From NCBI GenBank assembly GCA_009784185.1, contig WRCD01000002.1, positions 62,001 through 126,000 of the forward strand: DNA of 64,000 nucleotides, written 5' to 3'. A program made the position numbers and the translations under genes. The notes under the pieces are model-generated. The model searched no databases and had not been told where the DNA came from. It saw only the letters and a program-made list of their open reading frames with translations. Of the stretch, positions 1 through 64,000 are shown piece after piece (the first letter of the stretch is position 1; each line of letters opens with the position of its first letter). Origin of the DNA: Bacillota bacterium (GTDB taxonomy: Bacteria; Bacillota; Clostridia; Christensenellales; UBA1242).

Positions 1-123
1 CTGGTAGGCCAGAAATATATGCTGAAGAAAATGGTAGAAAACGACTACACCGCCAAACGCTACAGCGCACTTGCCGTATTCCTGCAGGAACAATTTGAAA
101 CGGTAGGCCAACTATTTAGTTAA
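1..123 (+). CDS. C-terminal fragment of a truncated CDS, product unknown
   Basis: Open from base 1 (LVGQKYMLKKMVENDYTAKRYSALAVFLQEQFETVGQLFS*), stop TAA 121-123. Confidence 0.5.
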   Translation: MVGQKYMLKKMVENDYTAKRYSALAVFLQEQFETVGQLFS

Positions 124-140
124 AATAAAAGCAAGCAGCA

Positions 141-232
141 AAAATTCCCCCTTGATAAAGAGGTGGGCGAGCAACTCAGTAAAATTCCCCCTTTAGCAAA
201 GGGGGTGGTGCGAAGCGCCGGGGGTTGTGATA
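141..232. repeat. Subfamily B arm (181-230) preceded by a truncated arm (141-166)
   Basis: aattccccctttagcaaagggggtggtgcgaagcgccgggggttgtga; same sequence as the arms at 1781 and 2106. Confidence 0.75.
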
Positions 233-272
233 GCCTGTCTCTTTTTCTTTTCAAAAATTTTGCATTTACCTA

Positions 273-302
273 TTGACTTTTGGTTAGGGGGGGGGGCATA
301 AT
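273..302 (+). promoter_or_regulatory. Candidate sigma-A promoter with a poly(G)10 tract in the spacer
   Basis: TTGACT 273-278, 18-nt spacer ending in G10 (287-296), CATAAT 297-302, upstream of the ORF at 333. Confidence 0.55.
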
Positions 303-332
303 GTATCTATACAACAATTAAGGAGATAAAAA

Positions 333-917
333 ATGGAAGATAAGGCTAAAGAAACAATGGACTGGTTTGCAAAGGAAAGGGCTGCTTATGCAGAGCGAGA
401 GGCAAAGAAGATATCTGATTTAGGTTCGGCACTTGCTGCAATTGCGGAATCCCACAGAAGGCAGCTTGTTAAGTTGGTAAATTTTGATTTTAGTGACAAT
501 TTACAAAATAATTTTGAAGTGGCCAAGGCTGTTGTTATCAAGTGTCCGGATATTCAGTTGAAATTTGATTTGGGGGATAGAGGGCCAGAATTGGGAGTGT
601 ATCGCAACTTTGCTAAGGCGATTGAAGAAGCTGCCGAATTTTGTGCTACCGGAGAATTAATAAGTAGCAATGATCATACATATTATGTGAAAGTAGCACT
701 ATCATATCCTGGCTATGGCAAAGACTATGATTTAATATCTCGCAAACAGAAAGGTGCAATATTTAAAGAGGTTTGTGAGGCCAAGGCAAAGGAGGCTACC
801 CCAAACGCTACCCTAGCACGCAATTTCAGCAGATACACCGTTTTGCCAAGGGGAATTGAAATAGTTAAGGATACTTTTTTTAAGACTTATGATGCTATAA
901 AAGCTATGGCAAAGTGA
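333..917 (+). CDS. Hypothetical protein
   Basis: 194-aa ORF, RBS-like aaggagat upstream, terminator-like hairpin downstream. Confidence 0.75.
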   Translation: MEDKAKETMDWFAKERAAYAEREAKKISDLGSALAAIAESHRRQLVKLVNFDFSDNLQNNFEVAKAVVIKCPDIQLKFDLGDRGPELGVYRNFAKAIEEAAEFCATGELISSNDHTYYVKVALSYPGYGKDYDLISRKQKGAIFKEVCEAKAKEATPNATLARNFSRYTVLPRGIEIVKDTFFKTYDAIKAMAK

Positions 918-931
918 TATTAGCTTAGGGC

Positions 932-970
932 TGTAAAAAACCAAGTAAAAACCAGCTTGGTTTTTTGTTT
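932..970 (+). terminator. Rho-independent terminator
   Basis: aaaaaaccaag...cttggttttttgttt hairpin plus T-tract. Confidence 0.6.
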
Positions 971-989
971 TATATGATACAATATACTT

Positions 990-1778
990 ATGTACAATCC
1001 ACAGAAACAAAACTTGTTCAAGCGTATTATTTTAGTGCTGTTTCCGCGGCACTTAAAGTGCGTTTGCTGTAATACCGACCTGCCGGAGAAAAGCGAATAC
1101 GCTTTTTGTGAAAGTTGCGAAAAAGCCTTGCCGCTTAACAACGGCAATGTCTGCACGCGCTGCGGAGTATACCTGAGCCAAAGCGGCAGGTTATGTTTAG
1201 CCTGCAAGGCGCATACTGCTAATTACGTCGAAGCGCGCGCTCCGCTACGGTACAAAGATAAAGTGCCGACTTTAATTCGTAGGTTTAAATACGACAACCA
1301 GCAATATCTTGCAAACGTATTCGGGCGGCTTATGCTGGACTCGTATTTACTTAGCGGCTGGCAGGCAGATTGTATCATTCCGGTTCCGTTGTTTGAAAGA
1401 AGGCAAAAACGCAGAGGATATAATCAGGCGTACCTCCTGGCAAAATACATATCCGATAAAACACAAATTCCGCTTGATATAACTAATCTTGTAAGAATAA
1501 AAGACACGCCCACTCAGGTTAAGCTTACGTACAAACAGCGCGCACAAAACCTGGAGCGTGCGTTTAAGGTCTTAAACAAGCAGGAGCTTAAAGGTAAGAC
1601 TGTGCTTTTAATAGACGATGTTATTACAACCACCGCAACAATCAATGAATGCGCTTTAGCACTAAACAAAGCCGGAGTAAAAGCCGTTTACGCCCTATCT
1701 GCCGCCAGAGCCGACCAGAAAACACCAATGGCAGGCACACCAAAAGAGTCATTGCCGGTAAATGTGCTGTACAACTAG
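990..1778 (+). CDS. comF: ComF family phosphoribosyltransferase
   Basis: N-terminal CxxC zinc motifs; IIPVPL..RRGYNQA; PRPP loop VLLIDDVITTTATINE. Confidence 0.88.
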   Translation: MYNPQKQNLFKRIILVLFPRHLKCVCCNTDLPEKSEYAFCESCEKALPLNNGNVCTRCGVYLSQSGRLCLACKAHTANYVEARAPLRYKDKVPTLIRRFKYDNQQYLANVFGRLMLDSYLLSGWQADCIIPVPLFERRQKRRGYNQAYLLAKYISDKTQIPLDITNLVRIKDTPTQVKLTYKQRAQNLERAFKVLNKQELKGKTVLLIDDVITTTATINECALALNKAGVKAVYALSAARADQKTPMAGTPKESLPVNVLYN

Positions 1779-1780
1779 TA

Positions 1781-1890
1781 AAAATTCTCCCTTAAGCTAA
1801 GGGGGTGGTGCGGAGCGCCGGGGGTTGTGATAAACTAACAGAACACAACCCTCCCGCCTGCGGCGTACTCCCTTAGCTTAAGGGAGAATT
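1781..1890. repeat. Two-arm palindromic element, subfamily B
   Basis: AAAATTCTCCCTTAAGCTAAGGGGGTGGTGCGGAGCGCCGGGGGTTGTGAT ... AACACAACCCTCCCGCCTGCGGCGTACTCCCTTAGCTTAAGGGAGAATT. Confidence 0.85.
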
Positions 1891-2041
1891 GATACGGCGA
1901 AAATTTAAACTGTTTTAAGCTTTGGCTTGTAAGTAGCAAAATAATTACCATAAATACAAAATCCTCCCCAAGCAAGGGGGATTTTTGTTGTGCAAAACAA
2001 TAGTCAATAATTAATAAATTTGGTATAATATTCTGTAGAGA

Positions 2042-2153
2042 TAATTCTTCCTTAAGCTAAGGGAGTACCGCTAGCCTAGCGGGGAGGGTTGTGTTTCATA
2101 TCCTGTCACAACCCCCGGTGCTTTGCACCACCCCCTTTACTAAAGGGGGAATT
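2042..2153. repeat. Two-arm palindromic element, subfamily B, in the secA leader
   Basis: aattcttccttaagctaagggagtaccgctagcctagcggggagggttgtg...cacaacccccggtgctttgcaccaccccctttactaaagggggaatt. Confidence 0.85.
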
Positions 2154-2174
2154 ATTAATTCAAGGAGAACATCA

Positions 2175-4883
2175 ATGGCTTTTTTAGGAATATTTGCCTC
2201 AGACAATGAGCGCGCGCTGAAGCAGGTTGAAAAAACTGCGCAAAAAATAGAAGCGCTTTCTGATAAATACAAGGCAATGAATGATACCGAGCTGAGAGCA
2301 GTTACGCCTGCGCTTAAGGCTAGGCTTGAGGCGGGTGAAACATTAAACGACATCCTGCCGGATGCCTTTGCCGCAATCCGCGAAGCCAGTGTGCGTGTTA
2401 TAAATCAGCGCCCTTTTCATAGTCAGGTTGTGGGCGGAATTGTGCTGCATCAGGGCAGAATTGCCGAAATGAAAACAGGTGAAGGTAAAACGCTGGTGGC
2501 AACTCTGCCGGCTTATTTAAACGCGCTTGCCGGCAAGGGAGTGCACGTAGTTACGGTAAACGAGTACCTGGCCGGCCTTGCTGCAGAATGGATGGGTAAG
2601 ATTTTTAAATTTATGGGGCTTAGCGTTGGCTGCAGCTTTAGTCAGATGGACCCTATGCAAAAGCGGGATGCTTATGCCTGCGATATTACTTATGTAACAA
2701 ACAGCGAACTCGGTTTTGACTATCTGCGTGATAACATGGCGCAAAAAGCCCAGGACAGAATGCAGCGCGGGTTTAGTTTTGCTATTGTTGACGAGGTGGA
2801 CAGCATTTTAATTGATGAAGCCCGAACCCCGCTCATTATTTCCGGCCGCGGCTTTAAAAGCAGTGATACGTACACTAAGGTTCAGCGGTTTATAAAAACC
2901 TTAAAGCGCGATACCGACTACAAGGTGGACGAAGAGAAAAAAGCAATTCACTTAACCGAGGACGGGCAGGAGCGGGCAGAGCAGCATTTTGGAGTTGAAA
3001 GCTTAAGCGACATGAATGCAATGGAGCTTAACCAGCATATTATGAACGCCTTGCGAGCTAACTACATGATGCGCCGTGAATCGGATTATATTGTAAAAGA
3101 CGGCGAGGTTCTGCTGGTAGACGAGTTTACCGGCCGTATTATGGACGGCAGGCGGTACTCCGACGGTTTGCATCAGGCAATTGAGGCCAAGGAAGGCGTT
3201 CAGGTAAAAGATGAGCTGCTTACGGTGGCAAGTATTACTTTACAGAACTATTTCAGAATGTATAAAAAACTATCGGGCATGACCGGTACCGCCAAAACCG
3301 AGGAAGGCGAATTTAACAAGATTTACGGCTTGGACGTTGTTAGTATCCCGACCAACCTGCCAATGATAAGAGTAGACGAACCCGACATTGTTTATGTAAA
3401 CACAGCGGGCAAGCTGAAAGCTATTGTTAACCGTATTGAAGAAGCACATACAATAGGGCAGCCGGTGCTGGTTGGCACAACAACAATTGAAAAATCCGAA
3501 GAAATTAGCAAAATGCTGAAACAAAAGAAGATTCCGCACCATGTGCTTAACGCAAAGTACCACGAACAGGAAGCTGAAATTGTGGCACAGGCCGGAAGAC
3601 ACGGCGCGGTTACAATTGCTACAAACATGGCGGGCCGTGGTACCGACATCCTGCTTGGAGGAAATCCCGACTTTCTGGCTAAGCAAAGCATGATAAAATC
3701 GGGCTATAATCACGCTCAGATTGAGCTTGCAAGCAGTTATCACATTGAAGCGGCCACAGACGAAACCAGAAAAGCAAAAACTGACTTCGGTTCGGCAATA
3801 AAGAAGTTTTCATCTGAAACACAGGAAGAAAAGAAACGGGTAGTTGAAGCGGGCGGATTGCTTATAATCGGTACCGAGCGCCATGAGTCCAGGCGTATAG
3901 ATAACCAGCTAAGGGGGCGCGCAGGACGTCAGGGCGACCCCGGCAGAAGTGTATTTTACATTTCGCTTGAGGATGACCTTATAAGGCTTTTTGGAGGCGA
4001 CAGGCTTAAAAGCATATCCGGGTTCTTCAGGCTTGATGAAGACACGCCGTTTCAGATTAAAATGCTTAGTAAGCAGATAGAGAATGCTCAGAAAAAGGTT
4101 GAGGCCAACCATTACGGCATGCGCAGACGGCTGATTGAATACGATGACGTTATGAATAAACAACGCAGCCTGATATATGAGCAGAGAAATAAGATTCTGG
4201 ACGGGCACGACGTGCACAGCGAGATTGTAGATATGTTCCCCGATATTGTGCGCGAGACAATTTACAAGGCTATTGATACCGATAAGCCTAGTTTTGAGTG
4301 GAATTTAGACGAGATTAACGACACGCTTGAGGATAAGATATTCAAAAAAGGCACACGTTTTATAACCGAGAAAGACATTGAAGACACCGACGAACATGAG
4401 CTGGTTGATAAAATATTAGACTATATTAATACCCAATACGAAACCAAAATAAAAGAAGTTGAAGAGCTTGGTATTAAGCATGATATGATAGAGCGGTTTA
4501 TTTTGCTTAGCAATGTTGACCGGGCATGGATGGAGCATATAGACGCCATGACAACTCTCAGGCGCGAAATCGGCACATTAGCGCACGGAAACCAGGACCC
4601 GATTGTTGCATATAAGCGCGAGGCGTTTAGTAAGTTTGATGAGATGATTGCTAAAATCCGCGAGAATACCGCAACCGTGCTGTTGAACCTGGAAAAGCCA
4701 ACGGTTACGGTTACGCCGGCTGCTCCGCGCCCGCCGATGCAGAATTTGCAGACAGGAACCGAAACCATGCGCGGCGAAACTCCGCGGGTAGCCAAAGGCC
4801 CAGCTAAAAGTGATAAGCTAACCGGCAGAAACAGCCCATGCCCGTGCGGCAGCGGAAAGAAGTATAAAAACTGCTGCGGCTAA
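2175..4883 (+). CDS. secA: Preprotein translocase subunit SecA
   Basis: RIAEMKTGEGKTLVATLPAYLNAL, VDEVDSILIDEARTPLIISG, TNMAGRGTDILLGGNP, C-terminal CPCGSGKKYKNCCG; start placed at ATG 2175 (the ORF upstream of it translates the repeat). Confidence 0.97.
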   Translation: MAFLGIFASDNERALKQVEKTAQKIEALSDKYKAMNDTELRAVTPALKARLEAGETLNDILPDAFAAIREASVRVINQRPFHSQVVGGIVLHQGRIAEMKTGEGKTLVATLPAYLNALAGKGVHVVTVNEYLAGLAAEWMGKIFKFMGLSVGCSFSQMDPMQKRDAYACDITYVTNSELGFDYLRDNMAQKAQDRMQRGFSFAIVDEVDSILIDEARTPLIISGRGFKSSDTYTKVQRFIKTLKRDTDYKVDEEKKAIHLTEDGQERAEQHFGVESLSDMNAMELNQHIMNALRANYMMRRESDYIVKDGEVLLVDEFTGRIMDGRRYSDGLHQAIEAKEGVQVKDELLTVASITLQNYFRMYKKLSGMTGTAKTEEGEFNKIYGLDVVSIPTNLPMIRVDEPDIVYVNTAGKLKAIVNRIEEAHTIGQPVLVGTTTIEKSEEISKMLKQKKIPHHVLNAKYHEQEAEIVAQAGRHGAVTIATNMAGRGTDILLGGNPDFLAKQSMIKSGYNHAQIELASSYHIEAATDETRKAKTDFGSAIKKFSSETQEEKKRVVEAGGLLIIGTERHESRRIDNQLRGRAGRQGDPGRSVFYISLEDDLIRLFGGDRLKSISGFFRLDEDTPFQIKMLSKQIENAQKKVEANHYGMRRRLIEYDDVMNKQRSLIYEQRNKILDGHDVHSEIVDMFPDIVRETIYKAIDTDKPSFEWNLDEINDTLEDKIFKKGTRFITEKDIEDTDEHELVDKILDYINTQYETKIKEVEELGIKHDMIERFILLSNVDRAWMEHIDAMTTLRREIGTLAHGNQDPIVAYKREAFSKFDEMIAKIRENTATVLLNLEKPTVTVTPAAPRPPMQNLQTGTETMRGETPRVAKGPAKSDKLTGRNSPCPCGSGKKYKNCCG

Positions 4884-4928
4884 ATTCCCCTCTATAAGAG
4901 GGGTGGCGGCGGAGCCGACGGGGTGTGG
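4882..4928 (+). repeat. Left arm of the DUF559-containing element (subfamily A)
   Basis: aaattcccctctataagaggggtggcggcggagccgacggggtgtgg; overlaps the secA stop codon. Confidence 0.88.
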
Positions 4929-5303
4929 ATGAAAACAGAAATGCAAAACAATAAAAACTCTGATTTGCCTTGTAATATAGAACTAAAGAAACTAGCCTCC
5001 GAGTTAAGAAAGGCAGGCAACTTGTCGGAGGCTTTGTTGTGGTTGCAAATAAAGAACCGGAAGCTTAAAGGGCTGTGCTTTGACAGACAAAAAGTTATTG
5101 GTAATTATATAGTGGACTTTTACTGTGCGGACAAAAGAGTTGTAATTGAAATTGACGGCACAACACATGATTACAAATATGAGTACGATAAAGAACGAGA
5201 TGAATATTTGAAAAGTTTTGGATTGAAGGTTGTTCACATCTTGGATATAGATGTTAAACAAAATTTGGCGGGCGTGATGCAATTTTTGGAGGAGAATATA
5301 TAA
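4929..5303 (+). CDS. DUF559 domain-containing protein, predicted Vsr-like/PD-(D/E)XK endonuclease
   Basis: ELRKAGNLSEALLW..., GNYIVDFYCADKRVVIEIDG typical of DUF559; ATG directly abuts the left repeat arm. Confidence 0.85.
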   Translation: MKTEMQNNKNSDLPCNIELKKLASELRKAGNLSEALLWLQIKNRKLKGLCFDRQKVIGNYIVDFYCADKRVVIEIDGTTHDYKYEYDKERDEYLKSFGLKVVHILDIDVKQNLAGVMQFLEENI

Positions 5304-5309
5304 TTTGTA

Positions 5310-5352
5310 TCCACACCCCGCCCTGCGGGCACCCCTCTTATAGAGGGGAATC
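5310..5352 (-). repeat. Right arm (inverted) of the DUF559-containing element
   Basis: tccacaccccgccctgcgggcacccctcttatagaggggaat, reverse complement of the arm consensus. Confidence 0.88.
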
Positions 5353-5369
5353 TTTTGTTAGGTTGTTGT

Positions 5370-6893
5370 CTAATTATTCAATTCCTCAATTATTACCTTT
5401 CCGTCAAGCCAGCTGGCAAATATGCCGGATAGATTTGTTCGGCTGCCTTTGTTCATGGATTCAATTAAGCAATCCGGAGTTGCGTTTTTAAATGCGTTGG
5501 TTTTATAGTAATGCTGGAGTCCCGCCAGCATTTTCTTTTCGCCTATTGCTTCGTATACGGAGTCAAACATGAGGAGGCCGCGCACATAGGTCATATACAC
5601 ATATTCCGGTTCGGTTGTATACTCGTATAAATTACGCCGCATATTGCTGTTGACAGAGCCGTAAAAACTGCTGTAAACATCACAGAACAACAAATACGCA
5701 TTAAGTGCGTTGCCAATTACTTCCTGGTAGCTGTTTTCGTACCCAGAGTTGTGCTTATAAAACAGTGCCGTGCTAAACTCGGTTAGCCCCTCATCCAGCC
5801 ACGGGTGGCTTACTGCATTGCTGCCCACAAGCCCGTACCACCATTGATGCGCAATTTCGTGTATTATTACGTGCTGATATTCGCTGTCGTTAGCAATGCT
5901 GTCGGATATATAAACCAAATTAGGATATTCCATGCCTCCGTGCAGAAAATTGGCTTTAGCCACATTCAGCGTACTGTACGGGTATTCTCCAAACAACTTG
6001 CCGAAGGTGCTAATTGCATCAATGGCAGTGTTTAAAAACTTAGCCGGATTTTCGTCATTGTAATAAAAGTAGCTTATAGTTGTATGCTTAACTTTTTGGC
6101 TGACGGTATTAAACTTACTGCTCAGCACCATTGCAAAATCCCGCACGGCTTTTGCTTCTATTAGATAAGCGGTATTGTTGCCGGCAATTTTCACGTCTTT
6201 TATTTCGCCTGTGCTGGCTAAGACCATATTGCTGGGTGCGGCCAGTGACACGGTGTAGTTTGCTGTATCGGAATAAAACGGGTCGCCGTTGGGGCTATAT
6301 GGGTCAGTGATGAACCGCCCGGACTCATACACGCAGACTATCGGATACCAGTTGCCGAGATTAGTGGTGTTGTCTCCGTATCCAAAGCGGTGAGCAATGT
6401 TGGGTATGGTCAGTGCAAAGCCGATGGTTATTTCCACCGCTGAGCCGGCAGTCAATTGATTTGGCAGGGCAACAATCAGGTAATGCCCGTCATCTCCACC
6501 CAGCTTAACCGGCACTTGTGTGTCGCCGACCTTCAGGTGGATAATATCAATTCCGCCTTCGCTGAAACCGTTTGGGTAGGCCTTGGCAGAGCTTCCTGCA
6601 TGAACGGGCTTGTTTTTAGCGGTTCCTCTATACGCATTTGGGTACAGGTGAAACAAGACAGAATCCAGCGGCACGCCGGTTTTGTTTATGTACCGCACTT
6701 CCTGCTTTGCGCTTAAAGTGTTATCACTGCCGAGAACCGCGCTGATGTTGTATTGCGTAAGATTTCTGCTGTGCTTATCCAATAGAGAACCGCCGTCACA
6801 ACTAACCAGCATAACCGTGCAAGTGCAGATGATTGCCAGAATTACGGCAAAAGAAACAACTTTTTTAAAGTTTAACTTAATGGTTGTAATCAT
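5370..6893 (-). CDS. M1 family (gluzincin) metallopeptidase, predicted lipoprotein
   Basis: HEIAHQWWYG + downstream E (LDEGLTEF); HGGMEYPNLVYIS; N-terminal lipobox-like ..VMLVSC; start set at ATG 6893 because the extra N-terminus translates a tandem repeat. Confidence 0.85.
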   Translation of the reverse strand: MITTIKLNFKKVVSFAVILAIICTCTVMLVSCDGGSLLDKHSRNLTQYNISAVLGSDNTLSAKQEVRYINKTGVPLDSVLFHLYPNAYRGTAKNKPVHAGSSAKAYPNGFSEGGIDIIHLKVGDTQVPVKLGGDDGHYLIVALPNQLTAGSAVEITIGFALTIPNIAHRFGYGDNTTNLGNWYPIVCVYESGRFITDPYSPNGDPFYSDTANYTVSLAAPSNMVLASTGEIKDVKIAGNNTAYLIEAKAVRDFAMVLSSKFNTVSQKVKHTTISYFYYNDENPAKFLNTAIDAISTFGKLFGEYPYSTLNVAKANFLHGGMEYPNLVYISDSIANDSEYQHVIIHEIAHQWWYGLVGSNAVSHPWLDEGLTEFSTALFYKHNSGYENSYQEVIGNALNAYLLFCDVYSSFYGSVNSNMRRNLYEYTTEPEYVYMTYVRGLLMFDSVYEAIGEKKMLAGLQHYYKTNAFKNATPDCLIESMNKGSRTNLSGIFASWLDGKVIIEELNN

Positions 6894-6919
6894 GCTATAG
6901 GTATATGTGCTGCTGCAAT

Positions 6920-6961
6920 GAATAATGAATAATGAATAATGAATAATGAATAATGAATAAT
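6920..6961. repeat. Heptamer tandem repeat (GAATAAT)6
   Basis: Six perfect 7-bp units, followed by gtcgggtcgctttcgctcc. Confidence 0.9.
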
Positions 6962-7010
6962 GTCGGGTCGCTTTCGCTCCGAACAAATGCTGTCATTGCG
7001 AGCACGCACA

Positions 7011-7058
7011 AAATTCCCCTCTACAAGAGGGGTGCCGAGTTTGCGAGGCGGGGTGTGG
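7011..7058. repeat. Solo subfamily A arm
   Basis: aaattcccctctacaagaggggtgccgagtttgcgaggcggggtgtgg. Confidence 0.85.
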
Positions 7059-7077
7059 AGAACTTTCCCAAAAACCC

Positions 7078-7133
7078 TTGACAATAAATCTTTGTGTGTT
7101 ATAATATATTATGCGATTACGCAAATACGTAAT
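7078..7133 (+). promoter_or_regulatory. Promoter plus candidate operator of the ArsR-like regulator
   Basis: TTGACA 7078-7083, 16-nt spacer, TATAAT 7100-7105, then ATTACG-N6-CGTAAT (7116-7133). Confidence 0.6.
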
Positions 7134-7146
7134 TAAGGAGAAGTGT

Positions 7147-7692
7147 ATGGAAAAAGAAATTTTAAAAAGGCTTGAAGCAATGGAAGCGGAAATTAAAGTA
7201 CTTAAAGGCGGCAGCAAAAGCGTGCAGCCGCAAGGCACTCAAAACGGGAAGTGGCTTGATGAAGTTAAGGCTATGCCTAAAAACCACATTCATGTGCGCG
7301 GCAATTTTCATATGGAAGGCTCGGGCAGTGATTTTGGGGTTAACACTAACTTTGAAAATGTTTTAGCGTTTGACAACGATAAAACGGCAAAAGTTTTAAA
7401 TGCACTTAGCAGCAGTGAGCGTATTTTGATTCTTAAAGAACTATTAAAGAAAAGCAGCACGGTTGCCGAGCTTATGAAAGCTTGCAGCTTTAAAACAACG
7501 GGCCAGGCATATCATCATTTAAACGCACTTGAAAAGTCGGGGCTGATACAAAAGGATAAAGACACATACCATTTTGAGGCATCACTAATCAGTTCGTTTC
7601 TGCTTATTTTAACCGGCGTGCAAAACTTCTTCCGCGGAAGCCCTAAAAAGGCAGAGTTTGACGTTGTTGCATTGGAAAGCCAAAAGAAGTAA
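7147..7692 (+). CDS. ArsR-like winged-helix transcriptional regulator
   Basis: VLNALSSSERILILKELLKKSSTVAELMKACSFKTTGQAYHHLNALEKSGLIQ; RBS aaggag. Confidence 0.75.
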   Translation: MEKEILKRLEAMEAEIKVLKGGSKSVQPQGTQNGKWLDEVKAMPKNHIHVRGNFHMEGSGSDFGVNTNFENVLAFDNDKTAKVLNALSSSERILILKELLKKSSTVAELMKACSFKTTGQAYHHLNALEKSGLIQKDKDTYHFEASLISSFLLILTGVQNFFRGSPKKAEFDVVALESQKK

Positions 7693-7696
7693 AAGG

Positions 7697-7737
7697 TTAT
7701 GCACAGTATCCACAGCGCAATCAAAAGTCGTGGATAA
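7697..7737. promoter_or_regulatory. Cluster of three DnaA-box-like 9-mers
   Basis: TTATGCACA 7697-7705, GTATCCACA 7706-7714, and TTATCCACG on the minus strand at 7729-7737. Confidence 0.5.
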
Positions 7738-7820
7738 CTTTTTTCATATTCTGTTGAAATTTACGGAGCGGTTGTGATATAGTATGTAGACCCAATTCCC
7801 CTTTGACAAGGAGCAACCAA

Positions 7821-9617
7821 ATGCCGTTTTGCAAATTTTCAACCGAGCATAAAGAGAATAACAGCGTATCAATTGAAGCGCTTTTTTTCGAGCGCTACCT
7901 GCCAGATGCTTCTGCCGAGTTTTGCAAAGTGTATTTGTACGGGCTGTATCTTTGCCAAAGCGGAGTAAGCGGCGCCAACACCATAGACGACATGGGCAAA
8001 AAACTTAACATGGCTCCGCACGAAATAATTAAGGCATATGAATACTGGCATGAAATAGGGTTGGTGCAAATTATAAACGCCGAGCCTGTTGAGGTGCGGT
8101 ATCAGCCGATTCGCGAAGTAACGCATTACAAAAAATTTAAGCCCGGCAAGTACGATGCGTTTAACAAGCAGGTTACTCTGGTTTTGGGGCGCGATATTTT
8201 GCCGAATGAATCCAATAGTTATTACGAGTTTTTAGAAACCAGCGGTATGCAGCAGGAAGCGTTGCTGATGGTTATGAAATATTGTGCAATGATTAAAAGC
8301 GACAAGGTGGGTTTTGCATATATCCTGGCGGTAGCAAAAGCGTGGGCTGCCGACGGTGTGCTCACCGCCGGTCAAGTTGAGGAGCGCTTGCAGGAATATG
8401 AACTAAGCGACAAAAACATAAAGAGCGTACTTAAGGCAATGGGAAGCAGTCGTAATGCGTATGTTGAGGAGCGGCAGCTGTTTCTTAAATGGACTCGTGA
8501 CCTTGGCTTTGAGCCAAACACGATTGTGTTTGTTGCTAAATCTGTAGCTAAGGGCGGCTTTAACAGGCTGGATAATATCTTGTTAAAGTTTTACGAAATG
8601 CGGAAAACCAGCATTAAAGAAATTGAAGAATACACAAAGCTGCACGCCGAAAACACAACGCTTGCAAAAGAGATTAATAAGACGATTGGCGTATATTACG
8701 AAAACCTTGAGCAGGTTGTTGATACATATATCGTTAAATGGCTGGAACTTGGCTATGTTGGTGCTACGCTTAAACAGATAGCAAACTTCTGTTTTTTAAC
8801 CGGCGTGCGCAATCTTGCGGGCATGAACGAGGTTGTAATCAAATTGTATAAGCAAGGGCTTATAAACCAGGGTTCAATAAACAAACATATTTCCGGCATA
8901 GCTGCAAACGATGACATCATTCGCCGGATTTTAAGTCTGGCAGGTGTAGAGCGGGGCGTGTCCGTTTATGACAGAGAGAACTATAAAACATGGAGCGAAA
9001 TCTGGCATATGCCGTTGGAGGTGGTGTTGTATGCTGCCGGTCTGTCTAAGCAGAAAGCACAGCCCATGGCGTACATAAACAAATTGCTGGCGGCTTGGTT
9101 TGAGGCTAAAATAACCGGTTTAGACCAGGCAAAAGCGCAGTATGATTCATTCAAATTTGACGACAATGTTAAAGCAGTTAAGCCGTCAGCGCCAAGCAAG
9201 CGTGAGATAACACAAAAGGCGATTAAAGAAATTGAGGCAGGCAGACTTGCAAACATCATTGCGGCAGAGGCTAATTTTAGCCTTGCAATGCAAAATAGAA
9301 AATTTGCGGATTTAGAAAAGCAAAAGCGTGAACTTACTCAAAAGCTGGCGCGGGCAGAAGGTAAAGAACTGACCGCACTTAACAAGCAATATGCCGGATT
9401 TGAAGACGCTCAAAATGCGGAACTCATTAATCTGAATCTGACACGGTCCGACCTTGCCCCTAAGTTTAATTGTTTAGAATGTAATGACACGGGCTACATT
9501 AACGGTAAGCTTTGCAAGTGCGCAGAAACCAAAATAAGCGGGCTGATAAAAAAAGAAAGTTTTTCCAGGCAGCAGCTTGAAGCTGCCATTGACAATTTGC
9601 CCGAAATAGAACTATAA
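7821..9617 (+). CDS. DnaD-domain-like replication protein
   Basis: N-terminal winged-helix-like region and DnaD-like helical repeats (YEFLETSGMQQEALLMVMKYC..., WLELGYVGATLKQIANFCFLTG); C-terminal zinc-finger-like CLECNDTGYINGKLCKC. Confidence 0.75.
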   Translation: MPFCKFSTEHKENNSVSIEALFFERYLPDASAEFCKVYLYGLYLCQSGVSGANTIDDMGKKLNMAPHEIIKAYEYWHEIGLVQIINAEPVEVRYQPIREVTHYKKFKPGKYDAFNKQVTLVLGRDILPNESNSYYEFLETSGMQQEALLMVMKYCAMIKSDKVGFAYILAVAKAWAADGVLTAGQVEERLQEYELSDKNIKSVLKAMGSSRNAYVEERQLFLKWTRDLGFEPNTIVFVAKSVAKGGFNRLDNILLKFYEMRKTSIKEIEEYTKLHAENTTLAKEINKTIGVYYENLEQVVDTYIVKWLELGYVGATLKQIANFCFLTGVRNLAGMNEVVIKLYKQGLINQGSINKHISGIAANDDIIRRILSLAGVERGVSVYDRENYKTWSEIWHMPLEVVLYAAGLSKQKAQPMAYINKLLAAWFEAKITGLDQAKAQYDSFKFDDNVKAVKPSAPSKREITQKAIKEIEAGRLANIIAAEANFSLAMQNRKFADLEKQKRELTQKLARAEGKELTALNKQYAGFEDAQNAELINLNLTRSDLAPKFNCLECNDTGYINGKLCKCAETKISGLIKKESFSRQQLEAAIDNLPEIEL

Positions 9618-9676
9618 TTTGGTTTACAAAGCAAGCAAAAAGTTGTATAATTGGAGCAAGTTTTAGAGGTGTAGTA

Positions 9677-10402
9677 ATGTTAAGTTATGTTTTGTTGGGA
9701 ATAGCTGTTGCATTGAGCATCGGGTTTATAATATTTCAGCGTCCGAAATACCCGTTTATTTCGCTTGCCCTAAAGGGTCTGGCCAGTCTTGCGGTTGTGG
9801 CTGCGGCGCTTATCGGATTTGTGGATGCGCTGGGCAGCAGTGTTATATTAGATTCTTCCGCAATATATATTTGCTTAGGTCTGGCTGCCTGTATGCTGGG
9901 CGATGTGTTTCTGGCACAGCTTGAGTTTAACGATGCAAAATACGCCTTTAGAGTACGTGCGTTTGGAATGCTGGCCTTTACCATAGCTATGTGCAGCTTC
10001 TTTGTATTCTTTGTGCAGTACATTGGTGACAGCGCACTGTTTGCGCTTATAGTAGGAGTTATTCTTGCGCTGCTCATATTTTTAATCAGCCAGCTGCTGG
10101 GTCTTAAATTTGGGAAGCTGTTTGCGATTGTAATTGCTTATTCCTTTGCAATCGGAACGGTTCTGGGTGCAGCAATTATTAACCTTGTGCTCAGCCTTAA
10201 GGCGGGGATTGACTCCGTGTTTGCGCCGTTTGCAATAATCTTTGCTGCCGCCATGTTGCTGTTCCTGATATCCGACCTGGTGCTGTCGCTTATTTACTTT
10301 GGACCAAAGCAGCCGGCAAACCGAAAACTTTATTATGTAAACTACGCTTTTTATTATGCCGCAATTATTGCTATAGCATCAAGCCTGATATTTGTTCTTT
10401 AA
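9677..10402 (+). CDS. Multi-TM protein, possibly YhhN/lysoplasmalogenase-like
   Basis: Hydrophobic throughout; C-terminal FLISDLVLSL..NRKLYYVNYAFYYAA resembles YhhN. Confidence 0.5.
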   Translation: MLSYVLLGIAVALSIGFIIFQRPKYPFISLALKGLASLAVVAAALIGFVDALGSSVILDSSAIYICLGLAACMLGDVFLAQLEFNDAKYAFRVRAFGMLAFTIAMCSFFVFFVQYIGDSALFALIVGVILALLIFLISQLLGLKFGKLFAIVIAYSFAIGTVLGAAIINLVLSLKAGIDSVFAPFAIIFAAAMLLFLISDLVLSLIYFGPKQPANRKLYYVNYAFYYAAIIAIASSLIFVL

Positions 10403-10410
10403 GGGGTATA

Positions 10411-10851
10411 ATGGCTACCGTAAATTATTTTGCGTATGGCAGCAATATAAATGCCAATAGAATTATTAAAACCTGTCCCAGTGCCAGAAAGTTGGGCACT
10501 GGTTTTTTAGTGGACCGCAAACTGATTTTTGCGGGCAACAAGGGCAATGCAATTGCAAGTATTGTGCCCGGTAAAAAAAGCAGGGTTCCGGTAGTTTGCT
10601 GGCAGATTAACGCAGCCGAAACCGGCAAGCTTACCAATGCGGTTACGTTGCCGTATTTATATATTAAAAATCAAACCACCGCTGAAATCGGCGGCAAGAT
10701 TTTAGACGGAATAGTTTATGTGCCGAGTTCTAATTTAAAGCTTTGCGTTCCCGGACAGGAATACTTAAGCATTTTGCGCCAGGGGTATGGTCAGCATGGT
10801 CTGGATGAGAAATTTATAGACAATGCTCTTTTAGAAGCATCCGTGGGGTAG
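10411..10851 (+). CDS. Gamma-glutamylcyclotransferase-like protein
   Basis: N-terminal VNYFAYGSNIN motif and AIG2/GGCT-like layout. Confidence 0.65.
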   Translation: MATVNYFAYGSNINANRIIKTCPSARKLGTGFLVDRKLIFAGNKGNAIASIVPGKKSRVPVVCWQINAAETGKLTNAVTLPYLYIKNQTTAEIGGKILDGIVYVPSSNLKLCVPGQEYLSILRQGYGQHGLDEKFIDNALLEASVG

Positions 10852-10854
10852 GCT

Positions 10855-12021
10855 ATGAGTAAAGGGGAAAAAAACTTTGTGCCGCCGGACTACAATAATT
10901 GCCTGATAAACGTTTTAGCAAGCGTATCACGGCACTCCGGAATAGATACCGGTCACGCAGGCTTGCCCGAAATTGACGCGGTTCTTAAACGCAAGCCTAA
11001 AAACGTAGTTGTTATTGTGCTGGACGGGCTTGGAAGCAATGTGCTGAAAAAGACCTTGCCGGAGCGTTCGTTTCTGCGCGCCGGACATATCAGGAATCTG
11101 AAAAGTGTTTTTCCAAGCGCAACAACTCCTGCCATGATTAGTTATATTACGGGGCAGACGCCTTTAGAGCATGGCTGGCTTGCCAGAAACGCCTATTTTA
11201 AAGAGGCCGGGGCAGTGGTATCTTTATTTAACAATACCGATGCTTTCAGCCTGAAAATGGTAGGTAAAAACGTTGACGTGGCTAATTCCGTTATGCCGCA
11301 TAAAAGCCTGCTGCAAGAGATTTTTGATGCCTCTAAGGGGCGGATACGCACATATACCGTAAATCCGCCGCATACCCGCGGACCGTACGAACACACTCAA
11401 TTGGTTTATAATGATTTGGAAGAAATGATGAGTTTAATCAGCGTGCTTTGCGAAACGCCGGAGCGCAAGGTGGTTTTTGCGTATCATCATGAGCCCGACG
11501 GCGTACTGCATGATTACGGAACAAACAGCAAGTATGCTATAGATGTGGTCAGCAATATCAACAACCGGCTGGAAAAACTTGTAAGCGGCGTAAAAGATAC
11601 ATTGTTTATAATAACCGCCGACCATGGCTCAACTAATATAACCAAACATATTGACCTGAGCGGATACAAAGAGTTGAATGAATTGCTTATTATGCCTCCG
11701 ACTATGGAAGAGCGTATGACTAGTTTTTTTGTGCAGGCAGGCAAAGGACTGCAGTTTAGAGAGGCGTTTAACAAGCTTTTTGAGCATAAGTTTTTACTGC
11801 TTGCTAAGCATGAGCTGCTTGAGCTTGGCTGGCTGGGCACAGGCAAGCCGCACCAAAAAACAGAAGAGCTGCTGGGTGATTTTATTGCAATAGGTATTGC
11901 GGATTGGGATTTAACGTACAGCACGATTCATGACCTGTATGAGCAGGATAAAAAAGCCAACCACGGCGGCCTGACGGCGGAGGAAATGATAATACCGCTT
12001 ATAATAGTAGACAAGAAATAA
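10855..12021 (+). CDS. Alkaline phosphatase superfamily / nucleotide pyrophosphatase-like protein
   Basis: VVIVLDGLGSNVL, SVFPSATTPAMISYITGQTPLEHGW, HHEPDGVLHDYG, FIITADHGS. Confidence 0.82.
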   Translation: MSKGEKNFVPPDYNNCLINVLASVSRHSGIDTGHAGLPEIDAVLKRKPKNVVVIVLDGLGSNVLKKTLPERSFLRAGHIRNLKSVFPSATTPAMISYITGQTPLEHGWLARNAYFKEAGAVVSLFNNTDAFSLKMVGKNVDVANSVMPHKSLLQEIFDASKGRIRTYTVNPPHTRGPYEHTQLVYNDLEEMMSLISVLCETPERKVVFAYHHEPDGVLHDYGTNSKYAIDVVSNINNRLEKLVSGVKDTLFIITADHGSTNITKHIDLSGYKELNELLIMPPTMEERMTSFFVQAGKGLQFREAFNKLFEHKFLLLAKHELLELGWLGTGKPHQKTEELLGDFIAIGIADWDLTYSTIHDLYEQDKKANHGGLTAEEMIIPLIIVDKK

Positions 12022-12040
12022 TGGAAAGACTGCAAGACAA

Positions 12041-12162
12041 AAATTCCCCTCTATAAGAGGGGTGTCACGAAGTGACGGGGTGTGGTTGCTTACAGCAGCT
12101 TTTGCTCTATCCACACCCCGTCAAACCTGACGGTTTGCCACCCCTCTTATAGAGGGGAATTT
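12041..12162. repeat. Complete two-arm palindromic element, subfamily A, no ORF inside
   Basis: aattcccctctataagaggggtgtcacgaagtgacggggtgtgg - 24 nt - tccacaccccgtcaaacctgacggtttgccacccctcttatagaggggaatt. Confidence 0.9.
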
Positions 12163-12199
12163 TATTGCAATTAATGCTGGGATTTGTTATACTTGCTCT

Positions 12200-12988
12200 A
12201 TGAAACTGATAGTTCTGGCCAGCGGAAGTAAGGGTAATGCAACATATATAGAAACCGAAAACGCTAAAATTTTAATAGATGCGGGCCTGAGCCTATCCGA
12301 CCTTGAGGCGCGTATGCGTCTGGTTGGCATTAATCCGCACGAGCTCAGCGGTGTGCTGGTTACGCATGAGCACATTGACCATATAAAAAGTGTAGGCGCA
12401 TTATCGCGTAAATACGGAATTGATGTGTATGCGCATGAAGACGTTTGGGAACACATAATCAGGCGTTCCGGTTTTGTGGGGGTTAAAAACCAGAAAATAA
12501 TATCCGAGCGGGGCTTTTATATAAACGACTTGGACGTGTCTCCGTTTGAGGTTCCGCATGACTCGGTGCATTGCTTTGGCTTTTCGTTGTTTAATAATAA
12601 TAACAAAATCAGCCTTGCTACCGATATTGGGCAGGCTGATGACAGAACGCTGAAGGCAATGTCGCGCAGCGACCTGATTGTGCTGGAGTCTAACCACGAC
12701 CCGCATATGCTGAGTTGTACTAAGCGTCCGGAGCAGATTAAAACCCGGATATTGTCCAGCCGCGGTCACCTTAGCAATGCCGCGTGTGCCGAAACTCTAA
12801 AGCAATTATTGAATCAAAATGTGCGCGGGGTAATTTTAGCGCATATCAGCGAAGAGGCCAACACGCCGGAACTTGCGTATCAGTCTGCCGTTGCCGCACT
12901 GGAAAGTGTGGGGGCAGGCAGAGATGTACATATAGGTATTGCGCCGCAGCGCCATGTGGGCAATGTTTATAAACTAAAGAATAGATAA
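12200..12988 (+). CDS. MBL fold metallo-hydrolase (YycJ/WalJ-like)
   Basis: LASGSKGNATYIETENAKILIDAGLS, THEHIDHI, ATDIGQ, ESNHDPHML, SRGHLSNAACAE. Confidence 0.85.
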   Translation: MKLIVLASGSKGNATYIETENAKILIDAGLSLSDLEARMRLVGINPHELSGVLVTHEHIDHIKSVGALSRKYGIDVYAHEDVWEHIIRRSGFVGVKNQKIISERGFYINDLDVSPFEVPHDSVHCFGFSLFNNNNKISLATDIGQADDRTLKAMSRSDLIVLESNHDPHMLSCTKRPEQIKTRILSSRGHLSNAACAETLKQLLNQNVRGVILAHISEEANTPELAYQSAVAALESVGAGRDVHIGIAPQRHVGNVYKLKNR

Positions 12989-13012
12989 AAAACCGCCTCT
13001 CAGGCGGTTTTA
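12987..13012. terminator. Bidirectional terminator between convergent genes
   Basis: aaaaaaccgcctctcaggcggtttt hairpin; contains the TGA stop of the minus-strand ORF. Confidence 0.75.
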
Positions 13013-13815
13013 ACTTGCTCCCGGGCCGCATTTCTTGCTGCCACACGTTCTCTCTGTCTTTGGTGAAAACCCGATGGGGCAGCTCCGTAAAAATGCTGCG
13101 ACTGACCAAGGTTTACGCTTTCAATGTGTTTTTCGTTTCGTTGAGTGTTAGCTTCCGTTTTTTGTTTTTGCCGTAAGCCAATTGCGTTTATCATAGCCGT
13201 ACCGTCCACAGGCTTACGGGCATATCCTGTGCTGCCGGGCGGCCGGCTGTATATCTTGGCACTTTCAATTTCCGCTAAAGGCGAGCCATGCAGCACAACA
13301 TGAGCATTATTGATGTTAAACAGGTATTGATTCATCTTATCAAACCTGTATGAATCAAGACCGTTTTCTTTTGTGTCAATTTCTCTGTAGCGCATTGCTG
13401 ACATGGCCACTTGCTTTGTTTTGCCATTTGAGTATCCGGTAGTAAGCAACACGCCCTCCTGCACACTTGCGGTTATAGTTGTTCTGCCTGAGGTGCACAA
13501 TAATGCCGGCAGGTGCTGAGGCAGCAAATCCTCGTGCAACCTTGACTTTAGGTTGCGCTCGGGAAACTGGACGGGCGAGATATGCACATACGCACTATTG
13601 CCTGGCTGGCCGTTTTGTACGAGACTGATTTTTGCAAAATAGTCGTAATAAAAATCCGGGCAGCTTTTATGCTTTTCCATAATCTCTATAGCCTCGTTAT
13701 TGTTGTTAAGCGGCACAAGGGTTCTTTCGTTGCTTGCAACATCTATTACTTTCAAAAACAGTTCAACCTGAACTGCAATTTCCTGAATTGGTAAAATTAC
13801 TTTTTTGCGTGGCAT
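13000..13815 (-). CDS. Orphan hypothetical protein, family 1 (paralog of 13836-14708)
   Basis: 271 aa; shares VQVELFL.V, DY(F/Y)AK, (Y/F)VHI, YRFDK and HYFGAAP with the next ORF. Confidence 0.75.
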   Translation of the reverse strand: MPRKKVILPIQEIAVQVELFLKVIDVASNERTLVPLNNNNEAIEIMEKHKSCPDFYYDYFAKISLVQNGQPGNSAYVHISPVQFPERNLKSRLHEDLLPQHLPALLCTSGRTTITASVQEGVLLTTGYSNGKTKQVAMSAMRYREIDTKENGLDSYRFDKMNQYLFNINNAHVVLHGSPLAEIESAKIYSRPPGSTGYARKPVDGTAMINAIGLRQKQKTEANTQRNEKHIESVNLGQSQHFYGAAPSGFHQRQRERVAARNAAREQVKTA

Positions 13816-13835
13816 TTTGGTCTCCTAAATTGATT

Positions 13836-14708
13836 TTATTTTAAGTGGGTTAATGTTGAGTTATCTCCCTCTGCCGCTGTTTTTTTGTCTGCACGTTTTT
13901 TATCGTTCTCTCTCCGCCATGCGGCATATGCGCCGGGTGCTGCGCCAAAATAATGCCTGGGCTCGTCTAAGCTGAACGAACGATTAAGTCCTTGATTGCC
14001 CGCTACAATAAACTTGCTTGAGTCATCCCGCTGCATTTTTCTGAAAGTAAATCCGTCAATTACGGTCTGTCCGGGCTCGATTCCGGGCCGCTTTTCTTTA
14101 TCTACAAAATCAAGATTATAAAGCCGTACTTTCTGTCCCGGCTCCGTTGGCCCGCTGTATAGGCTAACGGGCTTATCACCAACGTTAAAACTGAACTCTT
14201 TGATTTTATCAAACCTGTAGCCGGTCAGAGTTTTATCATATCCGTTTATTTCCTGCAGCCTGATATGATTCATGGCTCTAGTGGATGCCTTGCCGACTTT
14301 ATGAAAGGTTGTCAGTTTTACCAGGTCTTTTGCATTTGCGGTTAAATTTACTGTCCCGCTTGTTTGTAATATTTCGGGCAGTTTTAGCAAATCGTCTGCA
14401 AGGCCGTTATATACATTTCTGGCGGGATTCATATGAGATGCAATATGCACGAAAGCCGCATCGCCGGCAAGGCCGTTTTCAAGCAAAGTAAGCTTGGCGT
14501 AATAATCAAAGACCCATTGGCGTTTGGATGGCTTGCCGTTTGCCGATTTGTGGCGCGGCTCGGAATTTATTATTTCTATGGCGTGCAGATTGTTTCTTAC
14601 CGCGTGTGTTGCCACTTCTTTAAGCGTAAGTCTGTCTTCAACATACAAAAACAGTTCAACCTGAACCATTATGTCTTGCGGTGATGTTATGATTACCGGC
14701 TTCGGCAT
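13836..14708 (-). CDS. Orphan hypothetical protein, family 1 (paralog of 13000-13815)
   Basis: 290 aa; same shared motifs as the neighbour. Confidence 0.75.
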   Translation of the reverse strand: MPKPVIITSPQDIMVQVELFLYVEDRLTLKEVATHAVRNNLHAIEIINSEPRHKSANGKPSKRQWVFDYYAKLTLLENGLAGDAAFVHIASHMNPARNVYNGLADDLLKLPEILQTSGTVNLTANAKDLVKLTTFHKVGKASTRAMNHIRLQEINGYDKTLTGYRFDKIKEFSFNVGDKPVSLYSGPTEPGQKVRLYNLDFVDKEKRPGIEPGQTVIDGFTFRKMQRDDSSKFIVAGNQGLNRSFSLDEPRHYFGAAPGAYAAWRRENDKKRADKKTAAEGDNSTLTHLK

Positions 14709-14824
14709 TTAAATTTCTCCCGGATTGTTATGTATTAATGATACCATAATTGATTGATACAGTCAATAGTCAGGCAATTTATTTTAGGTATTGACAAATT
14801 TCTAATTTGTGCTAAACTAATGCC

Positions 14825-15550
14825 ATGGACAAAACAACAGACATAAGGGGCAGTGCAGCCGATATAATGTTAAAGTACGTAAGCACGGTAGGCGGTGCTA
14901 CTAAGGCGTGTCGTGCCAGGCTTCGCGAAATATCTGACGGGGGGGGGCGCGAAGCAACTGAGCTGCTGGCTAAGCTTGCGGAAACGGAAGCCAAGGCAGA
15001 CGGGGCCGCTCCGTTTAATGTTGTTAAGACTTTTAAAGACTTAGCGCAATACTTTAACAAAAAGAGCCGCAAGTTTGAGTTTGTTGAAAACACGCTGATT
15101 ATTGCCAGCCCGCCGGAGGGTAATATTGTGCAACGTGGCGGCATATCGGGAGTGGGCATGGGGCATTGCTTAGAGATAGAGGCGTTAGGTTCGCTGGGCA
15201 TTGTTTGTGATATAAGTGATAGGATTTGGAGCGATGTTACGGCGTACGATGACCTGATGATTGCAGGGTACGAGGTTAATGTGGCAGGAAAAGTGAATGT
15301 TGTGGACGGCTCGCTTACGGTGTTGCCGGTTGACAAGGGCGAGGCTGCAAGAGGAATTGAGTTTAGTAAAAGCACAACGGTTCAGGATGGTTTAAATATT
15401 GACCCGCGGTTTGCTCCGGATACAGAGTACAGAACCTTAGTGCGCTTTTACGAGCAATCTGATTTAAGAGTGTTGGGCAGGGCGTGCGACCCGAACAAAC
15501 TCAGCAACGCGCATCACTTTTGCCCAACAGAAACTGCGGTAAGGAGATAA
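14825..15550 (+). CDS. Orphan hypothetical protein, family 2 (paralog of 15554-16429)
   Basis: 241 aa; shares EAKAD...PF.V.KT..DLA..F.K....F.ENTLIIA.PE..(I/V)V.RGGIS..G.G with the next ORF; contains a G9 tract. Confidence 0.75.
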   Translation: MDKTTDIRGSAADIMLKYVSTVGGATKACRARLREISDGGGREATELLAKLAETEAKADGAAPFNVVKTFKDLAQYFNKKSRKFEFVENTLIIASPPEGNIVQRGGISGVGMGHCLEIEALGSLGIVCDISDRIWSDVTAYDDLMIAGYEVNVAGKVNVVDGSLTVLPVDKGEAARGIEFSKSTTVQDGLNIDPRFAPDTEYRTLVRFYEQSDLRVLGRACDPNKLSNAHHFCPTETAVRR

Positions 15551-15553
15551 TAA

Positions 15554-16429
15554 ATGAATAAAATAGTTGATGTCATGATGGCATATATAAATACGGTTTC
15601 TCCGCACGCAAAAGCTTATTGGGCTAAGCGGAGAGAAATGGTGGAAGAAGAAAACTATTTTAGAAACGAAGCCAACAAGCAAAGCCTCGACTTTTACTTA
15701 AAAGACCAGGAAACCATAATGAAACGCCTTAGGCAGGATAAAATCAGATTGCATGAAGAGTTTGTTTATGCCGAAGCAAAGGCGGACCTGGAAACTCCGT
15801 TTATTGTTTTAAAAACGTATGAAGACCTGGCGAAGTGTTTTGATAAAAATGCCAGTAAATACGTGTTTCCCGAAAATACGCTTATAATTGCGGCAGCACC
15901 GGAAAACGATGTTGTAATGCGGGGCGGAATATCCAGCATTGGGCTTGGTTCGTGCAATACCGAAGCGCACAAGTCGCTGGCTATCTATTTTGACAGAAGC
16001 GATAGTTTGTGGAATGATTTTACCGTTGCAGGCGACTTTGTTATTGCTGGAAAAGAAGTAAACGTGCTGGGCAATGTAAATGTTGGAGGCTCTCTCCACC
16101 TTTTGCCGATTTATATGTTTGACCAGGAAGGGATAAGTTTCCGTAAGCAAGTCGTGGCGGATGGGGATATAAATATTGACCCAAGGATTTCTCCGAATCG
16201 AGATACCTGGTGGGGGAGGCCGGTACACTTTCTGCGCAGCTGCTCTCTAAACGCTGGCGGCAAAATAAACGACCCCGAAAAGTTGAGCAACTTTTATGGA
16301 GGAAGTGTGCATGAGGGCTCAGCTAGCGGTGCAGTTGGAACGCGCATTGGCGACAAAGGTCCGGCAGGCAACCGCGGCAACCTTACCGACTTAGAAGGCG
16401 GCGAGCCTGAGATGGGTGGTAAAAATTAA
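15554..16429 (+). CDS. Orphan hypothetical protein, family 2 (paralog of 14825-15550)
   Basis: 291 aa; shares FVIAGKEVNVLGNVNV..GSL..LP and INIDPR with the neighbour. Confidence 0.75.
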   Translation: MNKIVDVMMAYINTVSPHAKAYWAKRREMVEEENYFRNEANKQSLDFYLKDQETIMKRLRQDKIRLHEEFVYAEAKADLETPFIVLKTYEDLAKCFDKNASKYVFPENTLIIAAAPENDVVMRGGISSIGLGSCNTEAHKSLAIYFDRSDSLWNDFTVAGDFVIAGKEVNVLGNVNVGGSLHLLPIYMFDQEGISFRKQVVADGDINIDPRISPNRDTWWGRPVHFLRSCSLNAGGKINDPEKLSNFYGGSVHEGSASGAVGTRIGDKGPAGNRGNLTDLEGGEPEMGGKN

Positions 16430-16431
16430 TC

Positions 16432-16460
16432 AAAAAGAGCCGTAACGGCTCTTTTTATTT
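16432..16460 (+). terminator. Rho-independent terminator
   Basis: aaaaagagccgtaacggctctttttatttt. Confidence 0.8.
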
Positions 16461-16483
16461 TAGTAAAATATTTAAAATAGTAG

Positions 16484-16512
16484 TTGACACTAGCAACTAG
16501 CTATGCTATAAT
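16484..16512 (+). promoter_or_regulatory. Consensus sigma-A promoter upstream of rpoBC
   Basis: TTGACA 16484-16489, 17-nt spacer, TATAAT 16507-16512. Confidence 0.8.
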
Positions 16513-16649
16513 TAAAAATCTGATATTATTTAGTTGTGGTGTGGTTGACTATTGGTTTGCAAAAAATTTAATTGTAATTTACTCTCCAAATCGTTTTAGC
16601 CGAGCGGAGCAAATGCTTGTTTTTATACGGCATTTTTTTGTGTTTTACA

Positions 16650-16725
16650 GTGTCATTGCGAGCAATTCTATTCCGGATTCCAACGAAGCAATCCCCCGGT
16701 TAGAAGTTCAATCCATCTTGCAAAG
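16650..16725. repeat. GTCATTGCGAG-type repeat arm in the rpoB leader
   Basis: tgtcattgcgagcaattctattccggattccaacgaagcaatccccc; matches 27233-27275. Confidence 0.8.
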
Positions 16726-16831
16726 ACAAAATCTTTACCACCAAGCCACAGCCCCATGGTATCAAAATTAATTACATATGGCAACTAAATTTTAGCAAGT
16801 TTTAAAAATAAATATTTTTAGGAGAGTATCA

Positions 16832-19800
16832 ATGCCTGCAGCTCAAACAAAACCAGCACCTGCGTTTAAAAAGATTAAATGCGGAAGCAAAACCGAGAGA
16901 TTAAGTTTTGCCAGAATTCAGGAGCCGATTGAGGTTCCGTACTTGATTGCAATTCAGAAGGATGCCTACAAACGCTTTTTAGAAGAGGGAATTGGGCAGA
17001 CCATTAAGGAATTTTCTCCCATAGAGGACTTCAGCGGAAAGGCTGAGCTTCACTTTTTAGACTACCGGTTGGACGGTGCCCCCAAGTACGACATTCAGGA
17101 ATGCCGCAGAAGGGGACTTACTTACTCGGTGCCTATTAAAGTAAGCGCACGGCTTATTAATAAAGAAACCGGTGAAGCAATTGACCAAAACGTGTTTTTG
17201 GGTGATGTACCTCTTATGACCGAAGAAGGTTCCTTTCTTATTTCAGGTGTAGACAGAGTTATCGTCAGCCAGATTGTGCGCAGCCCAGGTGTTTATTACG
17301 AGCTTTTAGACGACAAAAACACAGGCAAGCAAACTTATAAAAACACATTAATTCCAACCCGCGGCACCTGGCTGGAGTTTGAACAGACTCAGCTTGACAC
17401 CATGCGTGTAATTATTGACCGCGGCGTTAAGGTTTCGGTTGGTTTATTATTAAAGGCGTTTGGTCTTGGCGAAGAGGCCGAGATTAACAAGCTGTTTAAC
17501 AACCACCCGATGATTGCTGAAACCTTGAAAAAAGAAACTCAGAAAACGCAGGAAGATGCTTTAATTGAACTCTCTAAAAAGCTTAAGCCAAGCGAGCTGC
17601 CCAGTGCTGAGGCAATAAAAACATATATCAACAATCTATTTTTTACCGAGCTAAGATACGACCTGGCGCGTGTAGGCAGATACAAATTTGACAAAAAGCT
17701 GAATTTGTCTACCCGGTTAATAGATAAAACTTTGGCCGAGGACTTAAAACTGGCTGACGGTACTGTGCTTAAGTCCGGAGTTGAGTTAACTCGTGAGCAG
17801 GCAAAAGCCATACAGAACAGCGGCATAAACCGTGTTGTAATAGAACTGGACAGCGGCAAAAAGCACCTGATGATTGGAAATAACCGTGTTGCACTTGACG
17901 CTATTATTAAATGCGACCCTAAAGAGCTGGGTGTACTGGAGCAGGTTTATTATCCGGCATTGCTTGAGCTGTTTAAAGGGCAGAAGACAAATGCTGCCAA
18001 ACTTGAAGTTATAAAGACCAATGCCGCCAAACTGATTAACCGCAGCGTAACTTTAGACGACATTATTGCAAGTATCAGTTACTTATTAGACCTTAGCGAG
18101 GGAATTGGCGAAACCGACAACATTGACCATCTTGCCAACCGCAGAATAAGTACTGTTGGCGAGCTTATGAGCATTGCGCTTCATAGCGGAATGGCTAAGC
18201 TTGCTACTTTAGCTCGTGAAAGTATGCAGGGCCAGGATTTGACAACCGCCAGCCCGACAAGCATTATAAACGCGCGTCCGATTAATAAAGCAATTATGGA
18301 CTTTATGAAAAGCTCGCAGCTGTCTCAAAACATGGACCAGGTTAACCCGCTTAGCGAGCTTACGCAAAAGAGAAAGGTTTCCGCTGTTGGCCCGCGCGGT
18401 GTGCGCAAAGAACGTGCCGGCGAAGAAGTGCGTGACATACATTACACTCATTACGGCAGGCTATGTGCTATTGAAACACCTGAAGGTCAATCAATCGGAC
18501 TTATAAATACTCTTGCTACATACGCAAGGGTTAACGAATACGGATTTTTAGAGGCTCCTTACCGCAGGGTGGACAAAAACACAGGTAAGGTTACCGATAC
18601 CGTAGACTACCTTATGGCAGACGTTGAGGAGACTTACAAGATTGCCGAGGCCACCGAGGTGCTTGACAGTGAAGGCAGATTTGACCACGAAAACATTGTT
18701 TGCAGATATAAGGACAGATTTATTGAGGTAAACAAAAAACAAGTTGATTACATTGACGTTAGTCCACGTCAGTTTATTTCTGCTGCAACCAGTTTAATTC
18801 CGTTTTTAGAGAACGACGACACCCCGCGTGCGCTTATGGGCGCTAACATGCAGCGTCAGGCTGTTCCGCTGTTGCGTACCGAGGCTCCCATTGTGGGCAC
18901 AGGGTATGAGCACCTTATTGCCAGAGACAGCGGCGCAGTGGTGCTGGCTAAAAATGACGGTGAAGTAAAATATGTTGATGCTAACGAAATTATAGTAAAA
19001 ACGGCTGCCGGTGAAGACAAATATAAGTTGCTGAAGTTTAACAAGACCACAAAAGACACCTGTCTTAACCAGAAACCGATTGTTAAGGCCGGCGAAAAAG
19101 TTAAGGCGGGAGACTCTATAATTGACGGGTTCTCAACCAAAGACGGTGAGCTTGCCTTAGGTAAAAACATGCTGGTTGCGTTTATGAACTGGGAAGGCTA
19201 CAACTACGAGGACGCAATTTTGATTAGTGAGCGCCTGGTTAAAGATGATGTTTACACTTCTATCACGCTGCGCGTTGAAGAGCAAAAAAGCCGAAGCACA
19301 AAACTTGGTAACGAAGAGATTACAAGAGATATTCCAAACTTAAGTGACGATGCTCTTAAAAACCTGGACGAAGACGGAATTGTCAGAATTGGTGCCGAGG
19401 TTCGCCCCGGTGATATTTTGGTAGGTAAGGTCACTCCCAAAGGAGAAACCGAGCTTACGCCCGAAGAAAGGCTGCTTAGAGCCATATTCGGCGAAAAAGC
19501 AAGAGAAGTTAGGGACACCAGTCTCCGCGTTCAGCACGGACGCGGCGGTGTGGTTGTTGACGTTCAGGTATTCAGCCGGGCTAATAAGGACGAGCTTGAA
19601 GCAGGCGTAAACCAGCTTGTTAAGGTATATGTTGCTCAAAAGCGTAAGCTTAGCGTGGGTGACAAAATGGCAGGCCGTCACGGAAACAAGGGTATTGTGT
19701 CACGTGTGCTGCCGGTAGAGGATATGCCGTTTATGGCAAACGGACAGCCGGTTGATATCGTTCTTAACCCGCTGGGTATACCAAGCCGTATGAACGTAGG

Positions 19801-20545
19801 GCAGATGCTGGAGTGTCATTTGGGGCTTGTGGCAAAAACTCTTGGCTGGAAGGTAGCCACTCCGGTTTTTGACGGAGCAAACGAGCGGCTTATTCAGGAA
19901 CTGTATAAAGAAAACAGTATGCCGCTTGACGGAAAGATGCAGCTCTTTGATGGGCGTACGGGTGAGGCGTTTGAAAACCGCGTTACGGTTGGATACAAAT
20001 ATATGCTTAAGCTTGACCATATGGTAGACAGCAAAATGCACGCAAGAAGCACCGGACCGTATGCGCTGGTTACCGCTCAGCCGCTTGGCGGAAAGGCCAT
20101 GTTTGGCGGACAGAAGTTTGGTGAAATGGACGTATGGGCGCTTGAAGCGTATGGCGCAGCAAGCTTGCTGCAGGAAATGCTTACGGTTAAGAGTGACGAC
20201 ATTGCGGGCAGAACAAAAGTATACGAAAGTATTGTTAAGGGTCAGCCGATTGCCGAACCGGGCATACCCGAGAGCTTTAAGGTATTGATAAAAGAATTGC
20301 AGAGCCTGGGGCTGGATATGAGGATTTTAACCGAAGACAGCCGCGAAATTGCAATTACCGAGCTGACTAACGATGAGGTTGATATAATAATACCTCAGGG
20401 CAGACGAGAGACAAAAGAAAAAGACTTAGACTTAGACTTTACAGCGGCTACGGAAAGCAATGACATTGTAAGCAAAGATGAATACGAAGCAGAGCAAGCG
20501 GACGCGTTTAGCGCGGGCAACCTGTTTGATGACTTTGATGAATAG
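16832..20545 (+). CDS. rpoB: DNA-directed RNA polymerase subunit beta
   Basis: [100 protein letters not shown]. Confidence 0.99.
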
Positions 20546-20566
20546 GATTAAGGGAGAAAAAATTAA

Positions 20567-23500
20567 ATGTTTGAACTAAATAACTTTGATTCAATCCGGA
20601 TAAGCATCGCAAGCCCTGAAAAAATCAGGGAATGGAGTCACGGAGAGGTTACTAAGCCGGAGACCATTAACTACAGGACGCTTAAGCCCGAAATAAACGG
20701 GCTGTTTTGCGAGCGTATATTTGGGCCTAGAAAAGACTTTGAATGTCATTGCGGCAAGTATAAACGAATCAGATACAAAGGACACCATTGTGAAAAGTGC
20801 GGCGTGGAAATAACCCGCAGCAAGGTGCGCCGCGAGCGCATGGGGCACATTGAACTTGCAACCCCTGTCAGCCACATCTGGTTTGTGCGGGGCGTGCCCA
20901 GCAGAGTTGGCAGTATATTGGAGCTTACGGCAAAAAGCCTGGAGCAGGTGCTGTATTATGCCAGCTATATTGTGCTGGACCCGGGCACAACCAAGTTTAC
21001 TAAAAAGCAGATTATTTCCGATAAGGAATATCGCGAGGCTCTTGAAGAGTTTGGATACAAAAGCTTCAGAGCCGGCATGGGCGGAGAAGCTGTACGTGAA
21101 CTGCTTAGTGAAATTAACCTTGAGGCTGAGGCTGCCGTTTTACGTGAGCAGATGACCACTACTAAGGGCCAGAAGAAGCTTAAAGCAATTAAAAAACTGG
21201 ACATAGTAAACTCGTTTTTAAAGAGCGGCAACAATCCGCGCTGGATGATTTTGGACGTGCTGCCGGTTATTCCGCCGGAGCTTAGGCCAATGATTCAGCT
21301 GGACGGCGGCAGATACGCAAGCAGCGACCTTAACGACCTGTATCGCCGGGTTATTAACAGAAACAACAGGCTTAAAAAACTGATTGACCTTGGCGCGCCC
21401 GATGTTATTGTACGTAACGAAAAACGTATGTTGCAGGAAGCGGTTGATGCGCTCATCGACAACGGCAAGCGCGGCAAGCCTGTACAGGGTGCTAAGCAGA
21501 GAGAGCTTAAATCACTTACAGCTATGATTAGCGGAAAGCAGGGCCGGTTTAGGCAAAACCTGCTTGGTAAGCGTGTAGACTATTCCGGCCGTTCGGTTAT
21601 CGTGGTTGGACCTGAACTTAAATTGTATCAATGCGGAGTGCCTAAAGAAATGGCACTGGAGCTGTTTAAGCCGTTTGTAATGAAAAAGCTGGTAGAGCTT
21701 AACTTTACCCAGAACATAAAAAGCGCAAAACGTATGGTAGAGCGCGAAAAACCGCAGGTTTGGGATATCTTGGAAGAGGTTATTAAAGACCACCCGGTTA
21801 TTTTAAACCGTGCGCCAACCCTTCACAGGCTTAGCATTCAGGCGTTTGAGCCGGTGCTGGTAGAGGGCAGAGCTATTAAATTGCATCCTTTAGTGTGCCC
21901 GGGCTTTAACGCCGACTTTGACGGTGACACCATGGCTATTCATGTACCATTAAGTTTGGAGGCTCGAAGCGAAGCCCGTCTCCTTATGCTTGCCAGCAAC
22001 AACATCCTTAAGCCGGCTTCGGGAGCTCCCGTAGTTACTCCTAACCAGGATATTATCCTTGGCTCATATTACCTGTCATTAGAAAAAGATGGCGCAATAG
22101 GCGAAGGTACAATGTTTACCAGCGAAGACGAGGCGCTGCTGGCTTACCAGGACAAGGTTATTGAGCTTCAGGCAAAAATCTGGGTGCGAAGAACGGTTGA
22201 GTTTGAGGGCAAAAATTACACCGGCAGAACTCAGACTACAACCGGAAGAATAATACTAAACCGTGTTGTTAGTCAGGATCTTGGTTTTGTTGACAGAACC
22301 AAAAAAGAAAACATATTCATGTACGAGATTCATTTTCCGGTTGGAAAAGGCAAAATGGGCGAGATTACTGGTGCTGCGTATGCTAAGCACGGAACAACAG
22401 CCACCGCATCAATGCTGGATAAAATAAAAGAAATCTGCTTTAAGTTCAGCACGGTGGGTGCGGCAACGGTAAACGTGTTTGATATGAAGATGCCGGAAGA
22501 GAAAGCCAAAATTATTGCCGAGTATCAGGAAATGGCTACCAAAAACGAAAAGTTGTTTGACCGCGGACTGATTACACGTGACGAAAAGGTTAACAAAAAT
22601 GTTGAGCTTTGGAACGCTGCAACCCAAAAGATTAAAGCGGTTGTGGTTGCCGGTATGGACAAGTTTAACCCTATTAAGATGATGGTAGACAGTAAGGCCA
22701 GGGGAACCGAAGAACAGCTTAACCAGCTTTGCGGAATTCGTGGAATTATTGCAAACGCTTCAGGTAAAAAGGTTGATATTCCGGTATTGTCCAGCTTTAG
22801 AGAAGGCCTTAGCAGCCACGAATACTTTATGTCTGCGCGCGGCGGACGTAAGGGTCTGGCCGACACGGCACTTAAAACGGCCGACGCAGGATACTTAACC
22901 CGAAGGCTGGTTGACATAGCTCACGGTGTAGTGGTTGTGGAAGATGACTGCTTTAAGGCGGCGGGTGAAACTGTTAAGGGTCAGGTTGTTTCTGATATGG
23001 TAAACGGTGACCAGGTGATTGAAAAACTTGAAAACCGTATTGTAGGCAGGGTTAGCGTTGAAGATATTATTAACCCTAAAACCAGACAGCCGTTTGTTAA
23101 AGCAGGCGAACTTATATCTAAGGCTGCCGCAGATGCAATTGTTGCAGCCGGAATTAAGAGTGTAAATATAAGAACAATTCTTACCTGCAGAAGCAAAAAC
23201 GGTGTATGTGCAAAATGCTACGGACGTGACCTTGGCAGCACCGGCCTTGTTGAAGTGGGCGAAGCTGTTGGTGTAATTGCCGCTCAAAGCGTAGGCGAGC
23301 CCGGCACCCAGCTTACAATGAGAACCTTCCACACAGGTGGTATTGCCTCTGCTGCCGACATGACTCAAGGTCTGCCGCGTGTAGAAGAAATATTTGAAGC
23401 ACGAAGGCCGGGCGGTGTGGCCATGGTCAGCGAGGGCGCCGGCCGGGTTACGGTACGCGATGTTGATAAACGTAAAGAAGTTGTAATTAAAAACGGTGAC

Positions 23501-24172
23501 GGTGAAGTTAGTTACTTGCTTCCCGCAAGAAGTATTATTAAGGTTAAAACCGGTGACAACGTTGAATCAGGCACGCCTTTAACCGAAGGCGCATTATACC
23601 CGCAGGATATTTTGCGTACTAGAGGGCTTAAAGATGTTCAGGAATACCTGCTTAAAGAAGTTATATCGGTTTATAAAAGTCAGAGCGTTGACATCAACCC
23701 TAAGCACGTAGAAATTATTATCAGGCAGATGCTGAGAAAAGTTAAAATCGACTCAAGCGGCGATACGCAATACATCCCCGGTGATATGGTTGACATAAAC
23801 GATTATGAGGAAGTTAACCAGAAAATTATTATGGATGGCGGAGTGCCGGCTACGGCAAAACGAATTCTGTTGGGCGTAACAAAGTCGAGTCTTACCACAA
23901 CCTCGTTCTTGTCGGCAGCCAGCTTCCAGGAATCAAGCAGAGTGCTGACTGAAGCTGCAATTAAGGGTAAGGTAGACAGACTTGTAGGACTAAAGGAAAA
24001 CGTTATTATTGGTAAACTTATTCCGGCAGGAACCGGCCTGAAGCAATATACTTCGGTTATGCCCGCCAACAGCGTAGACAGTAAAAGTGCAGCCAGCAAG
24101 TTTTTAAGCGGATTTAACAACCAGACAGCCGACGACGATTACGAAATAGCTAAGCAAGAATACAGTGACTAA
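20567..24172 (+). CDS. rpoC: DNA-directed RNA polymerase subunit beta'
   Basis: [22 protein letters not shown] zinc site, [32 protein letters not shown]. Confidence 0.99.
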
Positions 24173-24202
24173 TTAAAAAACTCCCAGACGGGAGTTTTTT
24201 GT
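24173..24202 (+). terminator. Terminator after rpoC
   Basis: aaaaaactcccagacgggagttttttg. Confidence 0.85.
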
Positions 24203-24207
24203 ATTAA

Positions 24208-24253
24208 CTCCACACCCCCCACTTCGTGGCACCCCTCTTATAGAGGGGAATTT
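24208..24253 (-). repeat. Solo subfamily A arm (inverted)
   Basis: ctccacaccccccacttcgtggcacccctcttatagaggggaatttt. Confidence 0.85.
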
Positions 24254-24290
24254 TCTTGCTATTTAATTCCAACTGCGCTATACTGTATTA

Positions 24291-25367
24291 ATGAAGTTTA
24301 AGCGGGACTATTATAATCCGGAGGATTCCGGAATCGGGTTTGTTGCCGGGGTGGTTGCACCTCAGATTATTATATTTGCCTTAGGAATAATTCTTGTTAT
24401 TGTGGCTGCAATTGCCGGCGTAACTTACAACGAAATTATTACCACCGCACCGGCATTGTTTATTAGTGCGGCACTTGCCGAACTCAGCTTTTATTTTGTA
24501 TATTTAATTATTACAAAAGCCCGCAGAATAAACGGCGTAAAAGCCGCGTGGCTTAATAAAGGCGTAAATTTCAAAACCGTTGCGGTGCTGATTTGTCTTG
24601 GTGCGGCCATGACCGTGCTATTTTCTCCGATAATCGGAATACTGGATTATGTTATTTCGCTGACGGGTTATGAGTTAGCGGGCTTAAATCTTCCGCTTGA
24701 TAATTTTGGATATTATCTGCTGGCCGTTTTGCTTATGGCTGCGCTTCCTGCTTTCTGTGAGGAATTTCTCTTTAGGGGAATTATTTTAAACGGCTTGCGC
24801 AAATACGGAATGTGGGCAAGCGTGCTTATAAGTGCGCTATGTTTTATGCTGATGCACGGAAACATTCAGCAGACTGCATACACGTTTTTTCTGGGCATAA
24901 TGCTTGGGTATGTGGTATACAAAACCCGCAGCTTGTGGGCGGGAATTATATTGCACTTTGTAAACAACTTTATTGTTATTACCTTTATGTATTTGCACGA
25001 AATTGGCGTGCTGGAAGCTGAAGTTATGACTTCTGTCAGTTGGGCAGATGCGGGCTATGCGGTTGGGGCAATGATTATTGGTGCCGGAGCGGTTTGGCTT
25101 GCGGTATGGCTGATTAAAAAATGGAACACACCATCCGTCACTGCGAGTGTCTCTGGAGACGGATTCAAACGAAGCAGTCCCATGGATAAAACTTCTGCCG
25201 AGGGGATTGCTTCGCCTGAAGATGTCTCGGGTGAGTCTCGCAATGACAGAGTGCCGCTAAAAGACTTGTTTAAATCCCCGTTTACGGTGCTGATGTTTGC
25301 GGCAGGTCTTGCTATAGGTTTGGCGCTTTGGTTATATAACTTTATATATAAAGCATTTATTATTTAG
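24291..25367 (+). CDS. CPBP family intramembrane metalloprotease with an in-frame repeat insertion near the C-terminus
   Basis: CEEFLFRGIILNGLRKYG, FMLMHGN, LHFVNNF; multi-TM. Confidence 0.85.
   Translation: MKFKRDYYNPEDSGIGFVAGVVAPQIIIFALGIILVIVAAIAGVTYNEIITTAPALFISAALAELSFYFVYLIITKARRINGVKAAWLNKGVNFKTVAVLICLGAAMTVLFSPIIGILDYVISLTGYELAGLNLPLDNFGYYLLAVLLMAALPAFCEEFLFRGIILNGLRKYGMWASVLISALCFMLMHGNIQQTAYTFFLGIMLGYVVYKTRSLWAGIILHFVNNFIVITFMYLHEIGVLEAEVMTSVSWADAGYAVGAMIIGAGAVWLAVWLIKKWNTPSVTASVSGDGFKRSSPMDKTSAEGIASPEDVSGESRNDRVPLKDLFKSPFTVLMFAAGLAIGLALWLYNFIYKAFII
25137..25252. repeat. Complete two-arm GTCATTGCGAG-type palindrome inside the CPBP CDS
   Basis: gtcactgcgagtg...acgaagcagtccc...ggggattgcttcg...gtctcgcaatgaca. 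Confidence 0.8.
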
Positions 25368-25380
25368 GAGAGCAGAAAGC

Positions 25381-25491
25381 AAAATTCCCCTTTGCTCCGC
25401 TAAGGGGTGGCAGGCGAAGCCTGACGGGGTAGTTGCTTGCGTTATCACATACCCCGCCCTTCGGGCACCCCTTTATCTTAAAGGGGAATTA
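25381..25491. repeat. Complete two-arm palindromic element, subfamily A
   Basis: aattcccctttgctccgctaaggggtggcaggcgaagcctgacggggta...taccccgcccttcgggcacccctttatcttaaaggggaatt. Confidence 0.88.
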
Positions 25492-25511
25492 ATTACAACA
25501 CAGGAGTTAAC

Positions 25512-26717
25512 TTGGAAAACAACACCACAAAACAACCGTTAATAAAAAACAAACTGCTATTTTACACGGGGCTGGCTTATTTTATTATTCTGCTGCTGTT
25601 TATTGGTCTCAGGGTGGCGTTTTTACTTATTGACTTTGGTGATATGCCGCTTGTATGGAAGGACAGGCTGTTTACAATCTGCACTCAGATAATAATTATG
25701 GGTGCTGTACCCGTATTGCTTATATGGTGGTTCACCAGACCAACAAAGCAGGAATTTGTAAAAAGATTTTCGCTTAATACCGTAAACTGGCAATCCATAT
25801 TATATACAATAGCTCTGGGTGTTTGTTTTTACTTTCTGACTATTGCAATTTCCAGTTTCTTTAACGGAATTATAGGTATGCTGGGCTATGCGCCGCCGGA
25901 GCCGGTTAAGGCAGATGTAACTGAGTCGCCGGCAGTCTATTTTTTGCTGGCGGTGCTGTTTACCGCAATTCTGCCGGGCATATTTGAGGAGGTTTCGCAC
26001 CGCGGAATGCTGCTTGGCGGGTTAAAAAGCCAGGGCAGTAACCTGCGTGCCGTAATACTCTGCGGATTGCTGTTTGGACTTATGCACTTAAACATAACGC
26101 AGTTTTTCTATACTGCAATTATCGGTATGCTGCTGGCTCAGCTTACCATAATTACTAAGAGCATAATCCCCGCTATTATCATACATATTGTAAGCAACTT
26201 TCTGGGCACGTATTTTTCACACGCAGACAAAAACGATTGGTGGCTGGGCGGCTTTTACGATTCAATAAACGGCTTTTTTGCCAGCAACAACGTTTTTGTG
26301 GTATTTATAGCAGTGTTTTTAATAATGTCACTTATTGTTTTTGTAATTCTGGGATTATTTATAAGGCTGTTTATTGAGCGCGGAAACAAAGACTTTAAAG
26401 ATTTTGTTAAAAAGTTTAAAGCCAAAATGCAAGCCGACGGGCAGGCGGATGGAATTGACTTTAACAACCAGGCGTTAATGCTAAGCTATTACCGTCAGGT
26501 ACAATTATTAAAACGGCAGTCGGAAGCACAGGCAAACGGCATGACCGATAGCGAATATGGCGCATATTTAAAAAAGCACGGTATGCTGAATGTAATGCTG
26601 GCGGATGAGCGGGTGAGCATGGCTAAACCTTCGTTTTGGGAGAACTTCTTTTTTTACGCTTCAATTACGCTTGGGGTAATTGTAACCATATTTACATTTG
26701 TTTGGGGAGTATTGTAA
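25512..26717 (+). CDS. CPBP family intramembrane metalloprotease
   Basis: FEEVSHRGMLLGGLKSQG, LFGLMHLNITQF, IIHIVSNFLGTY; TTG start. Confidence 0.82.
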   Translation: MENNTTKQPLIKNKLLFYTGLAYFIILLLFIGLRVAFLLIDFGDMPLVWKDRLFTICTQIIIMGAVPVLLIWWFTRPTKQEFVKRFSLNTVNWQSILYTIALGVCFYFLTIAISSFFNGIIGMLGYAPPEPVKADVTESPAVYFLLAVLFTAILPGIFEEVSHRGMLLGGLKSQGSNLRAVILCGLLFGLMHLNITQFFYTAIIGMLLAQLTIITKSIIPAIIIHIVSNFLGTYFSHADKNDWWLGGFYDSINGFFASNNVFVVFIAVFLIMSLIVFVILGLFIRLFIERGNKDFKDFVKKFKAKMQADGQADGIDFNNQALMLSYYRQVQLLKRQSEAQANGMTDSEYGAYLKKHGMLNVMLADERVSMAKPSFWENFFFYASITLGVIVTIFTFVWGVL

Positions 26718-27173
26718 ATGCTGGAACTGAGAATTATTTGTGTAGGCGGGCTTAAAGAAAACTACTTTAAGCAAGCCGTAGAGGAATACACCAAACGCCT
26801 TAGCGCATGGTGCAATGTAAATATTATTGAGGTAGCGGAAGCTGCACCTGCAGGGAACGACCCGAGCCCGGCGGAGGCGGAGAGAATTGCCAGGCACCTG
26901 AAGGGCTATGTAATAGTCGGTGATATTGGCGGCAAAGCGTATACCAGCCCGCAGCTATCGGAAACAATAAACGATGTAATGTCCGGCGGAAACTCATGTA
27001 TCAGTTTTGTAATCGGCGGTTCATGGGGCTTAAATGACACAATTAAGAAAAGAGCAGACCTGCGCCTGTCATTCGGAAGTTTTACTTATCCGCACCAGTT
27101 GTTTAGAGTAATGGCGCTGGAGCAATTCTACCGAGTGTTTACTATTTTGAACGGTACGCCGTACCATAAGTAG
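26718..27173 (+). CDS. rlmH: 23S rRNA (pseudouridine-1915-N3)-methyltransferase RlmH
   Basis: 151 aa; FVIGGSWGLNDTIKKRADLRLSFGSFTYPHQLFRVMALEQFYRVFTILNGTPYHK. Confidence 0.95.
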   Translation: MLELRIICVGGLKENYFKQAVEEYTKRLSAWCNVNIIEVAEAAPAGNDPSPAEAERIARHLKGYVIVGDIGGKAYTSPQLSETINDVMSGGNSCISFVIGGSWGLNDTIKKRADLRLSFGSFTYPHQLFRVMALEQFYRVFTILNGTPYHK

Positions 27174-27275
27174 AATGAATAATGAATAGTGAATAATGAA
27201 TAATGTCGGGTCGCTTCGCTCCAGGAAGTGCTGTCATTGCGAGCATTTCTATTCCGGATTCAAACGAAGCAATCC
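27174..27275. repeat. Composite repeat: heptamer tract + TCGCTTCGCTCC + GTCATTGCGAG arm
   Basis: gaatgaataatgaatagtgaataatgaataatgtcgggtcgcttcgctcc...ctgtcattgcgagcatttctattccggattcaaacgaagcaatcc. Confidence 0.75.
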
Positions 27276-27445
27276 GCTGGACAGAAGTCAAGAGTTGTAG
27301 GTGCACAAAGCAAAATTACCCAATTCCTTCGGGGCGGAAAGACGGAGTAACAGCGGTCAAAGAAGAGTCCGTGCTGTTGGCCGCGGCAAGGCCGCGACTA
27401 GCCGCTTGGCGTTAGCCGAGCGCAAAAAACAAGTACAATTCATAT

Positions 27446-28426
27446 ATGTTTTGTATGAAACACAACCAGTTAGAGCAACAGATTTTAGAGTTCAAAAACT
27501 CCGGCATCAAAGTGTTCAGCATCGGTAAGTCTGTGCTGGGAAGAAACATCTGGTGCGTGGCGGTGGGGAGCGGTGAGCCAAGTGTCATCATTCAATATGC
27601 TATTCACGCCAGGGAGTACATAACTGCTTATTTGGCGATAGAGCATATCAAACTTTCGTTTGGCTACCCCGTCTGTCTCGCTGGCGCAAAATCTAACCAT
27701 TGCCATTGCGAGACGGCACCAATAATTCCCCTCTTGAGAGGGGTGGCACGAAGTGACGGGGTGTGTTTAGCGAAGCAATCCCTTGGGTTGGGTGCAATTT
27801 ACTTTATCCCATGTGCTAATCCCGATGGAGTTGCTCTTGCGCTGGATGGAGGAAGTGACTTCAGCCTATGGAAGGCAAATGCAAATGCTGTTGACCTTAA
27901 CCGCAACTTTGATGCCAAATGGGGACAGGGTACGGACAATAAGTTTGAACCAGCCTCAGAAAACTATATTGGCAAACACGCTCATAGCGAGCCGGAGACC
28001 AGGGCACTGGCGGAATTTACCTTAAAAGTAAAACCCAAACTTACAATCAGTTATCACTCCAAAGGAGAGGAAATATATTACGAGTTCGGACAAACAGGCG
28101 TTCGCCTGGAGCGGGATAGGAAAATAGCGGAAGCTATATCCGGCATAACCGGCTATACAATTAAATCCACGCCCGGCAATACCGGAGGCTATAAAGACTG
28201 GTGTATGCAAAAATTAAAAATCCCCGCCTTGACAATTGAAGTTGGTAATGATATTCTTAACCACCCGATAGGAGTGGAACACCTGCCGGAAATTTTAGCC
28301 CAAAACAAAAATGTGCCGGCAAAGGCACTGGATATTGCAAATAAAATTCCCCTCCTTGGAGGGGTGCCCAAAGGGCGGGGTGGTTTAAAAAGGAGAAAGC
28401 AATGGAAAACGAGAAAGCATTATTAA
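27446..28426 (+). CDS. M14 family zinc carboxypeptidase with a nested in-frame repeat insertion and a repeat-derived C-terminus
   Basis: IQYAIHAREYITAY, CANPDGVALALDG, NAVDLNRNFDAKWG, SEPETRAL, SYHSKGEEIYYEFG, IPALTIEVG. Confidence 0.85.
   Translation: MFCMKHNQLEQQILEFKNSGIKVFSIGKSVLGRNIWCVAVGSGEPSVIIQYAIHAREYITAYLAIEHIKLSFGYPVCLAGAKSNHCHCETAPIIPLLRGVARSDGVCLAKQSLGLGAIYFIPCANPDGVALALDGGSDFSLWKANANAVDLNRNFDAKWGQGTDNKFEPASENYIGKHAHSEPETRALAEFTLKVKPKLTISYHSKGEEIYYEFGQTGVRLERDRKIAEAISGITGYTIKSTPGNTGGYKDWCMQKLKIPALTIEVGNDILNHPIGVEHLPEILAQNKNVPAKALDIANKIPLLGGVPKGRGGLKRRKQWKTRKHY
27723..27767 (+). repeat. Subfamily A arm nested inside a GTCATTGCGAG-type arm within the M14 CDS
   Basis: taattcccctcttgagaggggtggcacgaagtgacggggtgtg between ccattgcgagacggcacc and agcgaagcaatcccttgg. 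Confidence 0.8.
28343..28386 (+). repeat. Solo subfamily A arm at the 3' end of the M14 CDS
   Basis: aaaattcccctccttggaggggtgcccaaagggcggggtggttt. Confidence 0.82.
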
Positions 28427-28863
28427 CAGACCCGGAAGTTAAACCAACAAACAAAATTATAGCCGCAGGTCTTGGCGGGGCAAGTGCGGCATACAACAAC
28501 TTTCTTAGCGGGCTAAACGTACAGGACATCTCGCTTATGGAATGGCGGTACTATAACGACGGCAAGGCGTGGCTCTCTAAAGGCGAATACAAATGGACGA
28601 CCCCGCGAGGGGCAAACAAGGTAAAGCCGCTGTTTTGGCTTTCCATCTGGGAAGGGTTTTTTAAAACGGCGTTTTTCTTTTCGGAGAAGCTTAGAGGGGA
28701 CTTGCAAAACTTGCCATTAAGTAAAGAAACAAAGGAATTGATAGCAAACACCAAGCCAATGGGCAAAACAATGCGGTTTCTTCCGGTTGTGCTGGATATA
28801 AAGAGTGAAAAACAGCTTGCGGATGTTTATATGCTTGCGGAATTTAAAAAAGCCCAAATTTAA
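28402..28863 (+). CDS. DUF3788-like protein
   Basis: KVKPLFWLSIWEGFFKTAFFFSEKLRGDL..L.LS.ETKELI typical of DUF3788. Confidence 0.7.
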   Translation: MENEKALLTDPEVKPTNKIIAAGLGGASAAYNNFLSGLNVQDISLMEWRYYNDGKAWLSKGEYKWTTPRGANKVKPLFWLSIWEGFFKTAFFFSEKLRGDLQNLPLSKETKELIANTKPMGKTMRFLPVVLDIKSEKQLADVYMLAEFKKAQI

Positions 28864-28874
28864 AGGGGAGAACT

Positions 28875-29681
28875 ATGGAAAGGAAACAGGAACAACTTTA
28901 TTATAAAAACAAGAAACACATTGCATCAAGGGTGCAAAAAGAGCCGCAGCCTGATGAGGACAAGATTTTAGCATATCTTAAAAGCGGCAATTGCTTCGTA
29001 GCTTCGCCTGGAATTGCTGATGATATTTTTGCGCCTGAAAAACGCATTCTTGGCCCGTACTGTTATACCGATGGCGAGTGGGACTGGGACAGTGCGCTAG
29101 TCTATTACATAGAAAACTACCACTTCAGAATCTCAGACGAATTTCTTGCGCATATAAAGGCTAAAAACTGGAAGTGTCATAGAATGTCAAAAAAAGAGAT
29201 ATATGGATTTTGCAAGGCAGATTATATGGAAACATTAATGCGTATAGCTCTTGTTGAAGCCAAAAAGGCTGCTGCTGCCGACGAAGTGCCGGTGGGTGCT
29301 GTGGTTGTTAGAGACGGAGAGATTGTTGCGCGGGCACATAACTGTAAAATAAAAAACAACTCGGCATTTGCGCACGCCGAGCTAATAGCAATGACCAAAG
29401 CCGCAAAAAAACTGGGGGATTGGCGCCTTAACGAGTGTACGCTTTTTGTAACGTTAGAGCCATGCCCCATGTGCGCGGGTGCAATAATAAACGCCAGAGT
29501 AAAGGAAGTGGTGTTTGGGGCATACGACCCCAAAGCCGGCTGCTGCGGCACGCTGTATAACTTGCCGGAAGATAAGCGCTTTAACCACCGAGCAAAAGTA
29601 ACCGGCGGAGTGCTGGAAGAAGAATGCGGCAGGATACTGACAGAGTATTTTAAAACGAAACGGAAAAATTCCCCTCTATAA
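28875..29681 (+). CDS. tadA: tRNA adenosine deaminase (TadA) with a ~115-aa N-terminal extra domain
   Basis: TadA core from M at 29227: EVPVGAVVV, AHAELIAM, TLEPCPMCAGAIINARV, GTLYNLPEDKRFNH; unrelated N-terminal region; stop codon lies in the repeat arm. Confidence 0.85.
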   Translation: MERKQEQLYYKNKKHIASRVQKEPQPDEDKILAYLKSGNCFVASPGIADDIFAPEKRILGPYCYTDGEWDWDSALVYYIENYHFRISDEFLAHIKAKNWKCHRMSKKEIYGFCKADYMETLMRIALVEAKKAAAADEVPVGAVVVRDGEIVARAHNCKIKNNSAFAHAELIAMTKAAKKLGDWRLNECTLFVTLEPCPMCAGAIINARVKEVVFGAYDPKAGCCGTLYNLPEDKRFNHRAKVTGGVLEEECGRILTEYFKTKRKNSPL

Positions 29682-29711
29682 GAGGGGTGCCCGCATTGGG
29701 GCGGGGTGTGG
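29664..29711 (+). repeat. Solo subfamily A arm
   Basis: aaaaattcccctctataagaggggtgcccgcattggggcggggtgtgg; supplies the tadA stop codon. Confidence 0.85.
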
Positions 29712-29904
29712 GCAATTGAGAATAAAATTCGTAGGTCAGAAAGACCCTGCTAATGGTGGTGAAAATGAGTAAAAAACCACAGGATGCGTGGGGAAAAGTG
29801 GCAAATTTCAGCCCACCTACGAACTTAATAGTTCATACGACTAATTCACTATGCACCCACAATATGGCAACCGCATACTGCCACAATATCAAAAGGAGAA
29901 AAAT

Positions 29905-30474
29905 ATGACTGAAATTTGTTATCAAGTTTTTGAAACAGTGGATGCTGTAAAAGAAAAGCTGAGAGAGGCTGGTTTCATTTTTTCTGAGTCATACGATAAC
30001 CACGATTCATATTTCACGAGATTTGGCAAAGAAGAAGCGAAAAATCTTGAATATAAAAAATTGTTGGATAGTTCATTAATTGTTCGCTGGATTAAGAGTG
30101 AAAACTGGGAAGTGAAAAACATTCTTCATAAGACAAGAATTTTAGATAAAAAAGGGAATGTTATTAGTGAAGAAAAAACCAAGATAGCTTGCAGTGACAC
30201 AATTAAAGCTAAAATGATTTTTATTGATGCGGGTCTTAATTGTTGGTGCGATTTTGTTGTTCAAAACAATGAGTACAAAAAAGACGATATTATTATAAAT
30301 CTACAAGTTGTTGACAATTTAGGTGTGTTTATTGAAATAGAAGAATGCGATTCTATAAAAAACTATTCAGATAATGCTAAGTTGTATTACTTAAAAGAAA
30401 TCATACAAAAGTTAAAAATAGAAACGGGAGAAGACTTCAGTTGCAAAAAACCCTATATGTTTCTGAACAGATGA
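29905..30474 (+). CDS. CYTH-like (class IV adenylate cyclase/thiamine triphosphatase superfamily) protein
   Basis: E..YK, VRWIKS, KTRILDKKGNVISEEKTKI, GVFIEIEECD pattern; RBS aaggag. Confidence 0.5.
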   Translation: MTEICYQVFETVDAVKEKLREAGFIFSESYDNHDSYFTRFGKEEAKNLEYKKLLDSSLIVRWIKSENWEVKNILHKTRILDKKGNVISEEKTKIACSDTIKAKMIFIDAGLNCWCDFVVQNNEYKKDDIIINLQVVDNLGVFIEIEECDSIKNYSDNAKLYYLKEIIQKLKIETGEDFSCKKPYMFLNR

Positions 30475-30693
30475 AACCACCTTACCAATCGACCTACTTC
30501 AGGGCAGTCACCCTACCAATCGACCTACGGAAACAGTTGAAGACAAAGTTCGACAAAAAATTTGACGCAGCATGTAGTGGAGGAGAGAAAAAATGAAACA
30601 CAACATACAGGGGTTGAAAAGTGGATTACACAAACTCTGCACTCCTTGCCGGAAAAGTGGTATACACCAGCGATATGAAAAGGGAGAAAACAT

Positions 30694-31539
30694 ATGAAAC
30701 TAATTGGTGAAGGACGAGAAAGTAGTGCTTATTTTCTTGATGGTAAAACAGTTTTGTTGGTAGGGAAGAATAAAACTGCCATAGATAATTACAAAAAGCA
30801 AAAAACAATCTATAACATACTTGATGGCAAAGTCAAATGCGTAAAGATTCCAGAGAATGCTAATCTAATTGAACCATGCGAAAAGCATCCTTTTGGTGCT
30901 ATGACAATTTCATATGTAGCGGGGGAGCCGTTAGATATAAAAGTTTTAACAGACGAACAAAAAATTAAAATAGGAAAACAAATTGCACAGTTTGTTTATG
31001 AGTTTCAAAAAGTTGGTGAAAAACTAGGCAAAGAAGAGATAAAAAAGCTTCAAGAAATACAAATCAAAACAGATGCCAAAGCCGTAAGAGAATGTTTAGA
31101 ACTTGTTAAGGTGCACTTTAGTGACGACGAGTATAGCAGGCTTGTAGAAGTTGCAAAACGATATAATGCAAAAATTAAGAATCGAACGCATATTTTACAT
31201 CAAGGCGATTTGGGCGGCAGTAATCTTCTGACTGACAAAGACAGAAACCTTATCGGTATAATTGACTTTGAAGAAGTTGGTTTTTATATTCCAGAATATA
31301 AATTTAAGGGTCAGGGTCTTAGGAAAGATAAAATATTGTTCGATTCCTTGGTAAAGGAGTATCACAAACTTAGCGGGATACTTGTTAATGATACGGACTT
31401 TATGGATGTTTGTGAAATTATAACAATGATTTTGCATCTAAGACGTTTTTATTGTCTTGGGAGTCCTCAAATAGAAATGAGAGTAGGGATAATTAAAAAA
31501 CTGCTGCAAGATTATTTTAATGGTGCGGTGGTAAAATGA
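30694..31539 (+). CDS. Aminoglycoside phosphotransferase (APH)-family kinase-like protein
   Basis: ILHQGDLGGSNLL..NLIGIIDFEEVGF (Brenner/DFG-like motifs). Confidence 0.75.
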   Translation: MKLIGEGRESSAYFLDGKTVLLVGKNKTAIDNYKKQKTIYNILDGKVKCVKIPENANLIEPCEKHPFGAMTISYVAGEPLDIKVLTDEQKIKIGKQIAQFVYEFQKVGEKLGKEEIKKLQEIQIKTDAKAVRECLELVKVHFSDDEYSRLVEVAKRYNAKIKNRTHILHQGDLGGSNLLTDKDRNLIGIIDFEEVGFYIPEYKFKGQGLRKDKILFDSLVKEYHKLSGILVNDTDFMDVCEIITMILHLRRFYCLGSPQIEMRVGIIKKLLQDYFNGAVVK

Positions 31540-31634
31540 AATTACACAAATCAACCTGTGGAAACAACTTGTTGCACGCGCCAAGAATGAAACATTAGCG
31601 CGAGAAGAATATTTAAAATGGAGGAATGCAAGAA

Positions 31635-32321
31635 ATGGTTGATATAAAAAAGCTTATAACTGAACTTGAAAACGACAATTTAGAGAAAGTAGACAGAAAA
31701 TATTTTACACAAACTCAAATGGAGCGGGCAGCTTGTTGGGGCTACCCTAAAGGCCTTAGAATAATTAAGAGGTTGCTCAAATTGGGGGTTATTAAAAACA
31801 TTAAACCCGGGTATGCACATTATGAAACGACTAAAAAATTTGAAACTTGGCAGGCAAGTATTATTGATATGGTTGCCAGTCTCTTAAGCGTACATTTTGG
31901 TGAACATAAGAGAATAAGCAGCAGTGCATATACAGCATTGAGGTCAGAAAAGGCTAAAATTTATGAATTTAATACCAAACTTGTTATAACCGGAGAACGG
32001 TATATGTTTTCGCTTTATCTAACGGAAGATGAAGAGGGTTGCAATTTAGAATTTCCGCTGTGGACAATGGAAGCTGACGGGTATAGCATTGATATTGACA
32101 AACTGTCTGATAACAGCAGAAATTTGTTTGATAAGATACTGGATTTTCATAGTATAGATTTGGATGATATTAAAGGTTTATATTACATAGCTTCACCTAT
32201 TCAAGCCAATGCAATGAATGTGAGGCATGTTGTTTCAAGGATGTTATCGGTTGTTTTATTCTTGCCTGTGCTTGAAAACGGAGAATTTGAGGCAGTAGAC
32301 CGGAAAAGACAAAAAGCCTAA
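31635..32321 (+). CDS. Hypothetical protein
   Basis: ~228-aa ORF, RBS aaaatggagg upstream. Confidence 0.65.
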   Translation: MVDIKKLITELENDNLEKVDRKYFTQTQMERAACWGYPKGLRIIKRLLKLGVIKNIKPGYAHYETTKKFETWQASIIDMVASLLSVHFGEHKRISSSAYTALRSEKAKIYEFNTKLVITGERYMFSLYLTEDEEGCNLEFPLWTMEADGYSIDIDKLSDNSRNLFDKILDFHSIDLDDIKGLYYIASPIQANAMNVRHVVSRMLSVVLFLPVLENGEFEAVDRKRQKA

Positions 32322-32371
32322 ATAAATCGCAGCCCACCTTGCCAATCGACCTGCGGAAACAACTTGTCGCA

Positions 32372-32402
32372 CGCGGGCACCCCTTTGGAGAAGGGGAATT
32401 TT
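32372..32402 (-). repeat. Truncated subfamily A arm
   Basis: gcgggcacccctttggagaaggggaatttt. Confidence 0.65.
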
Positions 32403-32441
32403 GGCTTGACTATTTCCTTGCAGTTATGCTAAACTCTCTAC

Positions 32442-33263
32442 ATGGAAAAGTTGGTTTTAAGTGAGCAGGTTGAGCGGGCGCTTGATATTGAGCCCCGGTT
32501 TGCCGTACAAAAAGAAATACTGGATGATGATGTTGCGGTGATAATTTTAAAAACGCACAATCCCGCTTTTGGCATATCCGGCAAATCATATGAAATTAAG
32601 CTCTGGGGAAGAACCAGCTATGAGTGGCTGGCTCTGGCCTTTGATATGTGCCCGATTGAGTATATAGAGTGCGGTATGGAAAGCGATATATTAACCGTAA
32701 TTAAGCCGCATTTAACGGACAAGAAATACACAGCAGTGTTTTATGCTGATACTCCGCTAATTACCCGCAAAACCTTTTTATCTATCATGGACTATGTAAA
32801 AACAAAACGCCTGAATGTGGCAAAGCTCCCAAGAGGTTACGTTTTTGTAACCGATTTTGTGCGCGGGGCAAGTAATATATATTCTAATCAGAGTATTTAC
32901 TCGGACGAAGCTGAGTTTATGCCGGTGCTGAATCTGAACAGCTTAGCAGAGGCAAGCAAGGTGCTTCATGACAGGATTATTGAATTTCACCGGGGCAGCG
33001 GTGTTTTGATTGTTGACGCCGCTTCCGTCTTTATTGATGCGGATGTAATAATCGGCAGGAATACTGTTATAAATCCAAACAATATTATCAGCGGCCTCTC
33101 CGTAATTGGTGACAGTGTTATGTTAAACTCCGGCAACAATATAATTAACAGCAAGCTCGGTTCAAACGCAGTTGTAAGCTATAGCGTAATTGAAGGCTCG
33201 GTTATTTTGCCCGCCGCCGTGGTTTTGCCTTTTACACATATAATCGGAGGCAAAAAGAAGTGA
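32442..33263 (+). CDS. GlmU-like nucleotidyltransferase / left-handed beta-helix protein
   Basis: Degenerate N-terminal nucleotidyltransferase and hexapeptide-like VFIDADVIIGRNTVINPNNIISG..; directly upstream of pth. Confidence 0.6.
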   Translation: MEKLVLSEQVERALDIEPRFAVQKEILDDDVAVIILKTHNPAFGISGKSYEIKLWGRTSYEWLALAFDMCPIEYIECGMESDILTVIKPHLTDKKYTAVFYADTPLITRKTFLSIMDYVKTKRLNVAKLPRGYVFVTDFVRGASNIYSNQSIYSDEAEFMPVLNLNSLAEASKVLHDRIIEFHRGSGVLIVDAASVFIDADVIIGRNTVINPNNIISGLSVIGDSVMLNSGNNIINSKLGSNAVVSYSVIEGSVILPAAVVLPFTHIIGGKKK

Positions 33264-33781
33264 AACTGATAGCAGGACTTGGCAACCCCGAACCCAGATT
33301 TAACGGCACGCCTCATAATGTAGGCTTTGCCGCGATTGACGTTTTATGTCAGCGGCTGGGAGTTAGCAAAACCAAACACAAAAAGGGCGCAGAAGTGATT
33401 TTTGCCGAATACGAAGGCGCAGAATTAATATTGGCAAAGCCGTTAACCTACATGAACTTAAGCGGGCTAAGCATAAGAAAACTGGTTAAAAAATACAAAA
33501 TTGCATTAAATGACATTGTGGTTCTGGTAGACGATATTAGCGTAAAGCCGGGCCAGGTAAAGCTTAAAGAACAGGGGAGTGCAGGAAGCCACAACGGTTT
33601 AAAAAACATTGCGGCCGAACTTAACTCGCTGGATTTTAAGCGCCTTAGAATTGGTGTGGGTGAGCCCGCGCCGGGGCAGGACTTAAGTGATTATGTTTTG
33701 GGCAAGCTTCCCGCAGGGATAAAAGCACAAGTTGAAGAGGGAATCTGCCTGGCGGCGGATTTGGCTTTAAAACAAGTTTAA
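33260..33781 (+). CDS. pth: Peptidyl-tRNA hydrolase
   Basis: LIAGLGNPEPRFNGTPHNVGF, KPLTYMNLSG, VDDISVKPGQVKLKEQGSAGSHNGLKNI, LRIGVGEP. Confidence 0.96.
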   Translation: MKLIAGLGNPEPRFNGTPHNVGFAAIDVLCQRLGVSKTKHKKGAEVIFAEYEGAELILAKPLTYMNLSGLSIRKLVKKYKIALNDIVVLVDDISVKPGQVKLKEQGSAGSHNGLKNIAAELNSLDFKRLRIGVGEPAPGQDLSDYVLGKLPAGIKAQVEEGICLAADLALKQV

Positions 33782-33878
33782 ATAAAGGCGGTCAGTTAAT
33801 AATTAAACTGCCTTTAAGTGATTGATTTTTTCCTGCGCTTGTATTATAATGGTGTATTGTAAAAGGAGTAGGCTTGCT

Positions 33879-35549
33879 TTGCTTAAGATATTTAAGAAAC
33901 TCAGTTTGGCGTTTGCGGTAATTATGCTTAGTGTGGCTGTGCTTTCGGGCTGCAGTCTGTGGACGCTTAATATAAACAATTACCTTAATCAGGTTGTTGC
34001 CCAGATTGGCAACAATATTACTATTACTAAAGAAGACCTCAGAAGGGGCTGGTTCAGTTTCGGCTACCAGTTTGTGGAGCAAGGCCAGACGGTTGAGCAG
34101 GCTGTAAGGCGCACGCTGGACATTTTAATAGACAGGGCGTTTGTTTTGGATTACGCACAAAACACGAATGATAAAGATGCGGCAGGCAATGACAGAAAAG
34201 TAATTCTAACACAGGCACAGGAAAACGATGTGTGGCAATCGGTATACGATTATTTCAACGGTGAAATTCAGAAGCAAGAGCGCGAGGTTATGAGAGAAAG
34301 AAACATGACCGAGGCTAAAATTACAGACGGCAACGCAGCGGACACGGGAGTGGTTTATGCTCCGTACAAAAAGAGTTATATAATAGATAAAGACGGGCAG
34401 CTGCAAAAAATTTCTGTTGACGTTAGGATAGACAATCACAGCATTGCTCCCGGAAGCACGGCTGCAGAGATTTTTAACAACTTTAAAAACAAGTACTGGG
34501 TATATATAAACAACTCTGTAAGGCAGGAGGCACTGGGCAATTATATTACACAGCTTAGAAACAACGAGCGCGACCGCGGCTTTAGCACTATAGATGCCGA
34601 GGTGTTTCAGCGCGAGCTGCAAAAGGCACATAGGGTTTATCGTGAAAACAAGATACTGGAAGCTTTTCAGGAGAACTTTACCAAAAACGTAACTGTAACA
34701 AATGAGCTGGCGGTAAGATATTTTATAGATACTTTCAACTCTCAGGCAGCTCAACACGCAAACTGGATGCAGGGGTACAACGATGCAATGCGCAGCAATG
34801 CAGGAGATTTGTTTTATACGGCAAATCTGGACTGGTTCAGGGTGTCGCATATATTGCTGCCTTTTTCGGAAGCGGATAAGTTGAAAATGAGCAATCTGAA
34901 AACCGCTTTGGACAACATGAAAATTTTGCAGGCTGATTACGATATTGAACTGCAGAAAATATATGACAACATTGAAGTGGTTGAGTACAATGAAGACGGC
35001 GAAAAGGTTGGGACCAAGCTTGCTACTACGGTTTTGACTGAGTTAAAGCAAAAGTTAACCGGCAAGGACTATTTTACCAGAACCGCAATTTTTAACGAAT
35101 TTATTTACAGATACAACACCGACCCGGGCGTGCAGAATGCTGAGTTTAACTATTACATTCCGGTTAATTCTGATTTTGATACCATGGTTGAGCCGTTTGC
35201 CAACGAAAGCCGGGTATTACACGACAATGGCTTTATGGGGGCTATATCCGACCTGGTTGAAACCGATTACGGATTCCATATTATATTCTATGTTGGAGGA
35301 TTGGAGATTCCGAGTCCGTCATGGTTAACAAGTGTAAACGAAGTTACAAAGGAAATTATTTACCATGTATACCCGCTTGATGCATATAGACTAAATGCGC
35401 TTTCACCTGCAAAAACCTACCTGGATAAAGCAATAGAGGGCGTGGCGCTGGATAGTTATTACGATTATGAAACCTTGCTGGTGCGTTCGCTTAAAGCAAA
35501 GCATGAAGTAAAAATCTGGGAAGCATATATAAAAGATATGTGGCAATAG
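33879..35549 (+). CDS. SurA/PrsA-like lipoprotein (predicted peptidylprolyl isomerase/foldase)
   Basis: Lipobox ..VAVLSGCS; FRVSHILLPFSEAD and TDYGFHIIFYVGG parvulin-like motifs; TTG start with AAAGGAG. Confidence 0.7.
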   Translation: MLKIFKKLSLAFAVIMLSVAVLSGCSLWTLNINNYLNQVVAQIGNNITITKEDLRRGWFSFGYQFVEQGQTVEQAVRRTLDILIDRAFVLDYAQNTNDKDAAGNDRKVILTQAQENDVWQSVYDYFNGEIQKQEREVMRERNMTEAKITDGNAADTGVVYAPYKKSYIIDKDGQLQKISVDVRIDNHSIAPGSTAAEIFNNFKNKYWVYINNSVRQEALGNYITQLRNNERDRGFSTIDAEVFQRELQKAHRVYRENKILEAFQENFTKNVTVTNELAVRYFIDTFNSQAAQHANWMQGYNDAMRSNAGDLFYTANLDWFRVSHILLPFSEADKLKMSNLKTALDNMKILQADYDIELQKIYDNIEVVEYNEDGEKVGTKLATTVLTELKQKLTGKDYFTRTAIFNEFIYRYNTDPGVQNAEFNYYIPVNSDFDTMVEPFANESRVLHDNGFMGAISDLVETDYGFHIIFYVGGLEIPSPSWLTSVNEVTKEIIYHVYPLDAYRLNALSPAKTYLDKAIEGVALDSYYDYETLLVRSLKAKHEVKIWEAYIKDMWQ

Positions 35550-35550
35550 C

Positions 35551-35583
35551 AAACAAAAAACACCTGTAGGTGTTTTTTGTTTG
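35551..35583 (+). terminator. Rho-independent terminator
   Basis: aacaaaaaacacctgtaggtgttttttgttt. Confidence 0.8.
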
Positions 35584-35756
35584 CAATGAAGTGCCTGCAG
35601 CATGAAGATATGAAGACACTTACGTTTATGAAGAGCCAGCGAGTTGGCATTATAGCAAAATTAAATGGCACTTCTCTTCATGTTGTGTGAGCAACACTTC
35701 ATAAGGCGAAGCCGGCTTCGTGAGCAAGCGCGCTTGCGTCTTCATAAAAAGTCTGC
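35583..35756. repeat. ATGAAG/CTTCAT mini-hairpin palindrome, copy 1
   Basis: aatgaagtgcctgcagcatgaagatatgaag...cacttcataaggcgaagccggcttcgtgagcaagcgcgcttgcgtcttcat. Confidence 0.75.
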
Positions 35757-35790
35757 TTCCCTAATATACTACTCCTATAAGGAGATAGGT

Positions 35791-36066
35791 ATGGAATCAG
35801 AGATTAAAAAATCATTGCCCGTTAATCACAAACTTATATTAGATAACCGCAAGGCCTTAAGCCTGACGGGCATTACCAAAATGGACAGTATAAACGAAAC
35901 GCATTGCGAATGCAGTATAGGCAGTCAGTTTTTGAGTGTAACCGGCAGCGGTATACATATTGTTAAACTGGATGTGGAGCAGGGCGTATTAGAACTGGAG
36001 GGCAGTATTGACGGCGTAAGGTATTCCGGTGAGCGCAAGAGCGTATTAAAAAGGCTGTTTAAATAA
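35791..36066 (+). CDS. yabP: Sporulation protein YabP
   Basis: LILDNRKALSLTGITKMDSINETHCECSIGSQFLSVTGSGIHIVKLDVEQGVLELEGSIDGVRYSG. Confidence 0.88.
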   Translation: MESEIKKSLPVNHKLILDNRKALSLTGITKMDSINETHCECSIGSQFLSVTGSGIHIVKLDVEQGVLELEGSIDGVRYSGERKSVLKRLFK

Positions 36067-36561
36067 TTGCTGTATACAACTCTTGGGCAGGGGTATGTTT
36101 TTCTGGCGCTTTTAGCATTGGGTGCGGGGGCAAGTTTAGCCTGCCGTCCGCTTTTGCTATATGTCAAATTAAAATTCCCCTCAGGGCCGGACAAAAAACA
36201 TACAGATACGAGAGCTGTCATTGCGAGCCTGGCTAGCGGAGCCAACAAACGAAGCAATCTTCAATATAGTACTCATTTATTTAAAAAAGGGCTTGTTTTT
36301 ACTGTGGACCTACTGGTCTGCCTGTTTTTTGCAGGCGTGTTCTGGTTTGGGCTTTTGCTTTTTCATTTTGGGGAGTTCAGGCTTTTTTGTTTGCTGGGGT
36401 TTTTAACCGGAATTTTACTGGAAAAACTATTGCTGGCAAAAACAGTTGATTTTTTATTATTAAAAGCGTATACTCTGCTGGCTAAGATAGTTTTAAGATT
36501 GAGGTCTAAGCTATGCAGAAAACCAAAACCAAAACAGGATTTAAACTCGGCAAAACAATGA
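36067..36561 (+). CDS. yabQ: Spore cortex biosynthesis protein YabQ, with in-frame repeat-derived segment
   Basis: TTG start; YabQ-like TM pattern, directly after yabP and before divIC-like. Confidence 0.72.
   Translation: MLYTTLGQGYVFLALLALGAGASLACRPLLLYVKLKFPSGPDKKHTDTRAVIASLASGANKRSNLQYSTHLFKKGLVFTVDLLVCLFFAGVFWFGLLLFHFGEFRLFCLLGFLTGILLEKLLLAKTVDFLLLKAYTLLAKIVLRLRSKLCRKPKPKQDLNSAKQ
36172..36262. repeat. Truncated subfamily A arm followed by a GTCATTGCGAG arm inside yabQ
   Basis: aattcccctcagggccggac...ctgtcattgcgagcctggctagcggagccaacaaacgaagcaatc. Confidence 0.7.
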
Positions 36562-36797
36562 TTTTTGGCCTTATTGGCGTTGGGGCGTTTGTTTTGGTGC
36601 TGCTTGGCCAGTTTATAACCATGGGGGTGCTAAACGCAAAAGAAGCGGCCCTTAGGGCAGAGTTGGAGCGGGTGCGGGCACTGGAAGAACAGTACATGGC
36701 AAGTTTAAGCGAAGAAGAGCTTAAAGCATATCTCCTGCAAAAGCTGCTGGAGGCCGGGTACGGAACGGACGGTGCACCATATCTGCAAGAAGACTAA
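36513..36797 (+). CDS. divIC: Septum formation initiator family protein (DivIC/FtsB-like)
   Basis: N-terminal TM then coiled coil (AKEAALRAELERVRALEEQYMASLSEEEL); yabP-yabQ-divIC order. Confidence 0.75.
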   Translation: MQKTKTKTGFKLGKTMIFGLIGVGAFVLVLLGQFITMGVLNAKEAALRAELERVRALEEQYMASLSEEELKAYLLQKLLEAGYGTDGAPYLQED

Positions 36798-36869
36798 ACT
36801 GATTTTATTTTGCATTTTCTATTGACATTGATGGTTTTATAATATAAACTATGATAGTTTTCTTTATAT

Positions 36870-36946
36870 CGCGGGGTGGAGCAGTTCGGCAGCTCGTTGG
36901 GCTCATAACCCAAAGGTCGTAGGTTCAAATCCTACCCCCGCTACCA
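36870..36946 (+). tRNA. tRNA-fMet(CAT), initiator
   Basis: cgcggggtggagcagttcggcagctcgttgggctcataaccc...gttcaaatcctacccccgctacca; no Watson-Crick 1:72 pair; CCA encoded. Confidence 0.95.
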
Positions 36947-36982
36947 TTAAAATAAAAAAGCCGGAAGACTTTTTTATTTTAA

Positions 36983-37140
36983 AATGAAGTGCCTAGCGGC
37001 ATGAGGGTATGAAGCAGCTAACGCTATGAAGTGCAGACAAGTCTGCATGACGGATAAATTTAAAGGCGCTTTACTTCATATTGCAAAGCAATACTTCATA
37101 AGGCGAAGCCGTCTTCATAAGCGAAGCGACTTCTCTAAAA
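36983..37140. repeat. ATGAAG/CTTCAT mini-hairpin palindrome, copy 2
   Basis: aatgaagtgcctagcggcatgagggtatgaag...acttcatattgcaaagcaatacttcataaggcgaagccgtcttcataagcgaagcgacttc. Confidence 0.75.
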
Positions 37141-37143
37141 CGT

Positions 37144-37220
37144 GGCGGCGTAGCTTAGTTGGTTATAGCGGCCGGTTCATACCCGGCAGGTCGATGGTTC
37201 GAATCCATTCGCCGCTACCA
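37144..37220 (+). tRNA. tRNA-Met(CAT), elongator
   Basis: ggcggcgtagcttagttggttatagcggccggttcatacccggcaggtcgatggttcgaatccattcgccgctacca cloverleaf. Confidence 0.93.
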
Positions 37221-37275
37221 TTTCAAATTACACCCTTATGTTTCATGTTTCTCGTTTCACCTTTCACGTAAACAT

Positions 37276-37350
37276 GGCCCCTTGGTCAAGCGGTTAAGAC
37301 ACCACCCTTTCACGGTGGTAACACGGGTTCGAGTCCCGTAGGGGTCACCA
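37276..37350 (+). tRNA. tRNA-Glu(TTC)
   Basis: ggccccttggtcaagcggttaagacaccaccctttcacggtggtaacacgggttcgagtcccgtaggggtcacca. Confidence 0.96.
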
Positions 37351-37466
37351 TAGTAAATTAAGCATTTAGTCTGTTTTTGAAAATGGTAAATTTGGGCGTT
37401 TTTTGACCCGAATTTACCATATTTCGATTTTTCATGTTATAATGGTTTCATAAAAGGGAGGGAAAA

Positions 37467-38261
37467 ATGCCAAAAGAAACAACCTCTTTTTATGATTGGT
37501 GCATTGAACACAAGAAATCAGAATTGCTTAAGGAATGGAATTATAAAAAGAATAAAGACATCTCGCCAAAAGATTATGCCCGAGGCTCGGACAAGAAAGT
37601 CTGGTGGATATGCGAACATGGACACGAATGGCAAGCAGGCATTGGCTATAGAACAGCATTTGGTATCCCTTGCCCAGTGTGCAACAAAACGCACACCTTG
37701 GTTTCAGGCGTTAATGATTTAGCAACATTAAATCCTGCACTTGCAAGGGAATGGGATTATTATAGAAACAGCGGACTAAGACCAACAAAAATTATGCCGC
37801 GTTCGATGAAGAAGGTTTGGTGGAAATGTGAAGAAGGTCATAGTTACCAAGCTATTGTAAACAACAGGTCGCAGGGAAGTGGTTGTCCGATTTGTGCAGG
37901 AAGAAACGAAATTTCAAAAAAGATAAACTTAAAAATTCAAAATCCTAAGATAGCCGATGAGTGGAATTACCAAAAGAATTTAAAAGGTCCAGAGTCTATT
38001 TCAAGTTCGAGCAATAAAATAGTTTGGTGGAAGTGTAGTAAGTGCGGGCATGAATGGGAAGAAAAAGTTAGCAGCAGACTGGGTAAAAATAGAGAATGCC
38101 CCGAGTGCAGTAGAATCAGCAAAAAGGATTTGAACAAATTTGAGGATGCATTTTTAGATGCAATATTTAAAGATTTGTTAAATCAAAAGTTGATAACAAC
38201 CGAAGAACTAATGCAAATGAAAGCTGACATGAAGAAAAAGCCTAATAAAGAGAGCGAATAA
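37467..38261 (+). CDS. Repeated zinc-ribbon/treble-clef domain protein
   Basis: Three repeats of W-[NY]Y-..-KK(V)WW.C..GH.W......CP.C; putative nucleic-acid-binding. Confidence 0.75.
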   Translation: MPKETTSFYDWCIEHKKSELLKEWNYKKNKDISPKDYARGSDKKVWWICEHGHEWQAGIGYRTAFGIPCPVCNKTHTLVSGVNDLATLNPALAREWDYYRNSGLRPTKIMPRSMKKVWWKCEEGHSYQAIVNNRSQGSGCPICAGRNEISKKINLKIQNPKIADEWNYQKNLKGPESISSSSNKIVWWKCSKCGHEWEEKVSSRLGKNRECPECSRISKKDLNKFEDAFLDAIFKDLLNQKLITTEELMQMKADMKKKPNKESE

Positions 38262-38293
38262 CTAGCGGAAATTTTCAAAATGTGGTAAAATGT

Positions 38294-39205
38294 ATGAGTA
38301 TGGAAAAGATAGTGCAACAAATCATAGAACAGCATCAAGAGTTATTTGGTACACAGCCTGCAGTCAGCAAAATAAACGCAGGTTTTACAAATACAATTTT
38401 TTCAGTAGCGGATAAGTTCATTCTGAAAATTTGCCATGATGCCGGCAACGAAGAAGAGTTTGCAGTAGAAATAGATTTTTATTTGAGGAACAAGGAAAAG
38501 CCTTATATGCTAGAACTGCTTGCTTATTCGACTGACAAGACGAAATCTCCTTTCTATTACACAGTGATAGAAAAAGCGAATGCACCATCGTTATACGACA
38601 TTTGGCATACATTCACGGAAGAGCAAAGAGAAGAAGTTGTTTGTAAAATCTGCAACATTATGAAAGACTTCCATAAACACAAAGGAAAGTCGTTAAACTG
38701 GGGTGAGTACATTAAAGGATACTACGAAGAACACCTTGCCGTTTTGATAAAACAAAAACAACTTACGGAAGATGAGATTTTGCTTGTGCGAGAAGCAATG
38801 GAAAAGTTTGGTTTTTACCTTAAAAGCAATGACTTCGTTTTAATTCATAATGATATGCATTTCGATAACATTTTTTACAAAGACGGTAACCTAAAACTCA
38901 TCGACTTTGAAAGTAGCAGATTCAATCCAGTAGATAAGGAACTTGAGATAATTTATTACATGGCTGAAATGCCGTGGAAACATGCCAGTGAAGAGAATGA
39001 GAAGTTTGTAAAGGCGGAAGACTACACAACACTTATCCATTACTTCAAAAAGCATTACCCAGAAATGTTTGATGTTCCATACTTGGAAAAGCGAATAGCT
39101 ATCTACCACTTGCGAGATGCCTTAGACCAGTACGGAAGATTTACAAAGGCAAATGAACTGCACGAACGGATAATCAAACTGTCAAGATTTATAGGTAAAG
39201 AATAA
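38294..39205 (+). CDS. Aminoglycoside phosphotransferase family protein
   Basis: FVLIHNDMHFDNIFYKDGNLKLIDFESSRF. Confidence 0.82.
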   Translation: MSMEKIVQQIIEQHQELFGTQPAVSKINAGFTNTIFSVADKFILKICHDAGNEEEFAVEIDFYLRNKEKPYMLELLAYSTDKTKSPFYYTVIEKANAPSLYDIWHTFTEEQREEVVCKICNIMKDFHKHKGKSLNWGEYIKGYYEEHLAVLIKQKQLTEDEILLVREAMEKFGFYLKSNDFVLIHNDMHFDNIFYKDGNLKLIDFESSRFNPVDKELEIIYYMAEMPWKHASEENEKFVKAEDYTTLIHYFKKHYPEMFDVPYLEKRIAIYHLRDALDQYGRFTKANELHERIIKLSRFIGKE

Positions 39206-39332
39206 ATCGCAAAATCAAAACTTATTGAAATCAAAATCGCAAATTCAAACAGGGAATAATCAAAAATGATGGGTGTCGCAAAATCAAATCAAAAAATCAA
39301 AAGCAGACATCATGGTGTGCAAGCCCAAAAAA

Positions 39333-39358
39333 GTCACGGGGACGGAGGTGTTGACACA
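39333..39358 (+). repeat. Left REP-like end of the RAYT element
   Basis: gtcacggggacggaggtgttgacaca; reverse complement matches 40162-40187 at 24 of 26 positions. Confidence 0.85.
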
Positions 39359-39418
39359 GAAAACAGTTGACAACGTCCACAAAAACTCTTACAATCTAAA
39401 TTGTAGGAGTTTTTGTTT

Positions 39419-40186
39419 ATGCCAAGGAAAGCAAGAAAAGATACAGATGGAAAGTTTTTCCATGTAATGGTGCAGGGGATTGGTAAAGAATATATTTTTC
39501 CTGATGACGATTGCAAAGGCTATTATCTATCCTGTTTGAAGAAAAGTAAAACCAAGCTTCCCGCTAAAATACTTGCTTATTGCGTGATGGGCAACCATGC
39601 GCATGTTTTGGTGAGTGTTCAAAATGCGCAGGAGCTAGCTTTGTTTTTAAGGCAAGCAAACGGAGATTACGCCAGATATTATAACAACACTCGCAACAGG
39701 GTGGGCTACGTGTTTAGAGACAGGTATCGGAGCGAAGTGATTCAAGATGAGCGATATTTAATACATTGTGTGGCATACATACACAACAACCCGTTAAAGG
39801 CGGGGTTGGTGGAACGTGCAGAAAACTATAAATATTCAAGCTATGTTAATTACTTAACCAAGAAGGGCATGGTAGATTTTGATGAGGCGGCTAAGTTGTT
39901 TGATACAAGTGAGAGAAGCATGAGAGCTATCATGTTGGAAAAAACCGGAGCGAACTGGCTGGAGCATGACGACAAAGAATATGAAGACAAACACAAAGTA
40001 TTGACTGAATTAATAAAAAAGTATAATATATCGTCAAAGGCATCGGTTAGAAACGAAGAACTTGCTAAGGCGCTGACTATGGAGTTGCAAGAGAGAAGCG
40101 GTGTCAGTTTGCGGGAAGTCGCAATATTATTGGAGGTTAGCCGAGAATGGTTAAGAAGAGTTGTGTCAACACCCCCGTCCCCCTGA
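39419..40186 (+). CDS. REP-associated tyrosine transposase (RAYT, Y1_Tnp/IS200-like)
   Basis: HUH motif YCVMGNHAHVLVS, GYVFRDRYRSEVIQDERYLIHCVAYIHNNPLKAGLV; stop codon lies in the right REP-like end. Confidence 0.92.
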   Translation: MPRKARKDTDGKFFHVMVQGIGKEYIFPDDDCKGYYLSCLKKSKTKLPAKILAYCVMGNHAHVLVSVQNAQELALFLRQANGDYARYYNNTRNRVGYVFRDRYRSEVIQDERYLIHCVAYIHNNPLKAGLVERAENYKYSSYVNYLTKKGMVDFDEAAKLFDTSERSMRAIMLEKTGANWLEHDDKEYEDKHKVLTELIKKYNISSKASVRNEELAKALTMELQERSGVSLREVAILLEVSREWLRRVVSTPPSP

Positions 40187-40187
40187 C
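40162..40187 (-). repeat. Right REP-like end of the RAYT element
   Basis: tgtgtcaacacccccgtccccctgac. Confidence 0.85.
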
Positions 40188-40260
40188 CATCCCCGTGACC
40201 ACCCCCGTCCCCCTGACCATCCCCCTGACCACCCCCGTCCCCCTGACCATCCCCCTGACC
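40171..40260. repeat. 30-bp minisatellite, three tandem units
   Basis: acccccgtccccctgaccatcccc(g/c)tgacc x3, contiguous. Confidence 0.95.
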
Positions 40261-40713
40261 ATGGACAAAAAAGAGTTTTTCAGAATTACGCAGGAAGTCT
40301 TTGCTGAATATGGGTTTAAGGTGGATGGGAAGTATTTTTATTTAGATTTGTCAGAGGTTCATATTACTGCAGTCCTTGCAAAAGCACATGGCATTTATTT
40401 CTTGGGGTATAATTTTAGTATTAAAGCAATACATGAAGGGGAAATTAAGCCTAGAGACGAATTTGCCGGACACGACAGTCACTTGATAAACATGAGCAAT
40501 TATAAAAATGAACGGTGGCTTGAATATGAAAACATGCCAAAAGAGACGTACATTAATGACCTAAAAGAAATGCTTCCAAGATATTTTAATCCGTACAAAA
40601 AAGATGCTATAGGTTACATTAAAAAAATTGCTGTTATACCGGGCGTTATTTACAAAAAAGACATAGTGGTAATCTTCAAAGAAGCGCAGGCATATTTAGG
40701 AATCAAGTATTAA
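40261..40713 (+). CDS. Hypothetical protein
   Basis: 150-aa ORF; ATG directly after the minisatellite. Confidence 0.6.
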   Translation: MDKKEFFRITQEVFAEYGFKVDGKYFYLDLSEVHITAVLAKAHGIYFLGYNFSIKAIHEGEIKPRDEFAGHDSHLINMSNYKNERWLEYENMPKETYINDLKEMLPRYFNPYKKDAIGYIKKIAVIPGVIYKKDIVVIFKEAQAYLGIKY

Positions 40714-40735
40714 TAGTAACAGAGGGAGAGAGTTT

Positions 40736-41209
40736 TTGAGCAATATTTTAGTTATTAAAAATCCTAGCATGAATAATGAAACTTTTAAAAAGTTCATTAT
40801 TGATTTGAGTAAAGAGGCATTACAAGACGGGGCTTTATCAGACCCACGAGTTTACATAGAAAATGATAATCCTGATAAAGTTGGCGATTGGTTTATCTTC
40901 CCCATGCCATCAAACAATGATGAGGAAAAAATTAGTTCTTGGAAATTCATGCTAGATTACATAAAAAACACCAACCGAACGCAATTGTATTTTGCTGGAG
41001 ATTTCCACTCTACACAAATTGACACAGGCAAAAAGAGCAGTTCTTTAATCGTCTTATATGCAGATGACAAAGGGATTTACGAAGTACACAGCATTCCATA
41101 TGAAAGAAAACTTTTCAAAGGCATAACTTTCGGGGAAATGCAAGCAAGTAATATGGAATTTTGGTGGCTGAAAGACCTGCTTGATTTTTGGAAAAACAAT
41201 AATAAATGA
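40736..41209 (+). CDS. Hypothetical protein
   Basis: 157-aa ORF, TTG start with agagggagag RBS. Confidence 0.6.
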   Translation: MSNILVIKNPSMNNETFKKFIIDLSKEALQDGALSDPRVYIENDNPDKVGDWFIFPMPSNNDEEKISSWKFMLDYIKNTNRTQLYFAGDFHSTQIDTGKKSSSLIVLYADDKGIYEVHSIPYERKLFKGITFGEMQASNMEFWWLKDLLDFWKNNNK

Positions 41210-41265
41210 CAAGGCGAGAAGCAGTAATTACTACTGCTTTCTTAATTTCTGAAAAGGAGCAAGAA

Positions 41266-41463
41266 ATGAAAAATACAAACACTATGCCTCACGGAATATC
41301 CGTGATTTATTTTAACGAGCCACATAGAAACATATATGCAAAACCGCCACCGGACAGAGAGCAGGCAAAACGGCTGGCAAAGCGAATTTATAAAGACGCT
41401 ATGACAGCCGTTGCAGGAGAGAAAGCAAATGTCAAGTTACTTTGCCAAGCTATTGCCGGATAG
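41266..41463 (+). CDS. Hypothetical small protein
   Basis: 65-aa ORF with aaaggag RBS. Confidence 0.45.
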   Translation: MKNTNTMPHGISVIYFNEPHRNIYAKPPPDREQAKRLAKRIYKDAMTAVAGEKANVKLLCQAIAG

Positions 41464-41490
41464 TCTATAATCCGACAATGGAAAATCCAC

Positions 41491-41672
41491 TTGTAAATAA
41501 TAGTAAAACCTGTTATACTGTACCAAAGTGGTGTGCGTGTTTAACGCAACCCGCTTCACCAATCGCGAGTGAGTCGAGCCATGGCAGCTCGACTCCCACG
41601 CAGTCGTTCACCACAGTTCGACTAGAAACTCAAAAATTCGTACTGGTAATTAGCCGTGGCAGTTTTTGTTTA
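41491..41672 (+). ncRNA. Candidate structured small RNA with its own promoter
   Basis: TTGTAA-17-TATACT then nested stems GTGGTG/CACCAC, TGCGTG/CACGCA, GAGTCGAGC/GCTCGACTC, followed by a T-rich tract. Confidence 0.35.
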
Positions 41673-41716
41673 TTGCAGTTTGACAATGATAAATAGTGGG
41701 AGTATGATAAATAATC

Positions 41717-42352
41717 ATGACAAGGAAAGCAAACATTTGGCTGATATGTAGCATCTCAGTTGTTGCTGTTGCAGTCATTGCGACTGTGGGTGGTGTACTG
41801 TTGGCAATGTATTTTCCAAGTATGAATTTCAAACTTGGATTGGTGTTTAAACTTGAAGATAAAAATATGTACATGATGGCTCTTGATGCCCACATAGATA
41901 ACGGTGGCGGCGAGGGCGGCGGCGGTGTTCAAAACGATAACGATGCTATACATATCCATCCGAAAAATCTTAACGACTACTTTATCGTTTATGCGCCTAT
42001 TTCGGGTACAGTAAAAATCGAATACGGAACAATTCAAAACGAAGCAAACCAACCAAAAAACCACATGGTAAATATAAGCATATGCCCCAAACTTGGCATA
42101 GAAATCCATTTTTCTTATGAACCATATACAAACACCCAACAAGACTTGGAATTAATAAAAGAACTTATGTACGCCAAGAACGGTAAAAAAGTAAAACAAG
42201 GCGACCCGCTTTTCAAGTTTGTTTCTGTTGGAAGTTATGCGCATGTTTGCTTTTCTGTTTTTACAACCAGCGGAAAGCGGTATCACCCTTTTGACTTTAT
42301 GACAGACGAAACAAAAGGATATTACGAAAGCATATCCATTCCGAAACCTTAA
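41717..42352 (+). CDS. Single-TM protein with degenerate M23/lipoyl-like beta domain
   Basis: N-terminal TM; YFIVYAPISGTVKIEYG...GKKVKQGDPLFKF pattern. Confidence 0.55.
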   Translation: MTRKANIWLICSISVVAVAVIATVGGVLLAMYFPSMNFKLGLVFKLEDKNMYMMALDAHIDNGGGEGGGGVQNDNDAIHIHPKNLNDYFIVYAPISGTVKIEYGTIQNEANQPKNHMVNISICPKLGIEIHFSYEPYTNTQQDLELIKELMYAKNGKKVKQGDPLFKFVSVGSYAHVCFSVFTTSGKRYHPFDFMTDETKGYYESISIPKP

Positions 42353-42443
42353 CTATGCTCTTTTCGTTTAGGGCATCATAGTCAAAGCCGTTGTCTTTTA
42401 GCGATTGTTTAACTTCGTCAAAGGTCAACGGTTTTTTGTTGCA
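42353..42443 (-). pseudogene. Remnant of a minus-strand coding sequence
   Basis: Reverse complement reads NKKPLTFDEVKQSLKDNGFDYDALNEKSIV with no start of its own. Confidence 0.35.
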
Positions 42444-42513
42444 TTGCAAAAAGTGTAGTGTTATAATAAGTGCATACTAAAGGAAAGTAAAAAGATAAAA
42501 GGAGAAATTGAAA

Positions 42514-43920
42514 ATGACGTTTAAGAAAGGTAATCTCAAAGGAGTTCAAAAACTGCTTGGCTTAATGGTCGTTTCGTCGCTTGTATTACTTTGCGGAATT
42601 ACATTCGCAACTGCGGGCATGCCGGGGAACAAAGGCATCGGAACTGTGCACGCGTCGGCGCCAACCGGCTCTGTTACCTGGGAATTTACGGCTGCAACTC
42701 CAAACGCAAGCGGCATCAACGATACGCACTTCAACGGGACTTACGCTTGGGACAGAGACTCGCTAACCTTGACCTTGGAAAACTTTGTCTATTCATCTTC
42801 GGCAGCACGTACGCTTATGTTGCCCGATGGTGCAACCTTAACTTGTAAAGGTGTCAACACGCTGATAAACACAAACATGTACATCGGTCCAGAGATTGCA
42901 GATTCAGTCGTTATATTCGTTGCAGCAGGTCGTGCGTTAACAATTAACGGCAGCGGAACTTTGAGTGCCTATTGTATCGGAAGTGTTGATTGGTATTCCG
43001 CGGCTATTGAAGGCCGTCAGGATAGTGTCATTACTATAACCGGTGATGTTACCGTAAATGCAAAAGGCGGGACCACTATGTTTGGCGTCGATACTTTTGT
43101 GGGCCATCGCAGTAGTGGCATTCTGTATGCAGACCTTATTATCAGCGGAAATGCAAAAGTTACGGCAACCGGAGGGACAAGTGTTTCTTGGAGTTATGGT
43201 ATACAGTATAGTGGTTCCGGCTCGTCTGTGACAATTTGTGATTCGGCCTCTTTGATTGCAACGGGCGGTACTTTGGTTGTTGATTCAAGCAACTATAGCG
43301 TTGGTGTTTATTCCCCTAACGCCACTCTTACTGTTAATGATTCAGCATCTTTAATTGCCAAAGGCGGCACAGGCCATCAAAGCGCGGGTATTATATTCGG
43401 TGGCGGCATTCTTACTATCAATGATTCAGCATCTGTGATTGCCGATGGCGGCGCAGGTCGTGAGAACATAGGTATTATAAATGACGGCACTGCCGCTATT
43501 GCAATTAACGGCGGTTCACTTGAGGCGTTTGGCGACGATAGGGCTTTTATTAGACCTTATACCGTTCCGAATGATTTCAAGTATTCATTCAGCGGGAACA
43601 TAGACGGAAGCAACCCTGCCACGGGCACTAGTAATGGCAGTTTTTCTATTGGCAACTCGTCTCAATATAAGTGGGCGAAAATCTGGAAACATGTCGAAAC
43701 GACGGGCGGCGGCGGTGACGGCGGAGATGGTGATGGCGGAGATGGCGGAGATGGTGACGGTTCGGGCGGCGGTTCAGACGGCGATGGTACAGAACCCGGT
43801 GGTAATGGTGGTTTGAGCACCGGCGCGGTTGTAGGTATTGCTGTAGGTTCTTCGGCAGCGGCGGCGGGCGTAACATTTGGAATTTGTTGGTTTTTGTTAA
43901 GAAAAAGGAAAGTGGTGTAA
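42514..43920 (+). CDS. Secreted/membrane-anchored surface protein with Gly/Asp-rich linker and C-terminal TM
   Basis: Signal peptide; repeated NDSASLIA.GGT units; TTGGGGDGGDGDGGDGGDGDGSGGG; C-terminal GAVVGIAVGSSAAAAGVTFGICWFLLRKRK. Confidence 0.75.
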   Translation: MTFKKGNLKGVQKLLGLMVVSSLVLLCGITFATAGMPGNKGIGTVHASAPTGSVTWEFTAATPNASGINDTHFNGTYAWDRDSLTLTLENFVYSSSAARTLMLPDGATLTCKGVNTLINTNMYIGPEIADSVVIFVAAGRALTINGSGTLSAYCIGSVDWYSAAIEGRQDSVITITGDVTVNAKGGTTMFGVDTFVGHRSSGILYADLIISGNAKVTATGGTSVSWSYGIQYSGSGSSVTICDSASLIATGGTLVVDSSNYSVGVYSPNATLTVNDSASLIAKGGTGHQSAGIIFGGGILTINDSASVIADGGAGRENIGIINDGTAAIAINGGSLEAFGDDRAFIRPYTVPNDFKYSFSGNIDGSNPATGTSNGSFSIGNSSQYKWAKIWKHVETTGGGGDGGDGDGGDGGDGDGSGGGSDGDGTEPGGNGGLSTGAVVGIAVGSSAAAAGVTFGICWFLLRKRKVV

Positions 43921-43937
43921 ATAAAGGAGGCTAGCGA

Positions 43938-44276
43938 ATGTTTTTAGCAATATTGTTTCTTTTAGCCGAAATTATTTTAATCCTGACCATTGTGTTTTCT
44001 GTTATGTTTTTGCCGGTATCCGTTACATTTACCTGCTTGTTTTTTCCGCTGCGGAAAAAGAATCTTAAAGAACTAAGCCCCAAACAAAAGAAAATGGCCG
44101 GGCAAAGTTTTGATAGATTTAAAAATTCAAAAAAAGGCAAAAAAACACCGGACTTGAAAATAGAACAATACTTGCCTATTCTTGCCAAGCGCGGTAAAAA
44201 ATATCTGATTGTATCAATTGTTTTTGCGGTTTATCTCATTGCGGCAATCGGTTTGTATGCGGGGGTGTTCCAATGA
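43938..44276 (+). CDS. Small membrane protein, hypothetical
   Basis: 112 aa, two hydrophobic segments; overlaps the next gene by 4 bp. Confidence 0.65.
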   Translation: MFLAILFLLAEIILILTIVFSVMFLPVSVTFTCLFFPLRKKNLKELSPKQKKMAGQSFDRFKNSKKGKKTPDLKIEQYLPILAKRGKKYLIVSIVFAVYLIAAIGLYAGVFQ

Positions 44277-45082
44277 AGTTAACGAAATACGCGGGAACAA
44301 TGGTTGCTTATATTTCAATTTTTGTTTTAGTATTTGGCGGGCTGTCGGGGTTTTTCCTGTTTGGCAACAGCGGCAAGCTTGTAATTTATAATCTTGGCAT
44401 AGATATGGCGGCTTATGCTGACCCTAACCCGAACAGAAACGAGCATATTATTTCGTTTAGTGGTTTTGGTATGGTAGACGAAAGCGGTCAGATTCAAGCG
44501 TGCTTTAAGTTTTATACAAAAGAAGATGCAATTGTTCGTGCTCCGTGTGACGGAGTGATTATGAACGTGGAGTGGCAAGAGGAGAGCAATGATTACTCCG
44601 TTATGATTAAGCCAAAAGTGAAACGCTTTCTTAATTTCGGCAGGGTGGATTGGTTTATTGATATGGACCATGTAAGAAACATAGGCAGCATAAAAGTCGG
44701 CGACAAAGTTAGTGCCGGCGACCCCTTGGGCAACCCCGGCTACTTTCAGAGAAGCAATGATTTTATAGCGGAAGATTGCTATATGTTTGAAGTTGATATT
44801 CAAGTTTTGGTTGGAGCAACTCATTACGCGCCGTTCTTATTCCTTGATAGTTCTGTTAAAGACAAGTATGACAAGGAAGTAACTCAGCTGATGCAAGATT
44901 TGGATGCCCGTGCTGCGGGCGGACGGCTGCTTTACAAAGATAGAACCACCGGTGAAACAACACCGTGGTTTGATTATGACGCTATGGCTGCAGCCGGTGT
45001 CGGCGCAGGGTGTTTACTAGAAAAGATTCCGGAGAAATGGTACAGGGACCCAAGCCAAACTGACTATTACAGAGGCGGCTGA
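44273..45082 (+). CDS. TM-anchored protein with degenerate M23/lipoyl-like beta domain
   Basis: N-terminal TM; IVRAPCDGVIMNVEWQEE...IKVGDKVSAGDPLGNPGYF. Confidence 0.6.
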   Translation: MKLTKYAGTMVAYISIFVLVFGGLSGFFLFGNSGKLVIYNLGIDMAAYADPNPNRNEHIISFSGFGMVDESGQIQACFKFYTKEDAIVRAPCDGVIMNVEWQEESNDYSVMIKPKVKRFLNFGRVDWFIDMDHVRNIGSIKVGDKVSAGDPLGNPGYFQRSNDFIAEDCYMFEVDIQVLVGATHYAPFLFLDSSVKDKYDKEVTQLMQDLDARAAGGRLLYKDRTTGETTPWFDYDAMAAAGVGAGCLLEKIPEKWYRDPSQTDYYRGG

Positions 45083-45142
45083 TATGAAATTGAAAGTGAA
45101 AGCACTTATTGTATTTTACAAGTATCTTAAGGAGGAAGGATT

Positions 45143-46564
45143 ATGCCGGTTATAACCTTAATCTGTCCGCAATGCGGCGGGCAAGTCGGTCTGGATGATT
45201 CTAAGGAAATAGGTTTTTGTAATCATTGCGGAACCAAAATGATTATTAAAGACGAAATAACAAACAATACATACAACACAACCCACAATGTTACACGCAG
45301 TACAAATGTTAAGCAAAACATTACAAAAGTAATTCATGGCAATGTGTACGGTGCGGAAGCCGATAAAACTACAGAAGAACTAATGGCGGATGGTTACAGA
45401 CTTTTAAAAACAGACCGCACTAAGGGCCTTGAAAAGTTTTGGCAGGCGGTAGAGGCCGACCCCGACAATTACCACACGTGGCTTACTTACGCAAGAGTCA
45501 GCGATGAGCGCGATGATAAACGCTGCTCGCCTTATTACAATTCCACTCCTGTTAAAGAGCTGAAAAAAGCGTGGGAACTGGCTGACGGGGCAGGAAGGGA
45601 AGAGATGCGCGAAGACATTATAGCAGGCATTGAAACCTGCCGCAAAGACGAAGGGTATTGCTATCAAAAACAAGAGCCTAAATTTTGGGAAAGCCAGGCA
45701 AAAAGCTGCCCGCAAAATTGTTATATACAACTCGCTATTGAGCTTGGCGGAGAGATTGGGGTTGTTGGTTTGCGTGCAAAAATTGAAAAACTGATTGCGT
45801 GCAGCAAAACCTTAGCCGGATATGAAGCGCAACGTTTCTTTTATGACGAGATAGAAAGAGAACACGAAAAAATTAAAGCGCTTAATACAGATGCTAAAAT
45901 TAAAGAGGAATTTGAAAAGTTCCGCAACAAGATGTGGAATGAGCGTTTTGATGAGTTCATTGAAAACGAAATTGACGGGGGCAGCCTTAGCCGATTGAGT
46001 CATGTTGACATAAGCGACAAAGACCTGTATTTCTACCATGTAGATTTTTATAAGAAAGCAGCCGAACGAATGTTGGAGGCAAGGCCAGATGATTACCGCT
46101 CGCATTTGTTTATGGCAAAGGTATTTTGCAGCAATAACAAATACTGGAAGGAAATATATGGAATTCTTTCTATAAAGCATAAAGATGCGGAAGAGGCTGA
46201 GGCCGCGGTTTTAAGGGCTTATGACATGGCCGATGAAGAGGGCAAGGAGCTGGTTAACAGATTTATTGATGAAAATCCAGGTATAGATAATCCTATTGCG
46301 GCAAGAGAGGCAGGAAAAAGGGAGGATGATTTAAAGAGCTCCTTATCTAAACTGGTTGAGGAATACAAAGAAATAATACAAAGCGGAAATGCTAAAGCAG
46401 AGAAGCAATTTTTCTCTCGCAACAGTTCCTTTATGGCAACACAGTTTGGTATCAAAAGAATTAAAGAGTCACAAAAAGCCGCCCAAAAATTTGCAAAAGT
46501 TGCAAACAGGGGTGGGGTGGATTGGGACTTGTTTGCGTCCGTGATTTTGCAATATTGGAAGTAG
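45143..46564 (+). CDS. Zinc-ribbon and TPR-like protein
   Basis: CPQCGGQVGLDDSKEIGFCNHCGTKMII ribbon then helical/TPR-like segments (YRLLKTDRTKGLEKFWQAVEADPDNYHTWLTYA). Confidence 0.65.
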   Translation: MPVITLICPQCGGQVGLDDSKEIGFCNHCGTKMIIKDEITNNTYNTTHNVTRSTNVKQNITKVIHGNVYGAEADKTTEELMADGYRLLKTDRTKGLEKFWQAVEADPDNYHTWLTYARVSDERDDKRCSPYYNSTPVKELKKAWELADGAGREEMREDIIAGIETCRKDEGYCYQKQEPKFWESQAKSCPQNCYIQLAIELGGEIGVVGLRAKIEKLIACSKTLAGYEAQRFFYDEIEREHEKIKALNTDAKIKEEFEKFRNKMWNERFDEFIENEIDGGSLSRLSHVDISDKDLYFYHVDFYKKAAERMLEARPDDYRSHLFMAKVFCSNNKYWKEIYGILSIKHKDAEEAEAAVLRAYDMADEEGKELVNRFIDENPGIDNPIAAREAGKREDDLKSSLSKLVEEYKEIIQSGNAKAEKQFFSRNSSFMATQFGIKRIKESQKAAQKFAKVANRGGVDWDLFASVILQYWK

Positions 46565-46609
46565 TCTGAAAGCTTTGCAGTAAACCGCTTTTTATGCTAC
46601 AATAAGCCC

Positions 46610-47419
46610 ATGCATGACATATTGGTATTTTTAAGCAGCACAATGACCACTCCAACGCCGTTTGGATGGTTTCATATTATGTGGCTGGTAATTACGGTTG
46701 CGGCAACGGTGCTGCTATGCGTGTTTTTCCGGAAATGCACCGATAAGCAATACCGGTGGATAATGCTTACAATCGGCATCATCTGCATTTTAATGGAGGT
46801 TTATAAGCAGGTGGTTGTCTCATACAATATAGGCACTCAAACCTGGAGTTACAAGTGGCATATCTTTCCGTTTTTAATGAGTTCAACTCCTATATACGCT
46901 TGTTTGATTATCGGCTTTGTTAAGAATATTTCTTTCAGAAACTGGCTGACCGCGTATTTGGCAACTTTTATCATGTTTGGCGGATTTGGGGTAATGGTTC
47001 AACCGGGGCAGGTGTTTACGGCTACAATCGGCGTAAACATTCAAACCATGTTTTTGCATGGCGCAATGTTTGTGGTTGGCGTGTTTACAATAGTATCAGG
47101 CAAGTGTGGAGTAGATTGGCGGAGCAGCTGGAAAACAATACTTAAGGGCATGGCGGTTTTTGCTGTATGTGTAGCCATAGCATTGGCGCTTAATCTTATT
47201 ACCTGGGCAGCTGAAATCGGGCAATATTTCAATATGTTTGAAATCAGCCCGTATTACCCAAACAGATGGCCGATACTGGCCGGCATCTGGGAGAACCAGC
47301 ACTATGTGGTGTTTCTGCTGGCATATTATGCAATAATGTCATTCTTTGCCGCACTGTTTTATTACATGGTGCTCGGCATTAAAACCGGAGTTGCAAAGTT
47401 GGCGCAGAAACGCAGTTAG
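46610..47419 (+). CDS. YwaF-like multi-TM protein
   Basis: PFGWFHIMWL, multiple TM helices, ENQHYVVFLLAYYAIM. Confidence 0.6.
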   Translation: MHDILVFLSSTMTTPTPFGWFHIMWLVITVAATVLLCVFFRKCTDKQYRWIMLTIGIICILMEVYKQVVVSYNIGTQTWSYKWHIFPFLMSSTPIYACLIIGFVKNISFRNWLTAYLATFIMFGGFGVMVQPGQVFTATIGVNIQTMFLHGAMFVVGVFTIVSGKCGVDWRSSWKTILKGMAVFAVCVAIALALNLITWAAEIGQYFNMFEISPYYPNRWPILAGIWENQHYVVFLLAYYAIMSFFAALFYYMVLGIKTGVAKLAQKRS

Positions 47420-47420
47420 A

Positions 47421-47457
47421 ACAAACAAAAACCACCGATTAGGTGGTTTATTGTTAT
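47421..47457. terminator. Terminator between convergent genes
   Basis: aacaaaaaccaccgattaggtggtttattgtt. Confidence 0.6.
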
Positions 47458-48161
47458 TCTACATTTTCGTTTAAGCTGTTCATGTAATCTAAAAAGAGCT
47501 TTAAAATTTCTTCTTTACTGTTGGTTTTAGCCAGTTCTCTGTAATACATCGGCTTGCCTATAGTAATCTGTTTTTTGTTTGCGCGTGTGTAATGCACTGT
47601 GTAAATGGGCAGGTCAATTCCGTGTTTGGTGTAATATATTTTGGCCAGCTGTAAAAATCCCGGCCATAATTTCTCTATTTTTTCATTATAGCCTTTGCTG
47701 CTGTCCTCGGGAAAGATTAATACAGGAACCTCGGCGTTGAGGCAATCTATTGAGTATTCAAAAGTGTGGCGCAGACGGTCGTCATAATAAACCGGCACTA
47801 CTCCAACAGAAGCGTATACAAATCCGGCAACCAGACCGAACAATGTGGCAACCACAAATGCGCGCGGCTTTTTCCAGCCCAGCTTCTGGCGGTAAAAAAC
47901 ATAGTATAGGTATTTCCAGCGGCTGATAAAGCCCTCGCACATCTGGTGTGCACCCCATGGCATATAATACTTGCCCAGATACGCGCCCTGGCTGACCGGT
48001 CCGCCGGCTCCGTTGTGGTTGCTTATTATTATACACTTATCGGGCAGAGGAGAATCGTTTAGGTTTACAAGCTTTATTTTTGCTTTAAAGGTTTTAACAA
48101 AAAACCTGATTAATTTTGCAAACCAGCCGAGCTCCTTTCTAACCTTAAACTTTCTTTTCAT
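47454..48161 (-). CDS. PlsC-like 1-acyl-sn-glycerol-3-phosphate acyltransferase
   Basis: IIISNHNGAGGP, VLIFPEDSSKGYNEK acyltransferase motifs. Confidence 0.65.
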   Translation of the reverse strand: MKRKFKVRKELGWFAKLIRFFVKTFKAKIKLVNLNDSPLPDKCIIISNHNGAGGPVSQGAYLGKYYMPWGAHQMCEGFISRWKYLYYVFYRQKLGWKKPRAFVVATLFGLVAGFVYASVGVVPVYYDDRLRHTFEYSIDCLNAEVPVLIFPEDSSKGYNEKIEKLWPGFLQLAKIYYTKHGIDLPIYTVHYTRANKKQITIGKPMYYRELAKTNSKEEILKLFLDYMNSLNENVE

Positions 48162-48336
48162 TTGAAAACCGCCAGTTGTTTGTTATGTAATATTGCCATT
48201 ATAGTCTAGTTTATGATTTTGTCCAAATGTTTTGTCATGGTTTCTTTCAATTCCCTGTCTATTCGTGAAAAACAGGCAAAGAATGCGGTTTTGCCGGGGG
48301 TGCCGGCAAAGGAGAAAGGATGTATACTTTTCCTAA

Positions 48337-48383
48337 CCACACCCCGTCGGCTGACGCTGATACCCCTCTTGCAGAGGGGAATT
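48337..48383 (-). repeat. Solo subfamily A arm (inverted) upstream of spoIIE
   Basis: accacaccccgtcggctgacgctgatacccctcttgcagaggggaattt. Confidence 0.82.
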
Positions 48384-48401
48384 TATTTTGGAGGACACGG
48401 A

Positions 48402-50690
48402 TTGGAGAACAGCAAGCTATTATTTAATATACTTAAATACGCGGCATTTTTTGCATTGTTTTATGCTTTGCATCTGGCAAACATAAGCGGCGTTTATGCG
48501 TTTGCTTTCGGTATGCTGTTTGCTCTGGTTTGGTGTAATCAGAAACTATACATATTGGCACCGCTGTATATTATAGCCGCATTTCTGGCGTTTTTCACCT
48601 TGGAAGCAGTTATTATTGCCGGCGCAACGGCGGCTGTGTTTGCTCTTGCGTATCTGGCGCATTACAAATTAAAGCGCCCGCTCAATCTGTGGCTGATAGG
48701 CCTGTACGCGCTGCTCAGTCAGGGCGTGTTTTTGTACTTTAACCTTACCAGCCCGGAGAGCATAGTTGCCTGTATAATTACGTTAGTGCTGGGTATGATT
48801 TGCATGGCGGCATATCTTCATATATTCCAGAATGTTTTACTTAAAGGCTTGAAGCGCAGGTTTACTATAGATGAACTTGTATCGGGCGGAATATTTTTGC
48901 TGGCGGTTGGAATCGGGCTGTCATGTGTGCCGGAAATAGGGTTGTGCCTGGTTAAGTTTGCTGCGGTGTTTGCGGTGCTGATAGCGTGCTTTTTGTTTAG
49001 CGCGCCTGCCGGGATATTTGTTGGAGTTATACTTGGTGCGGGCGCAAGCCTAGCTGCCATGGATATAAGTTTTATGAGTACATTTACGTTGTACGGCCTG
49101 GTAGCGGGAGCATTTAAAACCACAAACAAAGCATATGCCGCAGCGGCGGTGGTGCTGATAGATATATTTATGGGGCTGTTTTTTTCTACAGGGCTGCTGC
49201 TTAATTATTGGATGGCCGCACCGGCAATTTTAGCGGCATTGCTGGTTGCGGCAATCCCCAACAAAACCATAAAACGCTTGGCCGGAGTTTTAATATCGGA
49301 TGACAGCGGCACGGCAGAGCGCAGCATAATCAATCGCAGCAGAGAAGCACTTTGCAGGCGTCTGTTGGAAATAAGCGAAGTGTTTTTGGAAATGCAGCAC
49401 GTGTTTCGCGGTATGGTTAAGGGCACGCTTCCTATTGAAGAAGCAAAAGACTACCTTGCGGGCGAGGTGGTGGATAAGTTGTGCAAAAACTGCCCCGAGC
49501 GCACAAGGTGCTTAATGGGCGGCGGAGGCGAAACAAAGCGGGTGCTGACAGAGCTTATGGGTGCTGCGTTTTTAAAAGGCAAAATAACCCTCCTGGATGT
49601 TCCGCATTTCTTATCGGCCAAATGCACTAAAGTAAATGTTGTAATAGGCACAATAAATCAGATAGTGACCGAGTACCGCGGATATGTTAAAGCAACAAAC
49701 AATATAGATGCCTCGCGTGTGTTAATAGGCGAGCAGCTGCTGGGCGTGAGTCATTTAATGCTTTCGCTTGCCGATGAAGTTAAGCGCAACATTACATTTG
49801 ACACCAGCAAAGAAAGTAAAATAATAGAAGACTTATTATACAAGAATATTACCTGTACTCAGGCGGTGGTGTATGAGCAGAGCAGAGACGTTTGTTCTGT
49901 TACGCTTGTAGTTAAAAACCGGGATGTAACCAGTCAGATTATTCCGCAGGTTGTAGGCGGCATTGTTGGAAGCAAAATGCTGGTAACGGGCGCTAACATA
50001 TCCGATAAGGCTACATACAGCGTAGTTGACCTGCGGACCGCTCCCAAACTGGATATGGTGTTTGGCTCTGCAGGCGCCAAAAAGCATGGCTCTAAAATAA
50101 GCGGCGATACACATAGCATCCTCAGAATAAACGACGACAAATACCTGCTGGCGTTATGTGACGGAATGGGCAGCGGCGAAAAGGCCGAAAAAACCAGCGC
50201 ACTTGCTATATCGCTGATAGAAAACTTTTACAAGGCCGGCTTTGACAGCGGGCTGATACTCAGCAGCGTAAATAAGCTGTTGGGGCTTGGGCATGACGAA
50301 ACGTTTTCGGCGGTAGATGTAAGCGTGGTAAATTTGCGGAACGGATTATGCGATATTATTAAGGTTGGTGCGCCGGTCGGGTTTATTAAGCACACGGATA
50401 ATGTTGAGATTGTTGAGTCCGGCGCACTCCCGCTTGGAATTTTAGACAGCGTTGCGCCTGCCGTAACCTCCGCATTGCTTAGTGACACCGATATGCTGGT
50501 GTTGTGCACCGACGGGCTGATAGATTCGTTTGCCGACATTAACGAATTAGGTAATTTTATAAACAATGTGCGCACAACCAATCCGCAGACACTTGCGGAT
50601 GCATTACTTGATGAAGCGCTTAAATTATGCAAATCTGCGCCCAAAGATGATTTAACGGTGCTTGTTGGCAGAGTGTTTAATAAAAACTAA
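48402..50690 (+). CDS. spoIIE: Stage II sporulation protein E (serine phosphatase)
   Basis: N-terminal multi-TM, C-terminal PP2C (LALCDGMGSGEKAEKTSALAISLIENFYKAGF, LVLCTDGLIDSF); TTG start with ggagga. Confidence 0.92.
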   Translation: MENSKLLFNILKYAAFFALFYALHLANISGVYAFAFGMLFALVWCNQKLYILAPLYIIAAFLAFFTLEAVIIAGATAAVFALAYLAHYKLKRPLNLWLIGLYALLSQGVFLYFNLTSPESIVACIITLVLGMICMAAYLHIFQNVLLKGLKRRFTIDELVSGGIFLLAVGIGLSCVPEIGLCLVKFAAVFAVLIACFLFSAPAGIFVGVILGAGASLAAMDISFMSTFTLYGLVAGAFKTTNKAYAAAAVVLIDIFMGLFFSTGLLLNYWMAAPAILAALLVAAIPNKTIKRLAGVLISDDSGTAERSIINRSREALCRRLLEISEVFLEMQHVFRGMVKGTLPIEEAKDYLAGEVVDKLCKNCPERTRCLMGGGGETKRVLTELMGAAFLKGKITLLDVPHFLSAKCTKVNVVIGTINQIVTEYRGYVKATNNIDASRVLIGEQLLGVSHLMLSLADEVKRNITFDTSKESKIIEDLLYKNITCTQAVVYEQSRDVCSVTLVVKNRDVTSQIIPQVVGGIVGSKMLVTGANISDKATYSVVDLRTAPKLDMVFGSAGAKKHGSKISGDTHSILRINDDKYLLALCDGMGSGEKAEKTSALAISLIENFYKAGFDSGLILSSVNKLLGLGHDETFSAVDVSVVNLRNGLCDIIKVGAPVGFIKHTDNVEIVESGALPLGILDSVAPAVTSALLSDTDMLVLCTDGLIDSFADINELGNFINNVRTTNPQTLADALLDEALKLCKSAPKDDLTVLVGRVFNKN

Positions 50691-50691
50691 G

Positions 50692-50713
50692 CCGGTTTTT
50701 ACCGGTTTTTTAT
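50692..50713 (+). terminator. Rho-independent terminator
   Basis: gccggtttttaccggttttttatt. Confidence 0.65.
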
Positions 50714-50773
50714 TTGACATAAAACCGATAAAACTGCTAAACTTATTTAAACTAAAGATAAGGGGAAAGGCGT

Positions 50774-53332
50774 ATGCAGCAATATGTAAACAAACCAATA
50801 AGTATTGCGGGGGTAGTTGCCTTTTTGTTTGCATTAATTGTAACGCCGCTTATGGTGTTTTTTGTAGGTAATACTTTAGCAAACGAAGGCATATGGGACG
50901 GCAGCATAGCAAGCAGTTTTGCGGGTGGCAACGGGACTTCTGCCAACCCTTACCTTATAAGCAACGGGGCGCAGCTTGCATATTTAGCACAGGTGGTAAA
51001 CGCAAACACTAACGATACAGCTAACGGCGGTAGATTTAATCAGTCCAGCAAGCATTATGCGCTTACAAGAAGCATTGCTTTAAATAATGCGGCCGGGTGG
51101 CAGGGCTGGAACGCAACAACTACAGGCTTAAATCAATGGACACCGATTGGGGGCAATGGCTTTTGGGCAAACTTGGATGGCAGAAATAATGTAATCACCG
51201 GCCTGTTTATCGGCAGCAGTCCATTTCAAGCGGGGTTGTTTGGGGATTTAAGAGGAAGTGTTTCCAATCTGGGCGTAAAACAAAGTTTTGTGAGCGGCAG
51301 TACGGTCGGAATGATTGCAGCACGGAACGAGGGCGTAATAAACAATTGCTACAATGAAGGCACAGTTGCCGGCGGTCACTCAGGCGGAATTGTAGGAAGT
51401 AATCAGAACGGTGGTTCTGCGGGAAGAATAAATAATTGTTATAACAAAGGAACCGTAACATCAGACGGCGTGAGCGGTGGTATTGTGGCGCAAGGCGGAG
51501 AAGTGTTAAATAGTTATAATACCGGCAATGTAACGGCAACGCCAATAATCATCTCATATGTCGGTGGAATTTCAGGCGGCGTGACAAATGTGTTAAATTG
51601 TTACAACACAGGAACTATAACAGCAGATGGATATGCCGGCGGCATTTTGGGGTATACTGGTCAGGGGAGCTATATAGTAAATAGTTACAACACAGGAAAT
51701 ATTATTGCCGCCCCACGCCCTGACCAACCATTCGTTGGTGCTACTGCGGGCGGAATTGTTGGCTCTATGAGTTCTTCCACAAGTGCCGCAAGCATGGTGT
51801 TGAATTGCTACAACAGCGGCACAATAACCGCAAACACCAACGGGACCAGAATGGCAGGCGGAATTGCCGGCGTGGTATTTGTAGGGACTTCTTTTTCTAA
51901 CATTATAGCAAACTCCTACAACACAGGCGCAATAACCGGCACGGGCACCGGCACAGCCCAGCTTGGAGGGCTGATAGGCAGAAACGATGACGGGCAAGCG
52001 CTGGATTACGGATATTGGCTTAACACAACTGCCGCTGCCGCAATTGGAAACAGCACTACAAGCGGGGCATATACGTTTAACTCAACAGGCGGCGGACTGA
52101 GCGTAACAATTGGCGGAGCAGTGCGGACCACCTTGCTTTCTGCATTAAATGCCTATACAAACAGTCCAAGCCAAACAGCTCCGGCCGGCACATATTATGC
52201 AAAATGGATTAACCAAGTGTATCCGAAACTGGTGCCATGGCTGGGACAAGGCACTCAGCTTGACCCGTATTTAATATCCAATAAAGGCCAGCTGGAATTC
52301 TTTAGAGATGTAATAAACAGTAATATTTCGGACCCCAACGGCGGAATGTATAACAGTAACACCAAGTTCTACGCCATGACCAACGATATTTACTTAAACG
52401 ACACAACCGGCTGGGAAAGCTGGGGTAATTCAACAGCCGGACTTAGTGCGTGGACGCCAATCGGCACCGACACAAACCGATTTACCGCCAATTTTGACGG
52501 TAAAGGCTTTGCAGTATCCGGCATATGGATGTATTTAAACGCGGCTTCTTCTGCAGGAGGGCTTTTCGGGTATGTAAATAATGCCAATATACTTAACACC
52601 GGCGTAGAAAAAAGCTATATAAGTGTTGGCGGCAGCGGAAGCGGGGCTGGTGGTATTGCGGCTCATTCGTTTGGTACTACTACAATATCCGGTTGTTACA
52701 ACAGAGGTACAATAATTGGCTCCAATCCTGCCGGAGGAATAATAGGTGCCGCAAACAATTCAACAATAGTTAATACCTGCTACAATACAGGCCTAATAAC
52801 CGGCACCGGCGGAACCGGGAGTTATACCGGCGGAATAGTTGGTAATCTTGCAAATTCTGCTCAAATTACCAACTGTTACAACACCGGCCTGATTACCGCC
52901 AACGCAACCAATGCAGGCGGCATAGTAGGTTTAAACAACTCCACAGTTGGAGTATCCAACTGCTACAATACCGGCACGGTAACCGGCACTGGCACTAATA
53001 TAGGCGGACTTGTGGGCGACAGCCGAGGGCCTTTAGCCAGCAGCTATAATGTTGGTGCCATAACCGGCACCGCTACCAACCGCGGCGGTGTAGCAGGAAT
53101 ACGCCCAAGCGGTACCATATCAAACTGCTATTACAGTTCAACTGCGTTTAGCGGGTCTCAGATTGGTAACGTGACCGGAACCACCGGCGCACTTACAATG
53201 AGCCAGATGCTGGCAACCGATACGCTGACATTATACATGGTTAACATGGGCAATGCGTGGGCGAAAAGGATTAATACTGCTACACAATCGTATTATCCGG
53301 AGCTTAAGGTATTTGCAACAGACTTAACTTAA
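50774..53332 (+). CDS. GLUG-repeat surface protein (paralog of 57550-59799)
   Basis: Repeated GGI(V/A)G....I.NCYNTG.ITG units; N-terminal TM/signal; C-terminal YYPELKVFATDLT. Confidence 0.82.
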   Translation: MQQYVNKPISIAGVVAFLFALIVTPLMVFFVGNTLANEGIWDGSIASSFAGGNGTSANPYLISNGAQLAYLAQVVNANTNDTANGGRFNQSSKHYALTRSIALNNAAGWQGWNATTTGLNQWTPIGGNGFWANLDGRNNVITGLFIGSSPFQAGLFGDLRGSVSNLGVKQSFVSGSTVGMIAARNEGVINNCYNEGTVAGGHSGGIVGSNQNGGSAGRINNCYNKGTVTSDGVSGGIVAQGGEVLNSYNTGNVTATPIIISYVGGISGGVTNVLNCYNTGTITADGYAGGILGYTGQGSYIVNSYNTGNIIAAPRPDQPFVGATAGGIVGSMSSSTSAASMVLNCYNSGTITANTNGTRMAGGIAGVVFVGTSFSNIIANSYNTGAITGTGTGTAQLGGLIGRNDDGQALDYGYWLNTTAAAAIGNSTTSGAYTFNSTGGGLSVTIGGAVRTTLLSALNAYTNSPSQTAPAGTYYAKWINQVYPKLVPWLGQGTQLDPYLISNKGQLEFFRDVINSNISDPNGGMYNSNTKFYAMTNDIYLNDTTGWESWGNSTAGLSAWTPIGTDTNRFTANFDGKGFAVSGIWMYLNAASSAGGLFGYVNNANILNTGVEKSYISVGGSGSGAGGIAAHSFGTTTISGCYNRGTIIGSNPAGGIIGAANNSTIVNTCYNTGLITGTGGTGSYTGGIVGNLANSAQITNCYNTGLITANATNAGGIVGLNNSTVGVSNCYNTGTVTGTGTNIGGLVGDSRGPLASSYNVGAITGTATNRGGVAGIRPSGTISNCYYSSTAFSGSQIGNVTGTTGALTMSQMLATDTLTLYMVNMGNAWAKRINTATQSYYPELKVFATDLT

Positions 53333-53404
53333 AATAATTTTTACAAAACCTATTGAAAAAGTTTCGGTTTTAGCGTATAATAACTCCGGATAAAGGAGTT
53401 GTTA

Positions 53405-54742
53405 ATGGAAAAAGCGTTTAACTCTATAAAAAAGAACAGATTGTTTAAAAGCGGCGAGACTGTTGGTATTGCCTGCAGCGGCGGAGCGGACAGCATGGCG
53501 CTTCTGCATTTCTTAAATGCAAACAAAGATAAATTGGACATTGATATTATGGTGGTTCATGTTGACCATGCCACGCGTGAGTTTGATGCAAGAGATGCGG
53601 CGTTTGTGGCCGACTACTGCAAACAGAGCGGTATTAAGTTTTATAAGTTTAAAGTTGAATCCGCAGTGCTTGCCCGTCAAAAAGGCTTTAGTCTGGAACA
53701 GGCTTGCCGTGAAGGCAGGTACGGTCTTTTTGAGAGTTTGTTAAAGCGTCAGCTATGCGACAAAATTGCGCTTGCTCACCACATGGGTGACCAGGCCGAA
53801 ACAATTCTTTTAAACATATTACGCGGCAGCGGGCTTAAAGGCGCGCAGGGCATGGAGCCCTTAAGAGACGGTGTTTACGCACGTCCGTTTTTGGACCTTA
53901 CTAAGCAGGAACTGCTTAACTATTGTTATCAAAACGACGTGCCGTTTGTTGAAGATGAAACCAACAGTGACAACAACTTTGCGCGAAACTTTTTGCGCAA
54001 TGTAATTTTGCCCGAAATAAGAAAGCAATGGCCGAATGCGGACGAGAACCTTGTGGCTTTTGGAGCAATTGCTAAAACAGACGATGAGTTTATTAATGCG
54101 CTTATGAACTTTGATGCCATTATTTACGGCGAACAAACAGTAAAAATTCCGCTTAACTATTTTGTGTATCAATCAAGCTTGGTTAACCGTATGCTGATAC
54201 GGGCTTTAGCACATCTTAATGCTGCCGGTTATGAGTCTAAACATATGGTGCTGTTGTCTGATTTGGCCAAAAACGGCAGCAACGGCGCAAAATTAAACCT
54301 GCCGGATAAGGTTACGGCGTACCGTGAATATGACTATCTGACCTTAACCCGCAAAAAGGTCAAGGAAAAAATTGCCGAAGAATATCCGTTTAAGCTGGGG
54401 CAGATAAAGTTTAACGACTACGGCAAGTTAAAAATTAAGCTGGCTAAGCCGATAGAAAAACCGCTGAGCGGTCTGCTGATAGATGCCGGTAAAGTTCCGG
54501 CAGAAGCCGTTTGGCGCCTTAGGGCAGAAGGCGACTACATTACAAAGTTTGGAGGCGGCACCAAAAAGCTGAAACAGTTTCTGATAGATAAAAAAGTACC
54601 CGCCAGAATGCGTGATATGATTCCTGTGCTGGCCGTAGGCAGCAATGTGCTGGCGGTTGCGGGCGTGGAAATAAGTGACAGCCTGAAAGTGGACCAAGCC
54701 TCACGCAGGGCAGCGGTTGTTGAATATGAATTGTTTGATTAA
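53405..54742 (+). CDS. tilS: tRNA(Ile)-lysidine synthase
   Basis: GIACSGGADSMALLHFL, VVHVDHATREFDARDAAFV, ALAHHMGDQAETILLNILRGSGLKGAQGM, NSDNNFARNFLRN. Confidence 0.95.
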   Translation: MEKAFNSIKKNRLFKSGETVGIACSGGADSMALLHFLNANKDKLDIDIMVVHVDHATREFDARDAAFVADYCKQSGIKFYKFKVESAVLARQKGFSLEQACREGRYGLFESLLKRQLCDKIALAHHMGDQAETILLNILRGSGLKGAQGMEPLRDGVYARPFLDLTKQELLNYCYQNDVPFVEDETNSDNNFARNFLRNVILPEIRKQWPNADENLVAFGAIAKTDDEFINALMNFDAIIYGEQTVKIPLNYFVYQSSLVNRMLIRALAHLNAAGYESKHMVLLSDLAKNGSNGAKLNLPDKVTAYREYDYLTLTRKKVKEKIAEEYPFKLGQIKFNDYGKLKIKLAKPIEKPLSGLLIDAGKVPAEAVWRLRAEGDYITKFGGGTKKLKQFLIDKKVPARMRDMIPVLAVGSNVLAVAGVEISDSLKVDQASRRAAVVEYELFD

Positions 54743-54816
54743 TGGTTTGCATACTTGTTAAAAATAGTGTACAATGGGGGTCATAAACGACCTCCATATT
54801 TTTTAAAAGGCAACAA

Positions 54817-56211
54817 ATGGCCGAAAGCGAAAACAATCAAAGGTTAAAAAACTTAACAACCCCGCTTGTTAAAAAACGCAGGCGTTCTTTAGATATCTAC
54901 AGGCAGAGTTACGGTAAGTGGCGTCTGCTTAAACTTAAGCTTAATAAATTCTATTTCAAACAGGTAAAGCCCAAAACCGCACCAATTTACGATGAGCTTC
55001 ATACCGAAAGCAAGTTTGAAGGCGCAAAAAAGGCCGTGGGTGCTCAAAAAAGCAAAAAGAAGCGCCTATTAAGTTTTTTGTTTTTTGCTATTAATCTGGC
55101 TATAGTAGCCGGAATAATTATATATCAGTTCAGCACAGATGACGTAACGCTTGGTGATTTGTTTAGCACATCAATCAATTGGTGGTGGTTTGTTGCGGCG
55201 GTTGCATTGTTTTTTGTAACTATGGGAATAGATAGTTTAAGGTTGTTTATTTTGATAAAACACTCTACCAAGCGTACCAGGGCATATTTAAGTTATAAAA
55301 CTACGGCGCTCGGCCTGTTTTACGACAGAATTACACCTATGTTTACCGGCGGGCAGCCGTTTCAGATGTATTATATGAACAAACGCGGAATATCGGCCGG
55401 CACCGCATCCGGGCTTCCTATAGCTAAGTTTATTTTTCACCAGGTTGTTTTTGCGCTTATTTGTATTGGCGTGCTTATTGCGCAGGCTTCGTTTATAATC
55501 AGTTTAAACCCGTTTGTTATGGCGGCCTGCTACACTGGTCTTGCTGCAATGGTTTTGTTAACCGTAGGCGTTTTGCTCTTGTCGGTTAGCAAAAGGGTTG
55601 GTCCGGCGCTTACCAAGGGTATAGTAAAGCTGCTTCATAAAATGAGGATTGTTAAAAGATACGAAAGAACTTATGCCAAGGTTATGACAGCAGTTAAAGA
55701 ATATAATGTAACGTTCAGGTTTTTCTTTAGCAACTTTAAGATATTGGCGCCAAACCTTCTTTTATCGCTTGGCTTAATAATAGGTTTTTACAGTTTCCCG
55801 TTTATGATTTACTGTATGTTTTTCCCGTTTGACTTGAGCCTTTGGTTTACATTGCTTACAATAGCCATAGTTTGTGACTTGTCGGCAAGTCTTATGCCGC
55901 TGCCGGGCGGGTCAGGAGCAGCCGAGGTCAGCTTTACCGTGCTGGCGGCAGCGTACTTTCCGGGGCCAGGACTGATTGTTCTTGCCATGCTGTTGTGGCG
56001 GTTCTTTACGTATTACGGTTACGTGTTTCAGGGCATAGCAATAATCTTTTACGATTATATTATCGGCAACCGGAAGATTCCGATTCTGCTAAACAGGTTT
56101 GCAGCGGAGGATGAGGCAAAACGTCAGGCAGAGGAGCAGGAAAAACTCCGCCAGGAAGAACATGAAAAACTGCTTAATAACGACATTATAAAGTTACCGC
56201 GAAAAAAGTAA
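54817..56211 (+). CDS. Lysylphosphatidylglycerol synthase TM-region (UPF0104-like) protein
   Basis: Multi-TM; TMGIDSLRLFILIK, YDRITPMFTGGQPFQMYYMNKRGIS, LPLPGGSGAAEVSF-like segment. Confidence 0.82.
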   Translation: MAESENNQRLKNLTTPLVKKRRRSLDIYRQSYGKWRLLKLKLNKFYFKQVKPKTAPIYDELHTESKFEGAKKAVGAQKSKKKRLLSFLFFAINLAIVAGIIIYQFSTDDVTLGDLFSTSINWWWFVAAVALFFVTMGIDSLRLFILIKHSTKRTRAYLSYKTTALGLFYDRITPMFTGGQPFQMYYMNKRGISAGTASGLPIAKFIFHQVVFALICIGVLIAQASFIISLNPFVMAACYTGLAAMVLLTVGVLLLSVSKRVGPALTKGIVKLLHKMRIVKRYERTYAKVMTAVKEYNVTFRFFFSNFKILAPNLLLSLGLIIGFYSFPFMIYCMFFPFDLSLWFTLLTIAIVCDLSASLMPLPGGSGAAEVSFTVLAAAYFPGPGLIVLAMLLWRFFTYYGYVFQGIAIIFYDYIIGNRKIPILLNRFAAEDEAKRQAEEQEKLRQEEHEKLLNNDIIKLPRKK

Positions 56212-56287
56212 GTTATTCAGCAAAAAGCACCGGAATATACTGTGCTTTTTTGTTTGCGTCGATTTAAGCGCATCGTAAAATTAACAT

Positions 56288-57493
56288 ATGGATATCCGCA
56301 GAATTTTTCTTGTGCCAAACGCTCATAAGCGCTCGGCGGAGTTTTTATTTAATATGTTTCCGTACGGGCGCTGTCTTTTTTTAACAAGCGGTAAAACACG
56401 TGTGCTGGCCGGACCGTTTGCCTGGCAGATGCAAAAGATTGGTTTGCGGCCCGATGAGCTTAACATAACGGGCAGCTTAAGCAGCTTTGATACCGTAAAC
56501 GAAATAGTGGTCTGTGAAAACACACGTGCCATAATTGCATTTGGCACATCAGAACTTTTTAATCTGGCAAAAATGACAGCCCGCGAAAAAAAACTGCCGC
56601 TGATTTTAATTGCGGCGGCTCCGGTAGATGCCAACGTTTTTTGTCCGCACTCTGTATTGATAAAAGACGGGATTGTTGGGGTGTTTGACTCCGCTGCGCC
56701 GGCAGCACTGTTTTATGACGCTCAGCTGGCGGGCTTAACAAACGCAGAAGAGCTGCTGGATGCCGCAATGGGCGTGATAAGTAAAGCCATGCTGTGCTTA
56801 GATAGCAACTGTCATTGCGAGTTGCACCCGAAACTCCTTCAAGCGAAGCAATCCCCTGGGTTGGAAGCACCAATTTCTCGGATTGCTTCGTCTGCAGGCT
56901 TTGCCGGCCAGGCTCGCAATGACAAGGATTTACTCCACGAAATTAGCGGCATTCTTTCTCTGCTGAACAGCAACTGTATAGACAAAGTGTTGTTAACCGA
57001 AAAGATGCTGATATGTGCATATTACGCCTCTGAAATAAATTCAATGTCGCCTGCCGGGCAAATGATGCTGGCATATCTGCAGATAAAGCAAAAGCCCATA
57101 CAAAACCCGGGGCAGACAGAATTGATGTGTGCACGTCTGCTGACCGGTTTGTTTTTATCATACTTAAACAAATGCGATAACATAATAAATATGTGTGATA
57201 TAAAAAAAAGAATAATGCTTACGCAGGTGTTTTTGTCCGAAGAACAAACTGACAAGATGCTGGCAGCTATGCTGGGGGCGGAACAACTTAAAACCGAAAT
57301 TATTAAAGAACGTTTCCTGCTTATTAAAAAGCTTGAAGAAATAAAAGCAATTTTAAACAGCGTTCCCATGCCGGGACAGATGACTATTACAAAGCCTGAA
57401 CTTGAAGCCATGCTTAGCCTTGCCCCGGAGATGACAAATGGAAACAACTTGCTGGTGCTTTTAAGGAATGAAGGACTGCTGGATTTTATTTGA
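56288..57493 (+). CDS. Hypothetical protein, weakly iron-ADH/DHQ-synthase-like, with in-frame repeat insertion
   Basis: 401-aa ORF; N-terminal nucleotide-binding-like region; repeat-derived NCHCELHPKLLQAKQSPG...RIASSAGFAGQARNDKD. Confidence 0.6.
   Translation: MDIRRIFLVPNAHKRSAEFLFNMFPYGRCLFLTSGKTRVLAGPFAWQMQKIGLRPDELNITGSLSSFDTVNEIVVCENTRAIIAFGTSELFNLAKMTAREKKLPLILIAAAPVDANVFCPHSVLIKDGIVGVFDSAAPAALFYDAQLAGLTNAEELLDAAMGVISKAMLCLDSNCHCELHPKLLQAKQSPGLEAPISRIASSAGFAGQARNDKDLLHEISGILSLLNSNCIDKVLLTEKMLICAYYASEINSMSPAGQMMLAYLQIKQKPIQNPGQTELMCARLLTGLFLSYLNKCDNIINMCDIKKRIMLTQVFLSEEQTDKMLAAMLGAEQLKTEIIKERFLLIKKLEEIKAILNSVPMPGQMTITKPELEAMLSLAPEMTNGNNLLVLLRNEGLLDFI
56808..56928. repeat. Complete two-arm GTCATTGCGAG-type palindrome inside the CDS 56288-57493
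   Basis: ctgtcattgcgagttgcacccgaaactccttcaagcgaagcaatccc...cggattgcttcgtctgcaggctttgccggccaggctcgcaatgacaa. Confidence 0.85.
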
Positions 57494-57549
57494 CACTAAG
57501 CCCATAAAAATGCTAAACTAAATTAAACTAAAGACAAGGGGAAAGGCGT

Positions 57550-59799
57550 ATGCAGCAATACATAAACAAACCGATTGGTTTTGCAGGCATAATAGCTTTC
57601 TTTTTTGTATTGGTAGCAACGCCGCTAATGGTCTGGGTTACCAGTACAACTTTGGCAGCTTCTCCTATCTGGAACGGCACCATTGCCGGTTCATACGCCA
57701 GCGGTTCAGGGACACAAACCGACCCGTGGAAGATTACAACAGCCGAACAGTTGGCGCGCCTGGCGCAAGAAACAAATGCAAACAGCAACAATACCAGTGC
57801 CCACTATTACGAACTTACGCAAGACATACGCTTAAATGACGCCACGCTCGGCGGCGGATGGCAAAACTGGAACAACTATGCCAACGAAGGCGCTGCAGCA
57901 TCCGCAGGCATACGTGCATGGACACCAATTGGTGACGGTCATCATGATGTCAATCACACACGCTCATTCAGGGCTAATTTTGACGGCAAGGGCTTTGCTG
58001 TATACGGCGTGTATTTACATAAAAACACCACGGACGGCAACTTAACCGGTCAAGCGGCTTGTGGTGGCTTGTTTGGTGTAATAGGTGCAAGCAGCCCCGG
58101 TCATGTTCGCAATTTGGGTGTAAAATCAAGTAATATCCGTACCGGTGTTAGTTTTGATGCAGCACAGGGTGAAATTCCAGGGGCCGTTGCATCGGTTATT
58201 ATGAATGGCAGCAGCCTTACCAACTGTTATGTCGAAAATGTTAAAGTGGTGGGCGGAGCCGGTGGAGCCGGAGGTCTTGTAGGCCAGATAGTTGGTGGTA
58301 TGGGTTCTCCATACAACATGTCTGCCGCTTGGGTCTACAACTGCTACAGTATGAACGCAATAGTAACGATGCAGGGGAGTTTTGTCTCCCCCACAGCTAC
58401 ATTAGGCGGTATTGCTGCCACTGTCGGAGGCAGTCTAATAAACAGTTACAGCGTAGGTGAAACACTGACCGGCAGCGGCACTCAGCGTAGGGGTAGTGTT
58501 GCCGGCAATATATCGGGTTTGGCGGCGTTTCCTGCAAGTATAAGCCGCTGTTACTCCGCATCAGGTTCCGGATACCCGGCAGTGCATACAATTGGAACCA
58601 ATGCTACGGCTACGACGGATACCTTTAATACATCCGGCAACATAACAACCAACAACAACGGCTACAATGGTCAGACCCTTCGCACAGCCCTTAACACATG
58701 GAAAAACAACCCAACCGTTGGTGTGGCTGCAAACTACAGTCAATGGTATAGTACCCCATATCCAACGTTTACAATAACAGGTGCAAGTTTTGCGGGTGGT
58801 ACAGGTACGCAACAAAGTCCGTATCTGATATCCACAAAAGCGCAGTTGGAGGACTTCAGAGATGTAATTAACAACAATATTGCAGACACCGTAAATAGCG
58901 GTAATTTTAACTCCAACACTAAATTTTACGCCATGACCAACGATATTTATTTAAACGACACCACAGGCTGGCAGAGTTGGAATGCAACAACCACGGGCTT
59001 GTACGAATGGGCGCCGATTGGCAGAGATGTTTCAGGTCAGCGGTTTGTAGCCAACTTTGACGGCAGAATGAATGCTGTGTTTGGTATGTTTGTAGTTTCA
59101 GGTGAGCATGTAGGATTGTTTGGGTATGCTAGTGGCGGGGGCAGTATAACAAATACTGGAGTCAAGCACGGTTTTGTGCTGGGCGCAGGTTATGCGGCAG
59201 GAATTGTAGGACATGTTAGTTTTCCAATAACAAATTGTTATAATACAGGTGTTAATATAGCAACACGTACCTTTACAACGCATACAGGCGGAATAGTAGG
59301 ATACACCGGCTATGCTGTTTCAAACTGCTATAATACAGCAAACATAACAGGAAGCGGAAGCATCGGGAGTTTTCAGTATTTAGGCGGGATAGCAGGTTAT
59401 TCCGGAGGGCCGATTACGGATTGTTTTAATGTCGGAGCTGTAGCTGGTAGCCCACAATCATTAGGCGGAGCAGGCGGAATAGTAGGCTACGGTTACTCTG
59501 TGGAAAGATGCTACAATGTAGGAAGTGTTACAGGAGCAGTTGACGGAATAGGCGGCATAGTAGGTTTAAGTATGGGTCCAATGAATGTTATAAGTTGTTA
59601 CTACAACTCAATCGCATTCAGCGGTCCTCAAATCGGTGACAAGGTTGGTAACACCGGTGCACTTACAACGAGTCAGATGCTGATAACCGGCACGCTGGAT
59701 ATGTACATGACCGGTATGGGCAATGCGTGGGCGAAAAGGACGAATGATGCTACACAGTCGTATTATCCGGAGCTTAAGGTATTTGCCACAGACTTATAA
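57550..59799 (+). CDS. GLUG-repeat surface protein (paralog of 50774-53332)
   Basis: Near-identical N-terminus MQQY(V/I)NKPI, shared TNDIYLNDTTGW(E/Q)SW and C-terminal YYPELKVFATDL. Confidence 0.82.
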   Translation: MQQYINKPIGFAGIIAFFFVLVATPLMVWVTSTTLAASPIWNGTIAGSYASGSGTQTDPWKITTAEQLARLAQETNANSNNTSAHYYELTQDIRLNDATLGGGWQNWNNYANEGAAASAGIRAWTPIGDGHHDVNHTRSFRANFDGKGFAVYGVYLHKNTTDGNLTGQAACGGLFGVIGASSPGHVRNLGVKSSNIRTGVSFDAAQGEIPGAVASVIMNGSSLTNCYVENVKVVGGAGGAGGLVGQIVGGMGSPYNMSAAWVYNCYSMNAIVTMQGSFVSPTATLGGIAATVGGSLINSYSVGETLTGSGTQRRGSVAGNISGLAAFPASISRCYSASGSGYPAVHTIGTNATATTDTFNTSGNITTNNNGYNGQTLRTALNTWKNNPTVGVAANYSQWYSTPYPTFTITGASFAGGTGTQQSPYLISTKAQLEDFRDVINNNIADTVNSGNFNSNTKFYAMTNDIYLNDTTGWQSWNATTTGLYEWAPIGRDVSGQRFVANFDGRMNAVFGMFVVSGEHVGLFGYASGGGSITNTGVKHGFVLGAGYAAGIVGHVSFPITNCYNTGVNIATRTFTTHTGGIVGYTGYAVSNCYNTANITGSGSIGSFQYLGGIAGYSGGPITDCFNVGAVAGSPQSLGGAGGIVGYGYSVERCYNVGSVTGAVDGIGGIVGLSMGPMNVISCYYNSIAFSGPQIGDKVGNTGALTTSQMLITGTLDMYMTGMGNAWAKRTNDATQSYYPELKVFATDL

Positions 59800-59822
59800 A
59801 AAACCGCCATTGGCGGTTTTTT
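59800..59822 (+). terminator. Rho-independent terminator
   Basis: aaaaaaccgccattggcggttttttag. Confidence 0.85.
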
Positions 59823-59825
59823 AGT

Positions 59826-59873
59826 GAACAAGTAACAAGTAACAGGTAACAGGTATCGGTCGCTTGCGCTCCA
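59826..59873. repeat. Heptamer tract (AACARGT)n + GGTCGCTTGCGCTCC
   Basis: aacaagtaacaagtaacaggtaacaggtatcggtcgcttgcgctcc. Confidence 0.8.
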
Positions 59874-59912
59874 ATATGTTTAAGGCGTTCTCAAACAGTC
59901 AATAATCCGCTT

Positions 59913-60386
59913 ATGATTAAGCGGTTTTTTGTGTTTTTGTGTTTTTTGGGTTGCATTGCGTTTCTGGCGCCTCAAACAAGTCTTGTTACATATGCCGCAA
60001 GTTTTCCGCAAGCGGAGTTTAGTTTTTATGTAAACCATTTGCCCAGAGACATTCCCGCAAGCGCCAAGGTTATAAAAAACGGCAATGGGTATATTGTAAG
60101 CACATCAGCCCAACACGCTGCAAGCCTTCAGCGGATGTTGCCGCCGGCAGAAGGGCAGAGCATAACCTTTAGCGGCAATATCGGAAATATGGAGAGCATA
60201 TTAAGCCGGCTTAATGCAACAGTGGTATCCCGTCAGGATATAGGCGGGGAAATAGTAAACTGCTATGCGTATTCTTCCGGCTTTAACAAAAGTGTTTTAG
60301 TTGACGGGCAGAAAATTAATCTCCAGGTAGCAGTGCGCAACGGAACAGTTACGCTCGGCACGCCGTTAATTTTAGGAAGTTTTTAA
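59913..60386 (+). CDS. YwmB-like secreted protein (tentative)
   Basis: Signal peptide; position directly upstream of the SpoIIQ-like M23 gene. Confidence 0.45.
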   Translation: MIKRFFVFLCFLGCIAFLAPQTSLVTYAASFPQAEFSFYVNHLPRDIPASAKVIKNGNGYIVSTSAQHAASLQRMLPPAEGQSITFSGNIGNMESILSRLNATVVSRQDIGGEIVNCYAYSSGFNKSVLVDGQKINLQVAVRNGTVTLGTPLILGSF

Positions 60387-60447
60387 TATTTACAAGTATA
60401 AAGTGAGCAAAAGCGGCAAAACTCATCGGTAATTAAGGAGGTAAAAC

Positions 60448-61050
60448 ATGAAAACAAACAACAAAAATAACGACCCCAATACCACACCGTTTGCAAAGTT
60501 TATTAAAAAGTACGGATATTACTTTGTATTGGTGCTTAGTGTAGGTGTACTGGCACTTGTGGTAACGCTGGCTACATTAGATGACGGCAACCTGAATGTG
60601 GGGCCCGATATTGAGGTAGACGTGCGGCCGGTAAGTTTTGCAATGCCGGTTACGTCTGTAACCCTGGGCAAGGGGTACTCGGGCACGGAACTTCAGTACA
60701 ACAACACGCTGAAGCAATGGGAGGCGCATAAGGCAGTTCAGTTTATGGGCGAAGCCGGAACTGAAGTGTTTGCGGTATATGACGCTACCGTAAAAGAGGT
60801 TTACAACAACTACCTCATGGGCAATGTGGTTGTGCTTGAAATGAAAAACGGCGTAAGCGTACTATACGCAAGCCTTGGCAGTGACGTTGCGGTAACGGTT
60901 GGGCAAACTGTAAAAACCGGGCAGAAGATTGGCACCATGAGTGACTCGGCTAAAGGCGAATCCGGCTACGGACCGCACTTGCGCCTTGAAATGTACAAAA
61001 ACGGCGTTAAAATTGACCCGGGCTTGTATCTTGATTTAGCAGGGAAATAA
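60448..61050 (+). CDS. M23-like peptidase domain protein (SpoIIQ-like)
   Basis: TM anchor; GTEVFAVYDATVKEVYNNYLMGNVVVLEMKNGVSVLYASL...VKTGQKIGTMSDS...GPHLRLEMYKNG. Confidence 0.75.
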   Translation: MKTNNKNNDPNTTPFAKFIKKYGYYFVLVLSVGVLALVVTLATLDDGNLNVGPDIEVDVRPVSFAMPVTSVTLGKGYSGTELQYNNTLKQWEAHKAVQFMGEAGTEVFAVYDATVKEVYNNYLMGNVVVLEMKNGVSVLYASLGSDVAVTVGQTVKTGQKIGTMSDSAKGESGYGPHLRLEMYKNGVKIDPGLYLDLAGK

Positions 61051-61054
61051 AACT

Positions 61055-61161
61055 AAAATTCCCCCATAAGCCGCGGGGGTGGCGCAGAGCGCCGGGGGTT
61101 GTGAACAATACAACACAACCCTCCCGCCTAACGGCGTACTCCCGCGGCTTTTGGGAGAATT
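61055..61161. repeat. Two-arm palindromic element, subfamily B, with a truncated extra arm at 61188-61210
   Basis: aattcccccataagccgcgggggtggcgcagagcgccgggggttgtg...cacaaccctcccgcctaacggcgtactcccgcggcttttgggagaattt. Confidence 0.85.
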
Positions 61162-61308
61162 TGCGGGATATTGCTGCAGCCGAACAACATCCTCTGCTAA
61201 AGGGGGAATCAGTTTCGGCTGATTTTTATTTTTTGTTGGTTTATTTGTTTTACAAATTAAATCGCTTTGGTGTATACTACAGGAACTACACATAAGGAGG
61301 ATATGGAA

Positions 61309-61545
61309 ATGGCGGTTTTTGAACGAATACAGGAGCTATTAAGCGAACAGATGAATGTGGATAAGGAAAAAATCACGAAAACAACTAAGATTGTTGATGA
61401 CCTTAAAGCAGATTCATTAGACATTGTTGAAATGCTTATGGCGCTTGAAGATGAATTTTCTATCTCCGTGCCCGATGAAGACGCAAGAGGTCTTACAGAC
61501 ATCGGGTCAATCGTTGCCTACGTTGAATCAAAAATGAAAAAATAA
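61309..61545 (+). CDS. acpP: Acyl carrier protein
   Basis: DDLKADSLDIVEMLMALEDEFSISVPDED phosphopantetheine motif; aaggagg RBS. Confidence 0.93.
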   Translation: MAVFERIQELLSEQMNVDKEKITKTTKIVDDLKADSLDIVEMLMALEDEFSISVPDEDARGLTDIGSIVAYVESKMKK

Positions 61546-61547
61546 AC

Positions 61548-61568
61548 AGCCGTACGGCTGTTTTTAAT
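61548..61568 (+). terminator. Rho-independent terminator
   Basis: acagccgtacggctgtttttaatt. Confidence 0.8.
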
Positions 61569-61616
61569 TAACAGGTAACAGGGAACAGGTAACAACTGTT
61601 GGTCGCTCTGCTCCGG
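61568..61616. repeat. Heptamer tract (AACAGGT-like)n + GGTCGCTCTGCTCC
   Basis: aacaggtaacagggaacaggtaacaactgttggtcgctctgctcc. Confidence 0.75.
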
Positions 61617-61668
61617 ATTAGATTATTTGGAACGAAGTGACCTAAAACTATTCACTATTAATTATTCA

Positions 61669-62400
61669 TTATTCATTGTCAACATCTTTATAGGTGTTGA
61701 CGAATACATTTGTGCGTTCCTTATCAATTATTGCCCTGTGCATACGCAGTTTTGCTCCGCGGCTTTTTTTCTCTATTCCGTTAAGGAGCTGCTTTACATA
61801 TTCACGCTCGGTATGTTTGTTGGCGGGGCAGGGGTTGTGCAAAACCGGCAGGCTTTTGCTTGCCTTTATGGTTTCGGCTTCGGTCACCAAAATCAGCGGG
61901 CGGATTACGGTAATATCAACTTTATTTAAGTATGTTACTGCGCTGAAGGTAGATATTCGGCCCTCGTATATTAAACTTAAAAAAAGTGTTTCCGTAAGGT
62001 CATCTGCGTGATGCCCAAGGGCAACCTTTGTGCAGCCCAGTTCTTTTGCGGCAGCGTTTAATGCTCCGCGGCGCATTTTGGCACATAAACTGCACGGGTT
62101 TTTTTCCTTGCGCACTTCAAACAGGAGTTCCGCTATCTGAGAATTAACTATTTTGTGCTCAACTCCAAGGCCGTTGCAATAAGCTGTAATTTTGCTAAAG
62201 TCGGTTGCCCCATTGTGCATATCTATGCTTATTGCAACCAGGTCGTACGGAATCGGGTTATACTTAGCAACCTTAGACAGTGCCGTAAGCAAAACCAGGC
62301 TGTCTTTGCCGCCGGATAGTCCTACTGCAATCTTGTCGCCCGATTCAAGCATTTTGTACTCGTGCAGTGCCTTGCGCACCTTTCCTTCAATTTGTTTCAT
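61669..62400 (-). CDS. TtcA-like PP-loop tRNA thiolation protein
   Basis: IAVGLSGGKDSLVLLTAL, CSLCAKMRRGAL, KVALGHHADDLTETLFLSLIYEG, HNPCPANKHTEREYVKQLL. Confidence 0.88.
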   Translation of the reverse strand: MKQIEGKVRKALHEYKMLESGDKIAVGLSGGKDSLVLLTALSKVAKYNPIPYDLVAISIDMHNGATDFSKITAYCNGLGVEHKIVNSQIAELLFEVRKEKNPCSLCAKMRRGALNAAAKELGCTKVALGHHADDLTETLFLSLIYEGRISTFSAVTYLNKVDITVIRPLILVTEAETIKASKSLPVLHNPCPANKHTEREYVKQLLNGIEKKSRGAKLRMHRAIIDKERTNVFVNTYKDVDNE

Positions 62401-62528
62401 ATGCGCATTTTAGCACATGACTTAGGTTTGGTGCAATCAAGTTGAGTTAAGAAACAAATAAAAATCCGCCAAAATTGCTTGACTTCGCTTATATATACAT
62501 ATATATATTGACAAACGAAAGGAGGAAA

Positions 62529-62963
62529 ATGGTACTAAAGAAAGCATGGAAAATTGTGATAGGGATAGTTGCAGGACTTTGTATTACCATAGCCAGTTTT
62601 TTTGTTGTGGCATACGAGCTTTACTCATGGGACAACGAAACCCAAATCAGGCGAACATATTATTGCGAGCATCTAACATGGGGAATATTTAAAGGAATTT
62701 GGTTGAAAGACGCCTATATTCAAAAGAATTATGGTACATATAATGACTGCATTGTGGTCATGATGAATGCAAAAGGAATTGTCTATATCGCCGCAACCGG
62801 TGAAGAGGATGTGGCGGGGATTGTTTTTGGATATGCTTATGCACCGCAAACAATCTTAGTTTTTAAAAACAGAAAATTGTACAGCTTAACAACTGCTTAT
62901 AATAATGGTTGCCTAACTTTTGAAAACTTACAAGAGATACATGATATTCATAATAATTTATAA
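62529..62963 (+). CDS. Hypothetical membrane-anchored protein
   Basis: ~144-aa ORF, aaaggagg RBS, N-terminal TM. Confidence 0.65.
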   Translation: MVLKKAWKIVIGIVAGLCITIASFFVVAYELYSWDNETQIRRTYYCEHLTWGIFKGIWLKDAYIQKNYGTYNDCIVVMMNAKGIVYIAATGEEDVAGIVFGYAYAPQTILVFKNRKLYSLTTAYNNGCLTFENLQEIHDIHNNL

Positions 62964-63188
62964 AAAGGAGAAGGTAATTAACTTAACATATGTGCTTGTT
63001 TAAAAAGCCGTGTCTAAATGGACATGGCTTTTTCTGTGCGAGTTTATACTATTGCCTTAATCCGTTTGACTTTTTGGCGTATTTAAAATACAATTCTAAT
63101 ATGCGAAATTAGGCGGTTTTTGTAAATAAAACCGCGCCGGAAATGCAAACTAGATATGAACTATGTCTTGCGCCGCTTACAGCGGCGG

Positions 63189-63236
63189 CTACCCCGTCAG
63201 GCTTCGCCTGCCACCCCTTCGGAAAAGGGGAATTCT
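63189..63236 (-). repeat. Solo subfamily A arm (inverted)
   Basis: taccccgtcaggcttcgcctgccaccccttcggaaaaggggaattc. Confidence 0.82.
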
Positions 63237-63272
63237 GACGGGATATCCAACACTCATAAAGGGGAGTACAGT

Positions 63273-64000
63273 TTGAAAAAGTTTTGGAGTTTAGCCACTG
63301 TCATGTGCGTAATGTCGGCTTTGCTGATTTTTTCTGCTTGCGGCGACCCATATGCTAATATGAGTGTTGACACGAGCGTAACCACCATGGAATTTGTTTT
63401 AGATGACAGCAATGCTGCCGACAGCCAGTCCTTTATTGCCGAAGTTAAAGGAGGGGGTAAAAACATCAGCCGCAGGATTGCGGTGGTTTGTGAGCCTGCA
63501 GGAGTGGTTACGGCTTCGGTAAGTTTTGAAAATAATATAAACACCGTTACTGTTACCCCGCTCAGCGGCGGTACAGCCAACCTGATATTAAAGACCATTG
63601 AGGGCGGTTACAGCAGGAATGCGGTAAGCGTAAATGTAGCCAAACCTATTAAGGGGCTGGCGTTTGCCGGTACTCCGCAAAGCGTAGCGGTAGGCGGCTC
63701 GCTTGTTTTGAGCGCAGGCTTGTTTAGTTTTATGCCCGGTAATACAACCGAACTCGGTATTAATTATTCTATAAAATCGTCTGTACCGGGCGTAACCTTA
63801 AACGGAAATGTGTTGGCCGCCGCTGCCGGCAGTGCTGTTGCCGGCGGATTTGTAACAATAGTAGCGCAAAGCAGGGCTATATCACCAAACATGATGCCGG
63901 AACAAACAGCCGCACTTACAACCGAGTTTGATGTGTTGATTTATGAAGAAATAACGGTTTCTGCAATAAGCATAAAAATTTACAACGAAAGTGCCATGGA
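63273..64000 (+). CDS. Lipoprotein with Ig-like domains, truncated by the window end
   Basis: TTG start, LKKFWSLATVMCVMSALLIFSACGDP lipobox, beta-rich Ig-like sequence; open to 64000. Confidence 0.65.
   Translation, partial: MKKFWSLATVMCVMSALLIFSACGDPYANMSVDTSVTTMEFVLDDSNAADSQSFIAEVKGGGKNISRRIAVVCEPAGVVTASVSFENNINTVTVTPLSGGTANLILKTIEGGYSRNAVSVNVAKPIKGLAFAGTPQSVAVGGSLVLSAGLFSFMPGNTTELGINYSIKSSVPGVTLNGNVLAAAAGSAVAGGFVTIVAQSRAISPNMMPEQTAALTTEFDVLIYEEITVSAISIKIYNESAM

Follow-up and report, generated by a model that had tools for sequence, protein, structure and literature searches.

How two families of repeat DNA came to lie one inside the other within the coding sequence of an enzyme, and whether their nesting records which family is the older, are the questions raised by a locus in a Bacillota bacterium (Clostridia; Christensenellales; UBA1242; assembly GCA_009784185.1). 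The window, that is, the whole stretch of 64,000 nt that was analysed, covers positions 62,001 to 126,000 of the forward strand of contig WRCD01000002.1, and coordinates below refer to it unless another contig is named. The host, a member of an uncultured Clostridia lineage, has a small (1.16 Mb), gene-dense and metagenome-derived genome. In our view, the insert is probably a pile-up of short, REP-like, non-autonomous palindromes in a surface loop of an M14 carboxypeptidase, in which copies that keep the frame are translated and in which the nesting arose once, the resulting composite then being copied.

The M14 gene and its repeat-derived insert

The open reading frame at 27446–28426 (plus strand) encodes an M14 zinc carboxypeptidase of 326 residues, carrying both an insert and a repeat-derived C-terminal tail. 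It is intact and stop-free throughout, and its product matches Pfam PF00246 at E 5.6e-34. The motifs HARE, NRN, YHSKG and EVGN are all retained in the alignment with relatives. The zinc ligands HxxE...H and the catalytic Glu that characterize M14 metallocarboxypeptidases are present, with HARE, YHSKG and EVGN aligning with their counterparts. Identity to distant relatives is 44–56%.

We aligned the protein with 44 relatives from two collections, none of them of the same species or genus. Between HARE and the end of NPDG[V] there are 76 residues here, against a median of 38 (range 34–55) in the relatives, all 44 of which lack the repeat-derived block. The empty site anticipated by the initial annotation was therefore found, but not the stepwise series, as no intermediate carrying A alone was detected among the 44 aligned relatives. 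In the three longest of these (L009, L010 and L023), the same loop holds a common, unrelated insertion of about 17 residues of the RELSMLNKERKS type, suggesting that the site repeatedly tolerates changes in length.

The description of the locus as a repeat within a repeat within an intact gene was borne out. An arm of family A, GTCATTGCGAG...GCGAAGCAATCC, at 27702–27782 is interrupted by an arm of family B, AATTCCCC...GACGGGGTGTG, at 27724–27765, all in frame. The nested B arm had been placed at 27723–27767, one or two bases off, and the insertion, real as it is, proved larger than the 27664–27790 first proposed, extending over about 27649–27791 (plus strand, approximately residues 68–116). 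Given that this 143-nt block corresponds to a net gain of 38 residues, about 29 nt of an ancestral variable linker must have been lost or overwritten. The roughly 38 extra residues are composed almost wholly of pieces of the two short repeat families, and the reading frame encodes the peptides SDGVCLAK and GVARSDGVCLAK.

At the left end of the block lies a third, reversed B piece that the initial annotation did not include, a truncated reverse-strand B2 half (27649–27681, minus strand) consisting of the spacer hairpin, CTACCCCGTC and the start of the inner stem; it contains CAAACTTTCGTTTGGCTACCCCGTCTGTCTCGC and shows 94–100% matches to B dimers elsewhere. The segment AIEHIKLSFG had been taken as conserved M14 sequence flanking an in-frame insert; the location within the M14 frame is correct, but KLSFG derives from this B2 half and is not M14 sequence. 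The next 20 or so bases are assigned to neither family. They are followed on the plus strand by the 5' part of the A arm (GCCATTGCGAGACGGCACCAAT, 27702–27723), the complete B1 arm (AATTCCCCTCTTGAGAGGGGTGGCACGAAGTGACGGGGTGTG, 27724–27765) and a segment at 27766–27791 that comprises the 3' part of the A arm (TTTAGCGAAGCAATCCC, 27766–27782) and the start of the A-dimer spacer (27783–27791). This right end, TTGGGTTGG, was recognized as A-dimer spacer by a 23-nt match to 56842–56864. Without the nested B, the A arm measures about 38 nt instead of the usual 44 or so, which implies that the B insertion cost A some bases or that the target was a shorter A variant.

Further repeat arms lie at the end of the gene and ahead of it. 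A second B1 arm (28345–28384, plus strand) forms the in-frame C-terminal tail of the ORF (NKIPLLGGVPKGRGG...), and a single A arm (27233–27275, plus strand) lies directly upstream. Two B arms at gene ends, this one and that at 29667–29710 in a deaminase-like ORF, supply the upstream ORF with its last codons and stop, or with a tail.

An AlphaFold model built from a 14-sequence alignment has a mean pLDDT of 80.7, with most core segments at 85–97. The insert segment 81–105, between the helix at 59–71 and the strand at 116–121, falls below 50, as does the C-terminal tail (304–326). The top Foldseek match among solved folds is carboxypeptidase T (E 3.9e-20). In the model, the M14 core is thus predicted with confidence, and the insert appears as a disordered loop. 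In its catalytic motifs and fold, the product resembles M14 carboxypeptidases such as carboxypeptidase T and MpaA, from which it differs in a loop between core helix and strand that is 38 residues longer and of repeat origin.

It could be argued that the gene is decaying and that the insert is tolerated since the protein has ceased to be of importance. That a gene so small carries two repeat insertions, one of them overlapping the gene end and the next gene, would be in keeping with this, as would the 19 of 59 genomes listed that gave no match to the M14 gene. However, a 326-codon open frame with all catalytic motifs, the identity shared with distant relatives and the confident core model make decay rather improbable. 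An adaptive role of the loop, for example in regulation or as a binding surface, might be suggested by its retention, but it is quite unlikely considering the low predicted order and an origin in two general repeat families whose copies are inserted in many unrelated proteins.

Two inverted-dimer families and their copies in genes

Within the window, CATTGCGAG occurs 8 times against 0.59 expected. Across the 1.16 Mb genome, the exact A tag GTCATTGCGAG was found 60 times, compared with none for its reversed control, and the B core 277 times, again with none in the control; these numbers are not attributable to chance. Elements were surveyed in stretches around such matches, and A was sampled more fully than B. 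The complete A element is an inverted dimer, GTCATTGCGAG...CGAAGCAATCC-spacer-GGATTGCTTCG...CTCGCAATGAC, whose modal length is 111 bp (37 codons). The complete B element, likewise an inverted dimer, is 110–141 bp long, starting with AATTCCCC and ending with GGGGAATT. As single strands, the A and B dimers form near-perfect hairpins (z -8.0 and -8.5, respectively, one example each), in contrast to the composite on its own, which folds no better than shuffles (z -0.5). Rfam searches over the window returned three tRNAs only, and a literature search by sequence motif yielded nothing relevant.

No target-site duplication was detected above the level of shuffled flanks. On its left, A is mostly bordered by sequence ending in YT, and on its right by sequence starting with AR; this may represent a target preference or a part of the element. 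The fraction of A-arm copies with a stop was 0.07–0.22 in five frames, against 0.26–0.36 in shuffles, and 0.79 in one reverse frame; since these counts include copies in genes, part of the depletion may reflect selection after insertion.

The claim that both families are tolerated in coding DNA holds well beyond the M14 gene, as stop-free frames cross A or B in many conserved genes, in several reading frames and in both orientations. According to family searches, in mnmE, mnmA, rsmE, feoB, the gene for an anaerobic ribonucleotide reductase activase (nrdG-like) and others, the element lies inside one protein family whose matches extend to both flanks, and in mutL and a leucyl-tRNA synthetase-like protein it falls between the two conserved domains. 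Where an A element had at least 75 open codons on either side on one strand, it was in frame and open in 15 cases and not in 2 (p 4e-6 against 1/3), the corresponding numbers at 85 codons being 10 and 0; opposite strands of real genes are among the exceptions. In the window, a 111-bp A-A' dimer (25137–25247, plus strand) is in frame within an ORF with a CPBP/Rce1-like protease domain, and one of 113 bp (56811–56923, plus strand) within a 402-codon open frame (56285–57490) with no Pfam match. Elsewhere, mnmE (TrmE; L103, contig 1, 54000–56300) carries in-frame repeats at three sites, with two B pieces and an A-A' pair in the GTPase region, and mnmA (L073, contig 5, 103300–104500) carries two separate in-frame A arms.

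The strong hairpins formed by the dimers are reminiscent of elements bypassed by ribosomes, and bypassing or RNA excision could remove the elements from the product, making their sequence irrelevant. Such skipping, however, predicts that out-of-frame or stop-bearing insertions in genes should be common, and these are almost absent. The freedom of frame and stops that characterizes ribosome-bypassed hairpins is not observed here, and we regard removal as very improbable. Equally hard to credit is an assembly artefact: repeats are the usual places of mis-joins in metagenome-derived genomes, but at this locus M14-homologous sequence resumes beyond the insert, in the same frame of one ORF, the composite is present at another locus, and there are many other in-frame cases.

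Our preferred reading, accumulation of palindromes in a translated loop, can be outlined as follows. Non-autonomous REP/MITE-like palindromes, both A and B being inverted dimers of arms, would accumulate in the surface loop that links the first core helix to the core strand following it, entering without detectable target duplication and moved by a putative enzyme, possibly of the HUH/RAYT type. As A arms are stop-poor in five of six frames, copies keeping the frame would be translated as disordered loops, while selection would purge the rest. In the M14 gene, this would have left one A arm with a complete B arm inside, flanked by a truncated reversed B half, with translation presumably proceeding through the insert and peptidase activity probably retained.

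A-B composites and the order of events

A followed by B within 30 nt was found at three places in the genome: the M14 locus, window position 6992 and contig 4:118682 (L068). At L068, the 5' part of A, B1 and the 3' part of A are joined as in the M14 gene, in an apparently intergenic position. Identity between the two full composites is 90% over 51 nt; they share identical junctions and a TTGA loop, and their inner sequences differ at several positions. The third is partial (6992–7056, plus strand): by sequence and alignment, the 5' part of A gives way to a B1 arm almost exactly where it does in the M14 gene, without the 3' part of A. Mixed units of other kinds also occur, with an A arm followed by a reversed B half at L067, L075 and L084, and a B arm followed by a reversed A arm at L078.

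Judging from these sequences, a B arm did enter an A arm at some time. The presence of composites at other loci means, however, that the nesting seen in the M14 gene does not place this event there, and the composite may have reached the M14 locus already assembled. The initial annotation had taken the nesting to give the relative age of the two families. This could not be upheld: with an A-B-A composite also at L068 and a partial one at 6992, the order is not readable at the M14 locus, as the nesting could be older than the insertion into M14 or reflect a recurrent hot spot.

Alternatively, the insert could have been built stepwise in the M14 gene, A arriving first and B then entering it, with the composites elsewhere being independent insertions at the same preferred site of A. 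B lies within A at three loci at a nearly identical point, and the internal differences between the two full composites fit this history as well. The identical junctions, the shared TTGA loop and the 90% identity point the other way, and no A-only site was found in orthologs; stepwise assembly is possible but, we think, unlikely. Because the A-B-A unit also occurs elsewhere in the genome, a single nesting followed by copying is the most economical history, and it is the one that we favour; it would rest on two full copies, for which a repeated insertion hot spot could also account. A more far-reaching proposal, which we advance only as speculation and consider doubtful, is that A has evolved a form that suits coding sequence (a length of 111 bp, insertion without target duplication and stops that are few in five of the six frames), colonises core genes and serves as a landing platform for the second family, with composites now spreading as units.

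Dating A against B by their distribution was dropped. Of the 59 genomes listed, 12 contain GTCATTGCGAG and 2 contain exact B, counts in which the present genome is included or set alongside. The wider occurrence of GTCATTGCGAG does not date A because, in three relatives, the copies that were inspected belong to other short repeats, e.g. CGTCATTGCGAGCGAAGCGAAGCAATCCA. In one relative of the same family (G006, L124–L128), short CGTC-tagged CGTCATTGCGAGCGAAGCGAAGCAATCCA repeats form inverted pairs 100–150 bp apart.

Comparison with known systems

The best-known palindromic insertions in frame are those of Rickettsia and of some REP-rich Proteobacteria. The REPs described in PMC3733652 carry a CGTC tag, often TGTC, AT/AT first pairs and CCA-like tails, and they form HH dimers and have intragenic copies. 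The A family shares most of these traits: of the accepted tags (CGTC, or TGTC/CCTC), it shows that with T, which precedes GTCATTGCGAG in most copies; its arms read GTC-AT...AT-CC(C/A); and 24 dimer-like matches have their tags outward, a few of these being loose pattern matches. Intragenic REPs include RPE-4 and RPE-6 of R. conorii, clusters in Thauera and R. conorii encode 43–82 residues, and hybrid dimers occur in S. maltophilia (PMC3733652); A is similarly found in frame in many genes, twice in some. By contrast, the 8–9 bp stem with a 4–5 nt loop typical of CGTC REPs is replaced in A by an arm of about 44 nt with a short ATTGC/GCAAT stem and a long, variable interior. We therefore class the A elements as REP-like rather than as members of that group, since tag, AT pairs, tail and dimers agree but stem and loop lengths do not; in its behaviour, the M14 insert resembles REP/RPE-type palindromes located within genes. 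The CGTCATTGCGAGCGAAGCGAAGCAATCCA repeats of G006 fit CGTC REPs more closely than the A family does. Further differences lie in the host, a small-genome Clostridia member, and in the units, both hybrid and nested, that A forms together with a second family.

With GTAG REPs, BIMEs and their RAYTs, the system shares a GTAG beside a small hairpin in B2 halves, inverted dimers and a RAYT-like Y1 gene, but B arms lack GTAG as their actual end. That gene (39413–40186) encodes the only Y1_Tnp transposase found in the genome, and inverted repeats of its own, GGGGACGGAGGTGTTGACACA and TGTGTCAACACCCCCGTCCCC, enclose it; a short tandem array of the CCCCCTGACCAT type follows. In this survey, which covered the Y1_Tnp class, the flanks were neither A nor B, and the gene was rejected as the mover of either family; in this arrangement it recalls the 'TIRtrons' of PMC3733652.

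Rickettsia palindromic elements (RPE-1 and others; Ogata et al. 2000, via PMC10969869) are likewise palindromes of about 110–150 bp lying in frame within unrelated genes of a reduced genome. Insertion in frame within genes is equally seen here (15 against 2, with flanks in one family), whereas the phylum is another and insertion involves several frames and either orientation. Among the NCBIfam matches at E 0.001 there was no RPE or WPE family, a result that would speak against a sequence relation only if the release holds such models.

That repeat DNA is tolerated inside proteins is thus a known phenomenon, and what is new is the lineage, the involvement of two families and their common nested composite. 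Loops and tails such as those of the M14 protein should be annotated with the caution that they are repeat-derived. In a Clostridia lineage far from Rickettsia and Proteobacteria, two unrelated families with dozens to hundreds of copies, inserts in core genes and composites provide an independent system for testing how repeat DNA seeds new protein loops.
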